Below, in pieces: positions 1 through 64,000 of a DNA stretch of 64,000 nucleotides. The notes beneath the pieces are model-generated. The model was not told the origin of the DNA and searched no databases. It was given only the letters and a program-made list of their open reading frames with translations. How positions within the stretch are numbered: position 1 is the first letter of the stretch; each line of letters starts with the position of its first letter. A program made the translations under genes and the position numbers. This DNA comes from an uncultured Thermotogae bacterium (GTDB lineage Bacteria > Thermotogota > Thermotogae > Mesoaciditogales > Mesoaciditogaceae): NCBI GenBank assembly GCA_913056255.1, contig CAJXLN010000001.1, positions 1 through 64,000 of the forward strand, given 5' to 3'.

Positions 1-125
1 CTTGATAAGGCTTCGAAAAAAATTCCTGTTCGCTTGAAAAGCGAAAAAAGATTTAAATATCAAACTTATATTGGATACCGTTACTTTATGCTCCTAAATT
101 GTTGGACACTCTAAGATTAAATACA
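1..125. repeat. Dispersed repeat, copy 1 (two modules L and R)
   Basis: Module L (1-61) matches 15128-15187; module R (71-124) matches reverse complement of about 15969-16022. Confidence 0.75.
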
Positions 126-374
126 GATTTATTCATCTCTCCATTGAAATGTAAAGTTTTTCCGCTCCATTATCGCTTGTAAAGCGATGCGATTTTAAAT
201 TATAAACTGTTCAAAAATTCAAGAGTCGCAAAAAGAGTTTTCTGTGAGAAATGTTCTCGAGTGAGTAGAAAAAGCGGATTTAAGCTTCGAGTTCACCCTT
301 TCTATCTCTCATCGTCTTTTGTACAGGAGGGGAAAAGGAATCTCGATCGCCTCTATGCATCGAAAAAATGTCAA

Positions 375-3143
375 TCACACTATTTCTGAATCCACAAGTA
401 TTTCTCTCAAAGCTTCACCTGTGTGTGAAGAAGGACAATCGGCAATTTTTTCTGGTGTACCTGCACACACCACATATCCTCCTTCTTCACCACCTTCGGG
501 CCCTAAATCTATCACATGATCGGCGTTTTTTATAACATCTAAATTGTGTTCTATCACGATCACGGTGTTACCTTTATCGACTAACCTCTGGAGAACACTT
601 ATCAATTTTTTGACATCATGAAAATGCAAACCTGTTGTTGGTTCATCAAGAATGTAAAGTGTTCGACCTGTTGATGATTTTCTCAACTCTGATGAGAGTT
701 TAACACGTTGAGCCTCACCACCTGAAAGTGTAGTTGCAGGTTGACCGAGTCTAATGTAACCAAGTCCAACATCATGAAGTGCTTTTAAAGGAGTTGAGAT
801 TTTTGGTATATCTTCAAAAAATTCAAGTGCTTCGTTTACAGACATATTCAGAACATCACTTATGTTTTTCCCTCTGTACTTAACTTCAAGAGTCTCTTTG
901 TTGTACCTTTTTCCATTACAAACATCACACTCAACGTACACATCCGGCATGAAATTCATTTCGACACGTATCACGCCCTGTCCTGAGCATTTCTCGCAAC
1001 GACCACCTTTAACGTTAAAACTAAATCTTCCAGGCCTGTATCCACGTATTCTTGCCTCTTCAGTCATGGCGAAAAGGGAACGCACAGCATCGAAAGCTTT
1101 TGTATAAGTCGCCGGATTGGATCTCGGAGTTCTTCCTATGGGACTTTGATCGACAGAGATCACTTTATCAATATTCTCAAGACCTTTGATAGAGTCAAAT
1201 TTACCAATTGGAATGTGACTGTGATAAATCGTGTTCATCAGTATAGGGTACAACGTTTCCATAACAAATGAAGATTTTCCTGAGCCCGATACGCCTGTTA
1301 CGCACACAAAAATTCCAAGTGGAATGGAAACATCTATGTGCTTTAAATTGTTATGCGAAGCCCCGTAGATCACCAAATGCCCTTTGGCTTGGCGTCTTCT
1401 CGACGGCGATGGCACCTTTAACCTTTTGCTGAGATATTTTCCTGTAAGGGTGTCTGAATTCTCTAAACCAGAAACCTTGCCTGAATACAGAATTTTACCT
1501 CCGTGCTCTCCCGCACCAGGGCCTATTTCCACCACATGATCTGCTGACCTTATCACCTGTTCATCGTGCTCGACGACCAAGACGGTATTTCCAAGATCTC
1601 TCAAACCTTCCAACATATTAATGAGTTTTGCCGTGTCTCGGTGATGTAATCCTATGGTAGGCTCATCTAAGATGTACGTTACCCCCACAAGCTTGGAACC
1701 AATTTGCGTTGCCAATCTTATGCGTTGCGATTCTCCACCGGAAAGTGTCGAAACATTTCTCGAAAGTGTGAGGTAGCCCAGCCCGACTTCAACGAGAAAT
1801 TTAAGTCTCCTTCTCAACTCTGAAAGTATTTCGTGGGCGATCTTTTCCTGACCTGGTTTTAATTTCACATCGTTAAAAAATTGATAAGATTTGCGAACTG
1901 TCATGTCAGAAACTTCAGCGATGTTTTTACCTTCGAAAGTAACGGCTAACGCTTCTGGATTAAGCCTTTTACCTCCACAGGCCGTACATGTTTTTTGAAC
2001 CAGGAAATTACGTTCTATCCATTCACGAACCTCATCGGATTCTGTTGTCTGATATCTGTCCTTTATGTGAACAAGAAGTCCTTTAAATCCAGGTCCTCCA
2101 TGGAGAACAGCATTTTGAATGTTGTGGGGGAGATCTTTGAAAGGAAGGTGTGGATCACTCCCCATTCTTTTGATCATTCTTGATATGATCGACACCACAA
2201 AAGACTTTCCAGTCCTGTAAGGAATAATTCCACCCTTCATCACGGATTTAGATGAATCTATTACAAAATCTTCTCCGACTTCAGTGGTATAACCCAATCC
2301 TGAGCAAACCGGACAAGCACCATACGGTGAATTGAAGGAAAAAAGTTTTGGAGAAAGCTCCGGAAAGCTGATTCCACAAACTGGGCAGGCAAGTTTTTCG
2401 CTGAAATATTTCAGTTCGCCAGTGGAGTAGTCCATGATCTCAACCTGTCCATTGGCTTCTGATAGAGCTATTTCCAAGGATTCAACGAATCTTTGACGAT
2501 TTTCTTTCCTAACTTTAAGGCGGTCCACAACCAATTTGATCGTATGTCTCACATGTTTTTCAAGCTTTATTTCTTCTTCCAAAAGATATTCTTTTCCGTC
2601 TACGTTTACTCTGAGAAATCCCCGACGTTTCAGGTACTCAAACAGCGATCTGTATTTCCCTTTCTTCTCAATCGTCAGCGGTGCTAAAATGGCAATGCGG
2701 GTTTCTTCAGGGTACGTGCTTTCCACCCTTTCAATTATTTCATCCACACTCTGTTTTTCAAGCTTTCTTCCACATTTCACACAATGTGGAGAACCTACGC
2801 GAGCGTAAAGCAACCTCAGATAATCGTGGATTTCCGTCACTGTTCCCACAGTTGAACGCGGATTATGTGAAACGCTTTTTTGATCTATCGCGATGACGGG
2901 TGAAAGCCCATCTATTTCTTCAACGTCCGGACGTTTGAACTCTCCCAAAAACTGGCGTGCATAAGATGAAAGAGACTCTAAATACCTCCTCTGACCTTCA
3001 GCGTATATCGTGTCAAAGGCTAAAGAAGATTTTCCTGATCCTGATAAACCAGTTATAACTGTTAAGCTATTTCTTGGAATGGCAACGTGAATGTTTTTAA
3101 GATTGTGAACTTTAGCTCCCTTTATTTTAAGAAATTTCTCCAG
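375..3143 (-). CDS. uvrA: Excinuclease ABC subunit A (full length proposed; ORF track starts at an internal Met, 2948)
   Basis: Frame continues upstream of 2948 through [72 protein letters not shown], the canonical UvrA N-terminus; CTG at 3143-3141 is the proposed start. Confidence 0.93.
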
Positions 3144-4449
3144 AAGCGTTCACCTCTTCTACTATCTCACATGCCTGAGAAACCACTTTCTCAACCGTTT
3201 CTGCACTTTTTCCTTCAACCATGATACGTATCAGAGATTCTGTCCCTGACGATCTGATAACTATTCTCAAACCTTCTTTAGAATTGATCTCCTTTGCGAA
3301 TTCAGAGATTTTGCGATTCTTCATCACCATTTTTTTATCTTTGACCGGTACATTCACTAACTTTTGAGGGTAACGATTGATCCTTGAAGAGAATTCCTCG
3401 ATATCGATTCCAAGACTTAAACTGTTCTTAATCGTTTCAAGGGCGGTTAGAAATCCGTCTCCCGTTGTCGAAAGGTCAAGAAATATTATGTGTCCAGATT
3501 GTTCTCCACCAAGTGTCGAGCCTATTTCTCGCATCTTTTCGAGAACGTATCTGTCCCCCACTTTTGTCCTTGCAAATTTCATTCCATCTGCTCGTAGCTC
3601 TTCTTCGATAGCAAGGTTCGTCATAACAGTACCGACTACGGTATTGGCACCAAGACGTCTATCTTTTTTCATGGATTTGGCATTCATAACGATCATGTCA
3701 TCTCCATCTACGATCCGCCCGTTTTTCCCGATCATGATACATCTATCCGCATCCCCGTCATGAATCACGCCAAACTCCGCGCCGGTGGATTTAATGCGAC
3801 TTGACAAAAATTGTGGATGCAAGGCTCCACATCCCTCGTTTATATTTATTCCATCGGGATCAGAATTGAAAAAAATCGCGTCAATTCCGATCTCCTTAGA
3901 AATAACGGGAACAGTTGTGACAGCGGCGCCATTTGCAAGATCAAAAGCGATCTTAAGACCTTTTAGATCAACGTATTTTGAAACCATCCATTCCACGTAC
4001 GAAGATAAGAGATCGGACTCAATTCGCTTACCGACTTCTTTACTTTTCATTTTATCTTCAAGATGGTCTTCTATCTCTTCTTCAAGTTCATCCGGAAGCT
4101 TGTATCCATCAAAAAATATCTTTATTCCGTTGTGCATCCATGGATTATGACTGGCACTCACCATAAAGCCAACTGTATGCTCTTGGTGAGTAAGCCATGC
4201 CAAAACCGGAGTTGGCATTACACCACACACGATGACGTTGATCCCCATTGAAAGCATCGAAGAAACCAAGGCTGCCTCAAACATTTCACCAGAAATCCTT
4301 GTATCGCGGGCAATGAGAACATTATCCAAGGAGCGGTTGTGTGCCTTCAAAACGTAAGCGGTTGATTTTCCAATTTTGAAGGTCAGTTCGGCCGTCAGTT
4401 CATCGTTGGCAATTCCTCTTATTCCATCAGTTCCAAAATACTTTCTCAT
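3127..4449 (-). CDS. glmM: Phosphoglucosamine mutase
   Basis: [12 protein letters not shown] start, SASHNP active-site loop, DGDADR metal loop. Confidence 0.95.
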
Positions 4450-5951
4450 TCCTCTTCCTTTTCTTCGAGTTCAAGCCCTTCAGAAGTGAATTTTTCCGGA
4501 CGAACCATGGGATAAGCTATGACTTCCTTTATTGTTGGAGCGTCAGTGGCAAGCATTACGAGCCTGTCTATTCCTATTCCAAGTCCACCAGTCGGCGGCA
4601 TTCCATACTCTAAAGCTCGTAAGAAATCGAAATCCATCATCTGGGCTTCTTCGTCTCCTGATTGACGTAACGCTACTTGCGCTTCGAAACGTTTGCGCTG
4701 ATCTATCGGATCGTTCAGTTCGCTGAACGCGTTTGCAAGTTCATTTCCAAGAACTACCACTTCAAAACGTTCGGTAAGTCTTGGATTTTTTCTGTGTCGC
4801 TTTGCAAGTGGGGAAATATCAATTGGATGATCCATCACAAAAGTTGGATTTTTAATGGTGTCTTCGACAAGATCCCAGAGTTTCTCAATGTAATGGCCAC
4901 GTTCCATGATCTCAGGTAAAGTGTCATGTTCTTTTAGAACTTTCAACAATTTTTCATTTGAATCATCGAGTATGTCCACATTCAAATGTTCTCCAATGTA
5001 ATCACGCATCTTCACACGTTTCCAGGGTCTACTGAAGTCTATCACTTTGTCTTGATACGTGATCTTCGTCGTTCCCTTAACTTTCTCTATCACATGGGTA
5101 ACGAGTTTCTCTGTGAGTTCCATCATGTCATTGTAATCGGCGTAAGCTTTGTAACATTCGAGCATCGTGAATTCCGGATTGTGTTTGTAGCTTACTCCCT
5201 CATTTCTGAAACATTTTCCGATTTCGTAAACACCATCGAATCCACCTACTACATATCTCTTAAGATATAGTTCATGAGCGATTTTCAGATACATGTCGAG
5301 ATCGAAAACATTCAAGTGTGTAACAAAGGGTTTGGCAGTCGCACCGCCTGCAATAAACTGGAGCGTTGGAGTTTCAACTTCGATGAAATCCTCGGCATTC
5401 ATGAAATTCCTTATCATTTGAATAATTCGATAGCGCGTTTTAAACCTTTCAAAAGAATCTCTGTTTACAGTAGTATCAACGTATCTCTGTCGGTATATTT
5501 TTTCTCTATCGGTTAGACCATGCCACTTTTCAGGGAGAGTGCGTATCGCCTTTGACAGAATTTCGTAAGAAGAGACGAATATAGAAAGTTCTCCCGTATG
5601 AGATCTGAACGGGAATCCATTCACTCCGACAAAATCGCCCACTTTAACATGTTCTTTGAAAATCTTGAATGCACTATCTCCAACTGATACATTCATATAA
5701 CATTGTAAGCGATCTGTAGAATCTTGAATAACAAAAAACAAAGATTTTCCGTGATATCTGATCGCCATCACTCGTCCTGCCGTTGACAAGTGCGCATTTT
5801 CATCCTTTTCGCCATTTGCGATCTTGGTATCGAATTCCCCACGTATTTCAGCAAGTTTATGAGTGATTTCAAAACGATATGGATAAGGATTAATTCCCAT
5901 ATCTCTGAGCTGTTCAATTTCTTTGATCTTCTGAAGTCTCAACTCGTCCAT
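4446..5951 (-). CDS. lysS: Lysyl-tRNA synthetase class II
   Basis: Class II motifs ([30 protein letters not shown]); start moved to [11 protein letters not shown]. Confidence 0.95.
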
Positions 5952-5999
5952 GTAAAAAAAAACCCCCTTCTGAAAACTTGTCACCAAATTAGCTTAGCC

Positions 6000-6527
6000 T
6001 TACTCTTCATTTGCCATTATTTCCACTATCTTGTACTTATTGGTACCACTTGGCGCTTTAACCCGTACCGTTTCACCAACTTTCCGCTTGTATATAGCTT
6101 TTCCCAAGGGAGAATCAACTGATATTTTATTTTTAAAAATATCCGCTTCTTGTGCGGTAACGAGCAAGAACTCCATAATATCTTGATCGGAATTTGAATC
6201 CTTATCGTGCCTAGAACTCGAGTCCTTCAATCTATTCAATCGCTTCAATCTTATAACATTTCCTAAATTAACTTCGTGTATGTTGCTGCGATCATCGGAA
6301 ATGATCGTTGCCCGCGATAAGATTCCTTCGATCTCGCTGATCCTGCTGTTTATCTTTCCCTGCAAATTTTTTGCTTCATCGTATTCGCTATTTTCGCTGA
6401 GATCACCGAACTCCCTTGCCTCTTTTATTTTTTGGGCAACATCATTCATCAATCTTTCTTTGAGTTCTTTCAATTCTTTTTTGAGTGCTTCGTAACCACT
6501 TCGGGTAAGTTCTATCTTATCTTCCAT
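6000..6527 (-). CDS. greA: Transcription elongation factor GreA
   Basis: GYEALKKELKELK and REFGDLSENSEYDEAKN coiled-coil tip. Confidence 0.93.
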   Translation of the reverse strand: MEDKIELTRSGYEALKKELKELKERLMNDVAQKIKEAREFGDLSENSEYDEAKNLQGKINSRISEIEGILSRATIISDDRSNIHEVNLGNVIRLKRLNRLKDSSSRHDKDSNSDQDIMEFLLVTAQEADIFKNKISVDSPLGKAIYKRKVGETVRVKAPSGTNKYKIVEIMANEE

Positions 6528-6549
6528 TTATGGAACCTCCTTGAACGCT

Positions 6550-8187
6550 TCATTCAACTGATATCAGGTAATAGTAATGAATTTGACCGCCGTAATACAT
6601 TTCAATGTCGACATTCGGATAACGTATCTCTATTTCTTTCAATATAACTTGAGCGTCTTTTTCAGTTACTTCCTTACCGTAGAATATCGTTATTATATCG
6701 GCATTGGCAGCCTTTGCTTTGTCCAACGTACAAAACACACTCTCGTCAAGATCAGCTTTGGCACATACCATATTTCCATTGAGGAATCCGATGTACTGAC
6801 CTTCTTTCACCTTCAATTTTTTCACTTTACTGTCTCGAATGGCCCTCGTGATTTCTATTGATTTTACAGCTGCTATTGCCTCTCTGAATCTGTTCAGATT
6901 TTCCATAAGAGACGCCTGTGCATTGAAGGCAAAAATCGCGGTTAATCCCTCCTGAACCGTTGAGGATTTAACGGTTATCACTTTTTTCCCTTTGACCATT
7001 TTTTTAACAGAATCAGATGCCATGAATATATTGGGATTGTTCGGAAATATGAAAACGGTCTGTGCGTTTATACTGTCAACCGCTTTTTTAAGTTGAGATG
7101 TACTTGGATTTGATGATTGTCCACCATTTACAACAATGTCAACTCCAATGCTTTTGAATATCGATTCCCAGCCTTCTCCACTTGCAACCACAACTATGCC
7201 ATATTTCTTTTTCTCATCCTGATTTTGTGGCATTTCATTTATTATTTTATGGTGTTGAATTTTCATGTTATCTATCTTAGAACGGACTAATTCACCGTAT
7301 TCAAGAGCTTTATCGATTGCCTTGCCAGGAGTATTCGTGTGTAAGTGAAATTTTAGAAATCTATCAGAATTCACAAGCACCAGAGAATCTCCCATTGAGC
7401 TGTAAAAACTTTTTAGCGACTCAACATCAACCTCTTTTTTTGTTTTCACTATGGCTTCTGTGCAATAAAGATATTTCAATTCTTCCTGAGAAATCTTCAC
7501 GATATCAACCGCTCCAGCGTTTTCAATTTCAAGGTTTACTTCTGTATCACCGTTAAGTGCTTTGTAAAACCCTTCTATTATATAAGCTAATCCTTTTGCA
7601 CCCGAATCAACAACTCCCGCATCACTTAATTTTTTAAGATATTTAGGAGTATCTTCAACTACTTCCATAGCCTTTTGATAAAGTTTACGCATGAATTCTT
7701 TGTGATCCTCAATCATGTAGTCCTTTGATGTTTCAGAAAGAACTCTCATGACCGTTAACATAGTACCTTCCACAGGTTTCATTACAGCGCCGTATGCCAC
7801 TTCACTTGCCAATTTAAGAGCTTCCGCAAATTCGATCGTTGTCAATGTTTTCTTGTTCTTACAGTACTGACTGAATCCACGGAAGATCTGTGAGAGTATC
7901 ACACCAGAATTCCCCCTTGCTCCGAGAAGGGTACCAGTTTCTATAGCCTGAACTACATTGGGAAGATCGTGCCTGTCAAGTGAATCCAAACGTCTACATG
8001 CTTCTAAAAGAGCAGACGCCATATTCGATCCCGTATCACCATCCGGAACCGGGAAAACATTCAAAGTGTTGATCTCGTCCACGTGAGATAACAACACCTC
8101 GGTTCCTTTTTTGAAGCACACGGCAAAATCATTACCATTTATTTTTTTAATAAACGGTTGTTCATTCAAAGACGCGATGGAAAACAC
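6550..8187 (-). CDS. DAK/DegV-associated kinase, FakA-like (YloV family)
   Basis: NVFPVPDGDTGSNM and GARGNSGVILSQIFRG motifs; adjacent Asp23 gene as in Firmicutes/Thermotogota. Confidence 0.85.
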   Translation of the reverse strand: MFSIASLNEQPFIKKINGNDFAVCFKKGTEVLLSHVDEINTLNVFPVPDGDTGSNMASALLEACRRLDSLDRHDLPNVVQAIETGTLLGARGNSGVILSQIFRGFSQYCKNKKTLTTIEFAEALKLASEVAYGAVMKPVEGTMLTVMRVLSETSKDYMIEDHKEFMRKLYQKAMEVVEDTPKYLKKLSDAGVVDSGAKGLAYIIEGFYKALNGDTEVNLEIENAGAVDIVKISQEELKYLYCTEAIVKTKKEVDVESLKSFYSSMGDSLVLVNSDRFLKFHLHTNTPGKAIDKALEYGELVRSKIDNMKIQHHKIINEMPQNQDEKKKYGIVVVASGEGWESIFKSIGVDIVVNGGQSSNPSTSQLKKAVDSINAQTVFIFPNNPNIFMASDSVKKMVKGKKVITVKSSTVQEGLTAIFAFNAQASLMENLNRFREAIAAVKSIEITRAIRDSKVKKLKVKEGQYIGFLNGNMVCAKADLDESVFCTLDKAKAANADIITIFYGKEVTEKDAQVILKEIEIRYPNVDIEMYYGGQIHYYYLISVE

Positions 8188-8211
8188 CTCCTTTTAGACA
8201 ACAGAGTCGTT

Positions 8212-8556
8212 TCAGAAACTCAAAGCCACAACATGAACGTTGACTTCTAATGGTTTTCTTCCCGCATAAGTGGTAAGACTGTACATCACGCTATCTCGAA
8301 GGTTCTTTGCCACCTGAGGAATGTTCGTTCCATATTCCACAACCACGTATATGTCCACTTTAATATCCATGCCGTCATCTACCATTTTAATTCCTTTATC
8401 TACATCACTGAAAATGGAAACGACACTTGACAACATCGAAGGATTGGAAAGTTCTACAACCCCATAGCTGTTCACCATTGCTTCCTTTATCAAGCCTTTC
8501 AATGCCTGTGCTGAAACCTCAATTTCTCCGTACTCAGTAGAAAACTTCAAATTCAT
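8212..8556 (-). CDS. Asp23/Gls24 family protein
   Basis: EYGEIEVSAQALKGLIKEAM...VDIYVVVEYGTNIPQVAKNLRDSV. Confidence 0.8.
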   Translation of the reverse strand: MNLKFSTEYGEIEVSAQALKGLIKEAMVNSYGVVELSNPSMLSSVVSIFSDVDKGIKMVDDGMDIKVDIYVVVEYGTNIPQVAKNLRDSVMYSLTTYAGRKPLEVNVHVVALSF

Positions 8557-10436
8557 CCCTCCCGTACTTCTGCTTTTAGGTTTGAAATTATCCTCTCTGT
8601 AACTTTTTGAGCGGAAAGCCCCGCAAATTCCAGAAGCTCATTTCTTGTTCCATGTTCAACAAAGCTGTCTTCAATACCTATGACTTCCGTTTTAGATCTC
8701 AAAGTCGGTGCTTTGAGCAACACGGAAGATCCAAATCCACCCATTACCGTCCCTTCTTCAAGAGTCCATATTCTCGGAGACATGGCAATGACGTTCAAAG
8801 TCTTCATGTCTAAAGGTTTTACACTTCTACAATTGTAAACTCCCACGTGAATGCCCATCGATTCGAGCTTTTTAGAGGCTTCAACGGCAATTTTGACCAT
8901 CGAACCCACTGCAAGTATTGTACCATCTTTTCCATCAAGAATCTTTTCCCAACTGAATGGATTATCAAGAGGGGGGGCTGAAAGTACATCCATTATATCC
9001 ATGAATTCACTTGACTTCGGATACCTTATTGCCAAAGGTCCCTTGATCCTTCCAATTACCGATTTCATCATGGAAGATAGCTCTGATATGGATGATGGGG
9101 CAACTAACTTCATGTTTGGAATGAGATTCATATACGCGATATCGAAAACTCCATGGTGAGTTGGTCCATCTTCACCCACTAAACCTGCACGATCGATTGC
9201 AAAAATCACGTCCAAATCCTGGAGTGCCACATCGTGAATCACTTGATCGAAAGCTCTTTGAAGAAAAGTGGAATAAATAGCGATAACCGGTTTAAGTCCT
9301 TGTGCCGCTGCTCCTGCAGCAAAGGTCGTGCAGAGTTCTTCGGTAATTCCAAGATCAAAAAACTTGTCAGGATGCTTAGCATGGAAGTACTTGAGCCCTG
9401 TTCCATCTTCCATGGCTGCCGTGATCCCCACTATTCTGTTGTCCTCATTTGCTATTATTGAGAGCACCTTGCCGAAGATCTCACTGTAAGAGTATACTCC
9501 TTTTTTTATTTCAAGCGAGATTCCACTTTTAGAATCTATCATCGAAACGCTGTGAAATTTAGTTGGATTTTTTTCAGCATAAGAGAGACCTTTTCCCTTT
9601 TGAGTCAAAACGTGCACAACCACAGGGCCTTCTATTTCTTTTAAACTTTCAAAAGCTCTCACAAGCATTTTTACATCATGACCATCGATAGGTCCTATGT
9701 ATTTGATCCCAAAATCTTCAAAGAAATTATCGAATAAAAATAGTTTTTTAAGGGATGATTTTACTTTCTCTGAGACCCAATCTAAATCATTCTTGCGCAA
9801 GAAGTCGCGAAGTTTTGAATCCAAAATCCTATAAGTTTTTGCAGTCCTAAGTCTGTTGAGTATAACATTGGATAATTGACCCACGCTTGGAGATATGCTC
9901 ATTCCATTATCGTTGAGAACGATCTTGATCTTCGATGAAAGGGGTTTCACCTGATTCAGGGCTTCAAAAGCAAGACCAGATGTCATTGCACCATCGCCTA
10001 TAATGGCTATCACCTCGCCGTTCATGTCTTTCGTGGAATGCGCTTTTTCTATTCCCAAAGCCGCTGCTATTGATGTGGCCGCATGACCAACTCCAAACTT
10101 GTCGTATTCAGATTCATGAATACTTGGATATCCGCTTATACCCCCGAACTTCCTTATCGTACCCATCGACCTGGCACGGCCAGTCAATATTTTGTGCGTG
10201 TACGATTGATGACCTGTATCCCAGATGACCGTGTTTTTATCTGGTGGGAAAACTTTGTACAACGCAAGTGTGAGTTCCACTGTTCCAAGATTTGGAGCGA
10301 GATGTCCATTTCCAGAACTCACGATTTCCACGATATAGTTACGGATTTCATTTGCCATGCTCTCCATTTCGGAAAATTTCATGTTCCCAAGTTTTTCAAA
10401 GAGTGGTTCTCTGTCCCATGTTAGAGGGACTTTCAT
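8553..10436 (-). CDS. dxs: 1-deoxy-D-xylulose-5-phosphate synthase
   Basis: TPP-binding GDGAMTSGLAFEALN, EDGPTHHGVFD, GITEE motifs. Confidence 0.94.
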   Translation of the reverse strand: MKVPLTWDREPLFEKLGNMKFSEMESMANEIRNYIVEIVSSGNGHLAPNLGTVELTLALYKVFPPDKNTVIWDTGHQSYTHKILTGRARSMGTIRKFGGISGYPSIHESEYDKFGVGHAATSIAAALGIEKAHSTKDMNGEVIAIIGDGAMTSGLAFEALNQVKPLSSKIKIVLNDNGMSISPSVGQLSNVILNRLRTAKTYRILDSKLRDFLRKNDLDWVSEKVKSSLKKLFLFDNFFEDFGIKYIGPIDGHDVKMLVRAFESLKEIEGPVVVHVLTQKGKGLSYAEKNPTKFHSVSMIDSKSGISLEIKKGVYSYSEIFGKVLSIIANEDNRIVGITAAMEDGTGLKYFHAKHPDKFFDLGITEELCTTFAAGAAAQGLKPVIAIYSTFLQRAFDQVIHDVALQDLDVIFAIDRAGLVGEDGPTHHGVFDIAYMNLIPNMKLVAPSSISELSSMMKSVIGRIKGPLAIRYPKSSEFMDIMDVLSAPPLDNPFSWEKILDGKDGTILAVGSMVKIAVEASKKLESMGIHVGVYNCRSVKPLDMKTLNVIAMSPRIWTLEEGTVMGGFGSSVLLKAPTLRSKTEVIGIEDSFVEHGTRNELLEFAGLSAQKVTERIISNLKAEVREG

Positions 10437-10667
10437 CAAAATTCATCTCCTTTTCAAGATCCCCCCAGTACTTCTTTAACAGTAAATAAGAAATGCGGAA
10501 TCGATCGATTTCTTGCATCTTTTGTAGATAAAGAAAAACACCACGCTTGAAAAGCTTTAGAGGCACCTCAAGAGGGAGATCATTTTTTCAATTGTACCCA
10601 AAAGTTCCTTAAAGGAAAGAGAATCGATCTTATTTTCTTCCCATTGATCATTCTCTTCAAATACCAC
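10396..10667 (-). pseudogene. xseB: Exodeoxyribonuclease VII small subunit, frameshifted remnant (or recoded gene)
   Basis: GTG overlapping the folD stop gives MVFEENDQWEENKIDSLSFKELLGTIEK; the -1 frame after an A6 run gives NDLPLEVPLKLFKRGVFLYLQKMQEIDRFRISYLLKKYWGDLEKEM, resembling XseB. Confidence 0.55.
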
Positions 10668-11475
10668 GAGCGGATCTCACGATATTTCTCATAAGCACGG
10701 CATTTGTTATGCTTCCCACTCCACCAGGAACTTTAGAGACTGAAGCTTTTTTCGAAACCGAATCAAAGTCAACATCACCTATGACTTTACCGTTTACCAC
10801 GTTTATTCCCACATCTATCACAACTGCTCCCTTTTTAACCCATTTTTCATCGAACATTTTAGGTTTTCCGATCGCAACAACCAACACATCCGCGTGTTTC
10901 GTCTTCTCAATGAGATTTTGAGTTTTGGAGTGGCACACGGTAACCGTTGCATTTCGAGACATCAGCAGCAATGAAAGAGGTTTCCCAACTGTTGTGCTTC
11001 TCCCAACAATTGTAACGTTCGCCCCCTTTAAGGGAACGTTATGATATTCCAAAAGTTCGACAACTGCCTGTGCCGTACAGGGCACAAAGAATGGAGCATT
11101 GAGCAAGATCTTTCCGAGATTTTCTGGTGTTCGCCCTTCCACGTCTTTTTTGGGATCAAGCGTACTCAATACCGATATTTCATCCACTCCTTTGGGGACA
11201 GGGTGCATGAGCATGACACCGTGAACTTTGTCATCTTCGTTCAGCGTCTTCACATCTTTTATTATGTTTTTAGAGTCAGTTTCAACCTCGGCGTAATTTA
11301 TTCCGAGTTTATCACAATTACGTTTTATTGAGTTCAAATAAACTCTTGTGGATTTATCATCAGAGGAAACAAGGCATCTCAAAGCTGGAATGATCCCCTT
11401 AGACTTGAGATGTTCTACTTCTTTTTGAACTTCTTTTTTTATTTCATTCCCAAGAACTGCTCCATCAAGTATCAT
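10657..11475 (-). CDS. folD: Methylenetetrahydrofolate dehydrogenase/cyclohydrolase
   Basis: VTIVGRSTTVGKPLSLLL and VPGGVGSITNAVLMRN; start MILDGAVLGNEIKKEV. Confidence 0.95.
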   Translation of the reverse strand: MILDGAVLGNEIKKEVQKEVEHLKSKGIIPALRCLVSSDDKSTRVYLNSIKRNCDKLGINYAEVETDSKNIIKDVKTLNEDDKVHGVMLMHPVPKGVDEISVLSTLDPKKDVEGRTPENLGKILLNAPFFVPCTAQAVVELLEYHNVPLKGANVTIVGRSTTVGKPLSLLLMSRNATVTVCHSKTQNLIEKTKHADVLVVAIGKPKMFDEKWVKKGAVVIDVGINVVNGKVIGDVDFDSVSKKASVSKVPGGVGSITNAVLMRNIVRSARGI

Positions 11476-11608
11476 AGAATTCGCCTCAAAGCAACTCTCC
11501 AATTCACCAGGGAGAGGAATTGACGCATCCTCCTTTCAAAAAAATAGTTGCAGCCATCAGTATAATGACTTGTCATCACACAACTCCCCCGCATTTATGC
11601 GGGGAGTA
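11476..11608 (-). promoter_or_regulatory. folD leader (leader A): 5' hairpin, stem plus T-run, AGGAGG, 44-nt foldable insert, AUG
   Basis: Strong sequence match to the pdxT leader at 59441-59572; complementary segments GCGTCAA/TTGAGGC and CTCTCC/GGAGAG. Confidence 0.7.
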
Positions 11609-11621
11609 ATTGATCATTTTC

Positions 11622-13778
11622 TTAAAACAGTCCAGAAATTTTCCCCTCGTCATCTACATCTATAGATTGGGCCGCTGGTACTTTCGATAGTCCAGGCATT
11701 GTCATGATCTGACCAGCCACGGGAACGATGAAACCAGCTCCGTTTGAAAGAATAACTTCACGAACTGTGAAGGTGTATCCGGACGGTGCACCTACAAGCT
11801 TGGGATCGTCAGTGATAGATGCTTGGGTTTTCGCCATGATTATCGGTAACTTCCCATATCCCTTTTTTTCTATATTTTTGATATCCGATAAGGCTTTAGA
11901 AGTGTAAACCACATTGCCTGCTCTGTATATTTCCTTTGCAATAATACCTATTTTGTCCTTAACAGGCATATTCCAATCGTATATTCCATGGAAGTGGTTT
12001 TCATCTTTTTCTATCGACTCTACGACTTCGTGCGCCAATTCTTCAGCGCCCGCGCCACCTTTACTCCATGCCTCATTCAGTGCAATGCGTACGTTCATGC
12101 TCTTCGCTTCTTCTTCAACGAGCTTTATCTCGGCATCCGTATCGGTTGAGAATTTGTTTAAAGCTATAACAACCGGAAGACCGAATTTTTTAACGTTCTC
12201 GACGTGCACTTTAAGGTTTTTCATACCCTCTTTGAGTGCATCGAGATTTTCTGTGCTAAGTTCTTTTTTATTCATTCCACCGTGCATTTTCAAGGCTCTG
12301 ATAGTAGCAACAAGTACAACTGTATCGGGTTTGAGATCCGCATATTTCGATACCACATCGAAAAATTTCTCCGCGCCTAAATCGGCGGCAAATCCAGTTT
12401 CTGTTATCACGTAGTCAGCGAACTTCAACGCGAGTTTTGTTGCCACAACGGTGTTCGTCCCATGAGCGATGTTAGCAAATGGTCCGCCATGGACGAAAGC
12501 GGGTGTGTGATCTATTGTTTGAACAAGATTTGGATTCAGTGCATCCTTTAAGAGTGCAGTCATAGCGCCTTGAGCCTTCAGATCGCCTGCTGTCACGTAT
12601 TTTCCACCTTTGACCGTTTGTCCTATGATGATATTTGAAAGTCTTTTCTTCAGATCTGACAGATCTTTGGCAAGACATAGAATCGCCATTACCTCTGAGG
12701 CTGCTGTGATAACGAAATTAGTTTCCCGAGGGAAACCGTTGGAGCGTCCACCTAAAGAGACGACTATGTGTCTAAGAGCGCGATCGTTCATATCAATGGC
12801 TCTTGGCCATGTTATCCTTCTAACATCTATTCCGAGATCATTACCATGATGAATGTGGGCATCTATCAGAGCAGAAAGCAAGTTATGAGCGGCACTCACG
12901 GCATGCATGTCTCCCGTGAAATGCAGGTTGATATTTTCCATAGGGAGAACCTGAGCATATCCTCCACCAGCCGCTCCTCCCTTTATACCAAAGACAGGTC
13001 CAAGAGATGGCTCTCGCAAAGTGACTATCGTCTTTTTTCCGATTTTATTCATCGCTTGAGCAAGACCAACACTCGTTGTGGTTTTGCCTTCACCTGCAGG
13101 CGTCGGAGTGATGGCCGTAACGATTATCAACTTCCCATTTTGTTTATTTTGAAGGTCTTTCAGAAGTTGGTGGGGTACTTTTGCAATGTACTTTCCATAT
13201 GGGATCAATTGTTCTTCTTGAATTCCTACAGATTTTGCTACCTCTGATATAGGTTTCAATTCAACACTTTGTGCGATTTCAATATCACTTTTCATGTTAC
13301 TACCTCCTCTGTATAATTTGAACTTCTGAGGTGGTGCAAGATTCTTAGCGATCTTGTCAAGCACCCCATTCACGAATTTCCTATCACCTTCTGTACCGTA
13401 GATCTTAGAAAGCTCCACAGCTTCGTTTATACTGACCTCTATTGGAACATTTAAATCGTAAAGAAGTTCATAAGTTTCAAGTCTGAGGATGCTTCTTGAA
13501 ACAATCGAAAGTCTTTCCATAGACCATCCTATCAATCGCTCAGAAATGATTTTATCTATCTCTGTCATTTTAGAGACAGCGCCCGAAGCAAAAATTTCTA
13601 CCTCTTTTTCAAGATCCCAAGAAACGCCTTCCGCTTGACAGACCCTATGGGTCGAATCGGAAGGCGTTAAGTCCTGAAACTCCAATTGATAAATCGCCTT
13701 GAATGCCAGATCTCTCATAAAACGTCGTCGAGATCTTCTGTTGGACACCTTACTCTTGGTCCCCCGTTTCTTCTTCAT
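11622..13778 (-). CDS. fhs: NusB domain (about 161 aa) in frame with formate-tetrahydrofolate ligase (557 aa)
   Basis: NusB-like N-terminus (RRFMRDLAFKAIYQLEF...IEVSINEAVELSKIYGTEGDRKFVNGVLDKIA) then MKSDIEIAQSVELKPI...TPTPAGEGKTTTSVGLAQ; no stop between; internal ATG at 13295 with SD AGAGGAGGT. Confidence 0.92.
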   Translation of the reverse strand: MKKKRGTKSKVSNRRSRRRFMRDLAFKAIYQLEFQDLTPSDSTHRVCQAEGVSWDLEKEVEIFASGAVSKMTEIDKIISERLIGWSMERLSIVSRSILRLETYELLYDLNVPIEVSINEAVELSKIYGTEGDRKFVNGVLDKIAKNLAPPQKFKLYRGGSNMKSDIEIAQSVELKPISEVAKSVGIQEEQLIPYGKYIAKVPHQLLKDLQNKQNGKLIIVTAITPTPAGEGKTTTSVGLAQAMNKIGKKTIVTLREPSLGPVFGIKGGAAGGGYAQVLPMENINLHFTGDMHAVSAAHNLLSALIDAHIHHGNDLGIDVRRITWPRAIDMNDRALRHIVVSLGGRSNGFPRETNFVITAASEVMAILCLAKDLSDLKKRLSNIIIGQTVKGGKYVTAGDLKAQGAMTALLKDALNPNLVQTIDHTPAFVHGGPFANIAHGTNTVVATKLALKFADYVITETGFAADLGAEKFFDVVSKYADLKPDTVVLVATIRALKMHGGMNKKELSTENLDALKEGMKNLKVHVENVKKFGLPVVIALNKFSTDTDAEIKLVEEEAKSMNVRIALNEAWSKGGAGAEELAHEVVESIEKDENHFHGIYDWNMPVKDKIGIIAKEIYRAGNVVYTSKALSDIKNIEKKGYGKLPIIMAKTQASITDDPKLVGAPSGYTFTVREVILSNGAGFIVPVAGQIMTMPGLSKVPAAQSIDVDDEGKISGLF

Positions 13779-14154
13779 ATTCTTCTTTCGATTTGGAATT
13801 TACGATATCTTCAACGTAAACATTAACAGCTATCACTTTAAGCCCTGTTATGTTCTCTACTTCCTGCGAAATATCCTTTTGAATATTTTTGGTTACCTCA
13901 GGAATCTTTTCGCCATACCTGATCTTGGTTTTTACCGAAATCGACACACTGTTTTCGTCTGGTCTTTCAATCGTTACCTGTTTTCGATAATATTTATACT
14001 CACGAGACCTTTGATCTATTTCCTTTCCTTCTAACTTTGCAAGTGTCAGAATTATCACATCCGTTATAACTTGATCGGAGATATCGATCTTGCCATCGTA
14101 ATTTTGATTTTCTGTGTTATCGGATTTCTCTTGTTCTTCCATAGTTTCTTCCAC
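13750..14154 (-). CDS. Asp23/Gls24 family protein with acidic tails
   Basis: GKIDISDQVITDVIILTLAKLEG...GLKVIAVNVYVEDI. Confidence 0.7.
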   Translation of the reverse strand: MEETMEEQEKSDNTENQNYDGKIDISDQVITDVIILTLAKLEGKEIDQRSREYKYYRKQVTIERPDENSVSISVKTKIRYGEKIPEVTKNIQKDISQEVENITGLKVIAVNVYVEDIVNSKSKEEYEEETGDQE

Positions 14155-14188
14155 CTTTCTGATTGAATTTTTTGAAATACATTGGAAT

Positions 14189-14749
14189 TTACGCCCGTTC
14201 TAAGTATTCACCTGTTTTCGTGTTGATCTTAACCTTTTCTCCTTTTTTTACAAAGAACGGAACAGTGGTTTTAAAACCCGTTTCAAGTGTTGCCGGTTTG
14301 CCACCACCCGAAACTGTATCACCCTTGAATCCCGGATCTGTATCGACAACTTCAAGAGTAACACTCGAAGGTAAAAGAATATCGATTACCTTATCCTCGT
14401 GGAAAACAAGGTTAAGGTCCATATTTTCTGTCATGAAATTCAATTCATCTTCGAGATCTTCCACTGAAAGTTCATATTGTTCGTAGTCTTCAGTTGTCAT
14501 AAAATGTGCGAAGTGTTCATCTTTGTAAAGATATTGAGCCTTTTTCAAAGACAATGCAACCTCTTCCACTTTCTCTCCACTTTTGAAGGTTTTGTCTTGG
14601 ACAAAACCCGTGAGTACATCTTTCAGCCTGGTTCGAACCACCGCACTGTGTCCACGACCCATTTTATGCATTTCGAATCCGACAACTTTGTAAATCTTAC
14701 CGTTAACCATAACATGAATACCTTTACGAATATTGGATACTTCAAGCAT
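14189..14749 (-). CDS. efp: Elongation factor P
   Basis: NIRKGIHVMVNGKIYKVVGFEMHKMGRGHSAVVRTRLKDV...DTDPGFKGDTVSGGGKPATLETG. Confidence 0.93.
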   Translation of the reverse strand: MLEVSNIRKGIHVMVNGKIYKVVGFEMHKMGRGHSAVVRTRLKDVLTGFVQDKTFKSGEKVEEVALSLKKAQYLYKDEHFAHFMTTEDYEQYELSVEDLEDELNFMTENMDLNLVFHEDKVIDILLPSSVTLEVVDTDPGFKGDTVSGGGKPATLETGFKTTVPFFVKKGEKVKINTKTGEYLERA

Positions 14750-15127
14750 CTTTAGAACCACCCACCTATGTACAATACTGTAAAATCATTGAATTTGAAC
14801 TTGCGTGAACTCCTTATCATATTAAAGAAAGGAAAACATGCATTGCACTCTCACCGTGATAACTTTTGTCTAAAAATTATACCACTTTTTAGCGAGAATA
14901 CAGATATCGTACTGTAAAAAAATCGTCGATTTTCGAAGCTCTACTGGATTTCATTTCCAACGTTATTTCGTATTCGATATAGACTGTTCAACGTTTTTAG
15001 CTTGAAACTTTTAGATGATCATTGAAAAGAATAAAAGCATTGTAATCTCAATCCGGTATTTTTTGTTGCAAAGAAAATGCCTCCGCTCGTGGTGTGAACT
15101 GGAAGATGGATAAATGAGCGATTCAGT

Positions 15128-15187
15128 CTTGATAAGGCTTCGAAAAAAATTCCCTTATCGCTTGTAATGGCACACGATTTAAATATC
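15128..15187. repeat. Dispersed repeat module L, copy 2
   Basis: CTTGATAAGGCTTCGAAAAAAATTCC...CGCTTG...GATTTAAATATC shared with 1-61. Confidence 0.75.
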
Positions 15188-15905
15188 ATTTATGAGTGTC
15201 GAGCCATTTCTTTGCCTTCACTTTACATTCCATTTCTTGAGCGTAAAATTCCTTTTCAACAGGCAGAGAAGCGATTTTTTCGAAGGTTTGACGTACTTTC
15301 TTGATCTTTCCCCATTTGATGTAAAGTTGAGCCAGCTCATAGTAACCGTAAATGTATCCAGGATCTATTGAGAGGGCTTTTTTGAAAAGTTCCTCAGAAC
15401 GGTCGAAGTTCGCGAAGGGCCATGGGGTATCTCTGTACCTCATGGCAAGGGCGGTGTAAGCTCGATAAAGTCTCGGATCGAGTTTTATGGCTTTATTTAT
15501 GTAATGGTCGAAATCGCCGAGCATGAAAAGACTCTGAATAATTCCTTTGTATTGCGCAAGTCTACCTATTGCAGCACCTTTCACGAAATTCAAATACGCA
15601 TTATTCGGTGTGATCTTAAGTGCCATATCCGCATAATGAATGGCATCATCGAAGTATTTGGCTTTGATTTCTTTAGGTGCACCCCAAAGTCCGTATTCTA
15701 CACACGCGTCAGCTAAAACTCTGAGAGTTGTTGCATTTTCTTCAAGAGACGGATCGTTTTTCAAATTCAATATCAGATTTTCCATGCCAGTGGCATTTTG
15801 CGATGCTCTGTATTCATAGAACTCATGCTGAGTTGTGGCAAACGTCATTACAGATATAGAAAACAGCAAAAACAGAATGATTACAGTATTTTTCACCATT
15901 TTCAA
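15186..15905 (-). CDS. Secreted/anchored TPR-repeat protein
   Basis: N-terminal signal-like MVKNTVIILFLLFSISVMTFA; TPR-type repeats (ALSIDPGYIYGYYELAQLYIKWG). Confidence 0.7.
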   Translation of the reverse strand: MKMVKNTVIILFLLFSISVMTFATTQHEFYEYRASQNATGMENLILNLKNDPSLEENATTLRVLADACVEYGLWGAPKEIKAKYFDDAIHYADMALKITPNNAYLNFVKGAAIGRLAQYKGIIQSLFMLGDFDHYINKAIKLDPRLYRAYTALAMRYRDTPWPFANFDRSEELFKKALSIDPGYIYGYYELAQLYIKWGKIKKVRQTFEKIASLPVEKEFYAQEMECKVKAKKWLDTHK

Positions 15906-15965
15906 TCACCTATTTTACAAAACCCACCAAAATGGTGAATTTTGATGGTAGCCTTTCCTCTACCT

Positions 15966-16022
15966 GTTAAATGATTAAACATAGTGTGTCCAAAGATTTA
16001 GGATCATAAAGTAACGGTATCC
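15966..16022. repeat. Dispersed repeat module R, inverted copy
   Basis: Reverse complement TGGATACCGTTACTTTATGATCCTAAATCTTTGGACACACTATGTTTAA matches 71-120. Confidence 0.75.
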
Positions 16023-16047
16023 AGTTTTCTGTTCTTTGACAATCCGG

Positions 16048-16914
16048 TTAAAACGGCTTCTTGCGAATATGGAAGTAGGGTTTTCTCTTGTGCTTCTCGT
16101 AGTAATCCTGGTGATAGTCCTCTGCCTTGTAGAATTTGGTTACAGGCAGCAGTTTTGTCACAACATTGTATCCTCTCTCCTTTAAAATCTTGATCAGTTT
16201 TTCACCAATATTCATCTCCTCTCCATTACTGTAGAACAGTACAGATTTATACTGTTCTCCGATATCTGGGCCTTGACCATTGGATTGGGTTGGATCATGG
16301 AGATCAAAGAAAAATTTAGCAAGCTCTTCATAACTGACTCTTCTCGTGTCATAGGTCACCTCTACCACTTCATAGTGACCCGTTGTGTTAGAGCAGACCT
16401 CATCATATGTCGGGTTTTCCGTTGTTCCACCCATATAACCAGATACTGCTGAAATCACGCCTTCTTTCTTTTTAAACCAATATTCTATACCCCAGAAACA
16501 CCCACCGGCAAAATATGCCTTTGCAGCATCTCCGAATTCCTTATCAGGAATAAACATGAGTGAAATTGAATTTACACAATATCTTACATTTTTTGGTGTA
16601 AGATCCTCACCCTCAAACACATGACCGAGATGGGCACCACATTTGGCACATTGAACCTCAGTTCTTATTTTGTCTGGATCTGGCAGCCTTTTTATCGCTC
16701 CCTCTATTGCCTCATCAAAACTTGGCCAGCCAGAATGTGACTTAAACTTTGCCTCAGAACGAAATAATGGTGCGTTACATCGCTTGCAGATATAGGTTCC
16801 TTTCTCAAAGAAATTATCGTATTTACCACTACCTGGCTTCTCTGTTCCTTTATGAATAATTACACGCTCTTCTTCAGGTGTAAGTTTACGATAATGCCTG
16901 CTATACTTACTCAT
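16048..16914 (-). CDS. msrBA: Fused peptide methionine sulfoxide reductase MsrB-MsrA
   Basis: MsrB half (YICKRCNAPLF...HSGWPSFDEAI...RYCVNSISLMF), then MsrA half (AYFAGGCFWGIEYWFKKKEGV). Confidence 0.95.
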   Translation of the reverse strand: MSKYSRHYRKLTPEEERVIIHKGTEKPGSGKYDNFFEKGTYICKRCNAPLFRSEAKFKSHSGWPSFDEAIEGAIKRLPDPDKIRTEVQCAKCGAHLGHVFEGEDLTPKNVRYCVNSISLMFIPDKEFGDAAKAYFAGGCFWGIEYWFKKKEGVISAVSGYMGGTTENPTYDEVCSNTTGHYEVVEVTYDTRRVSYEELAKFFFDLHDPTQSNGQGPDIGEQYKSVLFYSNGEEMNIGEKLIKILKERGYNVVTKLLPVTKFYKAEDYHQDYYEKHKRKPYFHIRKKPF

Positions 16915-17181
16915 AACAATACTCCTCCCACAGCCAGTATAAAAACAAAATTCCACATCAAAACAGATCTCCTCTATTTTCCATTATCAAATGTATTCAT
17001 AGCACAGAAATCTTCGAATTTTAATCTTTCAGGCCTCTTTTTTTCATCTTTTTTCTGCTTATCCGATAAAACAGGATTGATATCTTCTACTTTCACATAT
17101 CTTCTCTGTTCTCTTTCTTTCACTTCTATTACGGGGACATGTTTTTCCCCTTTTCAATCTCCTGTTCTTGTTTCCATACTT

Positions 17182-17655
17182 TTATCTCTTTTCCTCTTTA
17201 AGAGTCTCCAGGACTTTATCGACATGTCCCGTGACCCTGACATTCTTCCACCCTTTTACAATCCTGCCCTCTGGATCTATCAGAAAGGTGCTTCTTATCG
17301 TTCCGAAATACTCTCTGCCATAGTTCTTCTTTTTCCCCCAAACTTCATAGAGTTCCATTACCTTATGTTCCGTATCGCTTAGTAGCAGTATATTCAAGCC
17401 ATGCTTTTCTATAAACCTCTCGTGTGATTTCTTCGAATCCTTGCTTATTCCTATGATTACGGCATTCATTTTCTCGAACTCTTCCTTTTTTTCTGTGAAT
17501 TCTTTTGCTTCGCGCGTACAACCAGAGGTATTATCCTTTGGGTAGAAGTAAAGCACCACCCATTTCCCTCGAAACTCATTCAGGCAGTATTCTTTTCCCT
17601 GATAGTTTGGAAGGCAGAAATCCGGTGCATTTTTACCTATTTCCTCTTTCATCAT
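17182..17655 (-). CDS. bcp: Thioredoxin-dependent thiol peroxidase (Bcp-type peroxiredoxin)
   Basis: VVLYFYPKDNTSGCTREAKEF. Confidence 0.93.
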   Translation of the reverse strand: MMKEEIGKNAPDFCLPNYQGKEYCLNEFRGKWVVLYFYPKDNTSGCTREAKEFTEKKEEFEKMNAVIIGISKDSKKSHERFIEKHGLNILLLSDTEHKVMELYEVWGKKKNYGREYFGTIRSTFLIDPEGRIVKGWKNVRVTGHVDKVLETLKEEKR

Positions 17656-17753
17656 ATCACCCTTTTATTTGAATTTTCAGATTCAACCCCTGTTAGACCA
17701 CCAGTTAGTAATCCACCTTTTTTTCTTAGATTTTTTTCTATTATAAGTATTTC

Positions 17754-17990
17754 TTATTCCCATTTGTTCTTCGTCGTTTTTGTCCATGAAGCGTTCTTAT
17801 CCTTGTATTTGTGATTCTTCCTTTGAAGCTGTGTCCTATGATCCTGACAGGGCTTGACCATTGTTGAATCGATTGCTGAATCTTTTGGTTTGTGGCCTGT
17901 TTGAAGCTCATACAGCAAGATGACCTTTTGAATCAAAGCGTTGTAGTCCATTTTGGAGGCTCTGTAGCTCAGAGTCCGGATACACGGCAC
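17754..17990 (-). pseudogene. Transposase remnant (DDE-type, IS family unresolved)
   Basis: DSAIDSTMVKPCQDHRTQLQRKNHKYKDKNASWTKTTKNKWE followed by a stop; resembles the central part of an IS transposase. Confidence 0.5.
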
Positions 17991-18121
17991 CTTGTTGGAA
18001 ATTTCACAGAATTTCCGATACGATTCACTCGAATAAAGTCCTTTGATCGCTTATAATTTTTCCATTCAGATCGTTAGACAGTCTCTGTTTTTAATAGTTT
18101 TTAGTAATTTATCAACTGTTA

Positions 18122-18481
18122 TCATCCTGCTTCTTTTTCCAATATCACAACTGCTATGGCAATTCCTCCATCGTGAGATAAAGTGGAGTGCACCAAATTG
18201 AATTTATGAACGTTTTCCAAATGTACAACTGTGTCGTTTCTCAACAGATGAATCGCTCCCAATTCATCTGGAACAAAGGAAAGATCGGAAAGACTAACAC
18301 TTCTGATACCAGTTCCCAATGCTTTGAGAAAAGCCTCTTTAAGTGCGAATCTCCCGGCAAGAAAGCTCTGATTTCTATTTTTATCCCATAGAATACGCTC
18401 TTCTGTTGAAAGCACACGGCGCGCAAGTTTTTCTTCAACGCGCGAAATTTGAACGACATCGATGCCAACACCAAGGATCAT
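18122..18481 (-). CDS. acpS: Holo-[acyl-carrier-protein] synthase
   Basis: MILGVGIDVVQISRVE and FLAGRFALKEAFLKALGTG. Confidence 0.95.
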   Translation of the reverse strand: MILGVGIDVVQISRVEEKLARRVLSTEERILWDKNRNQSFLAGRFALKEAFLKALGTGIRSVSLSDLSFVPDELGAIHLLRNDTVVHLENVHKFNLVHSTLSHDGGIAIAVVILEKEAG

Positions 18482-19089
18482 TTGACAATTCGCCTTACGT
18501 TTGAATAATCTGCTATAATATGCAGTCTATATTCCTTTGTAATAAAGAAAAGATAAAGATATATGTATATTCCAAAAGTCACAAAAGAAAGAATCATGAA
18601 ACTCAAACCACTCCTCTTTTTGAAAACCTTCACACTCGTGGGATTATCAATAAAAAAATGGTTTATATCTTCTTCCATCTCTTGATGAACGTAAAACCTT
18701 TTTGAAATTACATCACTGAGGACGACGAGAAAGAGAAAATTTATTCCCAATGTAATTAAAGTAGGTGTAGGAATGTAAGGAGTCACTAAATTTATAGGGA
18801 AAAACATCTCGATTATGAGATCGAACACTCCAGATGCAAGAAAAAACCAGTAGTACTTCATCGTATCAACTGGAAACTGTTTCAAATCGTCCTTCAATTT
18901 CTCAGGTAACTTCTCATTCTTTATTGCAAGGTATATGGCTTTCTTATGTACAACGTGCTTGTCAACCGAGGCAGATATCTTGTACATCACATAGTAGATA
19001 ATCAACGGAATGAATATCGATGCGATCAGCCAAAATATGTTCACCGAATTAACCATATCTTTTGTGTAAGCCTCTTCTATTTTATTCAT
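18478..19089 (-). CDS. Multi-pass membrane protein, DUF4234-like
   Basis: Several hydrophobic segments; C-terminal SFMILSFVTFGIYIYLYLFFITKEYRLH; start moved to MNKIEEAYTKD to remove overlap with the upstream gene. Confidence 0.55.
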   Translation of the reverse strand: MNKIEEAYTKDMVNSVNIFWLIASIFIPLIIYYVMYKISASVDKHVVHKKAIYLAIKNEKLPEKLKDDLKQFPVDTMKYYWFFLASGVFDLIIEMFFPINLVTPYIPTPTLITLGINFLFLVVLSDVISKRFYVHQEMEEDINHFFIDNPTSVKVFKKRSGLSFMILSFVTFGIYIYLYLFFITKEYRLHIIADYSNVRRIVK

Positions 19090-19102
19090 ATCATTCACGA
19101 TC

Positions 19103-20266
19103 TTACAGGACAAAGAGGGGAATTTCCAACTCTTGGGGTGAAATTCCTCCATGTTTTCCCTTAAGGTGTCGTTCGTTTCCAATGTACCTTACAGTGAACG
19201 AATGATCGAACTTAGGTATCGCTATAAGATCACCTATTCTTTCTATAGAATGCTTATATGGCTTGCCGTAACCAAAAAAGCCTTTTTTCAAAAATTCCTC
19301 TGATTTGTAAAACTCAACGTTATCTTTGAAGAAATCCATTCCAACCTCCATTGTTTTGTCCGGATTTTTAGTGTAGAGATACAATATTCTTGGCTCGCCA
19401 CATGGCATGATATTCAAAGTGGAAACAAAATCATCTTCTGCAGATATCATCCAATCGTGTCGCCAATCAGTACGCAATTGTCCATGATCGGCAACTATGA
19501 GAAATACCGTTTCATCCATAAGTGCTCCTGACAACTTTTCACAAACATTTTCTTCAAATGAGCGAAGGATGCTGTGAATTTCCTCAACATACTCCTCTGA
19601 ATCCGGGCCATATACATGACCCATGGCATCCACCATTGGCCAATAAGAATATATGTAAGAAAATCTTTTAGACTCTATTGCTTTTCTCAATTTTGTCATC
19701 ATATCGGTCGCGCTGATGTAACCCTGAACTGCTGCATTGTGATTGAGCGTTTTCGAGAGGCCGCTTTCTTTGAAAGCGTTTGCAGTGATCACTAAAGGAT
19801 TGACGCCGTAATTTTTTAACTGTTCATAAATCGTCGGCACGCCGAGAAAATTTGAAGGATTGGCTCCTCGAGACAAAAGCGTATTGGGAGGCATGCCGAC
19901 TGGTGAAAATTCTATCATGTTCGTAAGCGTTCCAAATTCTTTGAGGTAAAGCACGTAACCAAGCATTCCATGTTCAATCGGCGAAGCTGCAGTGGCCACA
20001 GTACTTAACACATTCACAGTTGTTGATGGAAAAATAGAATACAACTTCTTTGGATATCCGAGATATTTGAACATTCCATTGCTGGCGAGTTCAAAAGCAA
20101 CATCATACCTCATGGCATCTATCAACAACAGCACAACTCGATTTGCCTTGACGAATTTTTCTTCAAGCATTTCTGGCGGTAATGGTTTGTGACGAGGCAA
20201 AAATCCAAATTTTTCTGTTATAGAATTCATGAGATTCAGAATCGAACGATCGTAATTTGGTCTCAT
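19103..20266 (-). CDS. Alkaline phosphatase superfamily phosphodiesterase
   Basis: VVLLLIDAMRYDVAFE, FPSTTVNVLSTVATA, VADHGQLRTDWRHD metal-site motifs. Confidence 0.8.
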   Translation of the reverse strand: MRPNYDRSILNLMNSITEKFGFLPRHKPLPPEMLEEKFVKANRVVLLLIDAMRYDVAFELASNGMFKYLGYPKKLYSIFPSTTVNVLSTVATAASPIEHGMLGYVLYLKEFGTLTNMIEFSPVGMPPNTLLSRGANPSNFLGVPTIYEQLKNYGVNPLVITANAFKESGLSKTLNHNAAVQGYISATDMMTKLRKAIESKRFSYIYSYWPMVDAMGHVYGPDSEEYVEEIHSILRSFEENVCEKLSGALMDETVFLIVADHGQLRTDWRHDWMISAEDDFVSTLNIMPCGEPRILYLYTKNPDKTMEVGMDFFKDNVEFYKSEEFLKKGFFGYGKPYKHSIERIGDLIAIPKFDHSFTVRYIGNERHLKGKHGGISPQELEIPLFVL

Positions 20267-23067
20267 CCTTTCACCGAGCCTTGTGTTAATCCACCGACTA
20301 TGAACTTCTGAAGACTCAAAAATAAGATAAGGATAGGAATCGCCCCCAAAAGTGCTGCGGTACTAAGAAGTCCCCAATTCGTTTGGTAAGCGCTCGTTGA
20401 AAAACTTTGCAATCCCACCGCTAACGTGTACTTGTCAACACTTGTCATCACAATAGAAGCAAGTATATAATCACCAAAATTTCCCACAAATGCGAGAATT
20501 GTGACAACCGCGAGTATAGGCACAGAAAGCGGTATCACCACTTTCCAGAAGGTTTGGAAACGCGTCGCACCGTCAACCATCGCGGCTTCTTCAAGTGAAG
20601 TGGATATGGTGTCGAAAAATCCCTTGATCAGCCACGTGTCAAATGCTATACCTCCACCTATGTAAAGGAATGCCAATCCTCCAAGGCTATCAAGACCCAG
20701 TGGTGGGAAAAACTTTCCTATGAAGTTCAAAAGCAGATAAAGGGCTACCATGGCCATCATCAGTGGAAACATCTGGATGAGCAAAATACCCATCAAGCCA
20801 TATTTTCTTCCCAAAAATCTCATTCTTGAGAACGGGTATGCCATTAAAGCTGAAAGGAAAACGGTAATAACGGCAGCTGACAACGCGACGATTACACTGT
20901 TAAGTACCCATCTGAGAAACGGTGGGAGGTACTTGACCATCCATATTTGCCTGAGGTTAAATGAAGAATTATTTATGCTGTTGAGCCTACCGTTTATAGC
21001 TCCAAAATCACCTTTTCCCATCATATCACTCGTTTTCCTGGATATTATTGAGAGATTTGGGGAGATATTTGTAACGTATTGATCATGATAAAGAACGTTT
21101 ATCGTGCTAAGTTCATTTATTGAAAATGGAATTCCAAGAAATTTCATTTCGAGATAAGATGGTGTCCGTCTTTTAAGAGTGTTAAGATAATCAGCGTATT
21201 GTCTGTTGATCTTCTTCATCGTACTTATCGTTTTAATGGAAAGCACCATGGTATCATCGAGTTTTTGGGTTTCGTAGAAACGGTCGTATCTTGAAGATTT
21301 CGGCATTGATGGCAGAGACGGGTAAAGATTAGAATTTTGCAATGTGGAATAATAGGAATTCAGAGTGGCGAGAAATATTCCAGCGTCATCGTACGTGTTT
21401 AATTTTTTTTGCATATCACTTAAACGCTTAAAGACTACATTGGTTTTGAAATGAAGTGATGCGAGTGAAATTTTCGACCGTATTGCATCAACTTTATTTT
21501 GTAATAGAGTCATCTGAGAAGAAATATTTGACATTTTCGATTTCAATTGTGGTATCTTTTCAGAAATTTCTGCGTATTTTTGTGCCAACGAATCGTAATT
21601 TTGAAGTGCTATCAAAGATTGTTCAATACCGGATTTGAGTTTCAACAAGATCAGTGGAAGGGCCCCTTTTGCATTCATCATCGCATCAAGATTTGAATGG
21701 GAGGCCATAAAGGCTTCGTTAGATTGAATGTATTCCAGGTTTGTCATTATTCTTTTAATACTCTTGGTTATAGCATTGAAATTGGGATACTTCGTAGAAA
21801 GAGATAGCCACATTTTTATGTATTTCAACTGTGGCGAAACATCGACGAATGAGCCAGTATCACTTGTGGTAGGTTTGAATTTCTTCAATGCATCCTTCAT
21901 GATCAAAACGGTATCTTCAAGTGCTCGCGAAGTTGAAATTATGTTGTTTGCAAAGATAGAAATCTGAGAAGCATCATTTGACATGGCGAGGTGATAATTC
22001 GAAAAATCAGAATTCAAATCCTTTATCTTTGAGTCCAAATTCGCATATTCATCGTTTAACGCTGTAAGTGAAGATTCAAGTGTATTTAGAAGATCGTTTC
22101 TGGCATCCTCTACCTTTGATGTTGCCGTGTTGAGCGCATTGATGTAATTGGATTCGGCTACGTGAACTTTTCCGATCGCTTCGAAGGTATTGGTTTTCAC
22201 CTTCTGAAGTTTAGAAAAAACATCGGCGCTAACGATACCTGACAACTTATTCGTATTCAAGTTTATACCTTTAAGATATACAGGAGCAAACCACTTAGAA
22301 TATGTGAATGTCCCATTTTTTAACGAGTTGTAAGTTTTCTGATACGCTTCCACAAGAGTTTTTGCTGTTGGGTTGTTAACGGTCCTGAGTAAGTTCAAAA
22401 CCTCTTTAACGGTCGCGTGGATCTTTACAGCGGTCCTTTCCATCATCGTTCTAAATGTTTTACGTGTTTTCAAAATATTTGGGAAATAACTACCAACAAG
22501 GTCTAAGCTGTACGTGTTCGGTGTGGCTTTTTTCATTGAAACGAGAATGTCTTTAAGGCCTGCAATTTTGTAATTGTCTGATAAGGTTTTGAATTTCCTG
22601 GAAAGATAGAAATTCACCGTGGAAACGTAGGTCATGTCTTCAATGCTGTTATTTTTGACATCGTTAACCGCAAAATTCTTCGCTTTTGGAAGAAAATTGA
22701 TTACTATCCAGCTGGCATTTGAACTTATGTTGTCGGAGAGTTTTTCTGTCTCCTTAAAATAATCGTTGTAACTTTTGAAATCGTTATTCAGAAGCTTCTG
22801 GATCTCTTTTCGACTCATGTTATTGTACGGTTTTCCAAGATTGTATATATTCACCAATTGGTTGTAAAGCGCAGGAACGTTTTTTGTTGGAAAGAGCAAA
22901 TCTTTGTAATTCTGCCAGGTGATTTGATTTGAAAACAATTCCGGACTGATTGCCGCGTTATCCCTTCTAATCGACGTGGTGAAGATCCACAACAAAGGAA
23001 AGAGGATAACGATTAGAACTGCTATCATAACAACGTGCCTTACAGGATGTATTCGCCTTTTCATCAA
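20263..23067 (-). CDS. malG: Maltose-type ABC transporter permease MalG with a very large extracytoplasmic insertion
   Basis: C-terminal EAAMVDGATRFQTFWKVVIPLSVP (EAA loop) plus TM helices; about 600 aa between the first TM and the permease core. Confidence 0.9.
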   Translation of the reverse strand: MMKRRIHPVRHVVMIAVLIVILFPLLWIFTTSIRRDNAAISPELFSNQITWQNYKDLLFPTKNVPALYNQLVNIYNLGKPYNNMSRKEIQKLLNNDFKSYNDYFKETEKLSDNISSNASWIVINFLPKAKNFAVNDVKNNSIEDMTYVSTVNFYLSRKFKTLSDNYKIAGLKDILVSMKKATPNTYSLDLVGSYFPNILKTRKTFRTMMERTAVKIHATVKEVLNLLRTVNNPTAKTLVEAYQKTYNSLKNGTFTYSKWFAPVYLKGINLNTNKLSGIVSADVFSKLQKVKTNTFEAIGKVHVAESNYINALNTATSKVEDARNDLLNTLESSLTALNDEYANLDSKIKDLNSDFSNYHLAMSNDASQISIFANNIISTSRALEDTVLIMKDALKKFKPTTSDTGSFVDVSPQLKYIKMWLSLSTKYPNFNAITKSIKRIMTNLEYIQSNEAFMASHSNLDAMMNAKGALPLILLKLKSGIEQSLIALQNYDSLAQKYAEISEKIPQLKSKMSNISSQMTLLQNKVDAIRSKISLASLHFKTNVVFKRLSDMQKKLNTYDDAGIFLATLNSYYSTLQNSNLYPSLPSMPKSSRYDRFYETQKLDDTMVLSIKTISTMKKINRQYADYLNTLKRRTPSYLEMKFLGIPFSINELSTINVLYHDQYVTNISPNLSIISRKTSDMMGKGDFGAINGRLNSINNSSFNLRQIWMVKYLPPFLRWVLNSVIVALSAAVITVFLSALMAYPFSRMRFLGRKYGLMGILLIQMFPLMMAMVALYLLLNFIGKFFPPLGLDSLGGLAFLYIGGGIAFDTWLIKGFFDTISTSLEEAAMVDGATRFQTFWKVVIPLSVPILAVVTILAFVGNFGDYILASIVMTSVDKYTLAVGLQSFSTSAYQTNWGLLSTAALLGAIPILILFLSLQKFIVGGLTQGSVKG

Positions 23068-24776
23068 CGATTCACCTCTTCAAAAGAACCTGAGAGTTTG
23101 AAATTCACGGCACTTATTGATGCGATTATCAAGAATATCAATATCGATATGGCAGCTGCAAGACTGTAGTCTCGACCGGTCGTACCGGCAAACGCGAGTT
23201 TGTAAGTGTAACTCAGAAGTATATCAGTTGCTCCTGCCGGCGTGACGGCATTTGGAATTGGAGGATTTCCACCAGTTAGAAGATATATGACATTGAAATT
23301 GTTAAAATTAAAAGCAAAGGATGCAATCAAAAGTGGTGCCAGAGGTGTCATTAAAAGCGGAAAAGTGATTCGCTTGAAAGAATACCATTTCGAAGCTCCA
23401 TCTATTGAAGCCGCTTCGTAAAGCTCCCCAGGAATTGATTGAAGTGCACCCAAAGAGATGACCATCATGTACGGAAAACCGAGCCATGTGTTGACAATCA
23501 AAAGAGCAATTTTAGCGAGCAGCGGATCACCCAGCCAATTCAACGCTGGAAGGTGAAGCCACTGCTCAAGAAATATCCTGTTTATTATGCCATAACTAAC
23601 GTTGAAAAACCCTATTCTCCAAACGATAACGGAAATAAAGGCAGGTATGGCCCAGGGGATTATCAAAAGTGTCCTGTAAATGAATCGAAAACGCATTTCT
23701 TTGTTGTTCAAAATAAGCGCGAAGGTTAGTCCGACGATAAAGGTAAAAAATACGCTTAAAGCGGCCCATTCAAATGTCCACAGGAAAACGGAAAAAAACG
23801 GGCCTGTGACGCGAGGATCTGTCAACAATCTTTTGAAATTGTTGAAACCCACAAATTTGTAATAGCCCATTATATAGGTTTCATTGCCGGTTTTAGGATT
23901 AACATCCCAGAAAGCCGAGTCATGATTCTGAACGATTTGGTGTGTTATGGTGTTAACAAGAACAGTTTTTTCAACCGATTTACTATTTTCTGTAACCATT
24001 CTTACAGCTAAAGCGTATTTATGTTGGGCACTGACGATTTTGCTGAATCCATAAGTGGTCGTAAAAAAGAACGTTCCCATTTGCGGATTTACGAACTCCG
24101 TATTACTGAGGATAGAGGAATAATTAACGTTGAAAAATCTTAAATTCGGGAGAGTTTCAGAATCAGATGGACTGTAGAAATAATTGTAAATTCTTCCGTT
24201 AACGGATATCGCAATTATTTTCGAGGGGTTTTTGAGTGACCTGATCAAAGCATAATTGATACCATTGATTGTAACCTTGCCATCGTTCAACACTTTGAAT
24301 TGACTTGTCTCGTACTTTCCACTTTTAACAGGTTGTGTTGCGATGTACAATTCATCTTTTGAATTCTTCAGTAAAATCAGAAAATTCCGCGTTGGCTTGT
24401 AATCTTTGTAAAGCGTGTAAACCGAATAATTGAAGAATTTTGGATTAGGCTTTGTCACAATCTCGTTAAGCATAATGTTTATCGCTTGTTTTTGACTCCA
24501 CAAATATCCAGTTGCGTAGTTCTCAAAAGCAAGCTCAACGGTGTAATATATCGGATATATCGTTAGTATAAATAAGAATATTACGGCGGGAACCATGTAT
24601 TTGTAAGGATAAGCTTTTGGATTTATAAGTGCGTAATCTATGAAAACCATAAGAACAATCACGATCACTGCCAGTCCATAAGAATCGTTTACAAAAAGTG
24701 TAATAGTGGCCCATCCCAACAACGCATCAACGATCGCTACAAAAAACCAGAGAATTATTTTTCTGATACTTACCAA
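23064..24776 (-). CDS. malF: Maltose-type ABC transporter permease MalF
   Basis: EAASIDGASKWYSFKRITFPLLMTPLAP EAA loop; multiple TMs. Confidence 0.9.
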   Translation of the reverse strand: MVSIRKIILWFFVAIVDALLGWATITLFVNDSYGLAVIVIVLMVFIDYALINPKAYPYKYMVPAVIFLFILTIYPIYYTVELAFENYATGYLWSQKQAINIMLNEIVTKPNPKFFNYSVYTLYKDYKPTRNFLILLKNSKDELYIATQPVKSGKYETSQFKVLNDGKVTINGINYALIRSLKNPSKIIAISVNGRIYNYFYSPSDSETLPNLRFFNVNYSSILSNTEFVNPQMGTFFFTTTYGFSKIVSAQHKYALAVRMVTENSKSVEKTVLVNTITHQIVQNHDSAFWDVNPKTGNETYIMGYYKFVGFNNFKRLLTDPRVTGPFFSVFLWTFEWAALSVFFTFIVGLTFALILNNKEMRFRFIYRTLLIIPWAIPAFISVIVWRIGFFNVSYGIINRIFLEQWLHLPALNWLGDPLLAKIALLIVNTWLGFPYMMVISLGALQSIPGELYEAASIDGASKWYSFKRITFPLLMTPLAPLLIASFAFNFNNFNVIYLLTGGNPPIPNAVTPAGATDILLSYTYKLAFAGTTGRDYSLAAAISILIFLIIASISAVNFKLSGSFEEVNR

Positions 24777-24789
24777 TGCTTATCACCCC

Positions 24790-24820
24790 TAAAAAACAAG
24801 GCGGGCTGAGTCCCGCCTTG
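24790..24820 (-). terminator. Hairpin with U-tract between malE and malF (intercistronic terminator/attenuator)
   Basis: Minus strand CAAGGCGGGACTCAGCCCGCCTTG followed by TTTTTTAG. Confidence 0.8.
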
Positions 24821-24870
24821 CAACTACAACTTGAGCGAGTGGACTACCATTAGCTAAAGTTGAACGTGAA

Positions 24871-26058
24871 TTATTTGGATTTGGATATTGCCAGCTTTAT
24901 TTGTGTAACCGCAGTGTGAAGAGCTTGTGAAGGAGATTGTTTAAGACTGGTTATCAGTGTCAGTGCATTAGCCCATGCATTCCACACAGAAGCCATCTGA
25001 GGAATGTTGGGCATAGGTGTTGTGTTCTTTAGAGCTTCTGTGAAGCCTGCAAGCCATGTAACGTGTGACTCTGCCAATTTTTGAACGTCGTATCTGGCTG
25101 GAATCCTTGGATCTGCTTGCCATATCTTGTACATGATATCCTTTGTGTCTATGTAATTAGAAAGAAATTCCATAGCTTGAATTTGGTTAGGAGATTTGGA
25201 ACTGATCATGAATCCCTGAACTCCAACAAATGGTTTCCCATTTGGAATAGGAGCAACACCGAAGTTGATTCCGGCCTTCTGAATATCTGGTATCGCCCAT
25301 TCGCCATTGATTATCATAGCAGCTTTCCCGGATGTAAAGAGATTCATGGCACCATTGTAGTCAATACCATGAGGCATTAACTTTTCTTTGAAGAAGTTTT
25401 GGATGTATTGAGCGCCTTTTACAGCACCAGCATTGTCAAGACCTATATCGTTTGGATTGAGAACACCATTTTTGCCCATTCCAAAGACGTAACCGCCAAA
25501 ACCTTGAATGAATGGAGCTGAAAAGTAAGGATCACTTGCGGCGTCATATTCAAAACCATAGAAACCACCGCTTGTCATTTCTTCAGCCATCTTGAAGAGT
25601 TCATCTGCTGTTGTTGGTGGTTCACTTACGTAATCTTTATTGTAAATCAGCGCGAGAACATCTATCCCATAAGGTACTGCATAAAGTTTTTTGCTGTAAG
25701 AAAAGGCTTGGAGTGAAACCGGCACAAACTCTTTCTTCATCTGGGAATCTAGAAAAGTTATCGGTGTGAGGAGACCATCCGATACGAATTCACCGATCCA
25801 GTCATTTGCACCAACTATAATATCAGGCCCTTCGCCAGCAGAAGCAGCCGTGACGAATTTTGATCTGATATCACCAAAATTCATCTGAACGACTTTTACA
25901 GGTACCCCGTAGATTGATTGGAACTGATTACCAAGCTGCGTAAGAATAGGAGCTTGTGCCTCAGAAGTCCATATGGTTAGTACACCAGGTGTGGCGGCAA
26001 AGATGCCGACAGTTAATAGCCCAAGGATCATTAGGCTCAATAGAATTGAGCGTTTCAT
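24871..26058 (-). CDS. malE: Maltose/maltodextrin-type ABC transporter substrate-binding protein
   Basis: Signal peptide MKRSILLSLMILGLLTVGIFA; SBP family features (ITIWTSEAQ-like, KAAMIINGEWAIPDI). Confidence 0.9.
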   Translation of the reverse strand: MKRSILLSLMILGLLTVGIFAATPGVLTIWTSEAQAPILTQLGNQFQSIYGVPVKVVQMNFGDIRSKFVTAASAGEGPDIIVGANDWIGEFVSDGLLTPITFLDSQMKKEFVPVSLQAFSYSKKLYAVPYGIDVLALIYNKDYVSEPPTTADELFKMAEEMTSGGFYGFEYDAASDPYFSAPFIQGFGGYVFGMGKNGVLNPNDIGLDNAGAVKGAQYIQNFFKEKLMPHGIDYNGAMNLFTSGKAAMIINGEWAIPDIQKAGINFGVAPIPNGKPFVGVQGFMISSKSPNQIQAMEFLSNYIDTKDIMYKIWQADPRIPARYDVQKLAESHVTWLAGFTEALKNTTPMPNIPQMASVWNAWANALTLITSLKQSPSQALHTAVTQIKLAISKSK

Positions 26059-26118
26059 TAAAATTCCCCCTTTCAAAAATATGAAATCGTCATTATCCTA
26101 CCTTAACAGGCATCCAAT

Positions 26119-26147
26119 ATGATAACATTAAAAATTTCATTTTTCAA
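26119..26147 (-). promoter_or_regulatory. Candidate sigma-70-type promoter for malEFG
   Basis: Minus strand TTGAAA-N17-TATCAT upstream of malE. Confidence 0.5.
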
Positions 26148-26455
26148 TACCTCAATTTTGTTCAAAGCTAAACAATGAACTTTTAAAAATACAAACAAAA
26201 CTTGAAAAATTCTATGTTTTAGTGAAATTCAAAGGCTTTGAAAGAAGTTCGTTTCAATATAAAATCATATCCTAATTACAAAATCGCACATCATTCTGCC
26301 AAGGAGAGATATATGCTATAATTCAAGGGAATTTAAGTAAAATGATGTGGAAGGAGTGAAGAAAATTTTTGATTTCTTTAACTCTTTTACCGTTTGTAGT
26401 CAAAAGTATCGGGGGCTGGAACGAGAGAGTAGTATGTACGACGATTTTTTAAATT

Positions 26456-26482
26456 CAAAGAAGACCGCCAATGGCGGTCTTC
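26456..26482 (-). terminator. Hairpin downstream of tRNA-Val
   Basis: AAGACCGCCATTGGCGGTCTT perfect stem followed by a T-rich stretch on the minus strand. Confidence 0.65.
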
Positions 26483-26557
26483 TGGTGGGTGTGATAGGGA
26501 TTGAACCTACGCCCTCTTCCGTGTGAAGGAAGCGCTCTCCCACTGAGCTACACACCC
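26483..26557 (-). tRNA. tRNA-Val (anticodon CAC)
   Basis: Minus strand GGGTGTGTAGCTCAGTGGGAGAGCGCTTCCTTCACACGGAAG...GGTTCAATCCCTATCACACCCACCA; loop TTCACAC; CCA encoded. Confidence 0.95.
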
Positions 26558-26657
26558 GCGCGCGGCTGTAACTTATGAGAATTACGCTTGTGGAATTCAT
26601 TGTACAATATATACGACGAAGATGTCAAGAACAAAAAGGAGAGGAGTGTTAAATATT

Positions 26658-28328
26658 ATGGAAAAAGAAGCTCTTATGAGATACAAAAAATGGCTCGCGG
26701 ATCCGGGCGTTTCTATGGAAGACAAAGAGAAGTTACGTGCCACGGATGATGATGAGCTTCAGGATGCGTTTTACAAAGAACTCGAATTTGGTACAGGCGG
26801 AATGCGCGGTGTAATAGGTCTTGGAGATAATAGAATGAATCTTTACACCGTTGGGAGAGCAACTCAGGCTTTCGCAAATTACATAAACAAAATTGTGAAA
26901 GGCTCTAAAAGTGCGGTGATATCCTATGATACTCGTCGAATGTCTCCTGAGTTTGCCGTTGAAACGGCGGAAATTTTCGCTGCTAACGGTATAAAAGCGT
27001 ATTTGTTTGAGGAATTCAGGCCAACCCCAATACTGTCTTTTGCCGTGAGACAATTGGGAGCGACCGGTGGTGTGATGATCACGGCAAGCCATAATTTATC
27101 TAAGTACAATGGGTACAAAGCCTATTGGTCAAATGGAGCTCAAGTAATACCTCCACATGATGAAGGCATTATAAGTGAGTACAAAGCCATCGAATCATTT
27201 GGAGAAATCAAACGCATGCCAATAGAAGAAGCCAAAAAGCAGGGATTGATCCAGACAATTGGAAAAGAAATAGATGATGTGTATTTTGAAAAAGCGCTGT
27301 CGCTCTCTTTTCATACAGTGGACCCTTCTTTGAAAATCGTTTACACTCCGCTTCACGGAACAGGCATAAAGATCGTTCCACCACTTCTTGAGAAAGATGG
27401 GTTTCATCCATACGTTCAAAAAGCGCAAGGAATCCCTGACGGTAATTTCCCAACTGTTGAGTATCCAAATCCTGAAGATCCTAAGGCTTTTAAACTATCG
27501 ATCGAAGATGCCAAAAGGCTGGATTCGGATATTATCGTTGCCTCAGATCCAGATGCGGACCGCATGGGTGTGATGATAAAACACAACGGTGAATTTGTCA
27601 GAATAGACGGTAATCAAATGGGTGCGCTACTTCTGAATTTCATTCTTGACAAATACTCAAAAAATGGGATGCCACCCAATCCAGTTGTTATAGAATCAAT
27701 AGTTTCTTCCAAGTTGTTCGCAAAAATTGCGAATTCCTTTGGTGTGGAAGTTACGGAAGTACTTACGGGATTCAAATGGATATGTAACAAAGCAGATGAG
27801 CTTAGAAGTTCGGGAAAACACGTTCTCTTTTCTTACGAAGAGAGTTATGGATACAACATTGGAGATTTCGTGTACGATAAAGACTCTGCTACTGCGATAA
27901 TGTACACCTGTGAAATGGCTTCTGAATACAAGAAACGTGGAATGACATTTGTCGATGCCTTGCATGAGATATACAAAAAGTACGGCTATCACTTTGAAAC
28001 TCAATTTGCACCGGTTTTTGAAGGAGAAAAGGGAATGGATAAAATAGTTAACATAATGGATTCTTTACGTAATACTCCTCCCTCTGAGATCGTTGGTTAT
28101 AAACTAAACAAGGTTACCGATTACATTCAAGGTGTGGGAGAGATTCCACCTTCCAATGTTTTGAAAATGGAGTTTGGGGCTAATTTGATGATATATGTAA
28201 GACCTTCCGGAACGGAACCGAAGATAAAATTTTACATAATGGTCATGGATTTTGAAAAAGAAAAGGAAGCCTTATCACTTTTGAATAAATCAAAAAATGA
28301 AATTTCAAAGATCTTGAGTGCGTTATAA
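26658..28328 (+). CDS. Phosphoglucomutase/phosphomannomutase (PgcA/PMM2-like)
   Basis: GTGGMRGVIGLG, TASHNLSKYNGYK, DPDADRMG motifs. Confidence 0.92.
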   Translation: MEKEALMRYKKWLADPGVSMEDKEKLRATDDDELQDAFYKELEFGTGGMRGVIGLGDNRMNLYTVGRATQAFANYINKIVKGSKSAVISYDTRRMSPEFAVETAEIFAANGIKAYLFEEFRPTPILSFAVRQLGATGGVMITASHNLSKYNGYKAYWSNGAQVIPPHDEGIISEYKAIESFGEIKRMPIEEAKKQGLIQTIGKEIDDVYFEKALSLSFHTVDPSLKIVYTPLHGTGIKIVPPLLEKDGFHPYVQKAQGIPDGNFPTVEYPNPEDPKAFKLSIEDAKRLDSDIIVASDPDADRMGVMIKHNGEFVRIDGNQMGALLLNFILDKYSKNGMPPNPVVIESIVSSKLFAKIANSFGVEVTEVLTGFKWICNKADELRSSGKHVLFSYEESYGYNIGDFVYDKDSATAIMYTCEMASEYKKRGMTFVDALHEIYKKYGYHFETQFAPVFEGEKGMDKIVNIMDSLRNTPPSEIVGYKLNKVTDYIQGVGEIPPSNVLKMEFGANLMIYVRPSGTEPKIKFYIMVMDFEKEKEALSLLNKSKNEISKILSAL

Positions 28329-28330
28329 CT

Positions 28331-29548
28331 ATGTCTTTGAAACTCTTCGTCAGCGATCTTCATGTTGGAGATGGATCGGCGAGCGATGATTTTTCTTACG
28401 ATCATGAGTTTTCCAAACTTTTAGAAGATGTCGATGAAGCCGATGAAAACGCTGAACTCATAATAGTTGGAGATGGCTTAGAGATCCTTGAGAGTGAAGC
28501 CGTAAAGCAATTCGGCCTTACCGATTTTTCCACGCTTTGTGATTCTCTGGATGGGAATGTCATCGAAATGATCTTCAACAAACATAGAGTTTTTTTTGAT
28601 GCTCTTGTGAAGTTCGCCAAACATCATAAAATAATATACGTGGTTGGAAATCACGATTACTACATACTCGTGAATGATAAGTTGAGAAAAGCTTTGCTAG
28701 AAAGGATCGTATTTCCAAATCTTGAAATCGTTCCCCATTTTTACGATGAAGAATTCGGCATTTTCGCGCAACACGGGAATCAATACGATGTGGTCAATTC
28801 TTTCGTTTGCACAAAAAATAGGCATTTAATTCCACCAATCGGGGATTACATAACACGCTACACGATGAAATATTTTGAACCTGTTTTAAGAAGTATAAAT
28901 CTACCTGAAGATGTGATCAGAGACTACGACAACATAAGGCCACTTTCTTACACTATGGATTGGTTAAAGTATGTAACGTACATTTACAAACTTCCTGTTG
29001 ATCTCGTGAAAGAGTGGCAACGAATTTTCTTCAGGGCTTTTCAAAGTGATGAAGCCAGAATGTGGAGCCGAGTGAAATTTCCACGTAGTTACTGGCTGAG
29101 TGATTTCTTCACTCAGAGAGTAGGATGGTTTGAATTTGGGAGAAAAATCGCCAAATTTGTCGATGATATCTTTAGATTTAAAAGAACGAATTACCTCAAA
29201 ATGAGGGCAGAAAAAATATTGAATGCCGAAATAAATTCGGAATGGGAAATAAGCTCTAAGGATGTAGCTGGATATTCCAAAAAGCCTCTTGATATGGATT
29301 ATTCCCATTTGAAAATGGTACTTTTCGGACATAATCACATGCCTGATTTCTACATCATTCCAACACCATCAGGTTCGAAATACTATGCGAATACAGGTAC
29401 CTGGAGACCATTAGTCGAAAGATCCGTCGGGAAATATGGACAAATTACATTTCACAAGAAGATCGAAATGAATTACGTTTTGGTTAGAAAGAACAACGAT
29501 GAATTCACGATCGAGACAAGACTCATCAGCAGAACGAGGATCAATTGA
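28331..29548 (+). CDS. Calcineurin-like metallophosphoesterase
   Basis: FVSDLHVGDG, IVGDGLEI, VVGNHDYY, FGHNHMPD motifs. Confidence 0.85.
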   Translation: MSLKLFVSDLHVGDGSASDDFSYDHEFSKLLEDVDEADENAELIIVGDGLEILESEAVKQFGLTDFSTLCDSLDGNVIEMIFNKHRVFFDALVKFAKHHKIIYVVGNHDYYILVNDKLRKALLERIVFPNLEIVPHFYDEEFGIFAQHGNQYDVVNSFVCTKNRHLIPPIGDYITRYTMKYFEPVLRSINLPEDVIRDYDNIRPLSYTMDWLKYVTYIYKLPVDLVKEWQRIFFRAFQSDEARMWSRVKFPRSYWLSDFFTQRVGWFEFGRKIAKFVDDIFRFKRTNYLKMRAEKILNAEINSEWEISSKDVAGYSKKPLDMDYSHLKMVLFGHNHMPDFYIIPTPSGSKYYANTGTWRPLVERSVGKYGQITFHKKIEMNYVLVRKNNDEFTIETRLISRTRIN

Positions 29549-29551
29549 ATC

Positions 29552-29962
29552 ATGAATGAGATCGTGAGATTGTTTTGGAATGTCTATTTATGGGCAGCTG
29601 TATTTTCGTGGATGGCTGCACAAACTGTGAAGTTAATTTTAAATTTTTTAAAAGAAAAAAGATGGGACTTTAAGTTGTATGGTTCTACAGGGGGAATGCC
29701 AAGCGCACACACAGCAACTGTTTCAGCGTTAGCCATGGCAGTAGGTAGAGGTACGGGGTTTTCAAGTTCCCAATTTGCCATGGCACTGATCTTTGCAACG
29801 ATCGTGATCACCGATGCTTTGCATTTAAGGCGAGAAGTGGGCCGTCATTCCGAAGCTCTTGAAAAACTCACGAAAGAAAAATTCAACACTTCTTCGGGTC
29901 ATAAAATATCAGAAGTGGCAGTTGGCCTGATCATTGGAACAACGGTGGGATGGTTTTTGTGA
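29552..29962 (+). CDS. Divergent PAP2 family protein (DUF212/YuiD-like)
   Basis: [41 protein letters not shown]. Confidence 0.88.
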
Positions 29963-29972
29963 GGCAATTTTT

Positions 29973-31955
29973 ATGAAATTCAAACTTTCCAGTAAGTTTT
30001 CTCCCATGGGCGATCAACCTGAAGCAATAGAATCTTTAGAAAAAGGGCTAAAAAAGGGAGAAAGATTTTTAACATTGTTAGGTGTTACCGGATCCGGAAA
30101 AACTTTTACGATGGCTAATGTGATAAAAGATCTTAACCGACCAGTGCTGGTAGTATCACCCAACAAGACCCTTGCGGCTCAGTTGTACCGGGAGTTCAGG
30201 GCATTCTTTCCAGAAAACCGCGTTGAATTTTTTGTGAGCTACTACGATTATTACCGACCGGAAGCTTATCTTCCAACTAAAGATGTGTACATAGAAAAAG
30301 AAACTGACATAAATGAAGAGTTGGAAAGAATGCGCCTTTCGGCTATGAAATCTGTTATAACACGCCGCGATGTTATAATAGTGGCAAGTGTCTCATGTAT
30401 ATATGCATCCGGTGATCCAGAGGATTTTCGAGATATCAACCTTGCAATCGAACGCGGAGAGACTCTGAAGAGAAGAGAAATGCTCAAAAAGCTTACGGAT
30501 ATGCAGTACAAGCGCTCTGATTCTGAAATCGAATCCGGCACTTTTAGGCTTCATGGGGAAGTTCTCGAGATTCATCCTCCGTACGAAGAGAATATCGTGA
30601 GGGTGGAATTTTTCGACAACGATGTGGAAAAGATCCTACTCGTTGAACCTGTTTCACGAAAATCTCTTGAAGAGATCGACAGATTGGTTTTGTACCCGGC
30701 AAAGGAATTCACATCAAGTCGAGAAAAAGTAAAACGTGCCGTCAAATCCATCAAAGATGAATTAAATCAGAGGATTTCGGAACTGAATCATCAAGGGAAA
30801 TCATTAGAAGCGGAGCGATTACGTCAGAGAACTCTCTACGATTTAGAGATGCTCGATACAATGGGATATTGTAGCGGAATAGAAAACTACTCACGTCACT
30901 TCAGCGGGAAAGATCCTGGAGAACCACCTTGGACTTTAATGGATTATTTTCCTGAGGATTTGTTGGTTTTCATCGATGAATCACACATAACAGTGCCTCA
31001 AATAAGAGGAATGTACAGAGGGGATAGAAGTCGAAAACAGAATTTGATTGATTACGGATTTCGCCTTCCAAGTGCGTACGATAACAGGCCTCTGAAGTTC
31101 AACGAATTTCTGGAGAGAGCCCCGCAGGTTGTCTTCGTTTCGGCAACTCCAGGGCCTTACGAAAGAGAAGTATCGGATAGGATAATTGAACAAATTGTTA
31201 GACCAACGGGACTTATTGACCCGGTAGTTGAAGTAAGGCCGACTCTCAATCAAATAGATAATCTGATCGATGAACTCGAAAATGTCAAGGATAGAAATGA
31301 ACGTGCCTTGATAGTAACTTTAACAAAGGATATGTCCGAAAAGCTCAGTCAATACTTAGTTGAAATGGGATATCGCGCAGAATACGTTCATTCAGATCTT
31401 GATACAATAGATCGGATGAAAGTTCTTACAAGGCTTCGAAAGGGAAAGATAGATGCCGTGGTAGGTGTTAATCTTTTAAGAGAAGGACTTGATTTACCTG
31501 AGGTTTCACTTGTTGCCATATTGGATGCAGATAAAGAGGGATTTTTGAGATCTACAACGTCTTTAGTACAAACGATGGGACGCGCGTCGAGAAATGTCAA
31601 CGGAAAAGTCATTCTGTACGCAGACAGGATCACGGATTCCATGAAAAAAGCAATTGATGAGGCTCAACGTCGCAGAGAAAAGCAATTACGATACAACAAA
31701 AGTCACTCTATAAGCCCTAAAACGATTCAAAAGGAAATCGATGAATTTTTCATGCAACTTCAAGGCGAAGAAAGCAAGAAATACAGTAAGATTGGAGAAG
31801 ATGTAAAAGAAGTATTGACACTTAGAGAAAAGTTTGACACAGAAGAGTACATAACTGTTTTGGAACAAAAGATGAACGAAGCGGCAGATGACTGGAGATT
31901 CGAAGAGGCGGCCATTTATCGTGACGAGTTAAGAAAGGTCAAGAGTAAAAAATGA
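29973..31955 (+). CDS. uvrB: Excinuclease ABC subunit B
   Basis: [15 protein letters not shown], beta-hairpin [13 protein letters not shown]-terminal UVR motif; start moved to [18 protein letters not shown]. Confidence 0.96.
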
Positions 31956-32623
31956 TAAAAAGGGATTTTGATTACCCTTACATTCTAAAATACGGTAAGG
32001 TGGTAGGTATAGACGAGGTTGGACGTGGCGCTCTGGCAGGACCAGTGGTAGCGGCTGCTGTTTTGCTGAAAAATTGGGTTGACGGTGTGAATGACTCAAA
32101 AAAAATAAGTCGTGAAAAACGTGAAAATCTCTTTGAGAAACTGCTTTTAAACGCTCAGATAGCCTTTGGAATGGCCACACCCACGGAAGTGGATATTCAC
32201 AACGTAATAGGAGCAACTAAACTTGCCATGGAAAGAGCCTACAAGGCTCTTGGAATAAAATCCTTCGTTATCGTTGATGGCCTGGAAATAGGACTTGATT
32301 TTTTTCACGAGTGCATCGTAAAAGGAGATGGGAAAAGCCCTTCAATAGCTGCCGCTTCGATAGCGGCTAAGGTATTTCGAGATGAGATCATGAGAAAAGT
32401 TTCGAATCATTTCAAGCCTTACGGATTTTCACACAATATGGGTTACGGGACACTCGAACATATTCAAGCACTTGAAAAGAACGGTCCGACTCTTTTTCAT
32501 CGCTTAACGTACAAACCAGTTAGAAATGTTTTGAATGAGAAAATATTAAAAGAATGGCTCTCATCTGAAATGATTTCTCCCCATCGCCTAAAATCCGAAA
32601 CACTTCAATTATTTTTCAATTGA
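31952..32623 (+). CDS. rnhB: Ribonuclease HII
   Basis: [29 protein letters not shown]. Confidence 0.95.
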
Positions 32624-33045
32624 TCGAATTTTTCTGAAATCGCCGTGTTCACTTTTCGAAGATTATCCAGCAACTCTGAATGTTTGATGTTTTTAAGGGA
32701 TGTTGCCACGAATTTCACACGTTCTTCTATGACTCTCTTTATGATCCTTTTTCCTTGAGAGGAAATTTCAACGAGAATAACCCTTTTATCTTCTTCAAAA
32801 TAGTGTTTTTTGATATAACCCGCGCTTTCCATTCTTGAGACCAAGCCGGTCATAGTGGATTTCGCCACGCCCACTTTTTTACTCAATTCCGACATTCTTT
32901 TTGATCCGCTAAAATAAAGATATTGAAGAATGTCAAATTGAGAAGCACTCAATCCAAAATCTTTCAAAACGAATCTTCCAACGACTTTTACCCTAAAGCA
33001 AATTCTTCTCATGAGTAGTTCTATTTCTTCAAACTCTTTTTCCAT
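32605..33045 (-). CDS. MarR-family transcriptional regulator
   Basis: wHTH: LSASQFDILQYLYFSGSKRMSELSKKVGVAKSTMTGLVSRMESAGYIKK. Confidence 0.88.
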   Translation of the reverse strand: MEKEFEEIELLMRRICFRVKVVGRFVLKDFGLSASQFDILQYLYFSGSKRMSELSKKVGVAKSTMTGLVSRMESAGYIKKHYFEEDKRVILVEISSQGKRIIKRVIEERVKFVATSLKNIKHSELLDNLRKVNTAISEKFDQLKNN

Positions 33046-33568
33046 ACTCGTTCTCCAAATACATGATTTTATAATGTACAACCACAGCGCCGGAATCCAG
33101 AATTTTCACATTTATCATTTTCATTTTAACATCGCCATTCAGATCCGAAAAGAGATCTATACCATCAAAAATTATCGGTTCGTACGTCAAATACATCTCG
33201 TCTACCAATTTTTCTTTTAGGAATAGAGTGAAGATGGATTGTCCACCGACAATGGCAACGCTATTATATCCTCTTTTTTCAAGTGTCTTTATGAGATTAT
33301 CTGGAAGGACATCGGTAAACATCACATTTGGAATTTCTTCGTGAGATGGATTGTGCGTCATAACCACATTTAACCTCTTTGGAAGTGGGGATTTAAGAGT
33401 TTCAAATGTTCTTCTTCCCATCACCACAACACCAGCTTTTGTCGTGATATCCTTAAACCACTTCAAATCAGCTTCGGAATTCCAGTCCACTGATGCGGTA
33501 TGTGAACGAGAAATTTTACCATTTGCACTCAACACCGCAATAAAAAAAACTCTCAATTTGCACCTCAC
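33029..33568 (-). CDS. RibD C-terminal/dihydrofolate reductase-like protein
   Basis: FIAVLSANGKIS, VVMGRRTFETL, VAIVGGQSIFTLFLKEKLVDEMYLT. Confidence 0.8.
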   Translation of the reverse strand: MRCKLRVFFIAVLSANGKISRSHTASVDWNSEADLKWFKDITTKAGVVVMGRRTFETLKSPLPKRLNVVMTHNPSHEEIPNVMFTDVLPDNLIKTLEKRGYNSVAIVGGQSIFTLFLKEKLVDEMYLTYEPIIFDGIDLFSDLNGDVKMKMINVKILDSGAVVVHYKIMYLENEYGKRV

Positions 33569-33654
33569 TGAGCTTTATAGATTCTCCAATTTCATGACAC
33601 AAAAATCGCTTACCCCGTTTTCACAAGCAGAGCCATTGCGAAGAGTTAATTTCA

Positions 33655-33690
33655 TTGCTTGAAAAGCGATGCGATTTTAATGATTTTTCT
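33655..33690. repeat. Short palindromic repeat CGCTTG-A-AAGCG-ATGCGATTTTAA
   Basis: TTGCTTGAAAAGCGATGCGATTTTAATG, close to ATCGCTTGTAAAGCGATGCGATTTTAAAT at 169-201. Confidence 0.6.
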
Positions 33691-33729
33691 CAAAGTTATA
33701 AAGTTGACCCACAACTTGAATCTCTAATT

Positions 33730-34770
33730 TTACACGACTGGGTTTGGTATTAAAGCGTCGCCTTCTTGTTTGAACTTTCCATGGAATTTCTCTTTTAGCA
33801 GCATGTGTGAATCCAAATCGTGATAAGTAAATGCACCAGTTCCAGCTGCAAAATGAACACTTTGATTTATTCCCAGACTCGATTCTCCCATACAACCTAT
33901 CATAAGTCCAACATTCGCTGTTTTTGCCAATTCCACTATGCTTAGGGCATCTGAAATTCCGGATTTCATGAGCTTGATGTTCACAAAATCAACACACTCA
34001 TTTCGAATCAAAGTGTAGACATCGTACTTCGTTTTGGCACTCTCGTCTGCAGCAATGGGAAATGGAGAATTGTACCTCAGAAGTTTCAAACCGTCGAGAT
34101 CGTTCCACATGATGGGTTGTTCAAAAACTACCACATTGACATTTTGTGCGTAAATGGATTGAGCAAATTGAATAGCTGTTTTTGTAGTGTAACCTTGATT
34201 CGCGTCAACTATGTAAGAAGCACCAGGAGTGGCTTCTGAGATGGCTATCATCTTCTCGATATCCTCTTTTAGATTCTCACCGATCTTTATTTTTAGAGTT
34301 TTAAAACCATCGTTAAAGGTTTTAATGGACTTTTTTACCATATTGTCAATGGTGTCAATTCCAATCGTTTTATCGGTATGAATTTTGCTCTTGCTTCCGC
34401 CGAGTATTTGATACACTGGAAGGCCTATAACAGCGCTTAAAGCATCCAAAGTGGCATATTGAACAGCGGCCTTTACACTGGGGGCGGTTCTTGAAAGACC
34501 ATCTGTAATGTTGAAAATGCGTCTGTAGTTCCTAACATCTTCACCAGAAATCATCTCTTTGAGGGTATCTTTTAGGGCAAACAAGGCCGGTACTTTTTCG
34601 CCGTTAACCCTGTAAGAAGACGAAGCTTCGCCTATTCCAACAGTACCATCTTTCAAATATACCTTCACTTCAATGTTGTTGGCCTTATCTTTAACGTTAT
34701 TGGCTATTCTGAAAGCTTCAGAATACTCGTAAGATTTTAAATCAAAACTCACATCTACGATCTCACTCAT
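33730..34770 (-). CDS. Enolase-superfamily dipeptide (Ala-Glu type) epimerase
   Basis: LKIKIGEN (catalytic K), IVDANQGYT, EQP, ADES, NIKLMKSGI motifs. Confidence 0.85.
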   Translation of the reverse strand: MSEIVDVSFDLKSYEYSEAFRIANNVKDKANNIEVKVYLKDGTVGIGEASSSYRVNGEKVPALFALKDTLKEMISGEDVRNYRRIFNITDGLSRTAPSVKAAVQYATLDALSAVIGLPVYQILGGSKSKIHTDKTIGIDTIDNMVKKSIKTFNDGFKTLKIKIGENLKEDIEKMIAISEATPGASYIVDANQGYTTKTAIQFAQSIYAQNVNVVVFEQPIMWNDLDGLKLLRYNSPFPIAADESAKTKYDVYTLIRNECVDFVNIKLMKSGISDALSIVELAKTANVGLMIGCMGESSLGINQSVHFAAGTGAFTYHDLDSHMLLKEKFHGKFKQEGDALIPNPVV

Positions 34771-34780
34771 TTTTTCCTCC

Positions 34781-35380
34781 CTACGATTTTTTTACGTTCC
34801 CGTAGAATTCAACGATCTCCCTTTCTATTCCTTCCGGAACGTACCCTTTTATTGTCAATCCTTTTTTTATCCTATCTCGAATAAGCGTTGAGGAGATCTG
34901 AATAAGTGGAAAATCTTCCAAAAAGTGAACATTTGCGGAGAGTTTCCCCAATCTTTTAAGAAGGGGCGCGAGATATTTTTTTTCACAGTAACGGGGATAA
35001 ACCCACAACTCGACCTCTTCGATGAGCTCTTTGTATTTGTACCATTTTTCGATGTCGATAAAACTATCTTCTCCAATAACGTAGAGGATCTTAGCATAGC
35101 ACTTTTTAAAATGACGTACAGTATCAAAAGTGTAAGAAATGTTTTTCTTTCTTCCCTCAAAATCCGAGATTTCTATTTTATCCATTCCGTTGAATGCCTT
35201 TTTTGCCCATTCAAACCTTTTATTAAAATCGGCATTAACGATGCCTTCTTTGTGTGGAGGTATGTATGCTGGCATGATTACGAGTTTATCCAATCTCAAA
35301 TTCTCTAACATAGAAGTGGCTATTATCAAATGACCATTGTGAATCGGATCAAAAGTTCCCCCATATATGCCAACTCTCAT
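34781..35380 (-). CDS. nadD: Nicotinate-nucleotide adenylyltransferase
   Basis: GIYGGTFDPIHNGHLIIA; ISSTLIRDRIKKG. Confidence 0.94.
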   Translation of the reverse strand: MRVGIYGGTFDPIHNGHLIIATSMLENLRLDKLVIMPAYIPPHKEGIVNADFNKRFEWAKKAFNGMDKIEISDFEGRKKNISYTFDTVRHFKKCYAKILYVIGEDSFIDIEKWYKYKELIEEVELWVYPRYCEKKYLAPLLKRLGKLSANVHFLEDFPLIQISSTLIRDRIKKGLTIKGYVPEGIEREIVEFYGNVKKS

Positions 35381-36624
35381 ATGTGATATTCAAACTCCAT
35401 ATCTCCAATCATCACGGTGTCGCCTTCTTTGGCTCCAGCTCTTTTAAGCAGCTTTTCAAGGCCAAGTGCATCGATCTTCTTCATGAAGAGTTCCATGGCA
35501 TCCGGATAAGAGATTTGATATTTATATAGGAGTCTCTCAACCTCTTTTCCTTTCACCACAAAAATGCCATTTTCTTTTTTAATAACGATTGGAATGGTTT
35601 CTTCAATTGTTTTGATTTGCTCTTTTTCACTTGTTCGAAATTCAACTGTAGGTGCCTTTTGCACCTCGTAATGAAGGGCATTTTTTAGTGCTTCTACTCC
35701 CGATCTTGTCAATGCCGAAACGACAAAAACATCTTTGTTTGGAAAGAGATTTGAAATAGAAGTTATTTTGCTTTTTTCTACGAGATCAGCTTTGTTGAGT
35801 ACAATCACTTCCGGTCTTTTGGATAAAGAAACATCGTATTTCTCCATTTCTGATTTAACGCTCTTGTAGTCTTTTAAGGGATTCTCACTCGTTAAATCTA
35901 TAACATGAGCAATCGCACGGGTGCGCTCTGCATGACGCAAGAACTCAATACCAAGCCCCCCACCTTTATGGGCACCTTCTATTAAGCCAGGAATATCAAC
36001 CAAAACGTAAGATTTCCCAAATCCAAGATCCACTTTTCCAAGTACTGGTGTAAGTGTGGTGAAAGGATAATCAGCGATCTTTGGATGGGCGTTCGTCATA
36101 ACGGATATAAGAGACGACTTACCAACATTTGGAAGTCCAACAAGTCCCACATCTGCCAGAAGCTTCAATTCCAATTCAACCCAGTGTTCCTCACCCGGTT
36201 CTCCGTTTTCAGCCACAGTTGGAGCCTGTTTTGTCGAGGTTGCAAAATGAGAGTTCCCTCTTCCACCTTTTCCTCCTCGAGCAACTACCAAGCGTTTTTT
36301 CGGTTCATTCAGATCGAAAATCGTAGTTCCATCGACTTTTACCATTGTGCCCACGGGCACGTATATAATGAGATCTTCGGCTGATTTGCCGGACATGTTC
36401 GAGCCTTTTCCATTTTCACCGGATTTCGCTCTGAAGTACTTTTTATGTTTGAAATCGGCAAGGGTATTCATCGAAGATGTGGCTTCAAGGATCACCGAAC
36501 CTCCATTTCCTCCATCGCCACCATCTGGTCCACCCTTCGGAACGAATTTTTCCCTTCTGAAGCTGACAACACCACGTCCTCCGCTTCCGGAAACGACACG
36601 AATTTTCGTCCAATCTACGAACAA
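35377..36624 (-). CDS. obg: GTPase Obg/CgtA
   Basis: Glycine-rich N-domain GGDGGNGGSVI; GLPNVGKSSLISVMTNA; C-terminal OCT domain. Confidence 0.96.
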   Translation of the reverse strand: MFVDWTKIRVVSGSGGRGVVSFRREKFVPKGGPDGGDGGNGGSVILEATSSMNTLADFKHKKYFRAKSGENGKGSNMSGKSAEDLIIYVPVGTMVKVDGTTIFDLNEPKKRLVVARGGKGGRGNSHFATSTKQAPTVAENGEPGEEHWVELELKLLADVGLVGLPNVGKSSLISVMTNAHPKIADYPFTTLTPVLGKVDLGFGKSYVLVDIPGLIEGAHKGGGLGIEFLRHAERTRAIAHVIDLTSENPLKDYKSVKSEMEKYDVSLSKRPEVIVLNKADLVEKSKITSISNLFPNKDVFVVSALTRSGVEALKNALHYEVQKAPTVEFRTSEKEQIKTIEETIPIVIKKENGIFVVKGKEVERLLYKYQISYPDAMELFMKKIDALGLEKLLKRAGAKEGDTVMIGDMEFEYHI

Positions 36625-36630
36625 ATCAAA

Positions 36631-37386
36631 TCACCATTCCACAGTGAATCTTAGGCCATTTTCCGTGTTCGAATACGCATAAGAGTATTTTTCATTTTCG
36701 TAAATGTATGCGAATTTCATTGCGCCAACAGAATATTGTGCTGTTAAATCAATAATTTGCCCGTTTATATCCGGAGGCAGTTCTGAATTGTATACGTATG
36801 TGTACTGTCCAAATATTTGAGCTCCAAAGAATGAGATTCCTCCCCACAGGCCTGACTTCACCCATGGATACTCGACTCCTGCGAATGCAGAGGCATTCCA
36901 ATTTTTAAAAGGTAAACTGAGTGCCAATTCAAAATTCGGTTTTACTTTAAAACCATTGCCGTAAACGTAAGTGATCACATTCGGGGCTCGAAACTCAAGA
37001 TTGAGGTTTTCCCAAACCCTTTGAATCGCACCAAAACCCGCGTTCAGCTTGAGAGATGTTCCTGCAGATGAAAGATCGAACTTCGCACCTACAGATGTTT
37101 TGCCAAGTATGGAAGCCACTGAATAGATCAGACCACTCGTTTTTTCATCCGAATACAATCCAATTTCACCTGCAAAACCATCCTGAAAAGGCTGAAACAC
37201 CGCAAAATCCATTCCTTTGTTATTGTTGAAATAAGTTTCGTACGAAACGGACCATTTTTGGTTCAAAACCATGTAAGCCGGATTGAAGTTCATAACGCTT
37301 TCCTTCGGAAAACTCATTGCGAAAGCAAAAAAGGTTAAAGTACCGATCAACCCGATAAAGGTAAAGTAGACTTTTTTCATACTCAT
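36631..37386 (-). CDS. Signal-peptide protein, putative outer-membrane (toga) beta-barrel
   Basis: Signal-like MKKVYFTFIGLIGTLTFFAFA; alternating aromatic/hydrophobic strands; C-terminal ...RFTVEW. Confidence 0.5.
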   Translation of the reverse strand: MSMKKVYFTFIGLIGTLTFFAFAMSFPKESVMNFNPAYMVLNQKWSVSYETYFNNNKGMDFAVFQPFQDGFAGEIGLYSDEKTSGLIYSVASILGKTSVGAKFDLSSAGTSLKLNAGFGAIQRVWENLNLEFRAPNVITYVYGNGFKVKPNFELALSLPFKNWNASAFAGVEYPWVKSGLWGGISFFGAQIFGQYTYVYNSELPPDINGQIIDLTAQYSVGAMKFAYIYENEKYSYAYSNTENGLRFTVEW

Positions 37387-37778
37387 TCCCCCATGATCGA
37401 CACGATTAAACGCCTCGTGCGCGGCCCATCGAATTCACAAAAATAAATCCCTTGCCATCTTCCAAGTGCCAATTTGCTTCCCGAAATCGGAATAACAACG
37501 GATACTCCCACAACAGTTGAAAGTACGTGAGCAGCGGAATTCCCCTCCAAATGCGTGTAATTTCCATTCCATGGAACGATCTTCGCAAAAGTAGAGATTA
37601 TATCATTCTTCACCGCTGGATCCGCATTTTCATTGATCGTGATTGCGGCAGTAGTATGCGGGACATAAAGATAACAAATTCCTTCCTTAATCTCGTTTTT
37701 GCGTACGATATCCTGAATATCTCTTGTTACATCTATAAACTCGAAGTGCTTTGAACTCCTTATTCTGATTTCTTCCAT
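37383..37778 (-). CDS. YjbQ family (UPF0047) protein
   Basis: GICYLYVPHTTAAITINENADPAV; GRWQGIYFCEFDGPR. Confidence 0.92.
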   Translation of the reverse strand: MEEIRIRSSKHFEFIDVTRDIQDIVRKNEIKEGICYLYVPHTTAAITINENADPAVKNDIISTFAKIVPWNGNYTHLEGNSAAHVLSTVVGVSVVIPISGSKLALGRWQGIYFCEFDGPRTRRLIVSIMGE

Positions 37779-37784
37779 AAACGA

Positions 37785-38072
37785 TCACTCGAAATTTATA
37801 TTTGCTATTATAACGACATATCCGTTGTGCTCTTCAACGACGACTTTAACTTTTTTCTCGTCGGTATTGAACAATTGAGAAGCTTTCTTCTGTAATTCAT
37901 CTTTTATTTTTTCTGCTTTTTCTACAAGTTCTTCAGGATTCTCGAAATCATCTATCCTGTACACCATACGCCTTCCATTTCCAACAAGAGCTTTGAGTCT
38001 TTCTCTTGCTGAATCGCGTGCTTTAACTTCTTTATGGCTTTTCTTCTTAGTGAATATGCTGAAGAAGCTCAT
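37785..38072 (-). CDS. minE: Cell division topological specificity factor MinE
   Basis: Small protein upstream-coupled to minD; ARDSARERLKALVGNGRR, EELVEKAEKIKDELQK. Confidence 0.75.
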   Translation of the reverse strand: MSFFSIFTKKKSHKEVKARDSARERLKALVGNGRRMVYRIDDFENPEELVEKAEKIKDELQKKASQLFNTDEKKVKVVVEEHNGYVVIIANINFE

Positions 38073-38099
38073 TGTAATCTCATCTCCGATTTCTCCGAT

Positions 38100-38912
38100 T
38101 CAACGATGTTTGAAAATTGATTTTATCACAGTCCAAAAAGTGTTTTTTTCTTCTAAATCGTTGAGAGTTGGGAACGGGATATCTTCTCCTTTAAGCCTCC
38201 GAACGATCCCATCAAGGATTTTATTCATTTTACCATCTGTACCGTTTAAGGCAAGAGGGACTCCCTTGTTCGTGGAAATTATCACCTCTTCCGAATCAGG
38301 AACTATTCCCATGATTTTTATAGAAAGAGCCGACTTTATATCATCGATGTTAAGCATATCGCCATTTCTTACCATATGAGCTTTGAATCTGTTAACTATC
38401 AAATGTATCTTTTCATCTTCAAATCCCAAGTTTTCCAACAAACCGATTACTCTGTCAGCATCGGTTATTGCTGGAAGCTCTGGAGTTGTCACGATCAAGG
38501 CTTCATCTGATCCTGCAACAGCATTTCTAAATCCTCTTTCTATTCCAGCCGGACAGTCTATAAAAATATAATCGAATCTTTCTTTCATATCTTCTATTAT
38601 TTGTTTCATATCGTCAGGAGATATCATTTCTTTTGTGGCAATTTGGGAAGCCGGGAGCAAACTCAAATTTTTGAGTTGTTTATGTCTTACAAGAGCATCA
38701 AAGACGTGAACCTTGCCATTAGCAACATCGATCAGCGTGTAAACAATTCTGTTCTCCAGACCCATTACAACGTCCAAATTCTTCAAACCTATATCGGCAT
38801 CTATTAAGGCTACTCTTTCTCCTTTAAGCGCCATGGCTGTTCCAAGATTTGCCGTCAGAGTTGTTTTACCAACTCCGCCTTTCCCGGAGGTTAAAACGTA
38901 TACTTTTGCCAA
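38100..38912 (-). CDS. minD: Septum site-determining ATPase MinD
   Basis: TSGKGGVGKTTLTANLG; DADIGLKNLDVVMGLENR. Confidence 0.96.
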   Translation of the reverse strand: MAKVYVLTSGKGGVGKTTLTANLGTAMALKGERVALIDADIGLKNLDVVMGLENRIVYTLIDVANGKVHVFDALVRHKQLKNLSLLPASQIATKEMISPDDMKQIIEDMKERFDYIFIDCPAGIERGFRNAVAGSDEALIVTTPELPAITDADRVIGLLENLGFEDEKIHLIVNRFKAHMVRNGDMLNIDDIKSALSIKIMGIVPDSEEVIISTNKGVPLALNGTDGKMNKILDGIVRRLKGEDIPFPTLNDLEEKNTFWTVIKSIFKHR

Positions 38913-38927
38913 CTACACATCACCTTC

Positions 38928-39575
38928 CTAAAAATCTAAACTCGTGGAGTTAATTTTATCAATTATGGCATCAGCCACGTTTTTAACAGGGTTAAAACCG
39001 ACAGCCCCCGCGAAGATAAGTTCTTTGCTCATTCCACCAGATTTGAGAATGGTTATCACACCAAGAAAAAACTTCTTTTCTCCAGTTGAGACTTCTCTTA
39101 TTTCATCCAGGGAAAGGCGAACTTCAGAAGATATCAGTCCCTCGATCGATTCTATCGTGGATTCTGCCGATAACTTAAGCACATTTTTAAAAGATTTACC
39201 GCCTCGTTTCGAGCTTTCTTTCATTTCATTACCTTTCATTACTCCCACATTCACTTCGATCTCTATTCCGTCTTCAGAAAATCCAACTGAATCGATCTTA
39301 AAATCACTGTCATTTCCGATTTCTTCTTTGTCTTTAAAGTATTCATTTTTCATTTGAGCTATACTTATTATCCTTCGATCTATCCTCTCACCGATGACAG
39401 TGAGAATGACTGTTTCTATATCTCTAACAATCTGCTTAGAACTCTTATTGCCAGAAGAGAGAACGTGAATTTCTTTCATCTCCCCTGTATCTTCATCAAC
39501 TATCACCTTAGCTTTTTCAACTCCATCAAGAGATGTCAACACTTTCTCCAGGTTCCCAATCTCTCTCTCTACCAT
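38928..39575 (-). CDS. Conserved hypothetical protein
   Basis: Long intact ORF; N-terminal LEKVLTSLDGVEKAKVIVDEDTGEMKEIHVLSSGNKSSKQIVRDIETVI. Confidence 0.6.
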   Translation of the reverse strand: MVEREIGNLEKVLTSLDGVEKAKVIVDEDTGEMKEIHVLSSGNKSSKQIVRDIETVILTVIGERIDRRIISIAQMKNEYFKDKEEIGNDSDFKIDSVGFSEDGIEIEVNVGVMKGNEMKESSKRGGKSFKNVLKLSAESTIESIEGLISSEVRLSLDEIREVSTGEKKFFLGVITILKSGGMSKELIFAGAVGFNPVKNVADAIIDKINSTSLDF

Positions 39576-39594
39576 TTGTCATTCTATCTCCTTT

Positions 39595-40119
39595 TCAATG
39601 GTATCTTTCAACGGTGAATTTGTAAATTTTGACACTTTCTCGTTCGTGAATTCCAGCTTTCGCTTTGGCAATACGAATCTGTTGTTCGATCGTGTCAACT
39701 CCTTCGAGGTCTGGAAGTAGCAATCCTCTTCTCCAGCCACTTTCAACTATTATCCCGTATTTCCTGGGATCGAGTTCATCAATTGATTCGATCTCTTCTG
39801 GTGTTGAAAGTACATCCACACTCACAACTATGGAATCCAATTCTTCTTCTCTAACTGGGTTAAATCTTGGATCTTCCAGGGCAGCCGAGATGGCATTTTG
39901 TGCGATTTCATGGGCAATATCGGTAGTTGTGGGTAAGAAAGTTCCTATGCAACCTCTTAATTCACCATTTGCTTTATGAAGCGTTACGAACACGCCCGAT
40001 CTTCGCTTGAACAGTTCCGATGGCAATTCTTTTGGATCCGGCTCCAACTCGATTCCGTCCCTAATTTTAGATTCTATAACTTTTATTGCCCATTTTACAA
40101 AAGCGTGTTTCCCTTTCAT
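39595..40119 (-). CDS. AMMECR1 domain protein
   Basis: [20 protein letters not shown]...AAALEDPRF-like, [25 protein letters not shown]. Confidence 0.9.
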
Positions 40120-41138
40120 CCAAAGAACATCTCCGCGAGTTTGTAATATTCATAAGGTACAACTTTTTTAGTTGCAACACCGTATTCCAGCGGAATGGAA
40201 ACGATCTCATTTCCACGCAACGCAACCATCCGCCCAAAATCGCCATTTTGTACAAGTCTCATAGCTTCAACACCGTAACGAGTTCCAAGAACCCTATCGA
40301 ACGCCGTTGGGGTACCACCCCTTAAAAGATGTCCTAAAACCACCGATCGCGTTTCATAACCAGTTTTTTGTTCGATTATCTCTGCCAGATAATGTGCTAT
40401 TCCGCCCAATCTTATGTGTCCAAATGCATCTACTGATGTTTTATCTCCTACCACACTTTCAAGCTCTGTAGGTTTAAACCCTTCTGCAACGGCCACTAAT
40501 GCGTATCTTTTCGTTTTCATTCTCTTGTTGAGTATTTCTACGATCTCTTCTATTGTTCTTGGAAATTCTGGAATCAAAATGAGATGGGCTCCTGCCGCAA
40601 GTCCGGCTTCTAAGGTTATCCATCCAGCATCTCTTCCCATAAGCTCTACAAACATTATACGCTCATGAGATTTAGCCGTGGATTGAAGGCGATCTATGGC
40701 ATCGGCTCCAACGTTAACGGCAGTGTGGAATCCAAAAGTGTAATCGGTGTTGGATACATCGTTGTCTATCGTTTTTGGAACACCAACGATCTTCAATCCC
40801 CTAGAAGAAAATTTAGCGGCTACACTTAAGGTGTCATCTCCTCCAATTGCGATCAAGGCATCTATCTTAGCTTTTCTAAAATTATTTTCGACTTTTTTAA
40901 CGCCATCCTCAACGGTGAATGGATTTATTCTTGATGTACCAAGAATTGTCCCCCCTATAAGGTGTATGCCTTCCACATCATCATCAGAAAGATTCACATA
41001 TGTACCTTCAACAGTACCTTTCCAACCACGCACGATTCCTATAACTTCATCTTCTTCTCTTCGCGCCTTGACTACTCCCCTGATAACGGCATTGAGTCCT
41101 GGACAATCTCCTCCACCTGTTAATATGGCTATTTTCAA
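40116..41138 (-). CDS. 6-phosphofructokinase, PPi-dependent type by residue signature
   Basis: [46 protein letters not shown] start with SD GAGGGGGCGG. Confidence 0.88.
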
Positions 41139-41169
41139 CGTTACCGCCCCCTCTTTTGTTTTGTTAACT

Positions 41170-42896
<1,727 letters not shown>

Positions 42897-42910
42897 TTAT
42901 TTCTAACCTC

Positions 42911-43768
42911 CTAATCTTTGAGTGCTTCAGATCCGTTTGTTACCTCTATAATCTCCTGAGTTATGTAAGCTTGTCTTGCTTTGTTATACCTGAGAGTGAG
43001 GTCTTTAACAAGATCCTTTGCGTTTTCAGTGGCATTTCTCATGGCATTCTGTCGCGCATTTTGTTCTGCTACACGCGATTCCAACATTATTCTGTACATC
43101 TTCGTTCCAAGATATTGGGGCAAAATCGCCTTGAGAAGTTCTTCTGGCTCTGGTTCATAATCGTAAACCGAATTTTCACTTCTCTTTATGGGCTTTATAG
43201 GTAAGAAATCTTCCACTTTAACCATTTGAATCAACGAATTCTTCGGATAACCGTGAACGATCTTAATGGAATCCACATTTTTCTCGAGATAAATCTTTGC
43301 GAGTTCGTTAGCAAAGCTCTGAGCATCATCGTACGAAGGCATGCTGTAAATGTTATACTTTGAATACCTAACGCGTTTCTTATCAAATGCCATTCTCGCC
43401 TTCACTCTTGTACCAACGGCGTAAAATCCAGCAAATTTATCTCCAAGTTTCTCAGCACTTTTGTACCCCTGATCGATCACGTCGTTGTTGTAAGAGCCAC
43501 AAAGCCCCATATCACCACTTATCACCACTAAAATTACGTGTTTTGGCTCCTCTTTGTAAATCAGATCACTTGTGAACCCTTCTACTGCAGAAAGCACGCG
43601 TTCGAATAAATTGGAAAATTCATGTTCGTAATCGTAAAAATTCTTAACCATGCGTTTGAGTTTATTCAATTTTGCTGTGGCAACCATCTCCATTGCATTA
43701 GTTATGTGCATGGTGGAACGAACGGATTTTATCTTTTTCTTTATGAACTGCTCTGTTCCTCGGCCCAT
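42911..43768 (-). CDS. atpG: F1Fo ATP synthase gamma subunit
   Basis: KKIKSVRSTMHITNAMEMVA; ITQEIIEVTNGSEAL. Confidence 0.97.
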   Translation of the reverse strand: MGRGTEQFIKKKIKSVRSTMHITNAMEMVATAKLNKLKRMVKNFYDYEHEFSNLFERVLSAVEGFTSDLIYKEEPKHVILVVISGDMGLCGSYNNDVIDQGYKSAEKLGDKFAGFYAVGTRVKARMAFDKKRVRYSKYNIYSMPSYDDAQSFANELAKIYLEKNVDSIKIVHGYPKNSLIQMVKVEDFLPIKPIKRSENSVYDYEPEPEELLKAILPQYLGTKMYRIMLESRVAEQNARQNAMRNATENAKDLVKDLTLRYNKARQAYITQEIIEVTNGSEALKD

Positions 43769-45280
43769 TCATATCACCTTGAATTTTTCTTTGAATTTCT
43801 CAACTGCTTTCTTAAGTGAATCCTCGGTTTCCGGTGTCAGATCTCCAGACTGTTCTATGGCTTTAAGTACATCTATGTGCTCTTTTCTCATGTCGGAAAG
43901 AAATTCATTCTCAAATCTTTTGACATTTTCGATTGGAATATCGTCTAAATATCCATTAACGGCCACATACAGTGCAACAACCTGTTCTTCAAAAGGCATA
44001 GGACTGTATTGTTCTTGCTTCAAAAGTTCCATCAGATGCTGTCCCCTTGTTATCTGTGCCAGGGTTGAGGGATCGAGTTCTGTCGAAAATTGAGCGAACG
44101 CTTCTAATTCCCTGAACTGCGCTAATTCTATTCTAAGATTTCCCGCTACTTTTTTCATGGCTTTTGTTTGGGCAGCACCACCAACACGTGAAACGGACAA
44201 CCCAACGTTTACCGCAGGTCTAAAGCCCGAATAGAAAAGTCCAGGTTCAAGATATATCTGTCCGTCGGTTATGGATATAACATTCGTTGGTATGTAAGCA
44301 CTCACGTCATTTGCTTGAGTTTCTATTATTGGAAGTGCGGTCATGGAGCCTCCACCAAGTTCATCACTCAATCTTGCAGCACGTTCGAGCAGCCTGGAAT
44401 GAAGATAAAATATGTCGCCAGGATAGGCTTCTCGTCCAGGTGGACGTTTCAACAGAAGCGACATCTCTCTGTATGCAATAGCATGTTTGCTCAAATCGTC
44501 GTACACAATAAGCGTGTCTTCTCCGGAAAACATCATTTCTTCTGCAATTGCAACTCCAGCGTATGGAGCAAGGTACAACAATGGGGCCGAATCGATCGCA
44601 GATGCAACCACGACTGTGGTGTATTCCATCGCTCCGTACCGTCTGAGTTTTTCCACAGTCCTCGCGATCGCCACACCCTTTTGACCTATTGCTACATATA
44701 TACAGTAAACTCCCTTTCCTTTTTGGTTGATAATCGTGTCAACCGCAATAGCCGTTTTACCTGTTTGTCTGTCACCGACTATGAGTTCTCTTTGTCCTCT
44801 TCCTATTGGGATCATAGAATCTATGGATTTCAGACCTGTCTGTAACGGTGTGTCAACAGGTTGCCTCTCGATTATGCCAACAGCCTTTCTTTCCACTGGA
44901 CGAGTTTTCGTTGCCGATATCGGTTTACCACCATCCAATGGTACACCAAGTGGATTGATAACCCTTCCGATAAGTTCCTTACCAACTGGTACTTCAACTA
45001 TTTTGTGCGTTCTCTCAACGATCTCTCCTTCTTTTATGTTTTTGTATTCTCCAAGTACAACCACGCCGACATTATCTTCCTCAAGATTTATGGCTATTCC
45101 CATACTTCCATTTGAAAATTTTACCAATTCATTGGACATCACGTTTTCGAGGCCATAAACACGTGCTATTCCATCACCTATCTGTATGACACGTCCCACC
45201 TCTTTGAGATCGGGAAGATTTTCGAAACTCTCTATCTTCTCACGTAGAACCTTTGTGATTTCATCTGGGTTTATACGCAT
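43769..45280 (-). CDS. atpA: F1Fo ATP synthase alpha subunit
   Basis: [28 protein letters not shown]. Confidence 0.98.
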
Positions 45281-45284
45281 TCAA

Positions 45285-45800
45285 TCATCCTCCATGCATA
45301 AAAGTGACCGCCTTTTTAAGGGCACCCGCAGCGCTAAGATCCACAACCGAATCTTCAAAATCTATTGTGATTCCTGCTAAAAGTTCAGGATCGTACATCA
45401 CTTCAAAAACAGGATCCGATTTCCTTAGCTGTTTTACGACTTTCTTGATCTCATTCATTTCATCTTCGCCAAGTTTTTGAGCGCTTTTCACAATTACACG
45501 CTCTTTTCCGTTAGCCCTTAACCACATTGCCTGCGCTATTTGATGAAGAGCATGGAATATTCTAAAACGCTTGTGTTCAAATATCACTTTCAACAAATTT
45601 TCACAGCTTTTACTCATATCAAAAGCGCCAGCGATGAATTTCGCTTTAATTTTTGGTGAAATGGTAGGGTCGCCTATAAACAATCTAAGTTCGTCATCTT
45701 CAATCGAAGACAAAGCGCCAACAAATTCAAGACATTTTTCATCTTTCAGCTCAAAAAGCGCTCTTGCGTACCTAAAAGCGATTGCACGATTCGTTTTCAC
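45285..45800 (-). CDS. atpH: F1Fo ATP synthase delta subunit
   Basis: RYARALFEL; LAGITIDFEDSVVDLSAAGALKK; operon position. Confidence 0.92.
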   Translation of the reverse strand: MKTNRAIAFRYARALFELKDEKCLEFVGALSSIEDDELRLFIGDPTISPKIKAKFIAGAFDMSKSCENLLKVIFEHKRFRIFHALHQIAQAMWLRANGKERVIVKSAQKLGEDEMNEIKKVVKQLRKSDPVFEVMYDPELLAGITIDFEDSVVDLSAAGALKKAVTFMHGG

Positions 45801-46294
45801 ATCTCATCCCTGATTCTGGAAAGTTGTTCCATCAAGAACTCACGTTTCGATTTCTCATTCAGATCCTTTTGAATGATCCGCGATGCGAGTGCAACTGCCA
45901 GTGTAATTACGTTCGATCTAAGAGTATCTTCAGCTTTTACACGCTCTTCCTCTATCTCATTTCTTGCCCTTTTCATCAATGATTCCACTTCGGACTGAAC
46001 ACGAACTTTTTCCTTCTTTTCGTATTCGTTAACCCTGATTTTTGCATCCTCATACATCTTATTAATACGTTCATTCAGCTCTTCCAACTCAATTTTGGCT
46101 TTTTCTTTAAGTGCTTCCGCTTCTTTGTGAGCATCGTCTGCCTTTTTATATTCATCCTTTATTTCTTTGGCTCTTTTATCGACGATGTTCAGGAAGGGCC
46201 TGTAAAGAAATTTAATGAGAAAATACATGAGGATGAAGAAACTCATCAATTGGAGTATTGAAGTGCCGTTGAAATTCACAAAACTTCCGGACAT
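45797..46294 (-). CDS. atpF: F1Fo ATP synthase b subunit
   Basis: N-terminal TM helix and long charged coiled coil; operon position. Confidence 0.92.
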   Translation of the reverse strand: MSGSFVNFNGTSILQLMSFFILMYFLIKFLYRPFLNIVDKRAKEIKDEYKKADDAHKEAEALKEKAKIELEELNERINKMYEDAKIRVNEYEKKEKVRVQSEVESLMKRARNEIEEERVKAEDTLRSNVITLAVALASRIIQKDLNEKSKREFLMEQLSRIRDEM

Positions 46295-46309
46295 CTTTTG
46301 CCCCCCTCT

Positions 46310-46561
46310 TCAAATGAGCAATATCATAAATGCGATCAGCAAAGCGTAAAGTCCTGTGGATTCAGCAACAGCCTGAGAGAGTAACATTCTCGTCGTGAGT
46401 GTGCCAACCATTTCTGGTTGCCGCGCCATTGACTCCATAGCACCTTGACCGATATGCCCTTCACCTATTGCTGGACCTATAGCGCCTATCCCCATTGCCA
46501 GTCCTGCACCTATGTACTTTGCGGCATGAACAACCGCTTGAGCCATTGAAAGATCTGTCAA
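46310..46561 (-). CDS. atpE: F1Fo ATP synthase c subunit
   Basis: GIGAIGPAIGEGHIGQGAMESMARQPE hairpin; SQAVAESTGLYALLIAFMILL. Confidence 0.96.
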   Translation of the reverse strand: MTDLSMAQAVVHAAKYIGAGLAMGIGAIGPAIGEGHIGQGAMESMARQPEMVGTLTTRMLLSQAVAESTGLYALLIAFMILLI

Positions 46562-46579
46562 TTCAGTTCCCTCCTTTTA

Positions 46580-47422
46580 TTATAGTTCAAGTTGCACACC
46601 AATGTAGGCAATTGCCAACATGGAAAAAACGAAAGCCTGGATCGTACCAACAAAAAATCCAAAAAACCCCCAAAGGATAACGGGCACAAAGGTGTATTTA
46701 ACGAGATAACTCAGCATAAGAACCATTATGCCACCACCTGCAATATTTCCAAAAAGCCTCAAAGAATGAGAAATTGGCTTGGCAATTTCCCCAATGATGT
46801 TCATCGGAAGCATTATGGGATTTGGTGAGGCGAACTCCTTAAGCCATTGCTTAAACCCCTTACGTTTTATGGCAAATATGTGACTGATGAAAAGCACCAT
46901 AACGGCATAAGTTACGTTCGTGTTCAAGTCCCCAGTTGGAGAATGCCATGTGTCCGTAAAAAGATTTAATTTCAGTCCCCCCTTTGATGACACACCAATA
47001 CCAATTCCTGGTATACCACCAAGCAAATTTGAAGAGAGTACGAACAAGAAAATAGTGGTCGCAATGTAAAAAACAGGTTTTACGAATTCCTCTGCAGGTA
47101 TGACATCTTTCACCAGATCGTACACAAAAGAAAGCAATATCTCGATCGCTGATTGTTTGCGAGATGGTATCTTTTTTAGATGCTTTTTGAAATCAATGGC
47201 CATGTAGATCAAAACCACAAGCAAAACCGCTGTCATAATGATAGTCATTGGATTGAGAGTCCCTAAAATTGAAGGAAGAGGCACCTTTATTTGCCAGATA
47301 TGCCCAACTCCTGATGGGAATTTAACCTTGTCGAAGTTCCAAAGAGCCACTCCAGCGTACACTGCAAAAAAGACGCCCAAGAATATCTTCTCATTCTTCG
47401 AAAATTTCACAGATGTTTTCAA
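46580..47422 (-). CDS. atpB: F1Fo ATP synthase a subunit
   Basis: SLRLFGNIAGGGIMVLML; QAFVFSMLAIAYIG. Confidence 0.95.
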   Translation of the reverse strand: MKTSVKFSKNEKIFLGVFFAVYAGVALWNFDKVKFPSGVGHIWQIKVPLPSILGTLNPMTIIMTAVLLVVLIYMAIDFKKHLKKIPSRKQSAIEILLSFVYDLVKDVIPAEEFVKPVFYIATTIFLFVLSSNLLGGIPGIGIGVSSKGGLKLNLFTDTWHSPTGDLNTNVTYAVMVLFISHIFAIKRKGFKQWLKEFASPNPIMLPMNIIGEIAKPISHSLRLFGNIAGGGIMVLMLSYLVKYTFVPVILWGFFGFFVGTIQAFVFSMLAIAYIGVQLEL

Positions 47423-47763
47423 ATCTCACCACTCCTCGCAAAAGTACTAAGTGTAAGTCTTAAAAGTTCCAAGCCTAAAAAGGCAAAAACGAGACTCTCT
47501 ATTGACAAAGTAGCCGAAATTCCAAGAATGATGATACTCAATGTGTATCTTTTCAAAAATCCAAATTTCAGGGCACGAATCCCACCCAATTTAAGGTGTT
47601 CAATATCTTTGATCATCATGATCAAAGAAAGTTCAGATCCTATTGCCCCAATTGTGAAACCAACAAAACACTTCCATCCAAAATCTAAAGAAACGATAGC
47701 AACCGGTATGTAAGATAGCCAAAGATTCAACGACCAGTTAATTCTTTTTATTTTTCTCATCAT
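47419..47763 (-). CDS. ATP synthase protein I-like membrane protein
   Basis: Four hydrophobic segments; position at the head of the atp operon. Confidence 0.55.
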   Translation of the reverse strand: MMRKIKRINWSLNLWLSYIPVAIVSLDFGWKCFVGFTIGAIGSELSLIMMIKDIEHLKLGGIRALKFGFLKRYTLSIIILGISATLSIESLVFAFLGLELLRLTLSTFARSGEI

Positions 47764-47986
47764 CTGCCTTTTTTGCTTCTCTAAGCAGAAGTTTCATGCC
47801 GTTGTACATGCCGGATATGACGCCGAGAAAGAGAAAGATGATGAGTAGAATTTTGTTGTTGAATGTCCATTTGTCAAGATAATAACCAATCAGTCCCCCC
47901 ACGAGAACGTTGCCCATGATTGTAACACCAAAATTAAAAACTACGTTTGAATGTTTAAAAAAGGATATTGGAATTTTTCTTTTCAT
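47738..47986 (-). CDS. AtpZ/AtpI-family small membrane protein
   Basis: VVFNFGVTIMGNVLVGGLIGYYLDKW...LLIIFLFLGVISGMYNGMKLL. Confidence 0.75.
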   Translation of the reverse strand: MKRKIPISFFKHSNVVFNFGVTIMGNVLVGGLIGYYLDKWTFNNKILLIIFLFLGVISGMYNGMKLLLREAKKADDEKNKKN

Positions 47987-48008
47987 TTTTTCTAACTTCT
48001 CAAAACTT

Positions 48009-48782
48009 TCAGCCTTCGCCCATCTGCACTTTCGGCAACTTTTTTTCAACGATCACAACTACATTGGGAGGAAAATCATGCCGATTTATTTCATTCATAT
48101 TTTCATCATCACAGATGATTAAATCCAATTCATTCAATCTGTTCAAAATTATATCCCAAAATACTCCAAAATGCAAAAAAGCATGGATACCAATGTCGTT
48201 AATTTTTCTTTGCCTCATTCTAAAATAAGCCGGATCGGGTTCAAAGATGACGTATTCTTCAGCAATATCGGAAAATTCAACACCTCGCAAAGCACTTCCA
48301 ACAAGGTAAGCTCTCTTAAAATAGCCGAACGCATTGATAAAAGAAATAATTTCGCTGGATATCGTTGGCAGATTCCACATAACTCGGTGGGCTTTTATTC
48401 CATGAATGTAATCTTCAAGAATGATTGCGGCGCTAATTCCATCAACAATGGATTTGTGATCTTTTGAAGAGCTTATACTGGAATTCGCAATATTTGAAGT
48501 AAAACGCTCGTCTACCAAATAAACCGGCACGGGCGCGATGAGTTCAGCAACTTCAATTGATTTATCAACAGCTCCAATTGTCGACTTCGTGAACTGCATT
48601 TTTAAATTCACTGGAAAACCGAAAACCACTTCTGAAAGCGAGGAGATCTTTTTTATCTCTTTTACGATTTCAGAAGGTTTTATGGTTTTCACGGAAGTTA
48701 CGACTTCTCCTGTTGGGTCTGTTACGGCAATTCCGGTTCTCTTAAAACCGAAATCAATCGCTGCTTTTCGCATGATCCTCAA
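48009..48782 (-). CDS. RuvX/YqgF-type Holliday junction resolvase fold with about 120-aa C-terminal extension
   Basis: KAAIDFGFKRTGIAVTD, VVFGFPVNLKMQFTKS, PVYLVDERFTS; extra C-terminal domain. Confidence 0.82.
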   Translation of the reverse strand: MRIMRKAAIDFGFKRTGIAVTDPTGEVVTSVKTIKPSEIVKEIKKISSLSEVVFGFPVNLKMQFTKSTIGAVDKSIEVAELIAPVPVYLVDERFTSNIANSSISSSKDHKSIVDGISAAIILEDYIHGIKAHRVMWNLPTISSEIISFINAFGYFKRAYLVGSALRGVEFSDIAEEYVIFEPDPAYFRMRQRKINDIGIHAFLHFGVFWDIILNRLNELDLIICDDENMNEINRHDFPPNVVVIVEKKLPKVQMGEG

Positions 48783-51759
48783 ACGGATTGTGAAAGATCC
48801 TTGCTATATCACGTGATTTTCGATCCATGAGTTCACATTTCAAACTGTTAAGAATTTTCTTCTCTGCCATTCCTTCTCTTTCTCGAAGAGTCAAATTCAC
48901 TTCCTCTTCAGTCGGGATGCTTGTAACCTTTTCTCCATCAAATGTTCCCATTTCTTTGAATATAGAAATGTACAGTTTTGAAAATGCTTTCGAGTTTGCA
49001 AAGCCCGTGTCCACAAGGCGCTTTTCAGGATCTTCACATTTTTTTCTCAACATGTATGCTGCTTTTACAATACGGTCGGAAGAAGGAAAGAGCAATTCAA
49101 CATCCTTGATGTTCTTATCCACATCTTCTTTACCGAATAACATATCTACGACAGACATGAAATTCGTTTTATCAAAGAGAGAAGGCGGCTTTAAGAAAGA
49201 TATATGATTCCTTGGAAAATCATAATAAACAATCCTGTTGATTTTTTCCAGGCTGGAAGCGTAAACGGATGTTGTTAAAAGGACCTTGATTTTCCCTTTT
49301 TTAACAAGATCTACAACGCGGTGGTAATTGTAAAGTCTTGAATTTGGAATGCACGAAGCGATCTGCTCGCTTTTACACATTTGAGGATATTCATCACAGA
49401 GCGTTGAAAGAGTTTTTCTGAGATTTTGGCTATCCGAAAATATAACAGCCATTCTGTTGCGCTCGTTTTTCACGAGTTTCATCAATATCGCAGCTTTATC
49501 ATTCGTATTTCTGTTGTCTATGACTCCAATATCCCTTTTTCGGAATTCATGAAAGCTCTCTTTAACAGAAAAAAGATCGAGTATTTTTGACTCGGCATCG
49601 CGACTTAGAAAAGACGAAAGTAGCAGAAGGCGTTTGGATTTCTTTCTGATCACGAGCTCAGATACTTCATTTATCAAATTCGTTTCGATCATCAACTGTG
49701 GCTCGTAAAGAATCACATCTTCCTCACCTTTCAAAACTTTAAACAAAGAAATCGCATTCGTAAAAATCACGTCTTTTAAACTTTTTGGTTGATGAAGAGC
49801 ATCCACATAGGAAGATGTTATGCCGAACATCTTCATCATGATACTTAAAGAGTTGTAAAGATCTCTTAACATTGAATTCGTTGGCGTTACCACCACGAGT
49901 CTTCTTTTTTTTCTCAACGATGCTTCAAGAATCACTCTCTCTTCTATGTAAGGATCTCCGATTACCAAAACATTTGAATTTTGATTTAAGATCTTCTCGA
50001 ATTTTTCCTTTCTAACTTCGGATTTTACTGAAAAATTACCTCTGCGTCTGTCTTCAAATTTTATATCCAAGTCAACGATATTCAACTGATATTTTACCTT
50101 GTTATTCCATGAATTTTTCCAGACATTCGCTGCCACATCCAACCTTGTGAATTCATTTGGAATGGTTATACTATCGAACAAATGAGAAAATCCAAATCCT
50201 ATGGCGTTCATTCTGACTTGATCTTTCCAGAAAATTGCATTCAAATGCTTTCCGGTCTTTCCAACACTTCTTATCCGGCCTATTCCAAGATCCTCAAAGG
50301 CAAAAATCGGTTCAGGATTACCATTACCATACGGTCTGAGTTTTTCGATATCTGAAAAGAGAGAATCATTCACATCGGAAAGTTCTATCTTCGCATCTAC
50401 TCTGATTTTAGGAATGAAGATTTGCGGATCGTATCTCTCCATAACGATTTGGAGGCGTCGATCGAACTCCGGAATGAGCTTAGTTTTAAGAGAAAAACCG
50501 GCGGCCATCTTATGTCCACCGTATTCTTCAAGCAGATCATCAACTTCCTTAAGAATTTCCACGATATTCACACCATCGATACTTCTGGCAGATCCCCGAG
50601 CAACATCACCATCGATTGAAATCATGAGTGCCGGTCTGTGATAAAGTGAGAGAATTCTTGAAGCCACAATTCCTATAACACCGGGGTGCCACCCTTTACC
50701 TGAAAGAACAATTATTCTTCGTTTATCGATGTCTTTCATCACATCCAATTGAGCTAGAGCTTGCTGGTAGATTTGGTTCTCTATGGATTGTCTTTCTAAA
50801 TTTTTCTCAATGAGATTTTGAGCCAATTCATGTGCTTTTTTCGGATCTTTCTCTAAAATAAGTCTAAGCGCCATGTGTGCGCTGTCTATTCGTCCAACCG
50901 CATTTATTTTGGGAGCGATTTTGTATCCTATATCGTGGGCTTTAATGTCTTCGGGATTAACGTTAGAAAGCTCCATGAGTTTCAGAGTTCCAACTCTTTT
51001 TTTGCTTCCGAAAAGATCGATACCCTTATGAACGAAGTATCTATTTTCCCAAAGAATCGGCACTATGTCCGCTATTGTACCTAAGGCAACTATGTCAAGA
51101 TATTCTTCCAAATCATCACCATTTTCGATCCTCTTTTGAAGAGCCTGGAGAACTTTATATGCGACACCTACTCCGGAAAAGTCCTTAAACGGATAGGGAT
51201 CCATCGGGCGCTTTGGATCTACGACGGCAACGGCCGGAGGAATTCTGTCTTTCATCTCATGATGATCGGTCACGATCACTTTGCACCCAAGAGAGTTGGC
51301 ATATTCGATCTCTTTAACCGAGGTGATTCCACAATCAACGGTTATAATTCTATTTATTCCTTTGTTGTGTAATGCAAGTATTGAATTTTTACTCAAACCA
51401 TATCCATCATCTAATCGCTTTGGAATATACGTTTTCACATTCCATCCCCATTTTTTGAGAACCAGATAGTACAGAGCAGTACCCGTGACTCCATCCACGT
51501 CGTAATCACCGTATACGACTAGGGGTTCTTTGTTCTCCCTGATTTCTACCAGTTCTTCAACCGCCTTATCCATGTCCAACATTTTGTATGGATCGGCTAA
51601 ACGAATTTTGTCTGGCATCAAAAATTGTTCTGCTTTTTCTACAGAATTAGCACCTCTGTTAACAAGAAGATGGGCGAGAAGGGGACTTACATTGAATTTC
51701 TTACACAAAAAACCTTCCCATTCTTTCTGGGATTCTGCAACCTCCCATTCACTTTTCAC
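48754..51759 (-). CDS. recJ: Single-stranded-DNA-specific exonuclease RecJ with long C-terminal helicase-like region
   Basis: VYGDYDVDGVTGTALYY, VTDHHEMKD, GVGVAYKVLQAL, GGHKMAAGFSL motifs. Confidence 0.95.
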   Translation of the reverse strand: MKSEWEVAESQKEWEGFLCKKFNVSPLLAHLLVNRGANSVEKAEQFLMPDKIRLADPYKMLDMDKAVEELVEIRENKEPLVVYGDYDVDGVTGTALYYLVLKKWGWNVKTYIPKRLDDGYGLSKNSILALHNKGINRIITVDCGITSVKEIEYANSLGCKVIVTDHHEMKDRIPPAVAVVDPKRPMDPYPFKDFSGVGVAYKVLQALQKRIENGDDLEEYLDIVALGTIADIVPILWENRYFVHKGIDLFGSKKRVGTLKLMELSNVNPEDIKAHDIGYKIAPKINAVGRIDSAHMALRLILEKDPKKAHELAQNLIEKNLERQSIENQIYQQALAQLDVMKDIDKRRIIVLSGKGWHPGVIGIVASRILSLYHRPALMISIDGDVARGSARSIDGVNIVEILKEVDDLLEEYGGHKMAAGFSLKTKLIPEFDRRLQIVMERYDPQIFIPKIRVDAKIELSDVNDSLFSDIEKLRPYGNGNPEPIFAFEDLGIGRIRSVGKTGKHLNAIFWKDQVRMNAIGFGFSHLFDSITIPNEFTRLDVAANVWKNSWNNKVKYQLNIVDLDIKFEDRRRGNFSVKSEVRKEKFEKILNQNSNVLVIGDPYIEERVILEASLRKKRRLVVVTPTNSMLRDLYNSLSIMMKMFGITSSYVDALHQPKSLKDVIFTNAISLFKVLKGEEDVILYEPQLMIETNLINEVSELVIRKKSKRLLLLSSFLSRDAESKILDLFSVKESFHEFRKRDIGVIDNRNTNDKAAILMKLVKNERNRMAVIFSDSQNLRKTLSTLCDEYPQMCKSEQIASCIPNSRLYNYHRVVDLVKKGKIKVLLTTSVYASSLEKINRIVYYDFPRNHISFLKPPSLFDKTNFMSVVDMLFGKEDVDKNIKDVELLFPSSDRIVKAAYMLRKKCEDPEKRLVDTGFANSKAFSKLYISIFKEMGTFDGEKVTSIPTEEEVNLTLREREGMAEKKILNSLKCELMDRKSRDIARIFHNPFEDHAKSSD

Positions 51760-51831
51760 TTCACATCCTCTCCTATCTTTTTCACTTTTCTTGAAGATTA
51801 TAGCACTATTAACAAAAATTCGAACTAATGC

Positions 51832-51869
51832 TTGACAAGATACAAAATTATGACTATAATTATGGTCAT
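51832..51869 (+). promoter_or_regulatory. Consensus promoter overlapped by an operator-like palindrome
   Basis: TTGACA (51832-51837)-N17-TATAAT (51855-51860); ATGACTATAATTATGGTCAT (51850-51869) is a near-perfect palindrome over the -10. Confidence 0.75.
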
Positions 51870-51880
51870 GAGGTGAAAGA

Positions 51881-52126
51881 GTGCTTGGGAAATTGAAATT
51901 CTACAGTGTAGCAGAAACGAAAATGGAATTGTCTAAATTAATATCAGATCTTGGCAATGGCGATAGCGTGATCACAAAAAACGGTGTGCCTGTTGCGGCT
52001 GTAATGAAGTACGATAAATACGTTAAAATGATGGACTTCATGGAAAAAGTCAAGGATCTTTATCTTTTAGATGTTGACCTGGAGGAAATTAAGGATCCCA
52101 TTGCCGATATTCTCAAAGAAAATTGA
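51881..52126 (+). CDS. Phd/YefM-type antitoxin
   Basis: FYSVAETKMELSKLISDLGNGDSVITKNGVPVAAVMKYDKYVKMM; GTG start. Confidence 0.82.
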   Translation: MLGKLKFYSVAETKMELSKLISDLGNGDSVITKNGVPVAAVMKYDKYVKMMDFMEKVKDLYLLDVDLEEIKDPIADILKEN

Positions 52127-52138
52127 GGAGGTATAAGT

Positions 52139-53329
52139 ATGGCAAATGTGTTGCTCGAACATGTGTGGAAAATTTACGATGGAAAGGTTGAAGCTGTAAA
52201 AGATGAGAATATATCCATTAAAGACAAAGAATTTGCGGTTTTGGTAGGGCCTTCCGGTTGTGGAAAAACAACTACCCTGAGGATGATAGCTGGACTGGAA
52301 GAGATAACAAAAGGTACCATAAAGATCGGTGATAAAGTAGTCAACGATGTAGAACCAAAAGATAGAGACATAGCGATGGTTTTCCAAAATTACGCCTTGT
52401 ATCCACACATGACCGTTTATCAAAACATGTCTTTTGGACTCAGACTGAGAAAATTTCCCAAAGCTGAGATAGAAAAAAGGGTAAGAGAAGCATCTAGAAT
52501 TCTTGGAATAGAAAATCTTCTTGATAGAAAACCAAAACAGCTTTCAGGTGGTCAAAGGCAGCGTGTCGCTTTAGGACGTGCTATAGTCAGAGACCCAAAG
52601 GTTTTTCTCTTCGACGAACCACTGTCCAACCTCGATGCAAAGTTAAGAGTTCAGATGAGAAGCGAATTGAAAAAACTTCACCTTAGATTAAACGCCACTA
52701 TGGTGTACGTCACACACGATCAAGTCGAAGCCATGACAATGGCAGACAAGATAATCGTTATTAAAGACGGTATTGTTCAGCAAATAGATTCTCCATTCAA
52801 TCTTTATCACTATCCTAAAAATACTTTTGCCGCCGGATTCATAGGTTCTCCGTCCATGAATTTTTTGAAGGTCACCGTGGTTGGAAAAGATGGAGGGTTG
52901 TGGATTCGACTTGCAAATGGTATACTCCTTAGGATTCCGAAGATTTACGAAGAAGAATTCATGGACTACAAAGACAAAGAAGTCTTGGCTGGAATTAGGC
53001 CAGAAGACATTTACGATAAGATGTTCGCTGTTGCATCTAAACCGGAAAATACGGTAAGAGCGAAAGTGGATATATTGGAACCTCTTGGCAATCAGACGAT
53101 TTTACATGCCAGAGTGGGAAATGATAACATCATTGCATCGATAGATCCTAAAACCGAGGCTGAAGTTGGTCAAGAAATGGATTTGGTGTTTGATATGTCG
53201 ATGATTCGTGCTTTTGACATTCAAACCCAAAAGGCTATAATAACCAAGGAAAAACTTGAAAGTGGTCTTAAAGATAGTAAGGCAAAGCGTATATCCGGAA
53301 ACAATAACGCTTTTGGTAATTCTGAATAA
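52139..53329 (+). CDS. Carbohydrate ABC transporter ATPase, MalK/UgpC/MsmX type
   Basis: [56 protein letters not shown]-terminal TOBE-type region. Confidence 0.95.
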
Positions 53330-53338
53330 ATTGAGGAC

Positions 53339-53426
53339 GGAGGTGTGCCCGAACTGGCTAAGGGGCCGGTCTTGAAAACCGGTGGCACTACGTGCCTTCT
53401 GGGTTCGAGCCCCAGCACCTCCGCCA
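53339..53426 (+). tRNA. tRNA-Ser (anticodon TGA)
   Basis: GGAGGTGTGCCCGAACTGGCTAAGG...CCGGTCTTGAAAACCGG...long variable arm...GGGTTCGAGCCCCAGCACCTCCGCCA. Confidence 0.96.
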
Positions 53427-53489
53427 TTTTTTAAAAGATAATGTTATAAATTTCACATTATACTTGGAAAGGAAGGTGTGAAGTTTACG

Positions 53490-53972
53490 ATGGATAAAAT
53501 CAAACAGCTCAAAGTCCGTGTGGAGGAAATAAAGACACGAAAAACAGAAAACGGCGACGATCTTCTGATGGCTTTGCACGCTGCTCAAGAAATTTTTGAC
53601 AACTCAATTCCGATCGAAGCAGCAGAGGCTATATCCGATGCGTTAGAAGTGAAAATGAACAGAGTATATGAACTGTCTACATTCTACAGTATGTACTCCA
53701 CGCGCCCAAGAGGGAAGCATTTGATCAGAGTATGTGAAAGCTTGCCGTGCCACGTCGTTAATGGAAAAGAGGTAATAGAGGCTCTTGAAAATACACTTGA
53801 CATTGAAGTGGGAGAGACCACCAAAGACGGACTTTTTACACTTGAAACAACTTCCTGCCTTGGACTGTGTGGAGTCGGGCCGGTGATGATGATAGACGAC
53901 AAAGCATACGGTAATCTGACATCAGATCGAGTAAAAGAAATAATCAATGGCTATCGAGGCGAAAAACAATGA
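53490..53972 (+). CDS. NuoE/HydC-like [2Fe-2S] subunit
   Basis: VYELSTFYSMYSTRPRGKHLIRVCESLPCHV...TTSCLGLCGVGPVMMID. Confidence 0.88.
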   Translation: MDKIKQLKVRVEEIKTRKTENGDDLLMALHAAQEIFDNSIPIEAAEAISDALEVKMNRVYELSTFYSMYSTRPRGKHLIRVCESLPCHVVNGKEVIEALENTLDIEVGETTKDGLFTLETTSCLGLCGVGPVMMIDDKAYGNLTSDRVKEIINGYRGEKQ

Positions 53973-55594
53973 GACAGGTGACAACTGTTCTGATTTCAAT
54001 GGATTCTAACAGTCTTTTGAACGGTGCTGAAGAATATGAAGAATTGCTGAAATCGTTGATCGATGATCACAACATGTCCGATCTAATTCAGGTAATTGAG
54101 ACTGGAACATATGGAATCTACGGTAAGGGAATAATTCTGCAGATTCTTCCTGATAATGTTTATTACGTGATCAATTCTTCCAATGATCTTTTAAAGATCT
54201 TTGAAGAACATCTTTTGAAAGGGCGAGAGGTCATCGATCTTTCTGTAGACCTGAATAAATTGAAATTCTCTAAAGCCTACAAAAAGAAAGAAACCCGTAT
54301 CGTGCTTAGAAATATCGGTTTAATAGACCCATCAAACATCGAAGAATACATAGCAAGAGATGGATACGCTGCTTTGGCAAAGGCTCTGGAAATGAAGCCC
54401 AACGAAGTGATCCAAGCTGTAAAAGATTCAGGACTTCGAGGACGAGGTGGCGCAGGATTTCCAACGGGTTTGAAATGGGAAATGACGAGAAAGTCCAACA
54501 GTGAAAAAAAATACGTCTTATGTAATGCCGATGAAGGCGAGCCTGGAACATTCAAAGACAGATTGATTCTTGAAGGTGATCCGCATTCAATCCTGGAAGC
54601 GATGGCAATTGCAGGTTATGTAATAGGGTCTGATACAGGATATATATACATTAGAGGCGAATACTACGAATCGATTAAAAGAGTGCAGAAAGCCATAGAG
54701 GACGCTGAAAAGTTCGGATTACTTGGAGATAACGTACTCGGAAGTGATTTTTCTTTTAAAATTTCCGTAAGACCTGGCGCGGGTGCGTACGTTGTGGGAG
54801 ATGAAACTGCTTTAATGGAATCCCTTGAAGGGAAACCCGGGCGTCCGAGAATGAAGCCACCCTATCCCACTGAATATGGTTTATTTGGAAAGCCAACGCT
54901 CATAAACAATGTGGAAACGTTGGCCAACATTCCCTGGATAATCTTGAACGGTGCAAAGTCTTTTAAAAACTATGGAACGGAAAAATCTCCTGGTACCAAG
55001 GTCTTTTCACTGGTTGGAAATGTGATGAATCGCGGCGTTGTAGAACTTGAAATGGGAACCACTCTGAGAGAAATTCTTTACGGATTTGGCGGTGGCGTTG
55101 CCAAGGGGAGAAGTCTGAAAATGATCCAAACTGGTGGAACAGCTGGGACCTTTGTAAAACCAGATAAACTTGATATTCCAATGAGTTATGAATCTATAAA
55201 AGATGGTGTTTCTCTTGGATCTGGAGCAGTACTCGTGATAGACGATACGAATTGTGCGGTGGATTTAGCAAAAAAGGTGGCAAAGTTTTATATGCACGAA
55301 TCTTGCGGAAAATGCACACCGTGTCGTGAAGGGACACGTATGATCTACAAAATATTGGACGACATCTCCAAAGGGAAAGGCAAAATTGAGCAACTTGATC
55401 AGATCCAGAAAATGTCTGAAAGAATCGCAGACACGGCTTTTTGTCCGCTTGGACAGTCGATAAATCTTCCTCTTTCCAGTATTTACGAAAATTTTAAGGA
55501 TGAATTTATGGCTCATATAGCAGCAAAAGAGTGTCCGGTTGGTGTTTGTGAATTTGAAAAACCACACATAAAAAAAGTCAAAATCAAAAGGTAG
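53969..55594 (+). CDS. NuoF/HydB-like flavoprotein subunit
   Basis: GLRGRGGAGFPTGLKWE, CNADEGEPGTFKDR, ESCGKCTPCREGT. Confidence 0.92.
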   Translation: MRQVTTVLISMDSNSLLNGAEEYEELLKSLIDDHNMSDLIQVIETGTYGIYGKGIILQILPDNVYYVINSSNDLLKIFEEHLLKGREVIDLSVDLNKLKFSKAYKKKETRIVLRNIGLIDPSNIEEYIARDGYAALAKALEMKPNEVIQAVKDSGLRGRGGAGFPTGLKWEMTRKSNSEKKYVLCNADEGEPGTFKDRLILEGDPHSILEAMAIAGYVIGSDTGYIYIRGEYYESIKRVQKAIEDAEKFGLLGDNVLGSDFSFKISVRPGAGAYVVGDETALMESLEGKPGRPRMKPPYPTEYGLFGKPTLINNVETLANIPWIILNGAKSFKNYGTEKSPGTKVFSLVGNVMNRGVVELEMGTTLREILYGFGGGVAKGRSLKMIQTGGTAGTFVKPDKLDIPMSYESIKDGVSLGSGAVLVIDDTNCAVDLAKKVAKFYMHESCGKCTPCREGTRMIYKILDDISKGKGKIEQLDQIQKMSERIADTAFCPLGQSINLPLSSIYENFKDEFMAHIAAKECPVGVCEFEKPHIKKVKIKR

Positions 55595-55600
55595 ATATCA

Positions 55601-55632
55601 CTGAAAAGACTCCCTTCTGGGATCCTTTTTAA
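55601..55632 (+). terminator. Putative intrinsic terminator after nuoF-like gene
   Basis: AAAAGACTCCCTTCTGGGATCCTTTTT, imperfect hairpin with T-run. Confidence 0.6.
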
Positions 55633-55653
55633 CACTACAATTTTGAAAAATTT

Positions 55654-55875
55654 TTACCACTTATCAACAACCGTATTCTTCAAAAGTTTTTTGTTGAGAA
55701 CTGGCATCCACACAGTTTCGATGATAACAGAAATGAGTACTGTTATAACCGTTGCTGTGAGTATCGTTTCTCCCCAACCGATCATCTGGGGATCTTTGTA
55801 AGTAAGTCCCAAAGTCATAACCACGGCAAGTGTTAAAATTATCACGTCTACATGCATAAATGGCATTCTCCTCAT
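55654..55875 (-). CDS. Small membrane protein, unknown function
   Basis: Two hydrophobic segments in a 73-aa ORF. Confidence 0.4.
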   Translation of the reverse strand: MRRMPFMHVDVIILTLAVVMTLGLTYKDPQMIGWGETILTATVITVLISVIIETVWMPVLNKKLLKNTVVDKW

Positions 55876-56147
55876 CGATCAACATTATGAGTTTGTCCAT
55901 GAAATGGGCTCATTGTATCATAAGATTCGGTAATAAATTTTTCAACTGATCACCCATAATGTTACAACGACAAAAACCTTAACAAACACAGCCTTGTTTT
56001 TACAAAGCCTTCTGATATTTTTCGCGGGAAATGCATATCGATCGACACGCCAAAATGTGCTGTTAAGTTAGTGGTATGTGATACAATATCATTGATTGAG
56101 TATTGCATGAAATACCATTTTATGTTCGGAATTGAATGAGGCGGATT

Positions 56148-56642
56148 ATGATCAATGCGATCGATGCGAAGATTTACAATCCAATTTTGAATTACAAACT
56201 CGATCCGGGAGAAATGGGAGTAGCCAACCCGTCTACTGCCATGTTAAGCGTTGAACATGTGGCGGGGCACGAAACCGGAAATGTGGGACGAGCATACGCG
56301 GAAGCTGCGGCTAACGGTGGGTATGTGGTGTACTCCGCGATAACACTCGATATGCGAAAACGAGGTATGTTTCTTGCTGCAGTTGCGGGAAAAACAACCG
56401 TTGAAATTTATTATCCAAAAGGGAAGCAGAAAATCAAACAAGAGAATGCCACATCGGCCGTTGAAAAACGTTTAGAACAAGCTTTAAGCGTGCTCAAAGG
56501 TAGGTTAACTTCTGAGAAAAATGAGTACATCAAAGAAAAAATCAAGAGGCGAATTTCAGAGATCGACAACGCGCTTACAATGGTAAGAAACGGTAAGTTC
56601 ATGCCGTACAATATTAGAAATTTGGTGAACATTTATGCGTGA
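56148..56642 (+). CDS. Conserved hypothetical, weak resemblance to SprA-related proteins
   Basis: MLSVEHVAGHETGNVGRAYAEAAANGGYVVYSAITL; overlaps pncA start. Confidence 0.5.
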   Translation: MINAIDAKIYNPILNYKLDPGEMGVANPSTAMLSVEHVAGHETGNVGRAYAEAAANGGYVVYSAITLDMRKRGMFLAAVAGKTTVEIYYPKGKQKIKQENATSAVEKRLEQALSVLKGRLTSEKNEYIKEKIKRRISEIDNALTMVRNGKFMPYNIRNLVNIYA

Positions 56643-57174
56643 TGATCTTTTACTCGTTGTGGATATGCAAAATGATTTTGTGACGCGAGGAGGCGCTTTG
56701 TATTTTCAATCTGCAGAAGACGTGAAATCGGTGGTTCTCGATTGCGTCAGTTCACATATTGAAAACGATCAGCATGTGATCTTTACACAAGATTGGCACA
56801 GTTCAGATGATGTCGAGTTCAAGTTATTCACGCCACATTGTGTAGCCAACACAGCTGGCGCCGAACTTTTCAAAGGGCTTAAAGAACTCGTTTGGAATTA
56901 CAGGTATGCTTACTTTATTCGTAAACGGAAGTTCTCCGCTTTTTACGGTACGGATCTCGATGAGATCTTGAAACATCTGGCACCAAAAAGAGTTGAAGTG
57001 TGTGGCGTAGCCACCAACATTTGTGTTATGTACACTGTTGAGGAATTGCGTAATAGAGAATATGATGTTGTACTTTATGAAAACGGAGTGGCTTCTTACG
57101 ATAATTCTTTGCACCAATTCGCAATTTCTCAGATGAAAAATGTCCTCGGTGCGAAATTAGAAAAGTGGAGGTGA
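56635..57174 (+). CDS. pncA: Nicotinamidase/isochorismatase family
   Basis: LLVVDMQNDFVTRGGAL; VCGVATNICVMYTVEEL. Confidence 0.9.
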   Translation: MRDDLLLVVDMQNDFVTRGGALYFQSAEDVKSVVLDCVSSHIENDQHVIFTQDWHSSDDVEFKLFTPHCVANTAGAELFKGLKELVWNYRYAYFIRKRKFSAFYGTDLDEILKHLAPKRVEVCGVATNICVMYTVEELRNREYDVVLYENGVASYDNSLHQFAISQMKNVLGAKLEKWR

Positions 57175-57180
57175 GATCTT

Positions 57181-58461
57181 TTGCGTGCAAAGCGCCTGGA
57201 TCCAAGAGTGTTCAAGGTACCCATCGATCGAATAAGAGCGGGGTATTATTCGGATAAGTATTTTACAAGGTACGTCGAGGTTCTAAAAAAAGACGATCAT
57301 CATCCGCGCGTTCTGTACCAGTATTTTCCGAGAAGAGATGCCGTGATTGTCGGTATAGATGAAGCACTGGCAATACTGAAATTGTGCACAGGTTACTACA
57401 AAAATGAGGAAAAAGCAGCGCGCTTATTTGATGAATTGCTTGGTGCAGAAAGGGAACTTCAAAATTCTGTATACGTTATGGATAGAAAAGGGATAGAAAA
57501 CGCCAATCGTAAAAGATGGGATCTTCGAGAAGCACTCAATAACTTATGGGTTGACAAATTCGACGAGATCGAAGTTAGAGCTTTGTACGATGGTGAAGAA
57601 GCACGCGACATGGAACCGATAATGACCATCGAAGGCGATCCATCTTATTTTGGATACCTTGAAACGGTATTGTTAGGTGTAATCGCACGTGGAAGCTCGA
57701 CAGCCACGGCTGTAAAGAAAGTTGTCAAGGTTGCACATAACAAACCGATTCTTTTCTTTTCAGCCAGATTTGATCATTACTGGGTTCAGGCTACAGATGG
57801 ATATGCAGCTTTCAAAGCCGGAGCGAACGTGGTTTCCACAGATGCGAATGCTGATTATTGGGGAGCGAAAGCCATGGGAACTGTCCCACATGCTTTGATA
57901 GCAGCGTATAATGGTTCCACTTCTCTCGCCACAATAAAGTTCGATCAGCACATAGATCCGAAAATAAACAGAATAATTCTCGTTGATTGGGAAAATGATG
58001 TGATAGGTACCACAAAGCGAATGATCAAGGATTTCTACGAATACGTAACGGGAGAAAAATACAGAAAAGGCGTACGGTTGAACGAAGTGATCGGATCTGG
58101 TGCAAAGAAAATATGGGGTGTGAGATTTGACACATCTGGATCGCTGCGTGATGTTTCTGTTACTCCTATTGGTGAGAGTTCTTTGGGGGTATGCCCAGAA
58201 TTGGTATGGAGAGCGAGAAAAGAGTTCGACACCATGGGACTCAACAACTTAAAAATAATAGTATCAGGCGGCTTTAACGCCGAAAAAATATCGCTTTTCG
58301 AGAAGTTGAATGTTCCCGTCGATTCATACGGAGTGGGATCGTCACTTTTAAAAGAAAAAGTGGACATTACCGCAGACATAGTTGAGGTCAACGGAGAACC
58401 TTGTGCGAAAGTCGGAAGAGCTAAAAAAGATTTTTCAAAACTTGAAAAGGTGGAATATTGA
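57181..58461 (+). CDS. pncB: Nicotinate phosphoribosyltransferase
   Basis: [40 protein letters not shown]. Confidence 0.9.
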
Positions 58462-58493
58462 AGATATTAAGCTTCAAGGAGGTGTACAAAAAA

Positions 58494-59371
58494 TGGTCGA
58501 AAAAGGAACGTGGGTAATTAAAGAAGGATTTGCCGATATGTTTAAAAACGGTGTCATAATGGATGTAACGACACCTGAACAGGCAAAGATAGCCGAAGAA
58601 GCCGGTGCTGTAGCGGTTATGGCATTAGAGCGTGTGCCAGCCGATATAAGAAAAGCTGGTGGAGTGGCACGGATGGCCGATGTCGGTCTGATACGAAGAA
58701 TTATGAAAGAAGTGTCAATTCCAGTGATGGCCAAAGTTAGAATTGGACACATAGCAGAAGCCAGAATACTTGAATCCCTTGGAGTGGACTTCATCGATGA
58801 AAGCGAAGTGCTTACTCCAGCTGATGACAAGTTTCACATAAACAAATATGAATTCAAAGCTCCATTTGTATGTGGTGCACGTGATTTAGGCGAAGCACTC
58901 AGAAGAATTGCAGAGGGAGCTGCAATGATACGTACCAAAGGCGAAGCCGGAACTGGAAATATCGTGGAAGCCGTTAAGCACATGAGAACAGTTATGGATG
59001 CAATTCGTAGGGTTAAATCCATGGCTGACGAAGAGCTTGTTTCGTATGCCAAAGAACTGAACGCTCCTGTAGAACTACTGAGAATTGTGAAAGAGCGAGG
59101 AATGCTTCCAGTTGTCAATTTTGCAGCTGGCGGAGTGGCAACTCCAGCGGACGCTGCTCTGATGATGCTACTTGGTGCAGATGGGGTATTCGTCGGATCT
59201 GGCATCTTCAAATCTTCCAACCCAGCCAAAATGGCAAATGCTATCGTTCAGTCAGTTTTGCACTACGATGATCCAGACGAACTCGTAAGGATCAGTGAAG
59301 ATATAGGGCAGCCTATGGAAGGTCAGGAAGTGGAAAATCTCTCAGAAAAATTTCAAGAAAGAGGTTGGTGA
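58494..59371 (+). CDS. pdxS: Pyridoxal 5'-phosphate synthase subunit PdxS
   Basis: [63 protein letters not shown]. Confidence 0.97.
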
Positions 59372-59387
59372 ACCTCTTCCACATTAA

Positions 59388-59576
59388 TTGGGCGTGGTAA
59401 GTAGTACTCCTATTCCTGTTGTGAGGTGCTTTATGTCGATCATCTCCCGCATAAATGTGAAGGGCTTGCGAGAGAGAATAGTTGTACCGATGATTATAAC
59501 TATTCTTTTCGAAAGGAGGAGGCGTCAATTCCTCTCCAAAATGAATCGGGGAGTTTTCTTGATGCAAATTCTATGA
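59388..59576 (+). other. Small ORF in pdxT leader, stop overlapping pdxT ATG (ATGA); coding status unknown
   Basis: Ends FERRRRQFLSKMNRGVFLMQIL; equivalent frame in the folD leader ends FERRMRQFLSLVNWRVALRRIL. Confidence 0.3.
59441..59572 (+). promoter_or_regulatory. pdxT leader (leader B), homologous to the folD leader
   Basis: CTCCCGCATAAATG, AATAGTT/AACTATT stem with T-rich tail, GAAAGGAGGA, 44-nt foldable segment GCGTCAA...TTGATGC, AATTCTATG. Confidence 0.7.
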
Positions 59577-60157
59577 GAATCGGTGTGCTTGGAATGCAGG
59601 GTGACATAGAAGAACATCTTGCAGTGTTCAAAAGATTGAATGTAGATGCTTTTCGCGTGAAATCGTTAAAGGCACTCAATACGGTTGATGGACTCGTAAT
59701 CCCTGGAGGTGAAAGCACAACTATACTGCGATTGCTCAAGCTGACAGGATTGTTTGGAAAACTGAAAGATATGATACAGAAAGGCTTTCCCGTTTTTGGT
59801 ACATGTGCAGGAATGATTTTGCTTTCTAAAGAGATCACTTCTCATTCTGAGCAAGATGCCCTTAACGTTCTCGATATTTCAGTGAATCGCAATGGTTATG
59901 GGCGGCAAGTTGAATCGTTTGAAGTGGATCTATCAATTCCCTTGATCGGCGAAAAACCATTCAAGTCGATCTTCATTCGTGCCCCCCTGATCGTCAGAAC
60001 TGGCAAAGGTGTTAAAATCTTGGCAAGATACGATGGAACTCCAGTGATGGTACGCGAAGGTAACGTTATGGCTTCTTCCTTTCATCCAGAACTTTCCAAC
60101 GATTTGAGAATACACGAGTTGTTTCTCAGGATGGTAAAAGATGCTTCTCGTCATTGA
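59573..60157 (+). CDS. pdxT: Pyridoxal 5'-phosphate synthase glutaminase PdxT
   Basis: MRIGVLGMQGDIEEH; GLVIPGGESTTILRLL; GTCAGMILLSKE; SFHPEL. Confidence 0.96.
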   Translation: MRIGVLGMQGDIEEHLAVFKRLNVDAFRVKSLKALNTVDGLVIPGGESTTILRLLKLTGLFGKLKDMIQKGFPVFGTCAGMILLSKEITSHSEQDALNVLDISVNRNGYGRQVESFEVDLSIPLIGEKPFKSIFIRAPLIVRTGKGVKILARYDGTPVMVREGNVMASSFHPELSNDLRIHELFLRMVKDASRH

Positions 60158-60905
60158 TGCCGGAAATACTCAAACGGTTCTTGGATTATGGAATAATAGA
60201 AAGATCATTGAAAGATGGCGCATAGGAAGCGTCAACATTTCAACCGAAGATGAGCTGTGGGTTCATGTGAACCATTTTCTCAGCTTTGGCGGATATGAAT
60301 TTCAGAACATCGAGGGACTTTGTGTTGCCTCGGTTGTCCCACAATTAAACAGCATTTTCAGGTACTTTTCAGAAAAGTATTTGAAAACTCTTCCACTCTT
60401 CGTGAAAGCAGAAGAGGTGAAATGGTTGAAATGGCACGTGAAGGCGCCATTCGAAATCGGAGCCGATAGAGTGGCAAATGTCATAGCGGCACGTGAGCTC
60501 TTTAAAAAAAATGTCATAGTCGTGGACTTCGGAACGGCGATTACACTCGATATACTGACAGATGTCTATGAGGGCGGTTCCATCCTTTTAGGGCCTCGTA
60601 CCGCAATGAAGGCCATGTTTTCCAGCACCGCAAAACTTCCATTTGTAGATGACGAAATTCCATCGTCTTCTGTGGGAAGAGACACCGCTACCAACATACA
60701 ATCTGGAGTTATGCTCGGTACGATCATGGCGATTGACGGATTGATATCCAGTTATGAGATGGAACTATCCAGAAAATTCAAGATCGTCTCCAGCGGTGGG
60801 CAGGGAGAGTCACTTTCCAAAATGTCCAAAAAAACGATGAAATACATCCCTGATCTCACATTGTTCGGTATCGCAACTTACCATAGGAAAATGTCAGAAA
60901 GATGA
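60141..60905 (+). CDS. coaX: Type III pantothenate kinase
   Basis: LLVIDAGNTQTVLGLW; GADRVANVIAA; VVDFGTAITLDIL. Confidence 0.95.
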   Translation: MLLVIDAGNTQTVLGLWNNRKIIERWRIGSVNISTEDELWVHVNHFLSFGGYEFQNIEGLCVASVVPQLNSIFRYFSEKYLKTLPLFVKAEEVKWLKWHVKAPFEIGADRVANVIAARELFKKNVIVVDFGTAITLDILTDVYEGGSILLGPRTAMKAMFSSTAKLPFVDDEIPSSSVGRDTATNIQSGVMLGTIMAIDGLISSYEMELSRKFKIVSSGGQGESLSKMSKKTMKYIPDLTLFGIATYHRKMSER

Positions 60906-62233
60906 AGGCACTACTCGTAAATCCATACATCTACGATGTGTCCGCTTACGATTATTGGTTAAAACCAGTAGGATTGCTTTACATAGCGACAGCACTTGAA
61001 AAATCTGGTGTAGAAGTGAAACTACTGGATTTTCTCGATCGACACCTTCCAGGAAATAACGTGCACGATGGCCCATACGGTACGGGAAAATTTTCCTCAA
61101 TTGTTGTGAAATCATTGATGAATGAGTACGGAATTCCCAGATATCTGAAACGTTATGGTGCACCAGAGGAGATATTGAATACATTGAACTTTTCTCCAGA
61201 TGTTGTGTTGATCACATCTATGATGACGTACTGGTACGGTGGAGTATTCGAAACGATAAAAATGATAAAAAAGAACTTCAACGTTCCCGTGATTCTCGGT
61301 GGAAACTACCCGACTTTATTGCCGGAACACGCTAAACTTTCTGGAGCGGATGTCATTGTTGAAGGAGATGGAATTCCCAAAATTTACGACATTCTGGAAG
61401 CAGTTACGGGGACAAAGGTCGAACATACCGTCGGCGAAAATTGGTTTGAAGAAATAACGCCGGACAATTCGCTTTATCCTAAGATAGAATCCGCTGTTAT
61501 TCATACAACTTTTGGTTGTCCTTACAGATGCACGTACTGTGTAGCGTGGAAAAAAGGATTCAAAGTCAGACCGGTAAATTCCGTTTTGAAAGAGATACAA
61601 GAACTGAAAAAACGTGGTGTCAAAGATATAGCTTTTTACGATGATGCGCTCCTTGTGAAGCGTGAGCGATTTAAGAAAATTCTCAAAGGGCTTCCAAATG
61701 ATATCCGTTATCATCTTCCAAATGGAATACACGCTGCGCTTTTAGACGAGGAAATAGCCAAACTTTTGAAAGAAAAGAATTTTCACACAATTCGACTAGG
61801 ATATGAAACCGGAGATGCAGCACTTCAAAAAAAGACTGGAGGTAAGGTAGACAACACGTCATTCCAGCGTGCCGTTGAATTGCTGAAAAGTGTTGGATTT
61901 GATTCAAAAGATGTTGGAGCTTACATGATCGTTGGGCTTCAAGATCAAAGTTTTGAGTCAGCCCTTGAAGATGTGAAATTTTTGGCACGAATGGGTGTAA
62001 AACCTGTGATCAACGAGTACACGTTAATCCCAGGATCGCTAGACTGGCAAGTGGCATTGAATCAAGGTTTAGTTGATGAAAACGTAGATCCGTTTATGCT
62101 GAACAATTCTTTGATTTCTTATTGGTGGAAAGGCTCCATGGGAATAAAAAAGATAGATATTCTGAAGAACGTTGTTCGTCGCTTCGTAACAGGGAAAATT
62201 TCTCTCGATGAACTCCTTAAATTCAAGGTATAG
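60902..62233 (+). CDS. B12-binding-domain radical SAM protein
   Basis: N-terminal cobalamin-type fold (GGNYPTLLPEHA); TTFGCPYRCTYCVAWK cluster motif. Confidence 0.88.
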   Translation: MKALLVNPYIYDVSAYDYWLKPVGLLYIATALEKSGVEVKLLDFLDRHLPGNNVHDGPYGTGKFSSIVVKSLMNEYGIPRYLKRYGAPEEILNTLNFSPDVVLITSMMTYWYGGVFETIKMIKKNFNVPVILGGNYPTLLPEHAKLSGADVIVEGDGIPKIYDILEAVTGTKVEHTVGENWFEEITPDNSLYPKIESAVIHTTFGCPYRCTYCVAWKKGFKVRPVNSVLKEIQELKKRGVKDIAFYDDALLVKRERFKKILKGLPNDIRYHLPNGIHAALLDEEIAKLLKEKNFHTIRLGYETGDAALQKKTGGKVDNTSFQRAVELLKSVGFDSKDVGAYMIVGLQDQSFESALEDVKFLARMGVKPVINEYTLIPGSLDWQVALNQGLVDENVDPFMLNNSLISYWWKGSMGIKKIDILKNVVRRFVTGKISLDELLKFKV

Positions 62234-62355
62234 AGAAAATTTATCTTCAGGAATTCTTGAAGATGCGTTTGACGTACTAATCGGTGCTTCAGAAAGAACT
62301 TGAAAAAATATAAGAGGAATTACATCTTTGAATAAATGTTAGGAGGAAACGGGAT

Positions 62356-63525
62356 ATGGCGCTTTTATCTTTCTGGTGGCACATGGGTTTTCTTTCTTTT
62401 GCCTCTACCATGTTCGGCACGAATACTGTGGTGTCAGCTTACCTTAACAAAGTTTATCATTCCCCAATACTGATAGGTATAGTCACGTCTATTCTGATGG
62501 GATTGCCTGCCATAACTCAATTGCTCTTTGCCAATTTCTTGAGATCAAAAAAATTCAAAAAACCATATTTGATATTCGGAATAATCACAAGAGCTTCAAC
62601 TCTCTTTATGCTTTCAGTTGTAGCTTTCTTCATTGTGTCCAACTCCGTATGGGGAATCATTGCAATTGTTGGATTGTTCGTGATATTCGCTACGACGGGC
62701 TCTTTCGCTGGAATAGCTTACATGGATCTGCTTGGCAAAACTATTCCAAACGAAAAAAGGTATTACTTCTTTCCTGTGAGACAGGTTTTTGCCGGTTTGG
62801 CCTCACTTCTTGCAGGCATTTTGGTTAAATACACACTCGACGCTTTTGACTTTCCGCATAACTACAGTATGCTCTTCCTTTTTGCCGCTATTAGTTTGGC
62901 CATGGCAACTGGGTTCTTCTGGTTTTTGAAAGAACCTCCAGGAGAAATTGAACCCCGCATCTCCACGATCAAAACGATCAAATCCATCCCGTCTCTTCTC
63001 AAAGATCGAAAACTCTTTTGGTATGAGATCGTCCAAATTTTAAGCGGAATCAACTTGATGGTTCTTCCGTTCTACACAGTTTATACAATGAACAAGTTTG
63101 GGAATATTGTGGGAAATCTTGTGATATTTCAAGTCCTTGGAATGATATTTTCCAATCTCCTTTGGGCTATCCTGGCAAAACATTTCGGAAATGTGATTAT
63201 AGCAAAGATCGCCGCACTGTTAGCCGCTTCTGTTGCAATATCGATTTCATTTCTTCCGTCGTTGGCATGGTATTATGTGCTCTTCGTCGTCATAGGCTTT
63301 GTTCTAGGCGCGAGAGGAGTTTTCATGGATGCTTACCTTATAGAAATAGCACCTGAGAAAAAACGTGTTATGTACGTTGGCATAAGAGGAACAATTGGAT
63401 TTGTAGGTTCTTTGTTCTCACTTTTTGGAGGTTTTTTCGTTGGAGCGTTTGGATTCTTTCCGATATTTATTTTCGCGTTTTTTGGCTTGTCTGTCGCATT
63501 CTCACTTACTTTTAAACTGGGATGA
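62356..63525 (+). CDS. MFS-type transporter
   Basis: About 12 hydrophobic segments; SD AGGAGG upstream. Confidence 0.8.
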   Translation: MALLSFWWHMGFLSFASTMFGTNTVVSAYLNKVYHSPILIGIVTSILMGLPAITQLLFANFLRSKKFKKPYLIFGIITRASTLFMLSVVAFFIVSNSVWGIIAIVGLFVIFATTGSFAGIAYMDLLGKTIPNEKRYYFFPVRQVFAGLASLLAGILVKYTLDAFDFPHNYSMLFLFAAISLAMATGFFWFLKEPPGEIEPRISTIKTIKSIPSLLKDRKLFWYEIVQILSGINLMVLPFYTVYTMNKFGNIVGNLVIFQVLGMIFSNLLWAILAKHFGNVIIAKIAALLAASVAISISFLPSLAWYYVLFVVIGFVLGARGVFMDAYLIEIAPEKKRVMYVGIRGTIGFVGSLFSLFGGFFVGAFGFFPIFIFAFFGLSVAFSLTFKLG

Positions 63526-63733
63526 GATTTGGGGAGGAGAAAAAGTCAAAAGATCTTTCATAGTTTCTTTGTCATTTTAAAAATATTGAGGCATTATATC
63601 TTCGAAACACAATGTTCCTGCATCATATTCTTTGAATGAATTATTGGTTCTTCTCAATGATAAGACACAGGAACTTTTTCCTTTTTTCAACTTTTACACC
63701 AAATTAGTTTACACTATCTCAAAAAATGAGTTT

Positions 63734-63780
63734 GAAAAAAACACATCGCCTACCTACCTGGTTTAGGTAAGTAAGCGATG
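63734..63780 (-). terminator. Intrinsic terminator of the ferritin gene
   Basis: CATCGCTTACTTACCTAAACCAGGTAGGTAGGCGATG followed by TGTTTTTTTC on the minus strand. Confidence 0.75.
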
Positions 63781-63808
63781 ACACTATCTTCGGTAGAATT
63801 TCTTTGCT

Positions 63809-64000
63809 TTATTTTTCTCCACGCTGGCCTAACGCGTTATCCAGCATGAAGAGTCCGTTTTTAGACTCTCCTACGAATTTAAATTTGTCTACAATTTCGC
63901 TTGTGGAAGCTTCTTCCTCAACTTGTTCATTTACGAACCATTGCAAAAAGCCCTCCGTTGCGTTATCATTTTCATTTCTTGCAAGACGCACCAATTCATC
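63809..64000 (-). CDS. Ferritin (C-terminal part; continues beyond window)
   Basis: [33 protein letters not shown] typical of bacterial ferritin C-terminus. Confidence 0.85.

Follow-up and report, generated by a model that had tools for sequence, protein, structure and literature searches.

IscB is the likely ancestor of Cas9, and to our knowledge the question of how IscB transposons persist without harming their hosts has been little studied. The original HEARO paper, by Weinberg in 2009, reportedly describes integration at ATGA or GTGA. Non-autonomous elements of the PATE type, which are MITEs derived from IS200/IS605 transposons, are short and hairpin-ended, produce no target duplication and are dispersed within one species. 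The IsrB nickase, a relative of IscB, has an NTGA TAM (PMC9581776). In T4, RNA structure between the Shine-Dalgarno (SD) sequence and the AUG shortens the spacing from 22 to 5 nt in gene 38 and from 27 to 11 nt in gene 25, and it raises initiation (PMC3014915). The literature that we searched, a set outside which the original HEARO, ISC and IscB papers lie, contained no account of an SD-hairpin-start codon role for the 3' end of HEARO/IscB transposons.

The window analysed here, a stretch of 64,000 nt from a Thermotogae genome, contains two leaders, in front of folD and pdxT, that belong to a dispersed element. Its copies resemble HEARO/IscB (ISC) transposons (RF02033, NF040563) in having the same 3' end, a probably matching 5' end and an insertion point beside ATGA/GTGA, but, unlike these transposons, no longer contain iscB or the greater part of the guide RNA. 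Like PATE-type MITEs, they are short and hairpin-ended, lack a target duplication and are dispersed in a single species, whereas their near-exclusive placement at start codons, their sense orientation and the ribosome-binding site that they carry set them apart. With the split ribosome binding sites of T4 genes 25 and 38 they share, as a matter of geometry only, a hairpin that shortens an over-long SD-AUG spacing; here, however, a transposon end provides the hairpin, the SD lies 53 nt from the AUG, and copies of the arrangement stand before many genes and turn up again in different phyla. Taken as a whole, the data are in all likelihood best explained by an IscB/HEARO derivative that sits at the start codon and supplies a split ribosome-binding site. 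The relevant features of the window are:

11476-11614, minus strand: IscB/HEARO non-autonomous derivative (MITE) before folD, as assigned by comparison; 17 genome copies, site empty in congeners G001 and G002
11560-11614 (boundary approximate), minus strand: left part of the folD element (GTCAATTAC plus CCCGCATAAATGCGG hairpin), probably what is left of the 5' end of the HEARO (omega) RNA (nt 1 to ~50)
11529-11537, minus strand: SD GAAAGGAGG of the folD leader, supplied by the element; equals iscB codons E-R-R in autonomous relatives
11483-11526, minus strand: folD two-stem hairpin of 44 nt, which separates SD from AUG and is the right (3') transposon end
11472-11475, minus strand: folD insertion boundary, with the start-codon ATG inside the target/TAM-like ATGA
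10657-11475, minus strand: folD, 272 aa, beginning at the element boundary (Pfam THF_DHG_CYH, residues 3-113 matching profile 1-115; also NCBIfam)
11622-13283, minus strand: fhs (formate--tetrahydrofolate ligase), upstream of the folD insertion (NCBIfam E 1e-268)
59435-59572, plus strand: second element copy, before pdxT (left boundary 59433-59435)
59421-59428, plus strand: original SD region of pdxT, GTGAGGTG, pushed to ~145 nt upstream of the ATG (alignment with empty sites)
59511-59519, plus strand: SD GAAAGGAGG of the pdxT leader, supplied by the element
59522-59565, plus strand: pdxT two-stem hairpin of 44 nt (right transposon end), between SD and AUG
59573-60157, plus strand: pdxT, beginning at the element boundary (NCBIfam TIGR03800, residues 2-185 matching profile 1-183)

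A separate observation concerns the region upstream of the folD insertion, where NusB-like and formate-THF ligase sequences share one 718-aa open reading frame (11622-13778, minus strand) with no stop between them, which may reflect fusion of the two genes, loss of a stop codon or an error in the sequence.

The first-pass annotation had described the two leaders as homologous and identically laid out, and our data agree with it on both counts. On the minus strand, the folD leader runs from the SD GAAAGGAGG through AT, the 44-nt insert and GAATTCT to the ATG at 11475; that of pdxT has the SD, AG, a 44-nt insert and AAATTCT before the ATG at 59573, so that both leaders combine a 44-nt hairpin with a 7-nt spacer and an SD-to-ATG distance of 53 nt. 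Exact matches to GCGTCAATTCCTCTCC in the window are confined to these two leaders. The insert is foldable, as proposed, and its folding would bring the effective spacing to about 9-10 nt (geometry only). An upstream CCCGCATAAATG hairpin is indeed common to both leaders, and Rfam searches over the whole window and locally matched no RNA family, in line with the earlier remark that no known riboswitch was recognised. The AGTTG.../...AACTATT stem that had also been suggested did not prove general; at this position, the consensus of the copies forms a hairpin, GGGCTTG...CAAGTCC.

With the folD leader as DNA query, 17 sites were hit in the own genome (E 4e-35 for the best non-self hit), placing the homology beyond chance, and a covariance model detected 18 strong copies and one weak copy of an element of ~140 nt. 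In 15 of the 18, the ATG of an open reading frame of at least 160 codons lies directly at the element end. The genes that follow are unrelated: folD, pdxT, hisS, rdgB, an SbcD-like nuclease gene (sbcD) and genes for a GH38 mannosidase, a biotin-carrier protein, an S9 peptidase and an ABC permease; for the first five, the gene-family match starts at the first residues after the element. Two congeneric genomes yielded no match to the DNA query and a single marginal covariance-model match (E 0.044). These results bear on the idea, put forward in the first-pass annotation, that the leaders act as an RNA switch, responsive to a ligand or to temperature, that ties folate C1 to PLP metabolism. The leaders are structured, and the SD could pair alternatively with UUCCUC. 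However, the element precedes at least 15 functionally unrelated genes, is transposon-derived, shows a species-level dispersal with sites empty in the congeners and matches no known RNA family, so that the switch is largely refuted and, in our estimate, scarcely credible. More generally, leaders that are structured and recur before unrelated genes may turn out to be transposon ends rather than riboswitches.

Several copies deviate from the common form. In copy C2b (L013:2096), the start codon is lost (ACGA) and no long open reading frame opens there. Copy C28b (L022:1942) has its SD disrupted by an insertion and no long reading frame downstream. In copies C17 and C12 (L015, L017), a different left part (TTTCAAAGTTATATT..GGACACTCTATA) replaces the HEARO remnant, pointing to either a second sub-family or a chimeric element.

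Element-free folD and pdxT sites exist in both congeners (G001, G002) and locate the insertion point immediately 5' of the start codon. At pdxT, the empty site reads TTGTGAGGTGTTTAT followed across the insertion point by ATGAAAATCGG in G002, and TTGTGAGGTGTATGG followed by ATGAAAATTGG in G001, while the occupied site in the window consists of TTGTGAGGTGCTTT, the element and ATGAGAATCGG; the native SD region of pdxT is now ~145 nt away from the start codon. Similarly, the folD ATG in the window is about 145 nt away from the fhs stop, compared with about 20 nt in the congeners. The insertion adjoins A/GTGA without target duplication, and the comparison of occupied with empty sites establishes, at the level of sequence, that the element inserted at start codons.

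The origin of the element emerges from other Thermotogae, in which the covariance-model matches sit at the 3' end of intact iscB genes. The encoded protein is IscB (NCBIfam NF040563 guided_IscB, E 8e-117; Pfam RRXRR; related to solved IscB chains), and HEARO RNA (RF02033) lies upstream of iscB in these relatives, with complete matches at E 6e-20 to 6e-36. In the intact elements, GAAAGGAGG makes up the final stretch of the iscB reading frame, where it often supplies the codons E-R-R, and the models R1 and R2 match both the own copies and the intact elements, which thus have the same 3' end. The 5' half of the copy consensus (GTCAATTACCTCCCGCATAAATGCGGAGGGCTTG...CAAGTCC) aligns to HEARO 5' ends (nt 1-50) with a score of 36, against a shuffle maximum of 22; this alignment exceeds all 1000 shuffles for three of eight HEARO RNAs, only ~50 nt remain, and the window contains no Rfam match. 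Because the 3' end is common with intact iscB elements and the 5' half aligns to HEARO, comparison identifies the folD and pdxT leaders as shortened, non-autonomous derivatives of IscB/HEARO transposons (IS200/IS605 superfamily). An iscB gene (RRXRR/HNH) was looked for inside the folD and pdxT copies and is absent; the own genome retains only an iscB fragment, ~170 nt upstream of copy C8a, and contains one gene for a Y1 transposase (TnpA), which is unlinked to the element copies. The TnpB (IS605) elements of the own genome were considered as a source and rejected, as their flanks lack the motifs.

The arrangement extends well beyond this genome. An IscB alignment, run against 85,462 species genomes, gave 80 loci from many phyla, whose 3' ends are built alike: the SD comes first, followed by stem a, TTCCTC, stem b, a loop, T(C/T/A)TCC and stem a', and a spacer of 5-12 nt, ~8 nt in most, leads to the ATGA. 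A model built from IscB ends produced 70 matches in the 80 loci, nearly all directly after iscB, and the tetranucleotide following the end is ATGA in 59 of 63 cases. At least 80 codons open at that tetranucleotide in 31 of the 56 usable IscB loci, compared with 23% of control ATGA/GTGA sites, a rate that would predict about 13. Start-codon insertion is thus a strong preference, not a rule, because the remaining 25 of the 56 elements precede an ATGA that opens no reading frame of 80 codons. Among further Thermotogae copies, 39 of 60 open at least 80 codons at the ATGA. In Thermotogae relatives, atpD, coaD, gltX, mutL, pheT, fmt and hydF follow the element, with the family match running from the first residues, and several of the genes behind the element are normally essential. 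Eight loci on annotated plasmids were also checked: the next coding sequence starts right after the end hairpin in four (Anoxybacillus, Cetobacterium, Finegoldia, Shewanella) and does not do so in those of Natranaerobius, Ligilactobacillus, Pontibacillus and Ammonifex. On balance, we lean towards the view that IscB/HEARO 3' ends, in bacteria and some archaea, evolved as portable split ribosome binding sites, with insertion at start codons, including those of essential genes, being tolerated as the element rebuilds the start. If true, transposon ends that restore translation of their target gene would represent a simple and testable form of self-domestication, which would account for the location of IscB transposons before ATGA start codons and provide essential genes with ready-made 5' leaders.

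Some IscB loci show peculiarities of their own. In L066 (G006), iscB and a DNA adenine methylase-like gene overlap directly, the TGA that stops iscB being part of the ATGA with which the second gene begins. Two Sutterella loci (L099 and L114) have ATGG rather than ATGA after the IscB end, perhaps reflecting a lineage with another insertion motif. Genomes G065 and G087 contain 31 and 22 IscB-end matches, many of them at contig ends; these are large non-autonomous families that probably break the assemblies.

In the mechanism that we propose, an element reduced to ~50 nt from the start of the HEARO guide RNA plus the 3' transposon end landed directly before an ATGA at which a host gene begins, and so cut this gene off from its native ribosome-binding site. 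As a candidate replacement, the 3' end brings the near-perfect SD GAAAGGAGG, the end hairpin and a spacer of 7-9 nt. Folding of the hairpin in the mRNA would then place the SD ~9-10 nt from the AUG instead of ~53 nt, creating a 'split' ribosome-binding site. Such SD-hairpin-ATG ends may explain how the element can be present before essential genes without silencing them. Likewise, if the mechanism is correct, it would provide a natural and repeated instance of hairpin-shortened SD spacing beyond the T4 examples.

A different route to translation would be coupling: a short leader reading frame (MRQFLSPMNWRVSLTQIL followed by a stop) ends at the TGA of the ATGA, so that ribosomes could reinitiate on the host gene, as could those terminating on iscB in autonomous elements. 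In the consensus, this frame ends exactly at the overlapping TGA, as it does from internal starts in folD and pdxT. The iscB stops, which usually lie inside the hairpin, ~25-30 nt before the start codon, also fit coupling. Against it, the first ATG of the leader frame is missing in pdxT and would have zero SD spacing. By inspection, the leader length changes in C46, C8a, C12 (hisS), C2a (rdgB), C10 and C28b; most of these changes alter the frame, yet most of the length-changed copies still form the outer stem. Reinitiation is therefore the weaker account, because the leader frame is disturbed in six copies, that of hisS included, and we regard it as quite improbable. A leader-peptide reading frame was rejected in view of the same length changes.

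The behaviour of the SD itself suggests that the host gene likely uses the copy supplied by the element. In the autonomous elements, iscB reads across the SD in three different frames (26, 14 and 5 loci), and Cetobacterium and Natranaerobius have GGAGGTGAT or AAGGAGGTGA instead, which represent another register of complementarity to the 16S anti-SD. Among the own copies, the 6-mer that varies least is GAAAGG (C28b has its insertion there), and the pairwise difference is 0.05 for the SD, 0.19 for the hairpin and 0.29-0.33 for the remainder (left part). Judged from these patterns, the SD is conserved as nucleotides. Across IscB ends, the linear SD-ATG distance ranges from 44 to 65 nt (median 53), and its median across the folded hairpin is 10 nt (geometry only).

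Bridging of this distance by a hairpin folded in the mRNA is the best available mechanism, although the case for it is weaker than that for SD use. The consensus hairpin of the copies is markedly stable (z = -5.3; 0 of 200 shuffles as stable). It is the consensus and the comparison that carry the folding signal; the individual folD and pdxT leaders fold no better than shuffles (z 0.36 and -0.38). In 35 IscB ends, 86.5% of cells pair versus 57.5% in shuffles, the covariation score is 0.704 versus 0.199, and 12 of 14 hairpin pairs show two-sided changes; both the further copies and the covariation that the first-pass annotation had looked to are thus found. Covariation inside the own 17 copies is no better than in shuffles, because these copies are too alike. 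Selection at the mRNA level should favour G.U over A.C among one-sided changes on the sense strand. The own copies show no such excess (23 vs 19), and among the IscB ends the balance tips towards A.C (G.U 13 vs A.C 28), so that strand asymmetry was rejected as proof of RNA-level hairpin selection. The strong covariation across IscB elements is therefore best explained by a role as transposon end, with the antisense single-stranded DNA as the form that an IS200/IS605 transposase would recognise and the mRNA hairpin as a by-product that suits translation. In computed ensembles, the outer stem has a high probability in most leaders and forms poorly at 37 °C in two of 14 (C2a, C28a); the SD is only about half exposed.

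The direction of the covariation also fits the notion that the leaders are transposon remnants and nothing else, in which case the hairpin and the purine-rich GAAAGGAGG would be recognition features for the transposase and translation would proceed by other means, such as standby binding or weak SD-independent initiation. Nearly half of the IscB ends, moreover, lie away from gene starts and yet carry the SD and the hairpin. We nevertheless consider this explanation unlikely, given that the SD motif shifts register while complementarity to 16S rRNA is kept, that the SD is the slowest-changing part of the shrunken copies and that essential genes retain the insertion. The split ribosome-binding site also agrees with the state of the sole own copy with a disrupted SD, C28b, which is not followed by a long reading frame.
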